Part shown: piece after piece, positions 1 through 36,497 of the stretch
Numbering within the stretch: the first letter of the stretch is position 1
Layout of the letters: every line of letters begins with the position of its first letter
From: Chromatiaceae bacterium
Lineage (GTDB): Bacteria > Pseudomonadota > Gammaproteobacteria > Chromatiales > Chromatiaceae
Direction of reading: 5' to 3'
Length of the DNA: 36,497 nt
NCBI GenBank assembly: GCA_013426805.1
Contig: JACDZG010000076.1
Coordinates: 1 to 36,497, forward strand
Translations under genes and position numbers: made by a program
Notes under the pieces: model-generated
Told to the model about the DNA's origin: nothing
Seen by the model: only the letters and a program-made list of their open reading frames with translations
Database searches by the model: none

Positions 1-70
1 GTAGGGTCCGCTGTGCGGACCGGCGACCGTGCAGATCGCGCGGTGGCCGGGTTTAGGATCAAGGCCGCCG
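1..70. repeat. REP-like palindromic element, copy A
   Basis: The first 21 bases (GTAGGGTCCGCTGTGCGGACC) contain the palindrome GGTCCGC-TGT-GCGGACC in reverse-complement form. About 50 further bases are also shared with copies at 9753 and 36118, including the stretch around GCGCGGTGGCCGGGTTTA. The element sits directly upstream of the HicB-like gene, where a hicA toxin gene would be expected. Confidence 0.8.
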
Positions 71-89
71 ATGACATATGAGGTAGGGC

Positions 90-536
90 ATGACAAGCAT
101 GGTTGATACATTGGAACTGATCTACGGAGCAACCTTGTCGCACGACGAGGACGGCATTGTTGTGACCTTTCGGGACTTGGATAATGTCTTTAGTTGGGGT
201 GACACCGAAGAGGAAGCAATCTTTAACGCTCGGGAGGCATTGGATGGCGTTCTGAATGCCATGGCAGCTCACGATCAGGAAGTCACCCTTCCCTCGCAAA
301 TGCAGGAAGGCGAAATCGGTATTGCGGTGAGCCCTGAGGTTGCCGCGCCAGTCATGCTTCACACCCTGCGTATGCAACAGCAGAAATCGTTAGTGCAGGT
401 AGCAACTACGCTTGGCAAGTCCTACCAAGCGTATCAACGTATGGAAAAAACGGGCTCTAACCTGACATTGAAGTCGCTGAAACTAGCCGCTGCGGCACTT
501 GGAGCCACAGTGGAGATCCGATTCAAGACAAGCTAG
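90..536 (+). CDS. HicB-family antitoxin with C-terminal helix-turn-helix
   Basis: A 148-aa protein. Residues about 8-70 form a HicB-type partial RNase H fold (ATLSHDEDGIVVTFRDL followed by a WGDTEEEAIFNAREAL helix). Residues about 88-145 look like a DNA-binding HTH (QQKSLVQVATTLGKSYQAYQ). HicB proteins neutralise the HicA mRNA interferase and repress their own operon. The start at 90 is preceded by GAGGT at 80-84; a second ATG at 99 is possible but spaced less well. No hicA is visible. Upstream there is only a REP-like element and the window edge, so this may be a solitary antitoxin, or its partner may lie outside. The family is fairly sure and the partner is unknown. Confidence 0.75.
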   Translation: MTSMVDTLELIYGATLSHDEDGIVVTFRDLDNVFSWGDTEEEAIFNAREALDGVLNAMAAHDQEVTLPSQMQEGEIGIAVSPEVAAPVMLHTLRMQQQKSLVQVATTLGKSYQAYQRMEKTGSNLTLKSLKLAAAALGATVEIRFKTS

Positions 537-583
537 GTGATTTCCGGAACACCGGATACCACCCACCACTGAACTCTGATGTA

Positions 584-635
584 GGTGCGACTTCAGTCGC
601 ACCGATTCGGACGCAGGTGCGACTGAAGTCGCACC
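584..635. repeat. Pair of inverted GTGCGACT palindromes
   Basis: GGTGCGACTTCAGTCGCACC at 584-603 and its exact reverse complement at 616-635 lie 12 bases apart, and each is itself a near-perfect palindrome. They fall in the convergent gap between the HicB-like gene and ureD. A degenerate relative lies at 4102-4123. A REP-type element is the simplest reading; it may also help end transcription from both sides. Confidence 0.75.
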
Positions 636-737
636 GACATTGGCCGGTATCCAAATTGTCGGAAATCGCCTTAGCTACCGGAAATGAAGATGTCTCAGTC
701 GCAACATTTTCAGCGCAGCGAAACCCGTCAGCGACGC

Positions 738-1592
738 TCAAGTCGACCAGATCCGCGGCGCACAGGCCGGGCGGCCGATCAATCGGGGCCGCAGCAAACC
801 CCATAAGGCGGTGAAGAGCCGGTGCACTGCCTCGCTGCCCTGAGCGAGGGCGCGCACGACGAGCAGGTCGCCGACCAGGGTCGCGCCCCACAGAATTTCC
901 GCCGCACCTGCGTGAGTGCGCACCGCGGCCAGGTCGTCAGCAGCGGCGCCGGTCGCCAACAAGGTGGCGGTGAGCGGGTAGCCGCGCAGACCCGTGGGGC
1001 CGTCGAGCCCTGCCCCATGGTCCAACCACAACCGCTCCAAGAGCAGCGGCACGCCGTCGCGCCGTACGTCGAGACGCAAATCCGCCTGCCCGGCGGCGAA
1101 GCGCTCAGCCACCGCGGGCCGGCCCAGACAGTGGATCTCCCAGCCCAGGAAACGGGCGCCCGCGGCCAACTCGACCGCCGTATGCAGACGCAGGTTGGCA
1201 CCGGGAAACAGGATGTTCTCTTGCGGAAACCACTCCAGCACCCCGCCCGCGGCCACCATCAAGCGCTGGACCTGCTCCGCCCGCGGGCCGGCGCTGCGGT
1301 AAAACTTGGCCGCACCCGGGGTGGTGATGAGCGCATGGGCGCCCTCCCCCACCTGGACCGCGACGTCCAGCCGGTCCCCGCCCACCACGCCGCCGGGCGG
1401 GTGCAATAGGTAGCAGTGGCAGACCCCGCCCTCCGGATAAAAGGGACGCTGGACCGTGAGCGGGCCAAACTGGCGTTTATGGGCGAGCCGGGTCCGACCG
1501 GCCCCCTCGGCAAACCCGAGTTCGAGTCGGGCCTGCCAGCCCTGGGGCTGCGCGCAAGCGACAGCCGGGTCGGGGTCGGGGCGGTTGGTCAA
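738..1592 (-). CDS. ureD: Urease accessory protein UreD
   Basis: A 284-aa protein of normal UreD length, recognisable throughout: GRTRLAHKRQFGPLTVQRPF, the HPPGGVVGGDRL segment, TTPGAAKFYRS, the WFPQENILFPGA motif, and the closing RPACAPRIWST typical of the family. UreD is the scaffold of the UreDFG complex that inserts nickel into apo-urease in the cytoplasm. The start is a TTG codon at 1592 preceded by GAGGAG about 11 bases upstream; no better ATG is available. In most genomes ureD leads ureDABC, but here the strand downstream holds only repeats and the convergent HicB-like gene. It shares a divergent intergenic region of about 180 bp with the phosphatase. Identification is confident; its function without nearby urease genes is open. 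Confidence 0.92.
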   Translation of the reverse strand: MTNRPDPDPAVACAQPQGWQARLELGFAEGAGRTRLAHKRQFGPLTVQRPFYPEGGVCHCYLLHPPGGVVGGDRLDVAVQVGEGAHALITTPGAAKFYRSAGPRAEQVQRLMVAAGGVLEWFPQENILFPGANLRLHTAVELAAGARFLGWEIHCLGRPAVAERFAAGQADLRLDVRRDGVPLLLERLWLDHGAGLDGPTGLRGYPLTATLLATGAAADDLAAVRTHAGAAEILWGATLVGDLLVVRALAQGSEAVHRLFTALWGLLRPRLIGRPACAPRIWST

Positions 1593-1770
1593 GGGATCCG
1601 GAACTCCTCAGGCGGCTTGAACGTCCGGCGCATCCTAGCGCACCGCGGACTGCCGCGGGGGTCTCCGTCTTCTTCACGCAAGGGTCACAGTCCCCGGCTA
1701 GGCTCTATGCTCCGGCCGACCGCCCGACGGTCCAAGCGCCGTCGTCACCCCAGTTCAAGAGGAGCAATCG

Positions 1771-3474
1771 ATGCGCATCACGCATGCTGCACACCACCAC
1801 ATCATCGCATTCGCCGTCGCACTGGCCGTCGGCGGCGGGGCCGCCGCGGCGGATACCGCCACTGCGCAGACGCGCTTGCCGACCGGCAGCGTCATCTTCT
1901 TCCACCCGGACGGTACCGGCGCCAACCACTGGTCCGCGGCACGCATGTATTTCGCGGGTCCGGACAGCCACCTCAATTGGGATCGGCTGCCGCAGATCGC
2001 GCCCTATCGCGGTCACATGCTGAACAACTTGATCGGGACCTCCAACGGCGGCGCCACCACTCACGCCTTCGGCTACCGGGTCGACGGCCTCGGGTCATTC
2101 GGCAAGAACGGCCAGGGCGACAGTGCCGTGTTCATCAAGGGTCTTTCGGGCTATCCGGGCTCGCTTATGCGCGAGGCGGCCAATGCGGGGATTCCGGTCG
2201 GCCTGGTCAATGATGGACACATCGGCGAGCCGGGAACCGGCGTCTTTCTCGCCGAGGTCGGCAACCGCGACGACTGGCAGGAGATCACCCGCCAGATGAT
2301 TCAGGGCCGCCCGGGCGTCACGGACACCCCGCCCTGGGTGATCCTGGGCGGCGGCGAGGCGGACACCCGACCGGCCGGCACGGCGCTGGTCCATCGCAAT
2401 CACAACGAGGAGCGCAAGCAGCCGCTGAACGCGCAGCAAAGCCTGCGCGGCGACGCTCTCGACTTGGAACTCGACTGGAACGACAACGGCTCGGGTGACC
2501 TGAGCAACGATCCGGCGCGCCGGGACGACTGGATCGTGGTCAAGACCCGCGCGGAGTTCGAGGCCCTCAAGACCGCGCTTGCCGCACAGGCGGACTACGC
2601 CCCCCATGTCCTCGGACTGTTCGCCTATCAGGACACCTTCAACGACCGCAACGAAGAGGACCTGATCGCCCGCGGCAAAGTGACCAAGGATCCGGTCAAT
2701 CATGTCGGTCCCCGCGATGCCCCCGTCCCCGCGCCCCCGGGCTTTCGCTCCAAGGCCAGCCGGCTCATCCTGTGGGGCGATGTCCCTGGGCAGGCCGGCC
2801 ACAATCCGCCCACCTTCACCGAGATGACCGCGGTGGCGATCGACATCCTCGACCGCGCCGCGCGGCACGCGGGCGCGGCGGGCGACGGCCGGTTCTTCCT
2901 GGTCGCCGAGCAGGAAGCCAACGACAACTTCGGCAACAACGACAACGCCATCGGACTGCTCCAGGCACTCGCCGATACCGATCGGGCCATTGGCAGCGCG
3001 CGCGCCTACGTGGCGCAGCACCCGCGCACCCTGATCCTCACGGCCGCCGACAGCGACGCCGGCGGGCTCCAGGTCACCGCCCCGTACCGCAACGCGGTCG
3101 TGCCGGAGGCGGGGGAGGTCAATGCGACCAACCTGCGCTTCGCCGTCAACCCGGCGAGCGGATCCGCCGACATCGCGAACCTCGCCGATGGACGCGAAGG
3201 CCGCGGTCAAGGCGGCGAAGCCCCGGGCGGCACCCGGATGTTCCTGTCCGAGCCGGACGCACTCGGTCAGACCATGGAGTTCGGCATCACCTGGGTCGGC
3301 ACCGGCGACTATGCCGGCGCCATCCTGAGCCGGGCCGACGGCCTCAACGCCCAACTCCTGCGCGAGCAGTTCTCCACGGGCTTCGACAACATCGACGTGT
3401 ATCGGCTGATGCACCTGACCCTGTTCGGTCAACTGCTCGATGATCCGGTCGACACCAAGGCCGTTCCGCGGTAG
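1771..3474 (+). CDS. Exported alkaline-phosphatase-family protein with divergent active site
   Basis: A 567-aa protein with a signal peptide (residues about 1-27, hydrophobic AFAVALAVGGGAAAA). Family landmarks can be placed: FFHPDGTGANHW corresponds to the first metal-binding DG segment, SNGGATTHAFGYRVDG to the nucleophile segment, EQEANDNFGNNDNA to the EGG-ID-GH segment, and LTAADSDAGGL to the TADHxTGG segment. Several metal-binding residues expected in PhoA (the His of TADH and of GHxND) are replaced, so a normal two-zinc site is doubtful. It is probably periplasmic and may act on another phospho- or sulfo-ester, or be non-catalytic. GAGGAG precedes the ATG by about 7 bases, and an intrinsic terminator follows at 3573. 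Family moderately sure; substrate unknown. Confidence 0.75.
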   Translation: MRITHAAHHHIIAFAVALAVGGGAAAADTATAQTRLPTGSVIFFHPDGTGANHWSAARMYFAGPDSHLNWDRLPQIAPYRGHMLNNLIGTSNGGATTHAFGYRVDGLGSFGKNGQGDSAVFIKGLSGYPGSLMREAANAGIPVGLVNDGHIGEPGTGVFLAEVGNRDDWQEITRQMIQGRPGVTDTPPWVILGGGEADTRPAGTALVHRNHNEERKQPLNAQQSLRGDALDLELDWNDNGSGDLSNDPARRDDWIVVKTRAEFEALKTALAAQADYAPHVLGLFAYQDTFNDRNEEDLIARGKVTKDPVNHVGPRDAPVPAPPGFRSKASRLILWGDVPGQAGHNPPTFTEMTAVAIDILDRAARHAGAAGDGRFFLVAEQEANDNFGNNDNAIGLLQALADTDRAIGSARAYVAQHPRTLILTAADSDAGGLQVTAPYRNAVVPEAGEVNATNLRFAVNPASGSADIANLADGREGRGQGGEAPGGTRMFLSEPDALGQTMEFGITWVGTGDYAGAILSRADGLNAQLLREQFSTGFDNIDVYRLMHLTLFGQLLDDPVDTKAVPR

Positions 3475-3572
3475 GCGTATCGCGCGGACGCCCGACCCCG
3501 GTGTGCCGCTGCGGCAGCATCGCGGTTCTTGATGGTGCTTCCGCATCATCACCCATCAGAGAAGACCCCCAA

Positions 3573-3606
3573 GAGACCCCCGGCACTGCCGGGGGTCTTC
3601 GTTTGT
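3573..3606 (+). terminator. Intrinsic terminator after the phosphatase gene
   Basis: The arms AGACCCCCGG (3574-3583) and CCGGGGGTCT (3589-3598) enclose a five-base loop and are followed by TCGTTT. The position about 100 bp after the phosphatase stop fits transcription termination. Confidence 0.75.
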
Positions 3607-3778
3607 GAGCCGCTCCGCCGCTGCGATCCCGGCCACGCCAAGGTCTGGTCCACCGAAGAGCGGAAGGACTGGCTGGAGCTTCTCAAGGAACTGGAGCACG
3701 AGGGACGGCGCATCCGCTGCCACCTGCACACCCATACCGATCGGTATGCCGAACTCCTGTGGGGGATGGGACGCTGCT

Positions 3779-3803
3779 AATGCGAACGAGATTCGTTATT
3801 ATT
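3779..3803. promoter_or_regulatory. Fur-box-like site without a clear target gene
   Basis: AATGCGAACGAGATTCGTTA and the following TTATT form an A/T-rich interrupted dyad much like the other Fur-like sites in this window; its reverse complement shares AATAATAACGA with the site at 6485. No convincing gene starts within 400 bp on either side, so it may be left over from a lost iron-regulated gene. Confidence 0.5.
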
Positions 3804-4196
3804 CTTGCGCGGTGAGACGTGCCGCAAGCATGCAAGCACGGTCATCTGCCAGCCAGGTGTCGTCCCGCACGATGCCGCCTCGCAGACACGAGGAATTAGC
3901 CAGCCGACGCTCACGAATGGCGATTGGGGTTGGTTGGTATTGCGCTGACCGTCCCATTCGCCTAAATCTTCTCCCTTAGGTGCCGCCCGCGCAATCAATG
4001 ACGGTGACCAGGTTGACCTGCCGTTTCGATCGTATCCGGACGCTAAGGTCCGCCGTACGGACCGGCGTGGCCGGCCGGAATGATGATCGAGGCCGCCAGA
4101 TAGGTGCAACCAAAGTCGCACCTGCATTCGATCCGGCCCGGCATCGGCACGGCGCACGCACGTCGGCATCGTCGCCACAGGGGAATCCGCGCGGCC
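3804..4196. other. Gene-free stretch with degenerate REP-like sequences
   Basis: About 390 bp with no convincing coding sequence. It holds a variant palindrome GGTCCGCCGTACGGACC at 4047-4063, a CCGGCCGGAATGATGATCGA segment that recurs inverted near 36066, and AGGTGCAACCAAAGTCGCAC at 4102-4121, a decayed relative of the 584-635 palindromes. Confidence 0.6.
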
Positions 4197-4553
4197 TCAG
4201 TCGGCCGCCAATAGGCCAGGACGAATCTCGGCGATCCAGGCGGCGAGGCGCCGCGGGGTCTGCTCGGGTTGGTTGTCCTGATCGAGCACCAACCCACAGA
4301 AACGGCCGTCGCCCAGATCGGCCTTGGAGAATTCATAGGCGTAGCCCGCGGTCGGCCAATAACCGACCAGTTCGGCGCCGCGCGTCTCCAGTTGCTCGTG
4401 GAGCATGCCGAGCGCATCGGCGAACTCCATTGAGTATTCGACCTGATCACCCAGGCCGAACAGGGCGACCCGGGTGCCCGTGAGATCCCTCTGCTCCAGT
4501 TCAGGCAGGAATTTTTTCAGCGCGGCCGGGTAGTCGCCTTCATCGACAGTCGA
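4197..4553 (-). pseudogene. C-terminal part of a flavodoxin (5' end missing)
   Basis: The last 118 codons of a long-chain flavodoxin remain: DEGDYPAALKKFLPELEQRD, the VALFGLGDQVEYSMEFADAL segment, GAELVGYWPTAGYAYEFSKA and GLVLDQDNQPEQT, ending in IAEIRPGLL. The N-terminal FMN phosphate loop and first aromatic loop are absent. The reading frame runs upstream through cytochrome c sequence in a wrong frame, so no functional start exists. Flavodoxins replace ferredoxin under iron limitation and are classic Fur targets, which suits the setting downstream of the Fur-boxed di-heme gene. A deletion apparently joined this remnant to the truncated cytochrome c gene. Confidence 0.85.
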
Positions 4554-4785
4554 GCATGGCCGCCGCGGCGGCGTCGCCCCGGTATTTGGCCGCGACGTCC
4601 TTGTAGGCCGGGCCGAGGATCTTGCTGTCCACTTGATGACAGGCCAGACAGCCGCTCTGGGCGGCGAGTGTGAGGTCGGCGCGGGCGGTCGGGGCGCCGA
4701 CCGCAAGGGCCAGCAGCGCCAGCGCGAGCCCGGTGCGCAGCGGCGCGGCGCCGCTCGCGATGAAAGGGCGACAGGAGGTGGGCAC
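4540..4785 (-). pseudogene. Truncated class I cytochrome c (c5/c551 type)
   Basis: An 81-codon frame: signal peptide (residues about 1-36, LALALLALAVGAPTARA), a heme site CLACH at 46-50, and SKILGPAYKDVAAKYRGD as in small periplasmic c-type cytochromes. It ends abruptly in AAAAAMLDCR. The C-terminal third with the Met heme ligand is missing, and sequence from the flavodoxin remnant begins at the break. It lies about 175 bp downstream of the di-heme oxidoreductase on the same strand and could once have been its electron partner. Whether the stub makes a stable protein is doubtful. Confidence 0.75.
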
Positions 4786-4959
4786 GGCGTCCGCACGGCC
4801 TTCGGGCCAGGTGTCGGAGGGGTGGCGGACGTGGTTTCGGACGTGATGTCCGATAGGGCGCGGATCGACTTCGGCACGGGCATCTCCTGCGGTTCGGGCG
4901 TTGGGTTGACGGGTGGGTTATGGGGAATCGGGGCGGTCCCGGCGGGCCGCGCCGCGCGC

Positions 4960-6480
4960 TCACAGGGACTCCAGGAAAGCGAGCAGGGCGGCCCGCCGGG
5001 TGCGGTCGAGCGCCTTGACGCGGTCGCGGGCCGGCGCCGCCTCGCCGCCGTGCCAGAGGATCGCCTCCAGCAGGTTGCGGGCGCGGCCGTCGTGCAGCAG
5101 TCCGCGGGCGGGCAGGCGCTCCTGGAGCAGACCGATGCCCCAGAGGGGCGCGGTGCGCCATTCGCGGGCCATGGTGTCCGCGGGGCCGCTCGCCGGGTCG
5201 GCCAGGTCCGCTCCCAGGTCGTGCAGCAGGAGGTCGCTGTAGGGCCAGATGATCTGGTCGGCGAGCCCCGGCGCGGCGTCCCGCCCGGTCATGACGACCC
5301 GCAAATGGCAGGCGCCGCAGCCGATCTCATCAAACAGGGTCTGACCCCGCAGCACCTGCGGCGCCTCGGGGCGGCGGCGCTCCGGGACGCCCAACCAACG
5401 CTGATGCTCGACCAGGAGCGCCAGGTCGGCGTCGCCGAGTTCCGGCAGGCAGGCCGCGCGCGACGCGCCGCAGGCGGGGTCGGGGAACAGGGACGTGGTA
5501 ATGCCCATGTCGTTGTGCAGGGCGGCGGCGGTCTGCTGCAGCAGGCTGGGCTGCTCCGCTTTCCAGCCGAAGCGGCCGGCCCGCGGCCGGCCCGTGGTCA
5601 GGTCCGGCACCCGGTTGACGCGGCCGCTGATGCCGTTGCCGTCGCGGTCATCGGGGTCGGCCAAGGTGTTCAACACGGTCTCGTCGACGGCCTCCAGGAG
5701 CCCCCAGCCGAAGAGCGCGGGGGGCATGCGCAGGCCAACCGGACCCAGGGCGCCGTCGTCGTCGCCGTCGCCGAGCCGCACGCTGATCAGGGGTCGGCGC
5801 AGCCGATAGGGGGTGCCGTCGGCGAACTGCCCGCCGTGCTCCTCCCAGGGCAGCACGAGCCGGCCCTGGGGCGGCCGGCCCGGTAGGGCCGCGCTGCTGA
5901 GCTGGCCGCCGAAACGGGCGCGATCCGCGACCCGCAACAGCCGCACGATGGGCTCCGGGGCGGGCGCCGCGGCGGCGCCCGCCAGCCCTTCCCGATGACA
6001 GGCCAGGCAGCCCGCGCGGTCGAAGTCGGGGTCCAGAACCGCGGGCCGCGGCGGGTCGCGCAGCCAGTCGGCGGCGAACAGGCGCTGCCCCCTCCTCCCG
6101 CCGGCCGCCGCGGACAGCGTCGGCGGCAGGCGCAGCAACGGGGTTTGCTCATCCGGCAGCACGGCGACGGTCAGCAGCGTGCCCCCCGGGGCGGTACCGG
6201 CCTGCACCGCCACCCCGCCCCGGCTGTCGGCCGCGGCGCCCGCGCCGTCGGCGAGCCCGCACAGCAGTGCCAGCAGTGCCGCCCGGACGGGGTGTCGGCC
6301 CGACCCGGCGCGGCGCGGCGCGGGCACCGGACGGTCGGAGGTTGGGCCGGCCCGGCCCGGTCGGTGTCGGCCGCACCGCGCGGCCGGCCCGGACCGGTGT
6401 CCGCCGCGGGGGCGTCCGGCGAGGCCGCGGACCGCCGGGGCTCGCAAGGATGCGGAAAAGGCGCCACAGTCGTTACCCAT
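4960..6480 (-). CDS. Di-heme thiol-oxidoreductase-like protein (COG3488/DHOR family)
   Basis: A 506-codon frame with two c-type heme sites, CLACH at about residues 158-162 and CGACH at about 388-392. The segments ALFGWGLLEAVDETVL, DRDGNGISGRVNRV, GRFGWKAEQPSL and RTAPLWGIGLL are typical of the di-heme peroxidase-related COG3488 family, often found in iron-regulated loci. The protein is probably periplasmic. The first 65 residues are Arg/Pro/Gly-rich and unlike a leader; a hydrophobic stretch (RAALLALLCGLADGAGAAA) at 66-84 looks like the true signal peptide, but no ATG, GTG or TTG sits just before it in frame. The ATG at 6480 directly abuts a Fur box, so the message would be leaderless or the start is misplaced, possibly through a sequence error. 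Confidence 0.8.
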   Translation of the reverse strand: MGNDCGAFSASLRAPAVRGLAGRPRGGHRSGPAARCGRHRPGRAGPTSDRPVPAPRRAGSGRHPVRAALLALLCGLADGAGAAADSRGGVAVQAGTAPGGTLLTVAVLPDEQTPLLRLPPTLSAAAGGRRGQRLFAADWLRDPPRPAVLDPDFDRAGCLACHREGLAGAAAAPAPEPIVRLLRVADRARFGGQLSSAALPGRPPQGRLVLPWEEHGGQFADGTPYRLRRPLISVRLGDGDDDGALGPVGLRMPPALFGWGLLEAVDETVLNTLADPDDRDGNGISGRVNRVPDLTTGRPRAGRFGWKAEQPSLLQQTAAALHNDMGITTSLFPDPACGASRAACLPELGDADLALLVEHQRWLGVPERRRPEAPQVLRGQTLFDEIGCGACHLRVVMTGRDAAPGLADQIIWPYSDLLLHDLGADLADPASGPADTMAREWRTAPLWGIGLLQERLPARGLLHDGRARNLLEAILWHGGEAAPARDRVKALDRTRRAALLAFLESL

Positions 6481-6484
6481 TCGT

Positions 6485-6503
6485 AATAATAACGATTCGC
6501 ATT
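6485..6503 (-). promoter_or_regulatory. Fur box upstream of the di-heme oxidoreductase gene
   Basis: AATAATAACGATTCGCATT is a 19-base Fur-like site that ends four bases before the annotated ATG on the minus strand. It matches the site family seen at 3779, 6752, 10518, 18313 and 26847. Confidence 0.7.
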
Positions 6504-6721
6504 CTATTTCTTGTCCGCGGCGGCCGTCAAGTGGCCACCGCCGGCGGCAAGGCTGATGGTGGATGCGCTGCGCAGATCGACCCTAAGAAACCGGCCCCGC
6601 GATCAGGTGGATAAGGCGCACCGCGCGGTGTCGGGGACCCCGGCGGTCGCGCGCGCCGTATCACACCAAGGGCCGCGCGATGCCGCCCGTAATTGGACTT
6701 GCGCGGGAATGCACCGGCACC

Positions 6722-6770
6722 TTGACAGCGTGCTCCACGCCTCCTACTATGAATGCGAACAGTTCTTATT
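6722..6770 (+). promoter_or_regulatory. Sigma-70 promoter overlapped by a Fur box (heme operon)
   Basis: TTGACA (6722-6727), a 17-base spacer and TACTAT (6745-6750) make a near-ideal promoter. AATGCGAACAGTTCTTATT (6752-6770) begins just after the -10 box and covers the probable transcription start: a 19-base dyad (AAT, AAC-A-GTT, ATT). Binding here would block initiation when iron is plentiful. The first gene starts at 6809. Confidence 0.8.
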
Positions 6771-6808
6771 TGCGATTATGTCAGTCCACACTTGAGGAGA
6801 CCCGCGCC

Positions 6809-7123
6809 ATGATCAGCATCGACCGCAGCATCCTGTTGGAAGCCTCCGACCCTTCATTGCCGCTCGCCGCGCCGGACCTGGCCGATGCGCTGGCGTCGGA
6901 CCTGACCCTGATCGAGCCGCAGACACTGGAACGGCGAGTCAGCGCGCTGATCCGGGAGTATGTGCGCGCCCGCTCCGCGGCGCTGGCTCAGTCGGTCGTC
7001 CGTCATATCGAGGCCCTGTGCCTGCATCCGGAGAACGACGATCCGGCGCTCTTCTGCGCCTATCAGCGGCTGGCGGTCCATTGGCGTTGGCTGGCCGCGC
7101 AGCACGGCAGCGCCGGGACCTGA
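6809..7123 (+). CDS. Unknown 104-aa protein, first gene of Fur-controlled heme operon
   Basis: The start ATG at 6809 follows GAGGAG at about 9 bases. The product is soluble and alpha-helical, with no signal peptide or membrane segment. The C-terminal half (VRHIEALCLHPENDDPALFC followed by AYQRLAVHWRWLA) has the look of a conserved small family, but I do not recognise it. It is the first gene after the Fur-overlapped promoter and lies 53 bp before the HemS-like gene, so a role in iron or heme handling is likely by context only. Confidence 0.8.
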   Translation: MISIDRSILLEASDPSLPLAAPDLADALASDLTLIEPQTLERRVSALIREYVRARSAALAQSVVRHIEALCLHPENDDPALFCAYQRLAVHWRWLAAQHGSAGT

Positions 7124-7176
7124 GCCAACCGCCCGCGCCCTGCGCCACGTCCGTCAATCCATCGGAGCATCGAACT

Positions 7177-8232
7177 ATGCGTTCAGTCATCGCGCTTGCG
7201 TCGGCCTTCGGGAGCCCCCGTCCCGAACGGACGGCCCGCGTCTTGCCGGAGGCGTCCCCGGTGCCGCCGCCCGCGGTTCGCTATGCCGGGCATTGGGCCG
7301 AGATTCTGTGGGACCTGGGGTGTCTGGGTCCGGTCCGGATCGAGTCCGGCACCGCACAGGTGCGGCTGGCGCACTTCGGCGCCCTCCCCGCGATCCGCGT
7401 CGGCGACGCGGTGGCGGTGGCCCGCGATCGGCGGCTGATGCTCGGCCTCTTCCTCGACCGCCTGTATGCGCTCCGCCCCGAGCCTGCATCGACAGCCGCG
7501 ACGATGCATCCCGATTTTGGTCCACCGCGGGGATTGCGGATGGAAGATGCGTTCGGCGCTCCCCTGCTGACGCTCAACCTGGCCAAGGACAGCGCGAACT
7601 TCGGTCTGCGCGCACTGCTGGGGACCTATGGCGCGGATCAGGGACCGGCGATCCCCGCCGGTGTCCACGACCTGACGCACCCGGCGGAGCCTGACGAGCG
7701 GCTGGGCTCCGTCGCCCGCACGCCCCATCCGGTCGAGGTCCGCCGGGTCCGCTGGCAGGCGCTGGCCCGTCCGAGCGATCCGGCCGCGCCCGATTTCGCC
7801 GACATCGCCGAGCTGTGCGGCTGGCTGCGGTTGGACGATGCCCGACTGCGCGGGCGCGGCCGGGCCATCGCGATCGACCCCGCGGTCGTCCCCTACTTCC
7901 TGGAGGCCTTGACCGAACAGTCCGTTCCGGTGCGGGTCACCACCGGCAATGCGGGCGTAGTCCATGGTTTGACCGATGTATTTAACAGCATGCGGCGCGC
8001 GCAGGGCCGGATGCGCCTGTTGGGCGATGACACGTGTTTCGAACTCGACCCCGGCGCCGTCGATTCCGCCTGGGTGCTGATCCAGGACCAGGACCCGGGG
8101 GCCGCTCCGCGTCGGCAATTGCGGCTCTACGACGAGGACGGCCAGGCTCTGGCGTTGCTCGACGCCGTGCCGACGCGCGCGGGTCAGGAGTCGCCACTGT
8201 GGCGCGTCCTGATCAACGCGCTGCTCGATTGA
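7177..8232 (+). CDS. HemS/HmuS-like hemin-degrading or heme-carrier protein
   Basis: A 351-aa cytoplasmic protein, the usual length of the duplicated HemS/ChuS fold. The C-terminal half is the clearer match: VPVRVTTGNAGVVHGLTDVF, then DDTCFELDPGAVDSAWVLI, LRLYDEDGQALALL and ESPLWRVLINALL. The N-terminal half keeps the related WAEILWDLGCLGPV and LGLFLDRLYAL elements. Family members bind heme delivered by HmuTUV-type importers and either degrade it or hand it on. The ATG at 7177 follows GGAG about 10 bases upstream. The gene is co-oriented with its neighbours, 53 bp after the 104-aa gene and 13 bp before the DUF2325 gene. The usual heme transporter genes are not in the window. Confidence 0.75.
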   Translation: MRSVIALASAFGSPRPERTARVLPEASPVPPPAVRYAGHWAEILWDLGCLGPVRIESGTAQVRLAHFGALPAIRVGDAVAVARDRRLMLGLFLDRLYALRPEPASTAATMHPDFGPPRGLRMEDAFGAPLLTLNLAKDSANFGLRALLGTYGADQGPAIPAGVHDLTHPAEPDERLGSVARTPHPVEVRRVRWQALARPSDPAAPDFADIAELCGWLRLDDARLRGRGRAIAIDPAVVPYFLEALTEQSVPVRVTTGNAGVVHGLTDVFNSMRRAQGRMRLLGDDTCFELDPGAVDSAWVLIQDQDPGAAPRRQLRLYDEDGQALALLDAVPTRAGQESPLWRVLINALLD

Positions 8233-8245
8233 AGAGGGCCAGACC

Positions 8246-9418
8246 ATGTTGAGCGCCAAGGGCGAACGGGACGCCGTCGATCCGGGGCGGCACAGCCGGG
8301 CCGACGGGACCGGCGGCCATCCCAACCAGGCCTGCGCATGCGGCCAACGGCACGCGTCGGATCAGGAGGAGACGGCGGACCCGGCAGCGGCTGAAGCGGT
8401 GGCTGAGATCCTTGCGCGCCGCCCCGCGCTCGCGCTGGACCTCCCCCACGCCGCCGCATCCCAGGGCGCGAGCGCGGTGTCGCCCGGTCTCGTCGGGGCC
8501 TGGGTGCCGGAGGTCGTGCCGACCAATGCGCCACCGCGCGCGGTGGACTCGACCGCGGACGAGCACCCGCGCCCGCTGCCCCGGCGTGCCCGCCGCAAGC
8601 TGTGGGAGATCCCGCCGGAATTCCATTGCCCGGTGATCGGCACCTGCCTGGAGGTCGCGGAACTGCGCCGCGACTTCGATGCGCTCTATGCGCGCACGCG
8701 CCGCCAGAGCGAGGAGCGCGAGGCGCTGATTCACGACCTGGAGCGGATCTTGGCCGAACGCGAGGCGGCGCTGGCCGTCAGCCTGGAGCGCGAGCACGTG
8801 CGCGCCGCCCGGATCGCCGCCCTGGAGACCGAACTGGCGGCGAACGACTCGGCGCAACGGATCGCCGCGCTGGAAAGCGCCTTGGCCTTGGCTGACCAAC
8901 GCCGCGCCGCCGCCGAGGCCGACGCCGTCCGGGCACGGGATGCCGCGACCCAGGCGCTCACGCGCGCCGGGATCGGCGAGCAACAGCTCGCCGAAAAGAC
9001 CGCGGAAAGCGCCGCTCTCGAGCGCCTGCTGGCCGCGGCCTTGGCGGATTCCGGCACCAATCCCTGCGCGGACTGCCCCAACGCCGGGTGCGGCTGCGAT
9101 CAGGCCGGCCGCGATCTGGCCGGCCGCCTGATCCTGTGTGTCGGCGGGCGGCGGCCCCAGGTGCAGCACCTCGCCCGCCTGGTCGCGGATTCGAATGGCC
9201 GCTTCGATCACCACGACGGCGGTCTGGAGGACTGCGACCGCCGACTGGAGGCGCTGCTGGCCGGCGCGGACGCGGTCATCTGCGCGACCGATTACATCAG
9301 CCACGCCGCGTATTACCGCACCAAGCGTTACTGCAAACACCATGCGAAGCCGCATGTCCTGGTGCCGCATTCCGGGCTCGCCGCCTTCGCGCTCGCGCTG
9401 GAGCGCGTGGCGGGGTGA
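8246..9418 (+). CDS. DUF2325 protein with central coiled coil and Cys cluster (copy 1)
   Basis: A 390-aa protein. Residues 1-110 are low-complexity. A short conserved block (RRKLWEIPPEFHCPVIGTC followed by LEVAELRR) spans about 113-140, a long Ala/Arg/Glu-rich coiled coil about 145-265, a CADCPNAGCGCD cluster about 273-284, and a C-terminal DUF2325 domain (LILCVGGRRPQ, FDHHDGGLEDC, CATDYISHAAYYRTKRYC). His and Cys residues in the domain suggest metal or nucleotide binding, but no reaction is established to my knowledge. It follows the HemS-like gene by 13 bp, with AGAGGG as ribosome site. A paralogue lies at 16908-18191; compared with it, this copy lacks a domain of about 110 residues after the first block. 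Confidence 0.8.
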   Translation: MLSAKGERDAVDPGRHSRADGTGGHPNQACACGQRHASDQEETADPAAAEAVAEILARRPALALDLPHAAASQGASAVSPGLVGAWVPEVVPTNAPPRAVDSTADEHPRPLPRRARRKLWEIPPEFHCPVIGTCLEVAELRRDFDALYARTRRQSEEREALIHDLERILAEREAALAVSLEREHVRAARIAALETELAANDSAQRIAALESALALADQRRAAAEADAVRARDAATQALTRAGIGEQQLAEKTAESAALERLLAAALADSGTNPCADCPNAGCGCDQAGRDLAGRLILCVGGRRPQVQHLARLVADSNGRFDHHDGGLEDCDRRLEALLAGADAVICATDYISHAAYYRTKRYCKHHAKPHVLVPHSGLAAFALALERVAG

Positions 9419-9488
9419 GCGCCGCTTGCGGCTCGAATGTGCCCGCGCGCGGGCGCTGTTGTTTCGGAAAGCCCCACGGAGGTATCCC

Positions 9489-9749
9489 ATGACACCCGCA
9501 GAGACACTCGCCAGCCGCGCGGCCGACAGGCATCGCGCACGCGCGCGGCGCTTCGTCCACTCGATCGGTCCGGCCGTGCTCAGCGCCGCCATCGTCTTGG
9601 CCCTGCTGATGTTGGCAACACCCCAGGCGTCGGCGGCCATTGCGGGCGCTGGCGCCGAGATGGCCGCCGCCGCGGCTTCCGCCGCACGGCGGTGGTCCGC
9701 ACAGCGGTGGTCCGCACAGCGGTGGTCCGCACAGCGGACCCTACCGTGA
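9489..9749 (+). CDS. Small membrane or exported protein with repeat-encoded C terminus
   Basis: An 86-aa product; the ATG at 9489 has CGGAGG about 6 bases upstream. A basic N terminus (RARARRFVHS) precedes one hydrophobic segment (residues about 29-45, LSAAIVLALLMLATP), then an Ala-rich stretch. The last 20 residues (RRWSAQRWSAQRWSAQRTLP) are encoded by three tandem 15-bp units and the start of the palindromic REP pair at 9724-9773, which also supplies the stop codon. The original C terminus was therefore probably lost or altered by repeat insertion. It is the last gene of the heme operon, 70 bp after the DUF2325 gene. No family recognised. Confidence 0.6.
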   Translation: MTPAETLASRAADRHRARARRFVHSIGPAVLSAAIVLALLMLATPQASAAIAGAGAEMAAAAASAARRWSAQRWSAQRWSAQRTLP

Positions 9750-9800
9750 TCCGTAGGGTCCGCTGTGCGGACCAACGACCGCGCAGATCGCGCGGTGGCT
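9691..9800. repeat. Tandem 15-mers plus perfect REP inverted pair, copy B
   Basis: Three units of GGTGGTCCGCACAGC at 9691-9735 run into GGTCCGCACAGCGGACCCTA (+C), 9724-9744. After an 8-bp spacer its exact 21-bp reverse complement follows at 9753-9773. Each arm is itself a GGTCCGC/GCGGACC palindrome, so the locus can form nested hairpins. The sequence after the second arm continues as in copies A and C. Confidence 0.9.
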
Positions 9801-10107
9801 GATTCCATGAGCAAGGCCCACGGCGCTCTCGCCGACCCGCCGGGTTAGCGCAACAAGGCGCCGGGCAGCCCGCGCTTCGCCGGGGGGGCGGGCAGCGCGC
9901 GCGAACGAGCGCCGAACCCGCGGGGCCGTTCGCGGGGTCGCGAATCCCTGCCACCAGCAGCGCCAGGTCGTGCGCATCATTGAGGAGATCACCCAGGCGT
10001 TGAGTCGGCACAGGGGGGCCGGCAAGCCGCAGTCCGGCGACCGGCGCGCCGTGCCGGTTGCGCGGCGGGGGCGCTCCGCGGAGCGTCGCGGCGGCGCCGC
10101 GCCTGGT
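9774..10107. other. Gene-poor stretch with a possible CHAD-domain scrap
   Basis: No intact gene is seen. On the minus strand near 10011-9930 the frame reads RLGDLLNDAHDLALLVAGI, reminiscent of the helix ending a CHAD domain (polyphosphate-associated family), but it is bounded by low-complexity Arg/Pro/Gly sequence and has no start. The evidence is weak; it may be a remnant downstream of the HMA gene at 10108. Confidence 0.3.
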
Positions 10108-10386
10108 CTACGGGCAGCGGCGCGCCCCCTGGCCGGTGCGGTTGATGCAGCGGCGAGCGGTGCGCTCCAACAGTCGGCGCAGCCGGGTGTTCAGCTCCGC
10201 GGCATCCAGCCGCGCCGGCTCGTAACCGATCACGATGCTCGCGCAGGCCGGATTGGCGCGGACCTCGCGCACCCACTGCTCGGCCTGCAGGGCGGTCACC
10301 AGCCGCGCCGCGAGCGCGGGTTCCCGTCCGATGGCCCTGATCCGAAGCCGCACGCGGCCCGGTACGTGATGGCGATTCTCGATCAT
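10108..10386 (-). CDS. Stand-alone HMA-like protein of the HxxPGRxRxR type
   Basis: A 92-aa protein starting MIENRHHVPGRVRLRI, with the beta-alpha-beta pattern of heavy-metal-associated domains but no CxxC metal site: strand and HHVPGRVRLR at 5-16, helix about 22-38, a central strand VREVRANPACASIVIGY at about 39-55, then a helix. The same motif opens the P1B ATPase at 20877 and the small proteins at 18370 and 27107. Such domains accompany ferrosome-type ATPases. A Fur-like site lies at 10439-10457 just upstream. It is transcribed divergently from the ALDH-like and broken ATPase locus, so it was probably part of the second fez-like locus. Fold and motif are fairly sure; function is inferred. 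Confidence 0.75.
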   Translation of the reverse strand: MIENRHHVPGRVRLRIRAIGREPALAARLVTALQAEQWVREVRANPACASIVIGYEPARLDAAELNTRLRRLLERTARRCINRTGQGARRCP

Positions 10387-10438
10387 AGCGACTGTCTCGA
10401 CGCAGCGGTTACCGGAAAGACTCCAAGTTTACTGCGAA

Positions 10439-10457
10439 GCGTTCTCATTCGCAATGC
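10439..10457 (-). promoter_or_regulatory. Fur-like site upstream of the HMA-like gene
   Basis: GCGTTCTCATTCGCAATGC, read on the minus strand as GCATTGCGAATGAGAACGC, resembles the TGCGAAT-type Fur half sites seen elsewhere in the window. It lies about 55 bp upstream of the HMA start at 10386. No clear -35/-10 pair was found. Confidence 0.5.
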
Positions 10458-10494
10458 AGACCGAGACACCAGGGCCGCCGCCCTTGACACAGAC

Positions 10495-10545
10495 TTGACG
10501 ATCGCCAAGAACCGGACAATAATACGAATGAGTCTTATTATTATT
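10495..10545 (+). promoter_or_regulatory. Promoter with Fur box for the ALDH-like/ATPase locus
   Basis: TTGACG (10495-10500) and AATAAT (10518-10523) are 17 bp apart. The A/T-rich dyad at 10518-10545 (core AATACGAATGAGTCTTATTA) overlaps the -10 region and the likely start. The downstream gene begins at 10564 or 10594. Confidence 0.65.
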
Positions 10546-10563
10546 TTTGTGCTGTAATTCCTT

Positions 10564-11298
10564 ATGTGCTCGCCGCTGGCCCTGCCCCCCTTCATGTTCG
10601 AGAACTTCATCGCCGGCCGCTGGGCGCCGCCCGTCGGCGGGCGCTGGCTGAGCATGGCGGCACCGGGTTCCGGCCGGGCAGGCCGGGTGGCGCGGGCCGA
10701 AGCAGCGGATGTGGCGCACGCCGCGGCCGCCGCGGCCGCGGCACTGCGCCCCTGGCGGCGCTTGGGCGCGGACGGACGTACCGCGGCCTTAGCCGAGGTC
10801 CCGCGGGCGGTTGCCTTGCATACCCCGGTGCTGACGTTCGCCGAGGCCTGGGACCGGACCGAGCCTCCGCCCCGCTGCCCCGGCCCCGCGGTGGGACGCG
10901 GCGGAGTCAATCCCGCTCACCCGCGGGCGGCGTCCGCCGGTGCAGCAACGGGGTGCCCGGTCTTAGGCCCGGCACCCGCCGATCAGGCGGTCCCCCGCGC
11001 ACCCGCGGTACTGCGGTTGGCGCGCTGTGCCGACGCCGACCCCGACACGGCCTGGGAGTGCCTGGCGCCGCTGCTCGGCGACGGTCATGTAGCGGTGGTG
11101 CTGCTGCTCTATTGCGAGGCGCGCCGGCTGCCGGTGCGGCTGCTCGCCCGGCTCGGACTGGCCGCCGCCGCGCTGCCCGCCGGGGTGCTGAATCTGCTCA
11201 CCGGACTGGGCCTGGAAGCCGGCCTGGCGCTGGCCACTGATCCCCTGACCGCATGGCCGCCGGACGGCGCGGCGCCGTCCGCGCGGCTATCCCATTGA
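10564..11298 (+). CDS. Truncated aldehyde-dehydrogenase-like protein
   Basis: An open frame of 244 codons. The N terminus (MFENFIAGRWAPPVGGRWL) and the segment AGVLNLLTGLGLEAGLALAT match the start and the end of the NAD-binding half of aldehyde dehydrogenases. TFAEAWDRTEPP corresponds to the ETWDNGKP region. The PWNFP motif, the catalytic Cys and Glu, and the whole catalytic domain are missing, and the middle is highly diverged and Ala/Pro-rich. An enzyme activity is therefore very unlikely. It follows a Fur-type promoter and ends 37 bp before the broken ATPase. Either ATG (10564 or 10594) could start it, and neither has a good ribosome site. It may be a decaying gene or a repurposed small protein. 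Confidence 0.6.
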   Translation: MCSPLALPPFMFENFIAGRWAPPVGGRWLSMAAPGSGRAGRVARAEAADVAHAAAAAAAALRPWRRLGADGRTAALAEVPRAVALHTPVLTFAEAWDRTEPPPRCPGPAVGRGGVNPAHPRAASAGAATGCPVLGPAPADQAVPRAPAVLRLARCADADPDTAWECLAPLLGDGHVAVVLLLYCEARRLPVRLLARLGLAAAALPAGVLNLLTGLGLEAGLALATDPLTAWPPDGAAPSARLSH

Positions 11299-11335
11299 GG
11301 CTCGCATTTGCGTGAACGCGCCGGAGTGTCAAGCG

Positions 11336-11868
11336 ATGATCGAGGTCCGTCACAGCATCCCTGGGCGGCTGCGTCTCGGCGTTCCCGCGTTGCGCCATGA
11401 TCGGCGGTTGGCGGACGCGGTGCACCGCGCGCTGAGCGGGACCGAGGGTGTACTGCGGATCAGGATCAACTCGGCCTGCGGTTCGCTGCTGGTGTGCTGG
11501 GCGTGCGGCGACCCCGACGCCCGCGAGCGCATCGCGGCGGCCTTGGAAACGCTGTTGGGGCAAGCGGTCCCCCGCCCGGCGGCGGCCCTGTGCCCGAATC
11601 CGCCGCCGCGGCCGCAAACCGCAACCGTGGCGTGCCGGGCCTGCCGCGCCGCGCCGCCGACGGCGCGTTCCGGCCGCAGTCCCTGGCCGATGCGGGTCCT
11701 GGGCTTCGTGCTGCTGACCGGCTATCTCGCGTTCGCGCTGGTGCGCAGCCTGGTTCTCAAAAGTCCGCTCGCCGGCGGTGCGCTGAGTCTGACCGGCCTC
11801 GTCGCGCTGGTCGCCGCGCTGCCGCTACTGCGCGACGCCTGGCACGAGACGGTCGTCGAGAAGCGGAG
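11336..11868 (+). pseudogene. N-terminal part of a P1B-type ATPase (HMA-like domain plus first membrane spans)
   Basis: From MIEVRHSIPGRLRLGVPALR the frame encodes an HMA-like domain of the PGRxRL type, a Pro/Ala/Cys linker, and two hydrophobic helices (VLGFVLLTGYLAFALVRSLV and LSLTGLVALVAALPLLRDAW). The layout matches the start of the intact ATPase at 20877 and related P1B enzymes. Homology stops after HETVVEKR, exactly where the TTCCGGGGACAGAATACTTA repeat begins; the frame then runs on as junk to 12289. The matching C-terminal piece lies at 14296-14676, so about 2.4 kb of foreign sequence replaced the core of the enzyme. GTG at 11312 is an alternative start. Confidence 0.75.
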
Positions 11869-11892
11869 TTCCGGGGACAGAATACTTAATTC
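11869..11892. repeat. Mobile-repeat end at the ATPase break point
   Basis: TTCCGGGGACAGAATACTTA followed by ATTC. I recall this sequence and its reverse complement as a frequent dispersed repeat near REP-type (Y1) transposases in gammaproteobacteria. It marks precisely the end of ATPase homology. No second copy was found at the other border near 14296. Confidence 0.5.
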
Positions 11893-11979
11893 GTGGGAGG
11901 TAATCGCCGTCGGCATGGTCCAAGACCCGGGACCAATTGCCGAACGGCCGCCAGCCAGAGAGGGGCTGACCGATCCCGG

Positions 11980-12420
11980 TCAATCGAGACCCAGGTCGAA
12001 ACCCTCCTTGAACGGGTTTTCCAGACGTAGCGCACCGACCTTGCGGCCGTCCTGCATGTCTTCCGAAAGCAGACGGGTGACCCCTGAAGCCCTGGCCACC
12101 TCGACCAACATGGCATCCCAGAAGGCAAAACTCTCCCTTTCTTTCAAGCGGATAGCCCCGGCCAAGGTGCGACCATCGGCAACGGCCACGGGAAAAAGCT
12201 CCATCCAGTCATGCACCATGGCGGCAGCTTCGTCCGCCGGCATTTTGTTCTTGCGCGTGACGGCATGGAAGAACTCGGCGAGCGCCTGAAGGGTCAGCAC
12301 GCAATCCGCGTCGGGCAGCCTGTCCATCACGGCCCGCGCATGCACATGCCGCGTGCCCGCATCCTGGTCGATGCTGTAGATCAGGATGTTGGTGTCGACG
12401 CTGAAGCGCTGTGCCTGCAT
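11980..12420 (-). CDS. PIN-domain ribonuclease toxin (VapC type)
   Basis: A 146-aa protein with the PIN fold acidic residues: FSVDTNILIYSID near the start (Asp at about 9), AEFFHAVTRK (Glu at about 49) and the C-terminal FAFWDAMLVEVARASGVTRL with Asp. VapC toxins cleave specific RNAs and are held inactive by the upstream antitoxin. The start ATG at 12420 overlaps the end of the antitoxin frame by about 40 bp. The pair lies inside the broken ATPase locus on the opposite strand, so it arrived with or after the disruption. Confidence 0.88.
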   Translation of the reverse strand: MQAQRFSVDTNILIYSIDQDAGTRHVHARAVMDRLPDADCVLTLQALAEFFHAVTRKNKMPADEAAAMVHDWMELFPVAVADGRTLAGAIRLKERESFAFWDAMLVEVARASGVTRLLSEDMQDGRKVGALRLENPFKEGFDLGLD

Positions 12421-12689
12421 CGATCAGGCTCATGGCATCGATCGCGCTCATGGAGGACCTCGCGGTCGACGCGCGCTCCGCCAAGCGCATAGCCGCGACT
12501 CATGCGCTCGCGCAGGCGCTCACGGGCGGCGCGCTGGGCATCGGATAGGCGGGGTTGGGCCTCAATGGGCATCACGCGTGCGATGGGCTTGCCGCGCCGG
12601 GTGATGATGATCTCGGCCCCCTGCTCGACCCGTTCCAGGTAACGCGAAAGATGTTGATTGGCTTCGCGGATGGAGACAACTTCATGCAT
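12381..12689 (-). CDS. Phd/YefM-family antitoxin
   Basis: A 102-aa protein starting MHEVVSIREANQHLSRYLER, then VEQGAEIIITRRGKPIARVM, the standard Phd/YefM DNA-binding fold that clamps operator DNA and wraps the toxin with its C terminus. The ATG at 12689 follows AAGGT. The end (HERDRCHEPDRC and beyond) is unusual and overlaps the toxin start by 40 bp. A duplicated GATCGATGC near 12420 suggests a small insertion shifted or extended the original stop. A palindrome at 12701-12716 is the probable operator. Confidence 0.85.
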   Translation of the reverse strand: MHEVVSIREANQHLSRYLERVEQGAEIIITRRGKPIARVMPIEAQPRLSDAQRAARERLRERMSRGYALGGARVDREVLHERDRCHEPDRCRHSASASTPTS

Positions 12690-12700
12690 TGGATTACCTT

Positions 12701-12716
12701 TGTAGGACGTTCTACA
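12701..12716. promoter_or_regulatory. Probable antitoxin operator
   Basis: TGTAGGACGTTCTACA is a 16-bp dyad with TGTAG/CTACA arms, just upstream of the antitoxin start. The position fits autorepression by a Phd/YefM protein. Confidence 0.5.
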
Positions 12717-13164
12717 TCCGATGAACTGTAGGTCATTCAGGCTGTTCCCGCAAGGTCGAAGTGGCACTGGACCAGTTGTGACACGCTCGCCCGATCGAGC
12801 GTCCGGTGACGAATGCCGACCGGCCTGCGAGCGACACGTCGTCGAGGATTAGCCACGTCAGCAAACACCAGCATCCAGGCCCTGAGTCCCGCGTCCGGAG
12901 GTGGGGCTGACCGTTTACTGGACACCCGAGGGCAACTGGCCGCTCCGGTCGGGACCCTGATGCGCCTGCAACAACTGGAGCGTCGGCCGCAACGCCGCCT
13001 ACAAGGGCGCCCCCTGGGCCAAGGAGACCGTCGCCCACTTCAAGGAGGTCCAGGCGGAGTCCACCTTGCGCTGCTTCTGATCGGCTTGCTGAATCCACCC
13101 GTCCCGCCTAGGATGGTCCCTGGACGGTCACCCCAGGCATCGACCCGACCGCCAGGAGCCGATC
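12717..13164. other. Stretch between the toxin pair and the Uma2 gene without a clear gene
   Basis: About 450 bp. Open frames exist on both strands but none has recognisable protein character. On the plus strand near 12970-13079 a frame reads ACNNWSVGRNAAYKGAPWAK and then HFKEVQAESTLRCF before a stop, which may be the tail of a lost gene. Confidence 0.45.
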
Positions 13165-13734
13165 ATGTCTGCCACCGCGCACGCCCGAATTCACTACTGG
13201 CGCTTCACCGTCGATGACTATCAACGCATGGGCGAGACCGGCATCTTGCACGAGGACGACCGGGTCGAACTGATTGAAGGGGAGATTGTCGCGTTGCCAC
13301 CCATCGGCAGCCCCCACGGGGGCCGTGTGAAGCACTTGAATCGGATACTCGCCGGCGCGGTCGGCGAGTACGCCATCATCGCGGTGCAGGACCCGGTCGT
13401 GCTGGGCATCCGCTCCGAGCCCGAGCCCGACATCGCAATCCTGCGCCCACGCCCGGACTTTTATACCGACGCCCACCCGATGGCCGCCGACGTGCTGCTG
13501 CTGATCGAGGTCGCCGACAGCAGCCTCCAGTACGACCTGAACGTCAAGGTCCCGCTCTACGCCCGCCACGGCATCCCCGAGGTGTGGGTGGTGGATATTG
13601 CCCACCGTCAGGTGCTGCGTTTCAGCCGACCCGCTAATGGGACCTATCTGGAACAAGGACCGATCAACCTCAAGGCCCCGATCGCCCTGCCCGGACTGCC
13701 GGGCTGCGCGGTGCAACTCGCCGCGTTGTTCTGA
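13165..13734 (+). CDS. Uma2-family (DUF820) putative endonuclease
   Basis: A 189-aa protein with the full Uma2 layout: YWRFTVDDYQRMGETGILHE, DRVELIEGEIVALPPIGSPH, the EPEPDIAILRPR catalytic segment, LLLIEVADSSLQYDLNVKVP and GIPEVWVVDIAHRQVLRF. The Asp, Glu and Lys set of the PD-(D/E)xK nuclease fold is present (D in PDIAIL, E in LIEV, K in NVKV). These proteins are common and often mobile, and their cellular role is unclear. The gene lies inside the broken ATPase locus in the same orientation as the ATPase fragments. Confidence 0.85.
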   Translation: MSATAHARIHYWRFTVDDYQRMGETGILHEDDRVELIEGEIVALPPIGSPHGGRVKHLNRILAGAVGEYAIIAVQDPVVLGIRSEPEPDIAILRPRPDFYTDAHPMAADVLLLIEVADSSLQYDLNVKVPLYARHGIPEVWVVDIAHRQVLRFSRPANGTYLEQGPINLKAPIALPGLPGCAVQLAALF

Positions 13735-13754
13735 CTCTGAGGTGCTATTCGGCA

Positions 13755-14105
13755 ATGATCTGCCCAGATACCGACTCGTGGACTGGTCATTTCGGCCTGG
13801 ACCCTGACGGAGATGGCAGCGTGGGCGCCATCAAAGAGCGTACGGGCGCGATCGATCACGCAACGCGACAGCAGGCGCTATCGACAGTCCACCGCTTCAC
13901 CTCGTCCAACTTGACCCTCGTTGAGGTCGAGCCAGCCGATTTCAGGTCGGCGGCGGTAATGATCGCGGGTCCGGGTGGCCTGCGTGCCGGCGATGCGCTG
14001 CATCTGGCGCTGGCGAAACGTCTGTCTGCGAACCTCGCGACCTTGGACCGCCGGTTGGCCGATGCGGCCCCGGCATGCGGTGTCCCGCTGCTCCCCGTTG
14101 GCTGA
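13755..14105 (+). pseudogene. Degenerate PIN-domain protein (VapC-like) with internal loss
   Basis: A 116-codon frame. The C-terminal half is PIN-like (AGDALHLALAKRLSANLATL and DRRLADAAPACGVPLLPV), with the conserved Asp in GDALH and in TLDRRL. The N terminus MICPDTDSW looks like a PIN start (MIYLDTS type), but the roughly 50 residues that normally follow are replaced by non-family sequence. No antitoxin gene lies next to it. Probably an inactive remnant. Confidence 0.6.
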
Positions 14106-14295
14106 TCAAGCGGTCATCGTCAGCTTCGGCGACGGGATCGAGTCCTGCGAGACGACCGTGCTCACCCGGCGCATCGCATTGGCCGAGGCGGCACGGTTGG
14201 GCCATTGGTCGCCGACACTGGATGTGACGCTCAAGGCTCAAGCCTGCTCTTTACCGACTACAAAGCGACCCACGCCCTGGTGGTTTCAAACCTGA

Positions 14296-14676
14296 TGGCA
14301 CGTTGCGGCGAGGGCGCGGTTGGCTTTTATCAACGGCGATGAAAATGGTGCTCGGGGTGCCGGCGGCTCGGAGGTCGCCGTGGAGGTGGCGGACATCGCC
14401 ATTGTCGACAGCGATATCCGCAAGCTCGCGGCGCTGCGCGCGCTGAGCCGGGCGACGCTGCGCACCGCTGATCAGAACTACGGCATCGCCATCGGCACCG
14501 ACCTGATCGGCATCGCCTTCGGCGCCGCGGGTGTGCTGGGGCCGGCTTTCGGCGGCCTGATCCACATCCTGCACACCGCCGGCATTCTGACCAACTCCGC
14601 GCGCTTGCTGACGCATCGCCCGCCGGGCGGCGCCGACGACCGCACCGGTTCCGCAACCGGCGCGCTGAACCCTTGA
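14296..14676 (+). pseudogene. C-terminal part of the broken P1B-type ATPase
   Basis: The frame reads LAFINGDENGARGAGGSEVA, VEVADIAIVDSDIRKLAALR, then TLRTADQNYGIAIGTDLIGI and GPAFGGLIHILHTAGILTNS. This matches the hinge (GDGxND, here degraded to NGDENG) and the last two membrane helices of P1B ATPases. Phosphorylation and actuator domains are gone. It ends in a TTGA overlap with the next gene, as expected of an operon. Together with 11336-11868 it shows that an ATPase gene was split and gutted. Confidence 0.8.
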
Positions 14677-15086
14677 CGAAGGTCCAACCGTTGTCCACCC
14701 GCACCTGTCGACCTGTCCCCAACGCTGTCTTTCACGTCGTCAGTGAGCAGCCGCGGCGGCTGCGGCTGCGCGGACCGGTGATCGCCCACCCCTGCTTGGA
14801 CCTGGCCTATCTGCAGGCCCTGCTGGCGGCGCGGACGGGGGTCGCCGCTGTGCGCGTCAACCCGCGCGCGCGCCTCGGCGGTGACAGCGCCCGCGACCAG
14901 ATCGCCGCGCTGGGCATCCGCCCCGGCAGCGTCCTGACGCTCGAGAATGTCGGCCCCGACCTTGCCGTCGGCAACGAGGACGGCCGCGACTGCATCGTCG
15001 TCACCAGCGCGGACGGTCTGCGGCTCTACCTGAAGCCCGACCAGGCCGCGAGCATCATTGTCGATGTCGAAGGGACGGCCACGTAG
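14673..15086 (+). CDS. HMA-like domain with a possible FeoA-like C-terminal barrel
   Basis: A 137-aa protein. Residues about 15-68 repeat the HMA-like pattern (VFHVVSEQPRRLRLRGPVIA, helix, VAAVRVNPRARLGG). Residues about 75-134 (QIAALGIRPGSVLTLENVGP, CIVVTSADGLRLYLKPDQAA, SIIVDV) have the L-GI-PG-V-L pattern and closing A-x-I-x-V of FeoA-like SH3 barrels, the small cytosolic partner of the FeoB ferrous-iron transporter. The TTG start overlaps the stop of the ATPase remnant by four bases, a sign of former translational coupling. No ATG start is available. The HMA part is moderately sure; the FeoA similarity is my inference from pattern only. Confidence 0.6.
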   Translation: MTKVQPLSTRTCRPVPNAVFHVVSEQPRRLRLRGPVIAHPCLDLAYLQALLAARTGVAAVRVNPRARLGGDSARDQIAALGIRPGSVLTLENVGPDLAVGNEDGRDCIVVTSADGLRLYLKPDQAASIIVDVEGTAT

Positions 15087-15342
15087 CCGCGGGATCGACG
15101 CGCCGGCGATGACGCGGTACCGCGGCGCGCGGCCAACGCAGCGGACTGCCGGCCGGGTCGGGGGCATCTCGTCTCGGTTGACCGGCACCAGCCCGCGGGG
15201 TGGGCGGTGTCACACGCCGGAGGGGAAGATGCGGTACTGGAAGTAGCGTTGAGGGGTTGCAGTGTTCTATCCTGGATTGGGATGCAACCTACGGCGGCAC
15301 ACCCGCAGCGCTCAAGAACTGAAAACGAGGAGGAGAACAACC

Positions 15343-16431
15343 GTGTACGTCATTACCAATCGTGTGATCGACGAATCAGAGGCTGGGCTGGAGGTTTTCG
15401 GATCAATCCCGAATCCGGCCGGTCCGAACGAACTGAGATTGGTTGAGGTATTAAAGGATGGAGCGGGCTACCACACCACCCTACTCCAGAATGAGCTCGA
15501 TCCGCAAGAAGTAAAAAAGCTCAGAAAGCAATTCAAACTCCCGACTGATTTTCAGGGTCCGTACTACGCGAGCCTGAGGGCCGCTTGCGAAACCTTGGCG
15601 CGCGCAGTCAAAGAGAAGCGCCAAATCCTGATCTACGTGCATGGGTACAACAACGACATTGGCGACGTGCTCGATACCGCGGAAGCACTGGAGGCGCTAT
15701 ACCAGGTTGTCGTTATACCCTTTAGCTGGCCCGCGAATGGCGGCGGGGTCGTCACCGGAACAACCGCCTATCTGGATGACAAGAAGGACGCGCGCGCGTC
15801 CATGGATGCGCTCAATAGCTGCATCGCGAAGGTGAACTTTTATCACGAATTACTCACACGCCCGATCCGGGAGCGCATCTGGACAGAGGCGGATGCCAGA
15901 TTTAAAGATAATGCCGCGGCGGCGCGCGAGGATTACTCGGCACAGGTGGCGAAGGAATGCCGGATCACGCTGAATCTGGCCTGTCATAGTCTGGGCAACT
16001 ATGTTCTCAAATATGCCACGAGACCGAGTTCCGCCGCTTCCCGAACGCTGGTCTTTGACAATGTCACCCTGCTCGCGGCAGACACCAATAACCCCGGCCA
16101 CCGGGACTGGGTGGAGTTGCTCCAGGTCCGTAACCGGTTATATATTTTGATCAATGAGGATGATTATGCACTGGCCTGGTCACGACGCAAGCCCGGCGAC
16201 GAGCAGTCGGACCGGCTGGGGAGTTACGTGCGCAACCTCAATGCCGGCAATGCGTACTACATTGATGCCACCGACGCCCCCGCGGTCGAGAATTCACACA
16301 ACTATTTCACCGGTAAACCCGTGCAGCAGAACCAGGCGCTCAGGGATTTCTTTGCCGCCGCTTTTGAAGGGCGACGCGGCGAGAAAGACCTGCTGTATGC
16401 CGCCGACCGCAACCTGTACCGCTGGTCCTGA
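15343..16431 (+). CDS. Alpha/beta hydrolase of the DUF900 type
   Basis: A 362-aa protein. IYVHGYNND (residues about 97-105) is the oxyanion-hole segment and LACHSLGNYVL (about 212-222) carries the nucleophile Ser in a xHSxG elbow, the hallmarks of DUF900 esterases and lipases. VVIPFSWPANG and LAADTNNPGHRDW provide the usual strands and a candidate acid. No signal peptide. The start is GTG at 15343 with a strong GAGGAGGAG ribosome site 7 bases upstream. Codon use is somewhat more A/T-rich than in neighbours, suggesting separate acquisition. It stands alone between the broken fez-like locus and the lipoprotein; substrate unknown. Confidence 0.75.
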   Translation: MYVITNRVIDESEAGLEVFGSIPNPAGPNELRLVEVLKDGAGYHTTLLQNELDPQEVKKLRKQFKLPTDFQGPYYASLRAACETLARAVKEKRQILIYVHGYNNDIGDVLDTAEALEALYQVVVIPFSWPANGGGVVTGTTAYLDDKKDARASMDALNSCIAKVNFYHELLTRPIRERIWTEADARFKDNAAAAREDYSAQVAKECRITLNLACHSLGNYVLKYATRPSSAASRTLVFDNVTLLAADTNNPGHRDWVELLQVRNRLYILINEDDYALAWSRRKPGDEQSDRLGSYVRNLNAGNAYYIDATDAPAVENSHNYFTGKPVQQNQALRDFFAAAFEGRRGEKDLLYAADRNLYRWS

Positions 16432-16513
16432 ACCGGAAGGCGCGCGCCCGGCGCTACGTCGCCCGAATCGGGGATGCGCCCTGGGTCGAGCCGGCCCACG
16501 GCGACCTGTCCGA

Positions 16514-16852
16514 TCAGCGGGCGATCGGCGAGATGCGCTTGGCATCGAACTCGCCGCCCGACATCTCACCGGTCACGCTGACCCGCGTGCCGACCAGCAC
16601 CTTGGCTCTGGTGTTATCGCCGAAGAGGTCCCAGGAGTCGACCCTGACGGCGCCGCTGTCGGTATTGAGGCGGAAGCCGTCCTCCCAGACCCGCTCGACG
16701 GTCCCGGTCAAGGTCGTTCGGCCGCTGGACGGAATGGCTGCAACGCGCGGCGCTGCCGACTGCGTCGACGACGAACCGATCCCGTCGCTCTGGGACGCAG
16801 CGCATCCTACCAGCGTCATGGCCGAACCGATCAAGAAAAACCTCAATTCCAT
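16514..16852 (-). CDS. Small lipoprotein with an OB-fold-like domain
   Basis: A 112-aa product with a lipobox (AMTLVGCAAS; lipidated Cys at about 17) after a short hydrophobic leader, so it is membrane-anchored outside the cytoplasm. A Ser-rich linker leads to a beta-rich domain (GTVERVWEDGFRLNTDSGAV, RVDSWDLFGDN, VGTRVSVTGEMSG) that resembles DUF5666/BOF-type OB folds, which bind small cations or oligosaccharides. GGAGG precedes the ATG by six bases. It lies downstream of the second DUF2325 gene on the same strand. Confidence 0.75.
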   Translation of the reverse strand: MELRFFLIGSAMTLVGCAASQSDGIGSSSTQSAAPRVAAIPSSGRTTLTGTVERVWEDGFRLNTDSGAVRVDSWDLFGDNTRAKVLVGTRVSVTGEMSGGEFDAKRISPIAR

Positions 16853-16907
16853 GATGCCTCCGAAAGCAGATCACAAATGCCGATTGGTTACCGATTATGA
16901 TCGGTGT

Positions 16908-18191
16908 TCAGGGGTTGCCCGACTCCCGGCGGCCAGTCGGCGGTAAGGCCAAAGTCTCCAGCCCCCTGGCGAAGGCCGAGAGGCCGGAACTGCTCAATAG
17001 CACACAGGGTTTACCGTGGCGCTTGCAAAAGCGCTTGACTCGGTAGTAAGCGGCATGGCTGACACAGTCGGCCGGGCACAGCACGGCGTCGGCCGCCGCG
17101 AGCATCGCGGTCAGGCGCTGGGAACTGTCCTCCAGGCCCCCGTCGTGACGTTCGAACGCGCCGTTGAGACGGGCGACCAGCGCCCGATAATGTCCGCTCA
17201 GCGCCTGACGGCCGCCGACACAGAGCACCCGCCGACCGCCCAAGTCGGGACCATCCCCGCAGGCGTTCTCGGTACAGGCATCGCAGGGCGCCAGGTCCTG
17301 CTGCAAGAGATCCTCCAAGAGCCGCAACTCGGCGCGGTGCTCGGCCAGACTAGCGCTCAGTTCGGCCGCTTGCGCCGCCGCCGTCGCGTACTGATCCCGC
17401 CAGTCCTCGGCTTGCGCCACGGCCTGAACCCGCTCGCGCTCCAGGCCCGCCTGGCGCTGTTCCAGTTCCGCCAACGCGGTCCGCAGGTCGGCGACGGTCC
17501 GACCGGATTCCAGCGCCGTGACTTGCTCGCGCAGCAGCGCCGACTCGGCGCGCAATGCGTCCATCTCGACCACCGTGGCACGCAACGCGGCCAGCTCCCG
17601 ATCGCGCGTCGCCAGGTCACGGGCGTGCCGTCGCAGGGTCGCCGCGTGCCGGGCCTGCAAGTCAGCCAGTTCGGTCCGGATCTGAGCCAGACGGGCCAGA
17701 TCCACCCGCTGCCCGGCGCCGATCTGATGCGACAGCATGTGAACGTCGCCATAGGCCATGGCCAGCAGTTCGGCGTCGGCGCGGGCATGAGTCACCACGG
17801 CCCACAGCGCGCCGGGGACGCCGCCGTCGGCCAGCGCCTCGCGCCACAAAGCGATGAGCAAGGTGCGCTCACGCACCTTGGCGAAGCGGGCCACGGCCGC
17901 GGCGTACTTGCGCTCCAGGACCTTGTGGGTCGCAACGGAAAGCGTGTTCTTACTGTCGGCGGCGCCGACGAAGTTCAGATGGACCTCGTAATCGCTCAAG
18001 GGTTCATCGGTTTCCATCCGCACCCGCTCGGCGATGCGCCGCAACTCGCCCACCTCCAGACAGGTGCCGATCACCGGACAGTGGTACTTGTGAGGAATCT
18101 CCCAGAGCTTGCGCCGGCTGGTGCGGGGCGGCTCGGGGATGCGCACGGGGGCGCCGTGAAGCGTCGGAGTCGACGGACCAAGATCGGTCAT
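16908..18191 (-). CDS. DUF2325 protein with extra domain, coiled coil and Cys cluster (copy 2)
   Basis: A 427-aa protein. An N-terminal block SRRKLWEIPHKYHCPVIGTC is followed by a conserved-looking helical domain of about 110 residues (YEVHLNFVGAADSKNTLSVA, KVLERKYAAAVARFAKVRER) absent from copy 1. Then come a coiled coil (about 215-325), a CDACTENACGDG cluster and the DUF2325 domain (VLCVGGRQALSGHYRALVA, FERHDGGLEDS, CPADCVSHAAYYRVKRFCKR). The 427-aa length and well-kept motifs suggest this is the complete form. It is transcribed divergently from the fez-like operon, and the 180-bp space between them holds two Fur-like boxes, so both sides may answer to iron. AGAAGG sits 9 bases before the ATG. 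Confidence 0.82.
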   Translation of the reverse strand: MTDLGPSTPTLHGAPVRIPEPPRTSRRKLWEIPHKYHCPVIGTCLEVGELRRIAERVRMETDEPLSDYEVHLNFVGAADSKNTLSVATHKVLERKYAAAVARFAKVRERTLLIALWREALADGGVPGALWAVVTHARADAELLAMAYGDVHMLSHQIGAGQRVDLARLAQIRTELADLQARHAATLRRHARDLATRDRELAALRATVVEMDALRAESALLREQVTALESGRTVADLRTALAELEQRQAGLERERVQAVAQAEDWRDQYATAAAQAAELSASLAEHRAELRLLEDLLQQDLAPCDACTENACGDGPDLGGRRVLCVGGRQALSGHYRALVARLNGAFERHDGGLEDSSQRLTAMLAAADAVLCPADCVSHAAYYRVKRFCKRHGKPCVLLSSSGLSAFARGLETLALPPTGRRESGNP

Positions 18192-18279
18192 TATGCCGTT
18201 AGCCTTCTGAAAAAGTTAATATTTTCCGGCTTGCTTGGGGGTGATCCCCGGCTGGCTGGCAAGTGCGATTGTCGGATTG

Positions 18280-18333
18280 AATGATAACGCGTCTCATCCA
18301 CTTGTCAATCTAAATGCGAATGATTACCATATT
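18280..18333. promoter_or_regulatory. Divergent Fur-regulated promoter region of the fez-like operon
   Basis: Two Fur-like sites: AATGATAACGCGTCTCAT (18280-18297) and AATGCGAATGATTACCATAT (18313-18332). On the plus strand TTGTCA (18302-18307), 17 bp and TACCAT (18325-18330) form a promoter with the second box lying across its spacer and -10. The first box is placed to act on either direction. The operon starts at 18370, the DUF2325 gene at 18191. Confidence 0.75.
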
Positions 18334-18369
18334 TGCATCTTCAATCACCCGACAAAAACCTGGCCGCGG

Positions 18370-18693
18370 ATGACCGACCTTCCAGACCTAAGTGACCTGC
18401 TTCAACTCCGCGAGGGATTGAGCATCGTCCATCACATCCCCGGACGGATCCGCCTGCGCCTGGGGCCGATCATCCAGGACTGGGCCGCGACCCAGGAGTT
18501 GACGCCTGCCCAGGCCGTCGACTGGCTCGACATGGTGCCCGGGATCAACGGCATCAGACTGAACGCGGCGGCGGCCTCGCTGATTGTCGCTTATGACCCC
18601 GAACGGTTGGACCCGGACTGGTGGGAGACCCTGATCCTGGGCGACGAGGACATGGCAGTCGCCTTGGTCCTGAGCCTGTTCACCGGAACCTGA
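18370..18693 (+). CDS. HMA-like protein, first gene of ferrosome-like operon
   Basis: A 107-aa soluble protein. An acidic N terminus (MTDLPDLSDLLQLREGL) precedes SIVHHIPGRIRLRLG (residues about 18-32), a helix, and VPGINGIRLNAAAASLIVAY, so the domain follows the HMA beta-alpha-beta plan but has no CxxC. The C-terminal LVLSLFTGT is hydrophobic. The ATG at 18370 is the first after the Fur-overlapped promoter; the frame stays open upstream to 18235, but that start would precede the promoter. The same motif is the N-terminal domain of the ATPase that ends this operon, which suggests that the two interact or bind the same partner. Ferrosome clusters known from other bacteria also pair such small proteins with the ATPase. 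Confidence 0.78.
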   Translation: MTDLPDLSDLLQLREGLSIVHHIPGRIRLRLGPIIQDWAATQELTPAQAVDWLDMVPGINGIRLNAAAASLIVAYDPERLDPDWWETLILGDEDMAVALVLSLFTGT

Positions 18694-18723
18694 CGAACAT
18701 TTTTTCACCACAGGAGAACGATC

Positions 18724-19467
18724 ATGTGCGAGAGCGGAAACGGATCAGGAGGCGGCCCGGTCCAAGGCGAAGGCGCGGTGGGGCTCGGCCCCATGGGCGG
18801 TCAGGACGTCGGCAGCGGGAATGGTCTTGGAACCGCCCCATGGGGCCAAAATGCACCACCCGCGCAGGCCCCGACCCAGGCCGGCGTACCCCCCGCGACT
18901 CAAGGTCCAGGCGGCCAGTTTAGCGGTCAGGCCCCCTGGGGTCAGGCTCAAGGGCAACAACTACCGCCCGGGATGGGTCCCTATCAGGGTCAGACCGCGC
19001 CCGATCCGGGTCCCCAGTGGCCCGGCTATGGGTATCCCGGTGCCCAGTGGAGCTACGGAATGCCACAGACACCCTGGCCGCCCTATGCCTATCCCCCGGC
19101 GCCACCCTACGCGCCGCCTCCCATGGGCTATGCCCCGCAGGGCGGACACGCGCCCGGTCAGGGGTCCGGCGCCGCGGCTGGCCGCGGGGCCGGCATGTCC
19201 CAGTTGATGGAAGAACTCGCGGGGGGCGGCAACGGGCTCTCCAGCCTGTCGCAGATGCTCAACTTGGACGACAAGGAACTCTGGAAGGGCGCACTGATCG
19301 GGGCGGCGGTGGTCCTGCTGTTGACCAATGACTCGGTTCAGAACGCGCTGTTCAAGACCGGCGTGCGGGCACGCGACGCCGTCAAGTCCGGGGTCGATCA
19401 GGTCAAGAGCCGCACCCGAACCGCGGCTGAGAACGCGACCGGAACCCAGGGCGGCAGTCATGAGTAA
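18724..19467 (+). CDS. Gly/Pro/Tyr/Gln-rich protein with C-terminal membrane anchor (paralogue 1)
   Basis: A 247-aa protein, no signal peptide. Residues 1-150 are low-complexity, rich in Gly, Gln and Pro, turning into a Pro/Tyr/Trp section (PYAYPPAPPYAPPPMGYAPQ). A short amphipathic part follows (MSQLMEELAGGGNGLSSLSQ), then one glycine-rich membrane helix at about 188-201 (LWKGALIGAAVVLLLTNDSV) and an amphipathic charged tail (ARDAVKSGVDQVKSRTR). The helix and tail are shared with the protein at 20169. The topology suggests a coat or tether with a disordered arm on one membrane face. AGGAG lies 6 bases before the ATG. I recognise no named family; the tail is similar in layout to YtxH/DUF6110-like small proteins. 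Confidence 0.8.
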   Translation: MCESGNGSGGGPVQGEGAVGLGPMGGQDVGSGNGLGTAPWGQNAPPAQAPTQAGVPPATQGPGGQFSGQAPWGQAQGQQLPPGMGPYQGQTAPDPGPQWPGYGYPGAQWSYGMPQTPWPPYAYPPAPPYAPPPMGYAPQGGHAPGQGSGAAAGRGAGMSQLMEELAGGGNGLSSLSQMLNLDDKELWKGALIGAAVVLLLTNDSVQNALFKTGVRARDAVKSGVDQVKSRTRTAAENATGTQGGSHE

Positions 19468-19837
19468 CCACCCGAACGATCAGACCTACCCCATGGCCAT
19501 GGCCTATCCGGCGGAGGCCTATGCGCAGTCCAGCGACACGGCCTGCAGCACCCTGCTGCGGATGGCCCTGCTGGGCGGGGTGATCGGCGGCTCCGCCGCG
19601 GCGGCGGCCAATCTGCAACGTTCCCGTGACGGGGAACTGCGCGCCGGTCAGGCGCTGGTGGCGACCGCCCGCACGGCGGCAATCGCCGCCGCCGCGACCG
19701 CGACGGCTGGAGCTGTCGCCGGGGCGGTCGCCGAACAGGGGTTGTTGCGCCTGGCACTGATGTTCGCGGTCGGCACGGGCGTCGTCTACGGACTCGATCA
19801 ATGGGGCCGCGTTCCACTGGAGAACGGCGATGTCTAG
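19460..19837 (+). CDS. Gly/Ala-rich small membrane protein with MamC-like layout
   Basis: A 125-aa protein. The polar Tyr/Pro N terminus (1-30) precedes helix 1 (MALLGGVIGGSAAAAANLQR, about 35-51), a charged loop (RSRDGELRAGQALVATART), a very Ala-rich helix 2 (about 71-92) and a final hydrophobic stretch ending VGTGVVYGLDQWG. The order (Gly/Ala helix, about 20-residue charged loop, Ala/Gly helix, Y-x-x-D-x-x-G end) recalls the magnetosome protein MamC as I remember it, with almost equal spacing. That is inference, not an alignment. The start overlaps the preceding stop by 8 bp, so translation is probably coupled. Likely a structural component of the compartment made by this operon. Confidence 0.72.
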   Translation: MSNHPNDQTYPMAMAYPAEAYAQSSDTACSTLLRMALLGGVIGGSAAAAANLQRSRDGELRAGQALVATARTAAIAAAATATAGAVAGAVAEQGLLRLALMFAVGTGVVYGLDQWGRVPLENGDV

Positions 19838-20042
19838 CGGTCCCCAACGTCAACGTCACGGCGTCACCAAGCACCTGGTAGCGGGCGCCGGGGGTCTGTT
19901 GGTGGGTGCCGCGGTCGTCCTGTTGCTGCGTGGGTGGCTGAGCCGCCGCCGCGCGGTCCCTGCCCCGGTCGCGGCGACCGCCCACAACGATACCGTGGCA
20001 ACTCCGGCCTCCAGCAGCCGAACACAGGAGGCGATGCCATGA
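19830..20042 (+). CDS. Small single-span membrane protein, 70 aa
   Basis: A basic N terminus (SSGPQRQRHGVTKH) precedes one glycine-rich membrane helix (LVAGAGGLLVGAAVVLLLRG, residues about 16-35), then Arg-rich RRR and a Thr/Ser/Pro tail. It overlaps the stop of the previous gene by 8 bp and meets the next through ATGA. The glycine-spaced helix suggests packing with the other small helices of the operon. No family recognised. Confidence 0.68.
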   Translation: MSSGPQRQRHGVTKHLVAGAGGLLVGAAVVLLLRGWLSRRRAVPAPVAATAHNDTVATPASSSRTQEAMP

Positions 20043-20176
20043 GTCACGCTGATCCGCTGCCGCCCCGTCCATCGCTGACGGCCCCGGTCACCGGCGCGGC
20101 GATCAGCGTTGCCCGCGGCCGTGCCGCCGAACCACTGAAATCCATCACCCTCATCGCCGGAGTCAATCATGTCTAA
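20039..20176 (+). CDS. Very small operon protein, 45 aa
   Basis: Starts at an ATGA overlap with the 70-aa gene, with AGGAG nine bases upstream, and its stop overlaps the start at 20169 by 8 bp. The 45-residue product (MSHADPLPPRPSLTAPVTGA and on to SITLIAGVNHV) is short and mildly hydrophobic at the end, with no domain I know. The good ribosome site and position inside a tightly coupled operon support translation; it may serve mainly to couple the genes. Confidence 0.55.
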   Translation: MSHADPLPPRPSLTAPVTGAAISVARGRAAEPLKSITLIAGVNHV

Positions 20177-20642
20177 CCAATCGCTGTATTCCCAACAGCC
20201 CCAGGCGTTCGGCGCACCCATGCCAGGACAGAGCCAAGGACCGGGCCAGGCCGGCATGACCGGCTATCCCGGCACTGTTCAGGGCCAGCCCGCCATGATG
20301 CAGTTCGCTCAAGGCGGCTACGGAGCAGCCGGCTACGGCCAAGGCGGTTACACGACCGCCTCCCATCAGGGCTACGCCGGCTATCCCGCGGCCTCGTATC
20401 ATCAGTCCCAGTACCAGTCGTCGACACCCTTTTTCAATTTTTCCAACGACCGGTTTCTCAAGGGACTGCTGATCGGGGCCGCCGCCGCCTATCTGTTGAC
20501 CAACGAATCGGTCCAGCGCACCGCCATCAAGGGTGTCGTCAAGGCCTGGTCCATGCTGCAGGGCGGAGTGGAGGAGATCAAGGAACGCTTCCAGGATGCC
20601 GAGGCCGAAATCCGGGCGGGCGAAGCCGCCCCCAAGGAGTGA
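20169..20642 (+). CDS. Gly/Tyr/Gln-rich protein with C-terminal membrane anchor (paralogue 2)
   Basis: A 157-aa protein. Residues 1-85 are low-complexity Gln/Gly/Tyr/Ala (GGYGAAGYGQGGYTTASHQG), of the sort that phase-separates or self-assembles. A helix at about 98-111 (FLKGLLIGAAAAYLLTNESV) and a charged amphipathic tail (SMLQGGVEEIKERFQDAEAE) follow. Over about 30 residues the helix region matches the protein at 18724: KGxLIGAA, LLTNxSVQ and a downstream K in both. It overlaps its neighbours by 8 bp and 4 bp. A coat or scaffold role at the compartment membrane is plausible. Composition unlike typical neighbours. Confidence 0.8.
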   Translation: MSNQSLYSQQPQAFGAPMPGQSQGPGQAGMTGYPGTVQGQPAMMQFAQGGYGAAGYGQGGYTTASHQGYAGYPAASYHQSQYQSSTPFFNFSNDRFLKGLLIGAAAAYLLTNESVQRTAIKGVVKAWSMLQGGVEEIKERFQDAEAEIRAGEAAPKE

Positions 20643-20890
20643 GCGCGCGCCCCGATCACCCGGCCTCGTGCGGTCACGGGTCCGCCGTGGACGCGGGCTC
20701 GGATGACCGGGGCACCGTCCATTCACTGCACTGGTGGCACGAGCAACCCGCCGTACCCCCGGTCTCCCGCCCACCCCCGGCGAAATCCGACCGTCTGTTG
20801 GTCGGCCTGATCGCCGGGGCGGGCCTGTTTTACCTGCTCGGCCGCGCCCTGGGGCTCGGTCGCCATCGGAAGACCCATGACGCGTCTTGA
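20639..20890 (+). CDS. Small single-span membrane protein, 83 aa
   Basis: The start is GTG at 20639, overlapping the previous stop (GTGA); no ATG is available before the helix. The N-terminal half is polar with His and Cys (DHPASCGHGSAVD, HSLHWWHEQPAV). A membrane helix follows (RLLVGLIAGAGLFYLLGRAL, about 52-71), with a basic His/Arg/Lys tail. The His/Cys content could bind metal, but no motif is diagnostic. It ends 14 bp inside the ATPase gene. No family recognised; resembles the 70-aa protein in layout. Confidence 0.66.
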   Translation: MSARPDHPASCGHGSAVDAGSDDRGTVHSLHWWHEQPAVPPVSRPPPAKSDRLLVGLIAGAGLFYLLGRALGLGRHRKTHDAS

Positions 20891-23021
20891 CTTCACTCTG
20901 GTCCACGAGGTCCCCGGACGGCTGCGCCTGCGGGTTCCGGCCTTGCGCACCCCGGACCTCGACGGCGCCCATCTGGAATCCTGGATGGACGCCGTCGCGG
21001 GCGTGCGTCAGGCCCGGGTGAACCGTGCCGCCGCCAGCCTGACTCTGCACTACCAGGGCGGACCGGCGGCCCGCGCCGCGATCCTGGAGCGACTGGCTCA
21101 CTGCTCCCCGGCACCGCTCCCGCCGCTCACCGCGGGCCGCGAGGCCGGGATCGCCCCCATGGTCACCAGCGCACTGGGGCTCGCCGCCCTGCCCCTGCTG
21201 ACGCCGCCCATGCAGCAACTGCTGACCTTCGTGACCCAGGGCCAGACCCTCGCCGGCGGGGTGGACACCCTGATCCGGCGCGGCATCAAAGTCGAAGTAC
21301 TTGATGCCCTCGCGATCGGGCTGGCGGCGGCCCGCGGCGAGGTCTATACCGCCGGCATCACCGGCTTTCTGCTGGCACTGGGCGAATACCTGGAGCAACG
21401 CACGGAGCGCCAATCCGACCGGCTGCTGCGCCAGTTGCTGCGCCCCGAACCGGCGATGGCCTGGGTCGAACGCGACGGCACCCTGATTCAGGTCGCCGGC
21501 GACGAGGTGCTGGAGGGTGAGACCGTGGTGGTCGGCGTCGGCGAGACCATTCCGGTGGACGGACGCGTCATCGACGGTGTCGCCCTGGTCAATCAGGCGG
21601 CGGTCACCGGCGAGAATGTGCCGGTGCGCAAAGAAGCACCGCGCCGCGTGGTCGCCGGCTCCACGCTGGAAGACGGCCGGCTGCGTATCGCGGCGACCCA
21701 GGTCGGCGCTGACACCACCACGGCGCGGATCGCCCGCTTCATCCAGGAGTCGCTGGGCAAGCAGTCGGAGACCCAGCGGCTGGCCGACCGCCTGGCGGAC
21801 CAGCGGGTCTACCTCACCCTGGTCACCGGCGGCCTGGTCTATGCCGTCACCCGCGACCTGACCCGATTACAGGCGGTCTTCCTGGTCGATTATTCCTGCG
21901 CGCTCAAGCTCGGAACCCCGGTCGCCTTCAAGTCCGGCATGTACGCCGCCGCCTCCCATGGCGTCCTGATGAAGGGCGGCCAGGCGATCGAGCAACTCGC
22001 CGCGGTGGATACCGTCGTCTTCGACAAGACCGGCACCCTGACGCATAGCGAGCTGATCGTCACCGACGTGCTGGTGCTCGATCCAACGGGGTGCAGCGAG
22101 GCCGAGCTGCTCGCCCTGGTCGCCTCGGTGGAGGAACACGCCAGCCACCCGGTGGCCAAGGCCGTGGTCGAGGCGGCACGCGAACGCGACCTGCAGCACA
22201 TTACCCACGGGGAGGTGGATTACCTGGTCGCCCACGGACTGGCGGCCGACGTCAGCGCTCCGGGCGGGTCCAGACGCGTACGCATTGGCAGCCGTCATTA
22301 CCTGGAGCAGCACGAAAACATCCGGTTCGACGCCCACGAGCCATTGATCGACCGGTTGCAGGACGAAGGCAAGACGCTACTTTTCGTCGGCAACGACCAG
22401 GGTCCGGTGGGGCTGATTGCCCTGCGCGACACCTTGCGCGCGGATGCTAGGGAGACGATCGCGCGGCTGCGTGCGTTGGGCATCAAGCAACTCATCATGA
22501 TCACCGGCGACCGCCGCGCTAAAGCCGAGGCCTTGGCGATCGAATTGGGTCTGGACGCCGTTTACGCCGACATGGCCCCGGAAGGCAAAGCCGGCATCAT
22601 CGAGACCCTGCAGCAGGCCGGGCATCAGGTGGCCTTCGTCGGCGACGGGGTCAACGACGGCCCGGCCCTGGTCGCGGCCGAGGTCGGCATCGCGATGCCG
22701 CGCGGGGCTGACATCGCACGCGCCACCGCGGATATCGTGCTCATGGATGACCGGCTCGCCGCGGTGGCCGACGCCCGCGATCTGGCGGGCCGGACCATGC
22801 AGCTAATCCGCACCAACTTCAATCTCGCCGTCGGCATCAACACCGCCATCCTGGGCGGCGCCGTCATGGGCTGGCTCTCCCCGGTGGCCAGCGCGGTTCT
22901 CCATAACGGCAGCACTATCGGCATCCTACTTAACGCCTTGGCGGGAGTGAGTCAGGCGCCGGGGGTGCGCGGGCAGACCGCCGAGCGCATGCGCCACCTC
23001 AAGGAGGCAGTCCGCGGCTGA
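20877..23021 (+). CDS. P1B-type ATPase with SCA motif, probable ferrosome iron transporter (FezB-like)
   Basis: A 714-aa membrane pump. The N-terminal HMA-like domain carries HEVPGRLRLRVPAL (10-23). Catalytic signatures are intact: TGEN at 244-247, DKTGTLTHS with phospho-Asp 383, HP at 424-425, TGD at 543-545 and GDGVND at 589-594. The membrane metal motif is DYSCALKLGTP, with Ser340-Cys341-Ala342 in place of CPC. SCA marks the P1B-6 group, the FezB type that drives iron into ferrosomes. Helices near 93-110, 140-170, 312-360 and 660-700 give the usual topology. It is the last gene of the operon, overlapping the previous one by 14 bp, and no CxxC site is present. Metal specificity for iron rests on family knowledge and Fur context. 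Confidence 0.9.
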   Translation: MTRLDFTLVHEVPGRLRLRVPALRTPDLDGAHLESWMDAVAGVRQARVNRAAASLTLHYQGGPAARAAILERLAHCSPAPLPPLTAGREAGIAPMVTSALGLAALPLLTPPMQQLLTFVTQGQTLAGGVDTLIRRGIKVEVLDALAIGLAAARGEVYTAGITGFLLALGEYLEQRTERQSDRLLRQLLRPEPAMAWVERDGTLIQVAGDEVLEGETVVVGVGETIPVDGRVIDGVALVNQAAVTGENVPVRKEAPRRVVAGSTLEDGRLRIAATQVGADTTTARIARFIQESLGKQSETQRLADRLADQRVYLTLVTGGLVYAVTRDLTRLQAVFLVDYSCALKLGTPVAFKSGMYAAASHGVLMKGGQAIEQLAAVDTVVFDKTGTLTHSELIVTDVLVLDPTGCSEAELLALVASVEEHASHPVAKAVVEAARERDLQHITHGEVDYLVAHGLAADVSAPGGSRRVRIGSRHYLEQHENIRFDAHEPLIDRLQDEGKTLLFVGNDQGPVGLIALRDTLRADARETIARLRALGIKQLIMITGDRRAKAEALAIELGLDAVYADMAPEGKAGIIETLQQAGHQVAFVGDGVNDGPALVAAEVGIAMPRGADIARATADIVLMDDRLAAVADARDLAGRTMQLIRTNFNLAVGINTAILGGAVMGWLSPVASAVLHNGSTIGILLNALAGVSQAPGVRGQTAERMRHLKEAVRG

Positions 23022-23080
23022 ATTTGCCGCGGGTGCGGTCCCTACACTCTTGTGATCACTTTCGGACGTAATAACCGAAC

Positions 23081-23109
23081 GTAGGGGCGGGTTTCAAACC
23101 CGCCCCTAC
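23081..23109. repeat. Perfect 14-bp palindrome between convergent genes
   Basis: GTAGGGGCGGGTTT, one base, then AAACCCGCCCCTAC. It lies between the ATPase stop and the minus-strand Cys-rich gene. This is a common dispersed repeat type. There is no T-run, but the strong hairpin could still reduce read-through from both sides. Confidence 0.8.
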
Positions 23110-23179
23110 ACGAAGGTCTGTCTGGATAGCAGATGCGAACGCTGTATCACCCAATCGCATCAGTTTGGAATCTGATCCA

Positions 23180-23284
23180 TCACTGACCCACTGCTGTGAC
23201 TGTAGCTTTCGGGGATTTCGGACAATCCTTGCAGCGCTTGCCCTCCTTGTACTTCTTGCAGCACTTGCCGGGCTGTTTGCTCAT
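23180..23284 (-). CDS. 34-aa Cys/Lys-rich peptide next to ferritin
   Basis: The minus-strand ATG at 23284 opens MSKQPGKCCKKYKEGKRCKD, then CPKSPKATVTAVGQ and a stop at 23180. Four Cys in a CC-x8-C-x2-C pattern among many Lys suggest a small metal-binding or nucleic-acid-binding peptide. It starts 16 bp after the ferritin stop on the same strand, so it is probably co-transcribed. The ribosome site is weak. I recall similar short CKKYKKGKRCKxCPK proteins in other genomes, but have no assigned function. Confidence 0.6.
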   Translation of the reverse strand: MSKQPGKCCKKYKEGKRCKDCPKSPKATVTAVGQ

Positions 23285-23300
23285 GGTCGTAGGCGGTACG

Positions 23301-23828
23301 TCACTGGGCCGCGGCGGTCGCGGCGGCCTGGTTGATCTGTTGCGCCAACGCGGCGAGTTCGTTGTCGATCATCAGCAGGCTTTGGCCTTGATCGCCGAAG
23401 ATCCGCAGGCGGCCGAGAATGTCTTTCACCGTCGCCTCCTCCTCGATCTGCTCGGTCACGAACCAGTGCAGAAACACGTTGGTCGCGTGGTCTTTCTCGG
23501 TCAGCGCATGGTCGACCAGGTCGTTGATCGAGCGGGTCACCCCCCGCTCGTGTTCGAGCGTGCGCTCGAAAATCTCCATCACCACGTTCCCCACGGTCTC
23601 CGGTACCGAGACTGCCTTCAGCGTCACGGCGGCATCCTGATCGATCAGGTACCTGAACATCTTCAACGCATGGGTCATTTCTTCGCCGTGCTTGGCCAGG
23701 AACCAAGCCGCGGTTCCCTTAAGATTCATCGCTTCAGTCTGCGCCGACAGCCCCAGGTAATAGTAGGCTGAGTACATTTCGCGGTTGATCTGGGCGTTGA
23801 TCAGCGTCGCCATGTCTTTTGAAATCAT
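23301..23828 (-). CDS. ftnA: FtnA-type non-heme ferritin
   Basis: A 175-aa four-helix iron-storage protein. The ferroxidase residues line up with E. coli FtnA numbering: Glu17 (NREMYSAYYYL), Glu50 and His53 (EEMTH), Glu94 (EHERG), Gln127 and Glu130 (TEQIEEE). HWFVTEQIEEEATVKDIL is diagnostic. It oxidises Fe(II) and stores it as ferric mineral in a 24-mer shell. The ATG at 23828 has GGAG ten bases upstream. No Fur box is seen just upstream, unlike the fez-like operon, so the two iron stores may be used under different iron supply. Convergent to the ATPase gene. Confidence 0.92.
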   Translation of the reverse strand: MISKDMATLINAQINREMYSAYYYLGLSAQTEAMNLKGTAAWFLAKHGEEMTHALKMFRYLIDQDAAVTLKAVSVPETVGNVVMEIFERTLEHERGVTRSINDLVDHALTEKDHATNVFLHWFVTEQIEEEATVKDILGRLRIFGDQGQSLLMIDNELAALAQQINQAAATAAAQ

Positions 23829-24049
23829 CGGAGGCGGTCTCCTGCTGCGGTTGGATTCGGCTGGGTCGACGGCCGCGGGTGTCGCTCCATGCATCGGCCG
23901 TCACGTCTGACCCCGTACGTGACCTTTGGCTGCCGTTTTTCAAGACGTCGCGGAAGACCGCGGCGAATTCCAGGCGGCCGGCGACAAGGACCGCCGCGGC
24001 GTCCCCTGTCGCTGGTCAGCGCGTCAGCCCCCGTCCCGTGGACGACCGC

Positions 24050-24488
24050 TCACAGTGACTTCTTGCAGAAGTACCAATCGACGCACTCATGCTCACCGGC
24101 GGCGACCCGCGCGGCGGCCTCGGCGACCGTACCCGGCGGCGGCACGATGACCTTATCGCCCGGCTGCCAGTTCTCCGGAGTCGCCACCTTTCTCGACATC
24201 GAACTTTTCCTTGATGTTGCGTACCCAGGCAACGTGACTGTAATGACTGTCGATGGACAAGCCCAGGAGGTCACAGCCGATGGCCTGGAAATCCGCGTGG
24301 CGGCGAGCGAAGCCCATGAACTCGGTGGTGCACACCGGGGTGAAATCGGCCGGGTGGGAGAACAATACGAGCCACTTGCCGCGGTAATCCTCCAAGGTCT
24401 TACGGCCATGGGTGGTGGGGGCGTCGAAGGCTGGTGCCGGCTCATTGAGACGCGGCATGGCGGGAATGGCGTTGGTTTCGATTGTCAT
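24050..24488 (-). pseudogene. 1-Cys peroxiredoxin gene with internal deletion and frameshift
   Basis: The first part, from the ATG at 24488, is a peroxiredoxin: VLFSHPADFTPVCTTEFMGF with peroxidatic Cys at 53, then GLSIDSHYSHVAWVRNIKEK. At about 24190 the frame breaks, and family sequence resumes in another frame with KVATPENWQPGDKVIVPPPG and ends HECVDWYFCKKSL. About 70 codons that normally lie between these blocks (PFPIIAD to the Arg-containing RAVF region) are missing. The protein would have detoxified peroxides and, next to ferritin, fits iron-oxidative-stress defence, but it cannot be made intact. Confidence 0.85.
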
Positions 24489-24624
24489 GATTGTCGACAC
24501 CGTTGTCGGTCAGGGTGATTCGCTTGATGCACTCGCTGGTCAGGCGTTTCGCCTCAACCCGCGGACCGTTCGCCCGGGCGCGGCAGGGGCCTCGATCAAG
24601 ATTCCGGCCACTTGGGCTCGCCGG

Positions 24625-24659
24625 GTGCGTCGTCAGGGCTGGAAGCCCTGACGACGCAC
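24625..24659. repeat. Perfect 16-bp inverted repeat
   Basis: GTGCGTCGTCAGGGCT, loop GGA, AGCCCTGACGACGCAC. A compact REP-like hairpin with no T-run on either strand. Confidence 0.85.
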
Positions 24660-24835
24660 GCCGCCGGCCGGGATTACGATCAAGGCCGCAGCAGCATTCG
24701 CGCCCTCGCATTCCGGCATCCGGCCGGAATGACCGGCACCTGGCGAGCGGCTCAAGCGCAAGCGGGAGACCAGCGAGTGACGACACCTTAGCGTCTTTCG
24801 GTGCAGATCAGAAATCGTTTCGCTGGATTGCGATT

Positions 24836-24950
24836 AAGTACATCAATAGATTTGTTTGTAACACCACTATTATTATAACAAACTGAAAAATATAGTTTTT
24901 TAATTTTCACGCGAATTCATTGAATTACAGACAATTCTATTGATGTACTT
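24836..24950. repeat. Inverted repeat enclosing an A/T-rich segment
   Basis: AAGTACATCAATAG (24836-24849) and CTATTGATGTACTT (24937-24950) are exact inverted copies about 87 bp apart, and similarity extends a few bases outward with a one-base gap. The enclosed DNA is very A/T-rich. This has the size and form of a miniature inverted-repeat element or a protein-binding island. Confidence 0.65.
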
Positions 24951-25001
24951 ATCGTGAAAAACTATTGACAATAATCAATTAACTCCATCAACGATTCCGC
25001 T

Positions 25002-25920
25002 CTACCGCCGGTAATGACTCGCATATTCGAGCGACACCATCCCGCTGCCCGCCGCGAACACGCGCATCTTGGCATACCTGCCGCGATTGGTTCTGATGAC
25101 GTACAGGTTGTTCGTCATTTCCAACCGTCCATCGGCGAGCTTCTGACCATGCCAACTGTCGCCAACCGGATAGCTCGAGACGAGTTCGCCGGCATGGACG
25201 CCCATCCAATCCGGCGATGGCGAACTCACCGCTGAGCGCCGACTCCTTGCGTGACAAGAAACCGTGAAAACCCGGCGTGCCGAACGCACCACCGTCCAGG
25301 GTTCCAGTCCACTCGGACGTCAGAGAGTCGACCGGCTGCCCCATGAGCCAGCGAATCTCCTCAATGTGACCGGAGCAATTGTTGACCATGAGCGGAACCA
25401 CGCCCACCCAGGTCACTCCCTGAGCCCGCAGACGCTCCAACGAATCGGCAATCCCCCGACCGGTCAAACCTAAGGCCGCATTACGCGCATCCTGTTCGAT
25501 CATCTCGGCTTCGAGGAAGGCATACTCAATGGGCAGATGCGCTAATTCAGGATGGGTGTCGCGCAGGCGCGCGACGGCATAGGCGACCGCCAGGTTCCAC
25601 TCGGGAGCCCCCTCACCATGCGCAATGATCAGGATACCGGGATGATCCGGCCCCGCTTGGACGTCAACCTCACGCAGCCGCCGCAGACTGTCCCAATCGA
25701 TCGGTCCGAGATCGGCCGCGGCAACCCCCGTCGGATGATTGAGCCGGATATACGGCCAGCCGTCCCGCAGATGGTTGACGCAGATATCCCAGTCGCCGTT
25801 CGCGGGGACGCTGTGCTCGGGAAGGATCTGACTCAGACCGGTATCCAGGTCGATAAAGGTATCGGTGTGCTCGTGCGCCAGACGCTCGCGCAGGCGCGCG
25901 TGGATAGGGGGTCGATTCAA
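25002..25920 (-). pseudogene. HmuY-like heme-binding protein interrupted by a CbiX-like domain
   Basis: The frame from 25920 first reads HmuY-like sequence (TFIDLDTGLSQILPEHSVPA, NGDWDICV, WPYIRLN). At about codon 92 it changes in frame to a CbiX/sirohydrochlorin-chelatase-like domain (GILIIAHGEGAPEWN to VPLMVNNCSGHIEEIRWLMG, about 25647-25333). It then returns to HmuY-like sequence (SEWTGTLDGGAFGTPGFHGF). A frameshift at about 25206 is needed to reach the typical HmuY end (TNNLYVIRTNRGRYAKMRVF). HmuY proteins bind heme at the cell surface. The upstream join to 25930-26773 is also out of frame. Probably decayed, though a genuine composite domain cannot be excluded. Confidence 0.65.
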
Positions 25921-25929
25921 GACCGCCCG

Positions 25930-26773
25930 TCAGTGACAGGTGCTCGGCCAGATACGGACGGGCACCGCGCGGCAGCAACCCGGATTGAGACGTCCTGATC
26001 CCGAAGGCATTAGGCGAGAAAGCGTGCCCGTTCACGGTCACCTTAACGCCGGTCTCGTGGTCGGGAACGGCAAGCTTGAGATCCGTTTGTGGGCCGCCGA
26101 GATCAAGGTAGGTATCGATGTCTCCGCTCAGCGTACCGGCGATGATGTTGCGGGTGATCACAGCGGTCATGATCGCCACCTTCGCTTTCTGCACGTTCTC
26201 GGTGGTGAACTGCCCCCTGCCCGCCTGATTCACCGCTTTGCGGATCGCTTCCTCGTAGAGCAGGGTCTTGAGCAGCCGCCCATCGGCGGCAATCACGGCG
26301 GCCGTCGAAACCGCGTCGATTTTGCGCCGCGGCTGCACCCGGTTGACGATGATTTTTTCAAAGAGCGGGCCACCGTCCCGATAGCCGACACTGATCTCAG
26401 CGGTTTGCCAGTGCTTTGGAAACGCTGGGAAGCGAGTCGTGTAACGCGAATCCACTGACCCCGCGATCGATGTTGTTCCACTGATCCGCGCAACGGCGCG
26501 CAATCGCGAGGGATTTTGTCCGGCGTCGTGCAGCAACGCGATGGTTTCCGATGAGAGATGCACCAACGGTACCGTCTGAGTTTGCTGCGACACCCCGCCC
26601 GCCGCGGCCGACATCGCACCCGAGGTGCCGCAGAGGGCGGTGATCGCCAGCAACGGGAGCATCGGCAGTTGGGGCGTGCCGCGGTTCGATGAGCGGTTTG
26701 CCCTTCGCGTATCTGAGGAAACAGGCATGCGCGGCGTGACCCGGCCCAGGAAAGACAACACCAAGTTCATCAT
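25930..26773 (-). CDS. Unknown exported protein behind a Fur box, C-terminal frame lost
   Basis: About 281 codons of consistent coding sequence. After a polar start the segment MLPLLAITALCGTSGAMSAA looks like a signal peptide. The mature part is of mixed alpha/beta character (RTSQSGLLPRGARPYLAEHL near the end; EEAIRKAVNQAGRGQFTTEN in the middle). I recognise no family. After HLSLTGG the frame runs into sequence that makes sense only in the HmuY-like frame, so the natural end is lost or the two were once one gene. A strong Fur-overlapped promoter lies 72 bp upstream, so it was an iron-starvation gene. Confidence 0.55.
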
Positions 26774-26844
26774 GATTTGTCAACTCGTCAGTCGTCGTTG
26801 GAAGAGTTGCCTGGGTTTTAGCCTGGGTAGTCGATCAGCCGATA

Positions 26845-26873
26845 ATAATGAGTCTCATTACGTTACTTGTCAA
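26845..26873 (-). promoter_or_regulatory. Sigma-70 promoter with embedded Fur box (minus strand)
   Basis: On the minus strand TTGACA (26873-26868), 17 bp, CATTAT (26850-26845). The perfect dyad AATGAGTCTCATT (26847-26859) lies across the -10 box. It drives the exported-protein/HmuY-like region. Confidence 0.75.
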
Positions 26874-27029
26874 GGTCACACGAACACTCGGTCTGCGGCA
26901 ACCACCCCAGTTTCGCGCGAGATCTCCGGATCGTCCCGCGCCGCGCAGCCACGGTTCCAAGTCTGGAACAACGAGTCAGTGTCGTCCAAGCGGCAGGCTT
27001 GACGCCATCGAAAACCGCAATGCGACCTA

Positions 27030-27078
27030 TTTTCATTTATGTTAGGAGCATGTATAGTTGTTGAGACTCGTTCTTATT
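27030..27078 (+). promoter_or_regulatory. Promoter and Fur box for the HMA-like gene at 27107
   Basis: TTTTCA (27030-27035), 17 bp and TATAGT (27053-27058) form a promoter. TGAGACTCGTTCTTATT (27062-27078), directly after it, is a Fur-like site resembling the reverse complement of the one at 26847. Confidence 0.6.
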
Positions 27079-27106
27079 CTCTCTAATTTTGTGTGGAGAA
27101 CCGGCC

Positions 27107-27460
27107 ATGAGCCTCTACATCCATCATGTCCCCGGACGCCTGCGGGTCCGGACTCAATCCTTCCGCTGTCAGCCCGGCAAGATCGAGGCGGCGGCGGGTC
27201 GGCTGCGCGAGTCGGCAGGGATCGACGCCGTGGCGGTGAACACCCGCGCGGGCAGCATCACCGTGCACTACGACCCCGCGCAACGCACCCAGGCCGAGTT
27301 GCTGGCAATGCTGGAAGAGATCGGCTGCGTCGGCGCCCGTCGCGTCGCGGGTCAGCAGGACAGCCAGGCGGCCGGACTGTTTGGCAAAGCGCTGCTTGGG
27401 GCGCTGGCCCAGACGCTGGCGCAAGGCTCGGTGCGCACCCTGGTGGGTGCCTTACGCTGA
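27107..27460 (+). CDS. Stand-alone HMA-like protein of the HxxPGRxRxR type
   Basis: A 117-aa protein. MSLYIHHVPGRLRVRTQSFR begins a beta-alpha-beta domain (IDAVAVNTRAGSITVHYDPA is the central hairpin, AELLAMLEEIGCVGARRV the second helix) that follows the HMA plan without CxxC. The C-terminal ALLGALAQTLAQGSVRTLVG is a glycine/alanine-rich helix that could lie on or in a membrane. GGAG sits 8 bases before the ATG, with a Fur-boxed promoter upstream. It is the closest in form to the N-terminal domain of the ATPase at 20877 and is probably a further member of the same iron system. It stands alone and is convergent to the MFS gene. Confidence 0.78.
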   Translation: MSLYIHHVPGRLRVRTQSFRCQPGKIEAAAGRLRESAGIDAVAVNTRAGSITVHYDPAQRTQAELLAMLEEIGCVGARRVAGQQDSQAAGLFGKALLGALAQTLAQGSVRTLVGALR

Positions 27461-27492
27461 GCGCGCGAGCGGATTCGACCGCGTCGCCTGAC

Positions 27493-28794
27493 TCAGGCGC
27501 GCGTCGCCGCCGCCCGCCCCGCCGCCACATCGACCCGTGTCAGCAGCACGGCGCCGATCGTAAACAGCGCCAGGATGGGCAGCAGCGACAGCCGAGGATC
27601 GCCGGTGAGGGCCGCGGTGGTGCCGACCAGGAAAGGTCCGAGCACGGCGCCGAACTTACCGACCATGTTGTAGAAGCCGAACAGTTCGGCGGTCTGGCCG
27701 GCCGGAATCAGGCCGGCGAAGAGCGCGCGCGAGAGTGCCTGGACACCGCCCTGTACCAGGCCGATGGCGACCGCCAGGGCGTAGAAATGCGCCAATAGAT
27801 GCATCTGCGAGGCGGCGGCCACGACCAGCATGTAGACGCCGATAGCGAGCAGAATGCTGGGCTTGGGTCCCCAACGGGTGCCCAGATGACCGAACACCAG
27901 TGCCGCCGGGAACCCGACGAATTGGGTGATCAGCAGCGCCACCATCAGGCTGGACGCCGGGAAGCCCAGCGAGAGCCCGAAGTCCACCGCCATGAACATG
28001 ATGGTGTCCACCCCGTCGATATAGAACCAGTAGGCGATGAGAAACAGAAAGGTGTGGCGCAGCGCGCGGATCGTTCGGAAGGTCTGCGCCAGTTCGGCAA
28101 AGGCGCCGCGTAGCGCCGCGCCAAGGGCCTTGCGTCCCTGGCCCCGTGACTCGGGAACCAGGAGCGCCAGCGGGATAGTGAAGACCGCCCACCACAGGGC
28201 GACCCCAAGGAAAGCGACCTGCACCGCCTGCCTCTGATCCGCAAGACCGAAGGTCGTCGGCGTCAGCACCATGACGACATTGAGCGCGAACAGCAGTCCG
28301 CCCCCCAGGTAGCCGAGCGCGTAAGCGAGCGAGGAGACCCGCTCGTACTCACCGGGCGCGGCGACATCGGTGATGAGCGCGTCATTGAAGATGTTGCTCG
28401 CCAGGAAACCCAGGAGTCCAAGCAGATAGAGCGACAGGGCGGCGACCCACTGCCCTGCAGCCAGCCAGAAAAGCCCGCCCGTCGCCAGCACCCCGAGCGA
28501 CGTAAAGAACAGCAGGAAGCGCTTCTTCGCCCCCAGTTGATCCGCCAGTGCGCCGAGCAGGGGCGCCGCGCACACCAGGATCAGGCTGGCGGCGCTGCTC
28601 GCGTAGCCGAGCGCACGGGTGCTCTCGGTAGCGGCCAGATCCGCGGCCCAGAACTCTTTGAAGAAGACCGGGAAGAATCCGGCGATGACCACGGTAGCGA
28701 AGGCCGAATTAGCCCAGTCATAAAAGGCCCAGGCCAAAACCTGACGGCCCGGACCAGGGCGATCGATCGGCTTCAAGGTCAGAGGATCGCTCAT
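27493..28794 (-). CDS. UMF1-family MFS transporter
   Basis: A 433-aa, twelve-helix membrane protein. The opening AWAFYDWANSAFATVVIAGF, the AAPLLGALADQLGAKKRFLL loop, SNIFNDALITDVA, YALGYLGGGLLF and YWFYIDGVDTIMFMAV are typical of the UMF1/Atg22-like group. It sits in the inner membrane and its substrate is unknown; related proteins are annotated as efflux or amino-acid exporters. The frame is open up to 29115, but the region upstream of 28794 is repeat DNA, so the ATG at 28794 (MSDPLTLKP) is the sensible start, though its ribosome site is weak. Confidence 0.88.
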   Translation of the reverse strand: MSDPLTLKPIDRPGPGRQVLAWAFYDWANSAFATVVIAGFFPVFFKEFWAADLAATESTRALGYASSAASLILVCAAPLLGALADQLGAKKRFLLFFTSLGVLATGGLFWLAAGQWVAALSLYLLGLLGFLASNIFNDALITDVAAPGEYERVSSLAYALGYLGGGLLFALNVVMVLTPTTFGLADQRQAVQVAFLGVALWWAVFTIPLALLVPESRGQGRKALGAALRGAFAELAQTFRTIRALRHTFLFLIAYWFYIDGVDTIMFMAVDFGLSLGFPASSLMVALLITQFVGFPAALVFGHLGTRWGPKPSILLAIGVYMLVVAAASQMHLLAHFYALAVAIGLVQGGVQALSRALFAGLIPAGQTAELFGFYNMVGKFGAVLGPFLVGTTAALTGDPRLSLLPILALFTIGAVLLTRVDVAAGRAAATRA

Positions 28795-28799
28795 AAAAT

Positions 28800-29110
28800 C
28801 GTTTTCTCGTTCCCACGCTTTCTCGTTCCCACGCTCCAGCGTGGGAATGCCGTCCGGCCGCTTCAGCGGCCAGTGGCCCCACGCGACGCTGGAGCGTCGC
28901 GACTTGCTCCCACGCTGGAGCGTCAATGCCATTAAGTTAAGCCATTCTGGCTCCCACGCTCCTGCGTGGGAGCACGTGCGGGCGCTCCGCGTCCGGCGCC
29001 AAGACCGGACGCGGAGCGCCCGCCCGGCATTCCCACGCGGAGCGTGGGAACGAGAAGCCGCGCCGTCGGCGCTTAACTTAATGGCAGTGACGCTGGAGCG
29101 TGGGAGCGAG
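28800..29110. repeat. Composite BIME-like cluster of hairpins
   Basis: About 310 bp with no gene. It contains several copies of CCCACGCT/AGCGTGGG palindromes. A 19-bp-arm hairpin (GCGGGCGCTCCGCGTCCGG at 28978-28996 with its complement at 29005-29023) lies at the centre, and outer inverted copies of TGCCATTAAGTTAAG lie near 28926-28940 and 29078-29092. It fills the gap between the MFS and response-regulator genes. Confidence 0.85.
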
Positions 29111-29154
29111 ATCACGTTCCAACGCGTTACGAACTGGCGCCCGCCGGCCGGAAA

Positions 29155-29775
29155 TCATCCCCCCTCCTCCCGACCCGCGATCAGGACCATGCGCACCAAC
29201 TCGGCCAGCGACTCGGCGCGCATCTTCTCCATCACCCGTGCGCGATGGGCCTCGACCGTTTTCGGCGTCACCCCCAGCGCGACGGCGATCTCCCGATTGG
29301 CCTTGCCGTCGGTGACCATGCCCATGACCTCATGTTCGCGCGGGGTCAGGTCCGCCACGCGCGCCTGAATGTCGGCACGGGCCGCGCGGCTCAGGCGCTG
29401 CCGCTGATCGTACTCCAGCGCCCGCTGGATGCTGCGCAGCAAATCCTCGTCATGGAAGGGCTTTTCGATAAAGTCCATGGCCCCGGCGCGCATTGCCTTG
29501 ACGGCCATGCCCACGTCGCCATGACCGGTGATGATGATGACCGGGAGCTGATAACCCTCGCGCGCCAGATAACTCTGCAGTTCCAGCCCGCTCATACCGG
29601 GCATCCGCACGTCGAGTAACAGACAGCCGGCGCGTCCCGGATAATAGTTGCTCAGAAACGCATCGGCAGACTCGAAGGTCTTGACCTGCATCCCCGTGGA
29701 TTCGATCAGCCATTGCAGGGAGGTGCGCATGGCCTGGTCGTCATCGACGACAAAAACGGTGGGATTGGTGCTCAT
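29155..29775 (-). CDS. FixJ/NarL-type two-component response regulator
   Basis: A 206-aa protein. The receiver domain has the acidic pair DDD at 11-13, phospho-Asp 55 in LLLDVRMPG, Thr in IIITGHGD and Lys in FIEKPF. The C-terminal LuxR-type HTH (LTPREHEVMGMVTDGKANRE, IAVALGVTPKTVEAHRARVM) spans about 143-196. Phosphorylation by the adjacent kinase would promote dimerisation and DNA binding. Its ATG overlaps the kinase stop by 4 bp (ATGA), so the two are co-translated. The input signal and target genes are unknown. Confidence 0.93.
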   Translation of the reverse strand: MSTNPTVFVVDDDQAMRTSLQWLIESTGMQVKTFESADAFLSNYYPGRAGCLLLDVRMPGMSGLELQSYLAREGYQLPVIIITGHGDVGMAVKAMRAGAMDFIEKPFHDEDLLRSIQRALEYDQRQRLSRAARADIQARVADLTPREHEVMGMVTDGKANREIAVALGVTPKTVEAHRARVMEKMRAESLAELVRMVLIAGREEGG

Positions 29776-32417
29776 CGGGTGGTTCCTATGGCAGTGGGCG
29801 GCACCGGCTCGGGATCCTGCGCGGCGGGGATCTCCGCAAGCGGCAGCGCGACATGAAAAACGGTGCCCTGACCTGGTTCGGACTCGGCCCAGATGCGCCC
29901 GTCATGGTTTTCCAGGATGGTCCGACTGATCGGCAGGCCCATCCCCATGCCCCCGGACTTGGTGGTGAAGAAGGGGTCGAACCACTGCGCCAGGCGCTCG
30001 CCCTCCACGCCTGGGCCGGTGTCCTGCACCGCGACCAGGGCCTGGGCCTTCTGGACCCGGGTGTGAATGACCAGCCGCCGTGACGCCTCGGGGGTCTCTT
30101 CGAGTGCATCGAGCGCGTTGCGCAGCAGGTTGAGCAAGACCTGTTCAATCTGTACCAGGTCCACATGGACCGGGATGCCCTCGGCGGCCAGGTCGAATTC
30201 GATCTGCACGCCGAGTTTCGCCGTCTCGAACTCCACGAACGTACAGACTTCACGGACCAGATGATTCAGATCCAGATCGGCCCGCAACGGCGGCTGCTTG
30301 CCGACCAGCGCACGCAGCCGCCGGATGATCTCACTGGCACGCTTCGCCTGGCTGGTGATCTGCGCCAGGGCGCCCAGCAAATCCTCGGTCTGACCCTGGC
30401 CGCTCTGCATCCGGCGAGTGCAGCCGTTGGCGTAATTGACGATCGCCGACAGGGGTTGATTCAGCTCATGGGCCATGCCGGTGGCCACCTCGCCCATGGT
30501 GCTCAAGCGGCTCACGTGCACCAGTTCGGCCTGATGTTGGCGGGACTCCTGCTCGGCGCGGCGCACGGCGGTGATATCACGGGCATAGATGTTGACGTAG
30601 CCCAGATCCCGGATCGGGGCGAACAGCAAGGCGTAGATCGTCCCCGCGAGATCGGTCTCGCACTCCCGCGGCCCCCCCTGCTCCAATACGGCCGTCACCT
30701 CCGCCGCCCATTCGTCCGGCAGGGGTCCACCCTGCTCGGTTGTCCAGGCGAGCAGCAGCGGGCGACTCGCGTTGTTGGCATAAGCGATCTGCCCGCCGGC
30801 GGTCACCCGCAGGATCGGGTTCGGGCTCTCGCTGGCCAGCCGCGCCAGGCTCTTGATCTCGCGCTCGGCCTGCTTGCGGCTGCTGATGTCATGAATATAG
30901 ACGGTGTAAAAGCGCTCGGCCTCCAGGTCGATCGGCACGATGGAGATCTCCACCGGGATCTCCGAGCCATCGCCCTTGAGGGCCACCAACTCACCGCGGC
31001 CCTTGGGTTCCAGCCCGTCGTGGCGCGAGCGATCGAGCAGCCGCCGGAAGGCGGTCCGCGCCACCTCCGGCAACAGTCGCTCGCCGAACGGGCTGCCGAT
31101 GACCTCCTGGCGCCGCAGACCGAACATCCGCTCGGCGGCCGGATTGACCTCGCTGATGCAGCCCGCATGGTCGAGGGTCACGATGGCGTCCAGCGCCGCC
31201 TCCATCACCGCCGCCTTGAGCGCCTCGCTCTCGCGCATTTCCGCCTGATGGCGGCGGCTCATCTCCTCCCGCGCCTTGAGCACCAGTTGGGTAAAGTGCG
31301 CGATCCACTCCTCGAGCAGCAGCAACTGATTGCCGGCCCGCTGAAAGCCGGGTTCCTTGATCCCCAACGCCCGTTGCGAGAACCGCGTCATGCGCTTCAA
31401 GACCCGATTGAGCCGCGCCGAAACCAGATAGATCACCCAGGTGAACACCAGAATGAAGGCCGCGGCGGCGAAGAAGCGCTGCCGCCGCTCGAAGATGCGG
31501 ACATGGCGGGACATGCGCTCCAGATTGCCCTGGGTGACCAGGGTGGCGAACAACAGGTTGGCGTCCGCACCCTCATATTCGGGCAGCGACTGGGACGTGA
31601 CCAGATAGCCGTCACTGAGCGTCGTGAGCGTCGTGCCGGGGGGCAACTCGGCCGAATCCACGCTCGCCAGGATGCGCTGATCGTCCCCGTCCACCAGCGC
31701 CACCGCCACCCGACTCAGATCCACACCCCGCTGGGAGGCGGTCAGAAAGGCATCGTCGATGGGGACCAGGACCACCAGATACCCCATGTGATAGCCGCCC
31801 GAATCCTCGACCGCGTCGCTGACCAGCAAGTAGAGCACCTCACCGAGCTTGACCGGGACCGTCCGCACCGCGCTGGTATCCAGCGACTGGGCCGGGAGAC
31901 TGGCCGCCAACTCAACCGGCAACGGGTCGGACCCGGCCTGATAGACCTCCCGCACCCGGCCCTGGGGATCGGTCAGCAGCACATGACTGGGCGGGCGCAG
32001 GGCATCCCGCGCAAAGAAATCGGGCAGCCAGTAGGGACGGAACTCCAGGTAGACCACCGGCCGCACGACATCGCTGTCGGACCAGAACAGCGGCTCCAGG
32101 TATTCCGCCAGACGGCGATGGTTGGCCAGGAGACGGGTGGTCATTCCATACCCGGCCAGGTAGCGGTCGAAGCGGATCAGGCTCTCGCGGGCCTGGACGT
32201 CGAGTTGATTGCGCAATTCCTGACCAAAGATCTTGCCCACTTGGCGCGTCTGAATCTGATCCAGGATACCCCACACACCCAACCCCGCGACCAACCCGAC
32301 CAGGATCGCGATCAACGGCATGGGCACGCGCCGCAACAAGCGCGTCAGGATCGGTTTGACTGGGATGCGGTGCACGTACCTGGGTTCGCCTGGAAGATCC
32401 GGTCGGCGGTGAGCCAC
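29772..32417 (-). CDS. Membrane sensor histidine kinase with two PAS domains
   Basis: An 881-aa protein. TM1 at about 33-51 and TM2 at about 315-333 flank a periplasmic sensor of about 260 residues (CHASE/Cache-like by size). Cytoplasmic parts are PAS 1 (about 397-515, ALDAIVTLDHAGCISEVNPA), PAS 2 (about 525-620), a HisKA domain with phospho-His 650 (GMAHELNQPLSAIVNYANG) and a HATPase domain with FDPFFTTKSGGMGMGLPIS and ESEPGQGTVFHVALP. The kinase core is of the FixL/DctB type. The ATG at 32417 is the first plausible start; a TTG start further upstream is not needed. Together with the regulator at 29155 it forms a complete system. Confidence 0.92.
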   Translation of the reverse strand: MAHRRPDLPGEPRYVHRIPVKPILTRLLRRVPMPLIAILVGLVAGLGVWGILDQIQTRQVGKIFGQELRNQLDVQARESLIRFDRYLAGYGMTTRLLANHRRLAEYLEPLFWSDSDVVRPVVYLEFRPYWLPDFFARDALRPPSHVLLTDPQGRVREVYQAGSDPLPVELAASLPAQSLDTSAVRTVPVKLGEVLYLLVSDAVEDSGGYHMGYLVVLVPIDDAFLTASQRGVDLSRVAVALVDGDDQRILASVDSAELPPGTTLTTLSDGYLVTSQSLPEYEGADANLLFATLVTQGNLERMSRHVRIFERRQRFFAAAAFILVFTWVIYLVSARLNRVLKRMTRFSQRALGIKEPGFQRAGNQLLLLEEWIAHFTQLVLKAREEMSRRHQAEMRESEALKAAVMEAALDAIVTLDHAGCISEVNPAAERMFGLRRQEVIGSPFGERLLPEVARTAFRRLLDRSRHDGLEPKGRGELVALKGDGSEIPVEISIVPIDLEAERFYTVYIHDISSRKQAEREIKSLARLASESPNPILRVTAGGQIAYANNASRPLLLAWTTEQGGPLPDEWAAEVTAVLEQGGPRECETDLAGTIYALLFAPIRDLGYVNIYARDITAVRRAEQESRQHQAELVHVSRLSTMGEVATGMAHELNQPLSAIVNYANGCTRRMQSGQGQTEDLLGALAQITSQAKRASEIIRRLRALVGKQPPLRADLDLNHLVREVCTFVEFETAKLGVQIEFDLAAEGIPVHVDLVQIEQVLLNLLRNALDALEETPEASRRLVIHTRVQKAQALVAVQDTGPGVEGERLAQWFDPFFTTKSGGMGMGLPISRTILENHDGRIWAESEPGQGTVFHVALPLAEIPAAQDPEPVPPTAIGTTR

Positions 32418-32743
32418 CAGCCGTCGGATGGGAGTGGAGTGGAACAGTACCTTTTATGAGCGCGTCCAGGGCGCCGCGCGGTCGTTGGCCGCGACCGGCA
32501 GTGTCACCGAGTCGGCACTTGAGGCGCAAGAACTTCCGGCGACAGCGGCGAACGCCCTGCTGGCCGGGCGCATCGGGCCGCGGCGAGCCCGGATTACGAC
32601 TTCACATAATATTTTTCTCCGACCCCTTGACACCCGCGCTATCAGGATCTATTTTACATAACACAGGCGCTCAACCGAGGCCTGCAGGTGACGCGGTTCG
32701 TCAGAACGCATCGATCCATATTGCTCAACTTGAGGATATGTCC
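32418..32743. other. Intergenic region between the kinase and hsp20 genes
   Basis: About 325 bp between divergently oriented genes. Apart from the promoter at 32627-32655 no gene or strong repeat is seen. Read-through frames exist but lack protein character. Confidence 0.6.
32627..32655 (+). promoter_or_regulatory. Promoter of the hsp20 gene
   Basis: TTGACA (32627-32632), exactly 17 bp, then TATTTT (32650-32655), a good sigma-70 promoter. The CCCCTTGACAC context also resembles a heat-shock -35, but no CCCCATNT-type -10 follows. Confidence 0.6.
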
Positions 32744-33211
32744 ATGACGACGATTGACTTTTCTCCCCTGTTCCGGTCCATGATCGGATTTGACCGGTTC
32801 TCCAACGCCCTGGAGACCGCCTATCGCTCCGAGCCCGGCGGCTATCCGCCCTACAACGTCGAGGTCAGCGGTGAGAATGACTACCGCGTGACCATGGCGG
32901 TGGCCGGCTTCGCTGACAAGGAACTCTCCATTGAGGTCAAGGAAAACATTCTGACCGTCTCCGGCGCTCGCGGCGATGAGGAGGAAACGGCTGAAACCCG
33001 CTATCTCTACCGCGGCATTGCCAACCGCAGCTTCGAGCGTAAGTTCCAGCTGGCGGACTATGTGCGGGTCGTGGATGCGCGACTGGAGAATGGTCTGCTG
33101 CATGTCGATCTGCGGCGCGAAGTGCCCGAGGCGATGAAGCCTCGCAAGGTCGAAATCCGCACCGACCAGAACCGGCTGATCGAGTCCGAGAAGCTGCGCG
33201 CGGTTGCGTAA
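32744..33211 (+). CDS. Hsp20/IbpA-type small heat-shock protein
   Basis: A 155-aa chaperone that holds unfolding proteins. The alpha-crystallin domain covers about 35-130 (YPPYNVEVSGENDYRVTMAV, GFADKELSIEVKENILTVSG, IANRSFERKFQLADYVRV, ARLENGLLHVDL), and the N terminus MTTIDFSPLFRSMIGFDRF is of the IbpA type. The C-terminal tail (NRLIESEKLRAVA) has no clear IxI motif. An ATG at 32738 is possible, but GAGG at 32732-32735 is better spaced to 32744. It has its own promoter and terminator, so it is a single-gene unit. Confidence 0.93.
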   Translation: MTTIDFSPLFRSMIGFDRFSNALETAYRSEPGGYPPYNVEVSGENDYRVTMAVAGFADKELSIEVKENILTVSGARGDEEETAETRYLYRGIANRSFERKFQLADYVRVVDARLENGLLHVDLRREVPEAMKPRKVEIRTDQNRLIESEKLRAVA

Positions 33212-33242
33212 TCGCGAGCTGACCGACTGACGGCTAGAACGG

Positions 33243-33271
33243 AGGCCGGGCGCAAGCCCGGCCTTTTTTTT
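33243..33271 (+). terminator. Intrinsic terminator after hsp20
   Basis: AGGCCGGGC, loop GCAA, GCCCGGCCT, then a run of eight T. A textbook rho-independent terminator 31 bp after the hsp20 stop. Confidence 0.95.
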
Positions 33272-33364
33272 GGATCTGTCGGCACTTCTCCCCGCCACCG
33301 CCGGATTGCCTCCCAGACCTGCCGCCGCCATATCCGCCCCATGGTTATTTTGGAATCCAGACCC

Positions 33365-34726
33365 ATGAGGCACACCCACCGAACCCTGCCCCGCTCACTG
33401 GTCCCGGCGCTGGCCGCGGCCCTGCTTGGCTGCGGACTCCCGGCCCAGGCGGTCCTGCCCGCGGCGGTCGACGGCCAGGCCCTGCCGACGCTGGCTCCCA
33501 TGCTGGAGCGGGCCATGCCCGCGGTAGTCAACATCTCGACCGTCACCCGCATCGAGCAAGCGGACCATCCGCTGCTGCGCGACCCCTTTTTCCGTCACTT
33601 TTTCGACATCCCGCAACACCGTGAGCGGCAGGATAGCAGCCTGGGCTCCGGCGTCATCGTCGACGCGAAACAAGGTCTGGTCCTCACCAATCACCACGTC
33701 ATCGCCAAGGCCGACGAGATCCGGGTGACCCTGGGCGATGGCCGCACCTTGAAGGCCGACCTGGTGGGCGACGATCCGGAAACGGACGTGGCAGTACTGC
33801 GCATTCCTTCCCAGGGGCTGACCGCCCTCGCGCTGGCGGACTCCGATCGGCTCAAAGTCGGTGACTTCGTGGTCGCCGTCGGCAACCCCTTTGGCCTGAG
33901 CCAGACGGTGACCTCCGGCATCATCAGCGGGCTGGGCCGCGCCGGATTGGGAATCGAGGGTTACGAGAGCTTTATCCAGACCGACGCCTCCATCAACCCC
34001 GGCAACTCCGGCGGCCCGCTGGTGAACCTGCGCGGCGAATTGGTGGGCATCAACACCGCCATCCTGGCCCCCGGCGGCGGCAACATCGGCATCGGCTTCG
34101 CCATCCCGATCAATATGGCCCGTTCGATCATGGACCAAATCCTGAACCACGGAGCAGTGCGGCGCGGCCGGTTCGGGGTGGCGGTGCAGGATCTGACCCC
34201 GGACCTGGCCAACGCCATGGGGGTCGAGCGCCGCGGCGTGCTGGTGTCGGCCATCGAACCCGAATCGGCCGCCGCCGCCGCCGGCCTGCGGGAAGGGGAT
34301 CTGATCCTGCGCCTGGATGGCCGTGCGGTGACCAGCGCGGCGGATGTCAGAAACCAGTTCGGACTGCTGCGGGTGGGCGCGCGCGTGCAGCTCGACATTC
34401 TGCGCGACGGCAAACCCCGGACCCTGACCGGCGAGATCGCCGATCCCTACCGCGACTTCACCCGTGGCGACAAGCTCGCCGCCACCCTGGCCGGTGCCCT
34501 GCTGGGCGACGCCCCCGGACGCCCCGCCGGGGTCGCCGTGGGCACCGTCACCGTGGACAGCCCCGCCTGGCAATCCGGTCTGCGCGAAGGCGACCTGATC
34601 CGCCAGGCCAACGGGATACCGATCGTCGGCGTGCGCGACCTGATCAAGGTCCTGCGCCAATCCGGCGGTGTGCGCAGCCTGCATGTGCAGCGGGGCGATC
34701 AGTTGATGTTGTTGGCGCGGCGGTAG
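33365..34726 (+). CDS. DegP/DegQ-type periplasmic serine protease
   Basis: A 453-aa protein with a signal peptide (about 1-29, RSLVPALAAALLGCGLPAQA). Catalytic triad: His111 (LTNHHVI), Asp141 (DPETDVAVLRI), Ser215 (NPGNSGGPLV). Two PDZ domains (about 255-345 and 370-450, closing SGLREGDLIRQANGIPI) bind substrate C termini. The extended LA loop is short, closer to DegQ than DegP. It degrades misfolded envelope proteins. The first ATG at 33341 would add eight residues, but 33365 begins a normal leader. It follows the hsp20 terminator, so two stress genes sit together with separate control. Confidence 0.92.
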   Translation: MRHTHRTLPRSLVPALAAALLGCGLPAQAVLPAAVDGQALPTLAPMLERAMPAVVNISTVTRIEQADHPLLRDPFFRHFFDIPQHRERQDSSLGSGVIVDAKQGLVLTNHHVIAKADEIRVTLGDGRTLKADLVGDDPETDVAVLRIPSQGLTALALADSDRLKVGDFVVAVGNPFGLSQTVTSGIISGLGRAGLGIEGYESFIQTDASINPGNSGGPLVNLRGELVGINTAILAPGGGNIGIGFAIPINMARSIMDQILNHGAVRRGRFGVAVQDLTPDLANAMGVERRGVLVSAIEPESAAAAAGLREGDLILRLDGRAVTSAADVRNQFGLLRVGARVQLDILRDGKPRTLTGEIADPYRDFTRGDKLAATLAGALLGDAPGRPAGVAVGTVTVDSPAWQSGLREGDLIRQANGIPIVGVRDLIKVLRQSGGVRSLHVQRGDQLMLLARR

Positions 34727-34829
34727 GCGCGCCGAGCGGTGTCGGTTGGCGGGCCGTAACCGGCCGAGGGCGAACCGGAGCCGCCCCTCGCCGGTGCTGG
34801 AGCGAAACCAGAATCAACTGGTGCAAACC

Positions 34830-35075
34830 ATGACCGACTGGAAAGACCGCATCGTCGTCGACCCCGAGATCCTGGCTGGCAAGCCCATCATCAAGGGCAC
34901 CCGGATCTCCGTAGATCTGATCACGGACCGCCTAGCAGACGGCTGGACCTTGGAAGACATCTTGGCCGCCTATCCACGCGTGACGCGCGCCGATGTGCTG
35001 GCGGCCATCGCCTTTGTCACCGAGGTGTTCCGTGAGAAGGGCGATGTGGCCTTGCGCAAGGCGTCGGCAGCATGA
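34830..35075 (+). CDS. DUF433 (VapB45-like) antitoxin-type protein
   Basis: An 81-aa protein: DRIVVDPEILAGKPIIKGTR, ISVDLITDRLADGWTLEDIL, AAYPRVTRADVLAAI, the complete DUF433 pattern with winged-helix DNA-binding character. Such proteins often precede a DUF5615 PIN-like toxin gene. Here the next frame (ATG overlap near 35071) encodes no such product, only repeat-related sequence. So it is probably a solitary antitoxin-type gene whose toxin was lost. The ribosome site is weak. Confidence 0.85.
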   Translation: MTDWKDRIVVDPEILAGKPIIKGTRISVDLITDRLADGWTLEDILAAYPRVTRADVLAAIAFVTEVFREKGDVALRKASAA

Positions 35076-35088
35076 AATCCCGCTGGCT

Positions 35089-35179
35089 GCTGATACGGAA
35101 CCTTTCGCTCCATAGACTTCGGTGGTCGACTCGTCGTTTGACACCGCAGCGTGCGGCCCCAAGCTTGATCCGTATCAGC
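35089..35179. repeat. Short inverted repeat downstream of the DUF433 gene
   Basis: GCTGATACGGA (35089-35099) and TCCGTATCAGC (35169-35179) face each other across about 70 bp. The span lies where a partner toxin gene would be expected and may be a small insertion. Confidence 0.5.
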
Positions 35180-35290
35180 GGCTTCAATACAACGGATTGC
35201 GCCAAGGCACCACCGTCACCGCGAACACCATGACCGAACACTCCCGCCGCCGCTCGCCGGGACGGCCAGCGACGGCAGGCTGGAACGGAC

Positions 35291-36050
35291 GTGATGCGCC
35301 TCCTGGGGCGCGCGGCCGAACTGGAGGCGCAGGGGCGTTCCATCGTCCACCTGGAGGTCGGCGAGCCCGATTTTCCCACCCCCGAACCCATCGTCGAGGC
35401 CGGCCGGCGCGCTCTGGCGGGACGGCGCTGCGCGAGGACCTCGCCGGCTACTACGCCGGGCGCTACGGCGTGCAGGTCGACCCGGCGTGCATCCTGGTCA
35501 CCCCCGGAGCCTCGGGCGCCCTGCAACTGGTCTTTCAGGCGGTCCTGGAGCCGGGCGACCGGGTGCTTCTGCGATCCGTCCTATCCCTGTTACCGCCAGG
35601 TGCTCCGACTGCTGAGCGTAGAGCCGGTCGCGGTCCCGGTCGGGCCGCAGACCAACTATCAACTGACCGTCGAGCTGGCCGCCGCAGCTTGGGTTCCGGG
35701 GGTACGCGCGGTCGTCGTCGCCTCACCGTCCAATCCCACCGGGTCATCGCTCGACCCGCCGTCATGGCCGGGCTCCATGGACTCTGCCGGGCGCGTGGCG
35801 CGGCTTTCATCGTCGATGAGATTTACCAGGGCCTGACCTACGCGGCACCCGACCGGACCGCGCTGGCGCTCGGCTCGGAGGACCTTTATGTGATCAACAG
35901 CTTCTCGAAATACTTCGGGATGACCGGCTGGCGCCTGGGCTGGTTGGTCGGACCCGCCGACGCGGTGTCGGTGATGGATCGCATGGCTCAGAACCTCTTC
36001 CTCGCGGCCAATACGCCAGCGCAGTATGCCGCGCGGGCGGCCCTGACGCC
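35291..36050 (+). pseudogene. Class I/II aminotransferase, frameshifted and truncated
   Basis: Family blocks appear in alternating frames: SIVHLEVGEPDFPTPEPIVE, then LREDLAGYYAGRYGVQVDPA and ILVTPGASGALQLVFQAVLE, then YRQVLRLLSVEPVAVPVG and VVVASPSNPTG, then FIVDEIYQGLTYAAPDRTAL and the PLP-lysine segment SFSKYFGMTGWRLGWLVGPA. At least three frameshifts (near 35425, 35575 and 35760) and a small internal deletion occur, and homology stops after AQYAARAAL, with REP sequence beginning at 36118. The ancestral enzyme would have transferred amino groups from aspartate or aromatic amino acids. It is clearly inactive unless the sequence is in error. Confidence 0.9.
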
Positions 36051-36117
36051 TGCCACCCGCCCGGCCTTGATCATCGTTCCGGCCGGCCGCGCACGGTTTA
36101 CGGTAACACCTTGATCT

Positions 36118-36190
36118 GTAGGGTCCGCTGTGCGGACCGACGACCGTGCAGAGCGCGCGGTGGCCGGGTTTATGACCAAGGCCACCCGCC
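36118..36190. repeat. REP-like palindromic element, copy C
   Basis: GTAGGGTCCGCTGTGCGGACC at 36118-36138 followed by about 50 bases nearly identical to copy A. It stands at the truncated 3' side of the aminotransferase pseudogene, with an inverted CCGGCCGGAACGATGATCAA segment just before it. Confidence 0.85.
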
Positions 36191-36497
36191 CCCTCCTGGA
36201 CGGGCGGGCACTGGCCTTCCGGCAGCGGCGCGACCGGCATCGATCTTTTTGTTAACTTTGCTACACCAGCACCGGTCGGTCTATGCGGACCGGTTCGGGC
36301 GTTATGAGGCAAGATCGCTTCATAACGCGTAAACCCTGCGAGTCCGAGCGCGGCACCCCTGCCGGTGCCTCTAAACACCCTGAGCATTTGCCGAGAAAGG
36401 CACTTCACAAGATTGCTTTTTCTCCTATTCTTGTCAGAATCGCGCGGGCATCCCCCGGTTTATGCGGTGTACCTTCGATCCGTTCGTGGGATATGAG
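36191..36497. other. Right-edge stretch without a recognised gene
   Basis: About 300 bp. CGTTATGA (36300-36307) and TCATAACG (36320-36327) form a short inverted repeat. No coding sequence, tRNA or clear promoter was recognised. Confidence 0.5.

Follow-up and report, generated by a model that had tools for sequence, protein, structure and literature searches.

A probable ferrosome operon with a MamC-family gene in a Chromatiaceae bacterium

Ferrosomes are membrane-wrapped iron stores thought to be built by fez genes. MamC (Mms13) belongs to another iron organelle; it is a magnetosome membrane protein that controls the size of the magnetite crystal. The locus considered here raises the question of what a run of small membrane proteins ending in a P1B ATPase builds, and what a relative of MamC does among them. 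It lies in a contig (JACDZG010000076.1) of a Chromatiaceae bacterium, and the whole stretch analysed, 36,497 nucleotides, is referred to as the window. Our answer is that the locus is very probably a complete fez operon of the kind that bears a MamC-family gene, working in the manner proposed below. We read it so because its ATPase falls in the clade with the SCA motif, and there in a MamC-bearing subclade, FeoB accompanies some SCA loci, a ferritin gene is next door, the third gene is homologous to MamC, and the MamC-like genes are tied to FezB.

The operon and its ATPase

Between positions 18370 and 23021 there are eight open frames (g1 to g8), all on the forward strand, in a single tightly overlapped operon with the SCA-motif P1B ATPase last. 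With the starts chosen, there are overlaps of 4-14 bases at six of the seven junctions. The first gene, g1 (18370-18693, +), encodes a stand-alone small HMA_2 protein of 107 aa with a PGRIRLR motif (Pfam PF19991, E 1.2e-7); HMA_2-type genes come first in the operon in several other loci too. By composition and hydropathy, g2 (18724-19467, +) encodes a Gly/Pro/Gln-rich low-complexity protein with a single C-terminal hydrophobic segment (KGALIGAAVVLLLTN), and 60% of its residues 1-165 are G, P, Y or Q. The families of g2 and g6 are homologous (hhalign 99.0%). From a structure model and profiles, g6 (20169-20642, +) has a disordered N terminus rich in Gly, Tyr and Gln, a single membrane helix and a long charged C-terminal helix; residues 1-84 are 58% G, P, Y or Q and have pLDDT below 50 in a model whose mean is 59.

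The remaining small genes are less widespread. In the loci compared, relatives of g4 (19830-20042, +), predicted from hydropathy to be a one-helix protein of 70 aa (RQRHGV...GGLLVGAAVVLLL), occur only in loci of the window's own family and in L022, which marks g4 as a lineage extra. By the same comparison g7 (20639-20890, +; GTG start), by hydropathy a small one-helix membrane protein, is an extra rarer than g4: among 10,911 ORFs of at least 40 aa its only relatives are in L022 (E 3e-8) and L116 (E 9e-4). Between them g5 (20039-20176, +), a possible 45-aa peptide, overlaps both neighbours and has a good ribosome-binding site; no relatives were found among the same 10,911 ORFs, and it is doubtful as a real gene.

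The last gene, g8 (20877-23021, +), encodes a FezB-like P1B ATPase with the Pfam P1B domains, the SCA motif at residue 340 and a PGRLRLR motif at residue 13, within an N-terminal HMA_2-like domain that scores 24.7 bits, under the Pfam cut-off of 30. SCA is a motif taken to mark the iron ATPases, the P1B-6 group. In a tree of 97 sequences, containing neither a characterised FezB nor a named metal pump, 49 SCA ATPases including that of the window form one clade (support 0.996), and the CPC, CPG, CPD and other types fall outside it. Within it the window's ATPase belongs to a subclade of 24 (support 1.0). A MamC-like gene is present in 22 of the 24 loci of this subclade (of the 22, L019 and L023 are identical in sequence) and was not seen at the locus of one member, L035. 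Outside the subclade there are 25 SCA loci, some of them near contig ends, and none of these has such a gene, in contrast to the window. At loci L015-L100, FeoB (E below 1e-60) was found at 9 of 47 SCA loci vs. 1 of 39 others, as raw counts with flanks of unequal length. A PDB sequence search with g8 gave copper, cadmium and zinc P-type ATPases as top matches by general similarity, and was no help in assigning the substrate.

Upstream, a sigma-70-like promoter (TTGTCA-17-TACCAT, 18302-18330, +) was recognised by consensus match only (9/12). A Fur-box-like site (18315-18329), also by consensus match only (11/14, the Fur consensus being from general knowledge), covers part of its -10 hexamer. 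In the whole window, two Fur-like sites with at most three mismatches were observed vs. 0.09 expected. For 19 loci, the 300 bases upstream of the first operon gene recognised were compared with 200 simulated sequences each, and the best Fur-like site was matched by at most 3 of the 200 only in the window, L022 and L025. Fur control of the operon is plausible from these matches; conservation of the site was not evident across the 19 loci.

Thus, the parts reported in the initial annotation, which was made from the sequence alone, are borne out: an intact eight-gene operon behind a Fur-overlapped promoter (with g5 doubtful and g7 short of relatives), an HMA-like protein at its head, two low-complexity anchored proteins (g2 and g6), and an ATPase with an SCA motif and an N-terminal PGRxRLR domain. 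Two of the checks that it proposed, placing the ATPase among the P1B types and a synteny search for the small genes, gave the SCA grouping and the restricted spread of g4, g5 and g7 described above.

The core runs from an HMA_2 protein through an anchored protein of low complexity, gene 3 and a second anchored protein to the ATPase, and this order, with gaps, is found again in loci of gamma-, alpha- and deltaproteobacteria. Since it repeats across many lineages, it is not due to chance. A locus from Photobacterium's order (L165) has exactly six genes, an HMA_2(-), an HMA_2, g2-, g3- and g6-like genes and the ATPase, and five of the six have counterparts in the window's core. The window differs from this six-gene type in having g4, g5 and g7 as well, and in that its other HMA_2 genes are kilobases off. 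We infer that the locus is a fez operon of the six-gene type. The central claim made earlier, that the operon is of the fez type and its ATPase like those of P1B-6, has survived the outcome named in advance as refuting it, a grouping of the ATPase with Cu, Zn or Mn types: the ATPase lies in the SCA clade, and the core order is common to many loci. The further claim, that the locus has more small membrane and Gly/Tyr/Pro-rich parts than described fez loci, stands for small g4, g5 and g7, which on these comparisons are the extras, and falls for the two Gly/Tyr/Pro-rich proteins (g2 and g6), which belong to the core of the six-gene type.

The closest known loci are a six-gene fez operon in Rhodopseudomonas palustris, RPA2333-2338, and the one reportedly also present in Shewanella putrefaciens (Grant et al. 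2022); they are like the window in having a FezB-type SCA ATPase. Smaller loci, fezAB in Clostridioides difficile and fezABC in Desulfovibrio magneticus, have reportedly been described. FezA is presumably a DUF6110 protein. In loci of the clostridial and Desulfovibrio types a one-helix protein gene (DUF6110 in the clostridial ones) precedes the SCA ATPase, and these DUF6110-type proteins are probably distant relatives of g6, whose family, aligned with 19 of them by hhalign, gave 78.6% and a score of 34, where 50 shuffles reached 12.5 at most. FezA and FezB of C. difficile are treated in PMC12574912, and FezC is described as a DUF4405-like cytochrome in PMC11334425. No DUF4405 match was found on the window's contig, and two above the cut-off lie elsewhere in the genome.

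Could the operon serve instead for efflux or detoxification of iron or another metal at the plasma membrane, with no compartment and with the small proteins stabilising the pump? P1B ATPases are usually exporters, and both g1 and, weakly, g8 match HMA_2. Moreover, in one genome (G881) a CPC-type ATPase, with the motif usual in copper pumps, has MamC-like, g2-like and g6-like genes next to it. However, it is not obvious why a lone pump would need a MamC-family protein and two anchored proteins of low complexity, in an order that recurs, and the other examined branch of the MamC family adjoins magnetosome genes. R. palustris is also reported to make ferrosomes from six fez genes (PMC12016538). 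We consider efflux improbable and prefer the ferrosome reading.

The operon might also be silent or decaying in this genome. A second P1B ATPase on the contig is in pieces (11339-11848 and 14320-14646), and a FezB match at E 1e-120 was found in none of seven other genomes of the window's genus, from which it follows that the system is dispensable. The state of the operon itself argues the other way: all eight frames are open, their GC3 is 0.71-0.86, and several have clear ribosome-binding sites. A silent or decaying operon is an unlikely account.

The third gene and the MamC family

The third gene, g3 (19460-19837, +; 125 aa), encodes a membrane protein assigned to the fez branch of the MamC family from NF038051, hhalign and a structure model. 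Of ten window proteins (those of the operon, the ferritin and the DUF2325 protein), it alone matches a magnetosome model of NCBIfam. The model is NF038051, the equivalog for magnetosome MamC, and the match (E 1.2e-8, 35.2 bits) is under its curated cut-off of 100 bits; for 21 of 22 fez-type members the match has an E of at most 0.1, the lowest being 5.6e-15. When the 22 were aligned with nine magnetosome sequences, hhalign gave 99.1% and E 9.7e-19 over 94 columns. By profile comparison, then, g3 is homologous to magnetosome MamC across the whole hairpin. The two membrane helices of MamC are connected by a charged linker that is itself helical (PMC7604359). The model of g3 has helices at 26-56, 62-89 and 96-116 (mean pLDDT 74). 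A PDB sequence search with the MamC-like profile gave a best E of 0.018, with no MamC among the matches.

Convergence between two small, Ala/Gly-rich helical hairpins is largely refuted by these comparisons and is hardly credible: the fez-type family is indeed rich in Ala and Gly with a mean identity of only 28%, and a PDB fold search with the g3 model was uninformative (best E 2.9), but 50 column shuffles gave at most 0.48%, the reversed alignment 0.77% and four other fez families at most 3%, against 99.1% for the g3 family. Searches of single sequences agree. A single magnetosome MamC, used as a phmmer query of the 10,911 ORFs, picked first 15 ORFs of magnetosome loci, itself among them, and next 36 ORFs that are all fez-type genes (several in duplicate); down to E 3.8e-4 there was nothing else. 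Conversely, a profile made from fez-type members alone picked the MamC genes of two magnetosome genomes (E 1e-15 and 1e-11).

Unlike magnetosome MamC, whose mean identity is 63%, the fez branch is far more diverse, usually lies beside FezB, and lacks the conserved pair Glu66 and Asp70, the reported magnetite contacts of MamC. Only 7 and 10 of the 22 fez-type members, respectively, have an acidic residue at these positions, and the window's g3 has Gln and Ala there. Because the pair is not conserved, a magnetite-like template in the fez branch is unlikely.

In four taxonomic samples the MamC family has two parts, magnetosome MamC and the fez branch. Genomes with a fez-branch gene have FezB in 46 of 48 cases, adjoining in 44; the two where FezB at E 1e-110 was not found are G739 and G881. 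These counts set aside two magnetosome loci (G085 and G118), a genome with two fragments and no FezB (G204), and three with partial matches (G097, G551 and G653; E 4e-4 to 1e-6, frames of 376-544 aa, no FezB). A Rhodospirillales sample has four fez-type genes, all below the MamC cut-off. In the window's own family, FezB and a MamC-like gene occur together in 21 of the 96 sampled genomes, which places ferrosome-type operons in about a fifth of them.

A tree of 64 MamC sequences over 97 columns unites the ten magnetosome MamCs in one group (split support 99). Their placement among the 54 fez-type sequences is weak in this tree without an outgroup (nearest splits 60 and 64), and they fall inside the fez members only under an arbitrary midpoint root. 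We suggest, tentatively and with somewhat less than even confidence, that one membrane protein family acting on an iron solid is common to two organelles, the ferrosome in Pseudomonadota and Desulfobacterota and the magnetosome in magnetotactic Pseudomonadota, and that MamC would be a uniform branch of an older and more diverse fez family, taken into magnetosomes from ferrosomes, where it first served to control an iron store. With profiles of g2, g6 and g4, four magnetosome loci gave no match under E 0.07; in this comparison of three fez families, no shared gene other than the MamC family was found.

The kinship of g3 to MamC was absent from the initial annotation. A link between ferrosomes and MamC was not found in the literature searched, which included passages of PMC12748827 and PMC9512821 and did not cover the founding ferrosome papers, and does not appear in passages of PMC12713370, PMC12778047, PMC12199438 and PMC7972479.

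Proposed working and neighbouring genes

Taking iron as the substrate and storage as the purpose, we infer the following working. When iron is short, Fur would leave the promoter. FezB (g8) would then pump cytoplasmic Fe(II) into membrane vesicles, and the metal may reach the pump by way of g1, the HMA_2 protein, and of its own N-terminal HMA_2-like domain. The disordered tails and long charged helix of g2 and g6 may give the vesicle membrane its shape or crowd it. Lying in that membrane as a helical hairpin, with its linker probably toward the lumen, g3 would help to nucleate or limit the growing iron solid, like MamC with magnetite. The proteins of g4 and g7 would be lineage accessories.

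By the homology of g3 and MamC, two iron organelles, ferrosomes and magnetosomes, appear to share a part. A family split between the two offers a direct handle on the origin of the magnetosome protein, and equally on the roles of the small ferrosome proteins, which can be tested in tractable phototrophs.

The neighbours of the operon deserve mention. The ferritin gene beside fezB (23301-23894, -; Pfam Ferritin, E 1.5e-35) and a divergent gene for a DUF2325 protein (16908-18191, -; Pfam, E 1e-25) have only putative membership in the operon; relatives of the latter are found near fez genes in L021 and L110. A further HMA_2 gene (27089-27460, +; PF19991, E 2.7e-7) is perhaps a displaced fez-associated gene: the closest relative found lies two genes downstream of fezB in L116 (10648-11010, E 4.8e-40).

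The operon and its ATPase

Eight plus-strand frames form a single run at 18370-23021, with overlaps of 4-14 bases at six of the seven junctions (starts as given). In order, g1 is an HMA_2 protein; g2 is rich in Gly/Pro/Gln and has a hydrophobic segment at its C terminus; g3 (19460-19837) is hydrophobic and modeled with three helices; g4 has one helix; g5 is a frame of 45 aa; g6 is Gly/Tyr/Gln-rich and combines one membrane helix with a long, charged one; g7 is small and again has one helix; and g8 is a P1B ATPase of 714 aa. A weak promoter match is overlapped by a Fur-like site, which comparison with the relatives' loci did not show to be conserved. Among the loci compared, relatives of g4 are confined to those of the same family plus L022, g7 has two relatives and g5 has none.

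To place the ATPase, a genome collection was scanned with a seven-sequence alignment (the window's ATPase and six relatives) and the best 80 loci were kept. The tree comprises 97 P1B ATPases; two P-type ATPases of other kinds had been removed first, and frames without the sought motifs, such as that of L038, were never included. The 49 ATPases with the SCA motif, which is linked to iron, form one clade (0.996) that we take to be the one named P1B-6. Outside it fall ATPases with the motifs CPC (23), CPG (9), TGI/GTG (7), CPD (6) and others (3). The window's ATPase belongs to a 24-member SCA subclade (support 1.0), its neighbor being that of L116 (74% identical over the match). Within its own genome no other copy comes close: the four P-type ATPases ranking next are 33-39% identical. 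The initial annotation had proposed an intact ferrosome-like operon, to be refuted if the ATPase clustered with Cu, Zn or Mn P1B groups; the ATPase instead falls among the SCA members, apart from the CPC, CPG and CPD types, and the proposal survives this test. We read the locus as a fez operon of known type, intact and carrying small genes specific to its lineage; its role is probably iron storage.

A MamC-like gene beside FezB

The protein encoded by g3 matches the NCBIfam model of MamC, the magnetosome crystal-size protein, with a score under the cut-off for true MamC. The same model finds 21 of 22 g3-like proteins at E 0.1 or better (best, 5.6e-15). When the 22 fez-type sequences (family members outside magnetosome loci) were compared, profile against profile, with nine magnetosome MamC sequences, the match was 99.1% (E 9.7e-19); the controls (50 column shuffles, the alignment reversed, four further fez families) all gave 3% or less. 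The neighbors of three of the magnetosome genes used score as MamD, MamO, MamP and Mms6, those for MamO and MamP below their cut-offs.

The MamC-like gene and FezB, the g8-type ATPase, tend to occur together. The own-family sample was labeled Chromatiaceae after the close loci of Halochromatium (L021), Thiospirillum (L023) and Thiobaca (L034). Among its 96 genomes, 24 have a MamC-like match (E 1e-3) and 24 have FezB (E 1e-90); both are present in 21 and adjacent in 20. The three genomes with MamC only comprise two magnetosome loci, both in genomes lacking FezB at E 1e-90, and one weak partial match. The three with FezB only are G024, where the match stops near a contig edge, G119, with a broken copy and no small genes within 2 kb before it, and G017, whose ATPase is only 37% identical.

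The other samples were named after the locus at their center. Of 345 genomes in Photobacterium's order (L028, G124), 13 match at E 1e-5; 11 have the gene adjoining FezB and two have partial matches without it. In the phylum to which a Desulfarculaceae genome belongs (L033, G126; n = 345), nine of 12 matches adjoin FezB. Of the others, G840 has a FezB-like ATPase with the motif SCV on a different contig, and G739 and G881 lack FezB at E 1e-110. In G881 (L166, L169) a CPC-type P1B ATPase is followed by g2-, g3- (MamC-like) and g6-like genes, possibly a variant for another metal. For the order of Rhodospira (L032, G122; n = 199) the query was the MamC model itself, which faint fez-type genes would escape. 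It gave 27 matches: 22 over the cut-off, four below it and one fragmented. All four below adjoin FezB, which is absent at E 1e-90 from the six genomes tested of the 22.

In total, 48 genomes carry a MamC-like gene of the non-magnetosome kind; 46 of them have FezB, in 44 cases next to that gene. The count leaves out partial matches (G097, G551, G653), magnetosome loci (G085, G118) and fragments (G204). The homology of g3 to MamC, as judged from sequence comparison, and its close, imperfect tie to FezB are the new point here. The literature searched, which did not cover the founding ferrosome papers, contained no ferrosome-MamC link; the link may already be known.

Possible function and descent of the MamC-like protein

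MamC is described as having two transmembrane helices with a helical charged loop between them, and as regulating magnetite size (PMC7604359). The g3 model has helices at 26-56, 62-89 and 96-116 (mean pLDDT 74). In the MamC loop, the distance between Glu66 and Asp70 is said to match that between iron ions in magnetite (PMC6584501, PMC7604359); these positions are acidic in 7/22 and 10/22 fez-type members, respectively. From these features it is plausible that the fez-type protein nucleates or bounds an iron solid, and not plausible that it serves as a magnetite template.

Mean identity is 63% among magnetosome MamC proteins (10 sequences, drawn from a single alpha order plus one gamma genome) and 28% in the fez branch (54 sequences, wider groups), a contrast that is partly a sampling effect because the former come from narrower groups. 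Magnetotactic deltaproteobacteria are reported to lack mamGFDC (PMC7017999), yet fez-type MamC genes are present in the Desulfarculaceae phylum sample. This suggests that magnetosomes acquired MamC from ferrosomes; the tree gives no decision.

Operon type and surroundings

With profiles built from Chromatiaceae loci, the order HMA_2, g2-like, g3-like, g6-like and ATPase was found in Photobacterium, Kluyvera, Hahella, Rhodospira, Methylocystaceae, Desulfarculaceae and other loci, some of them lacking the head gene (HMA_2) or one of the anchored proteins; the E-values serve for order and not as proof, because iterated members were included. L165, from the order of Photobacterium, has exactly six such genes, agreeing with the R. 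palustris count of fez genes, reported as six (PMC12016538). Homology links the g2 and g6 families (99.0%), and g6 is probably, by sequence, distantly related to the DUF6110-type protein that clostridial loci encode ahead of the ATPase. C. difficile ferrosomes are reported to require FezA and FezB, both Fur-repressed (PMC12574912). L015 and L021 each have two MamC-like genes inside one fez operon. In L115 (G060) a second MamC-like gene adjoins a g2-like gene, the latter identified by eye (~7839-8559); this orphan mini-cluster and the genome's own fezB are ~640 kb apart.

None of the other seven sampled genomes of the genus has the window's locus (E 1e-120). A ferritin gene adjoins the window's fezB, and FeoB occurs on 9/47 SCA loci vs. 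1/39 others (L015-L100). In L116 the second gene downstream of fezB is related to an HMA_2 gene that the window carries at 27089. Another stand-alone HMA_2 gene (10108-10386, minus strand; Pfam E 1.5e-10) has relatives close to the fez operons of L116, L017 and further loci. N- and C-terminal P1B ATPase pieces (11339-11848 and 14320-14646, plus strand), about 2.5 kb apart, look like one broken second ATPase. Their best match, of ten queries, is an intact CPC-type ATPase directly before the L037 fez operon; L163 (by Pfam) and G881 (by motif) have an HMA_2/CPC-type or similar P1B ATPase in the equivalent position. A further plus-strand frame (14673-15086), without a Pfam match, has a first half resembling the FezB N terminus (by iterated profile only) fused to other sequence. 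Finally, DUF2325 proteins are encoded at 16908-18191 (minus strand), divergent from the fez operon, and at 8246-9418 (plus strand), ~9 kb from it. In G739, where no FezB was found, a DUF2325 gene (L162, 1251-2606) adjoins the MamC-like gene. DUF2325 proteins are possibly an unrecognized partner of MamC-family genes.
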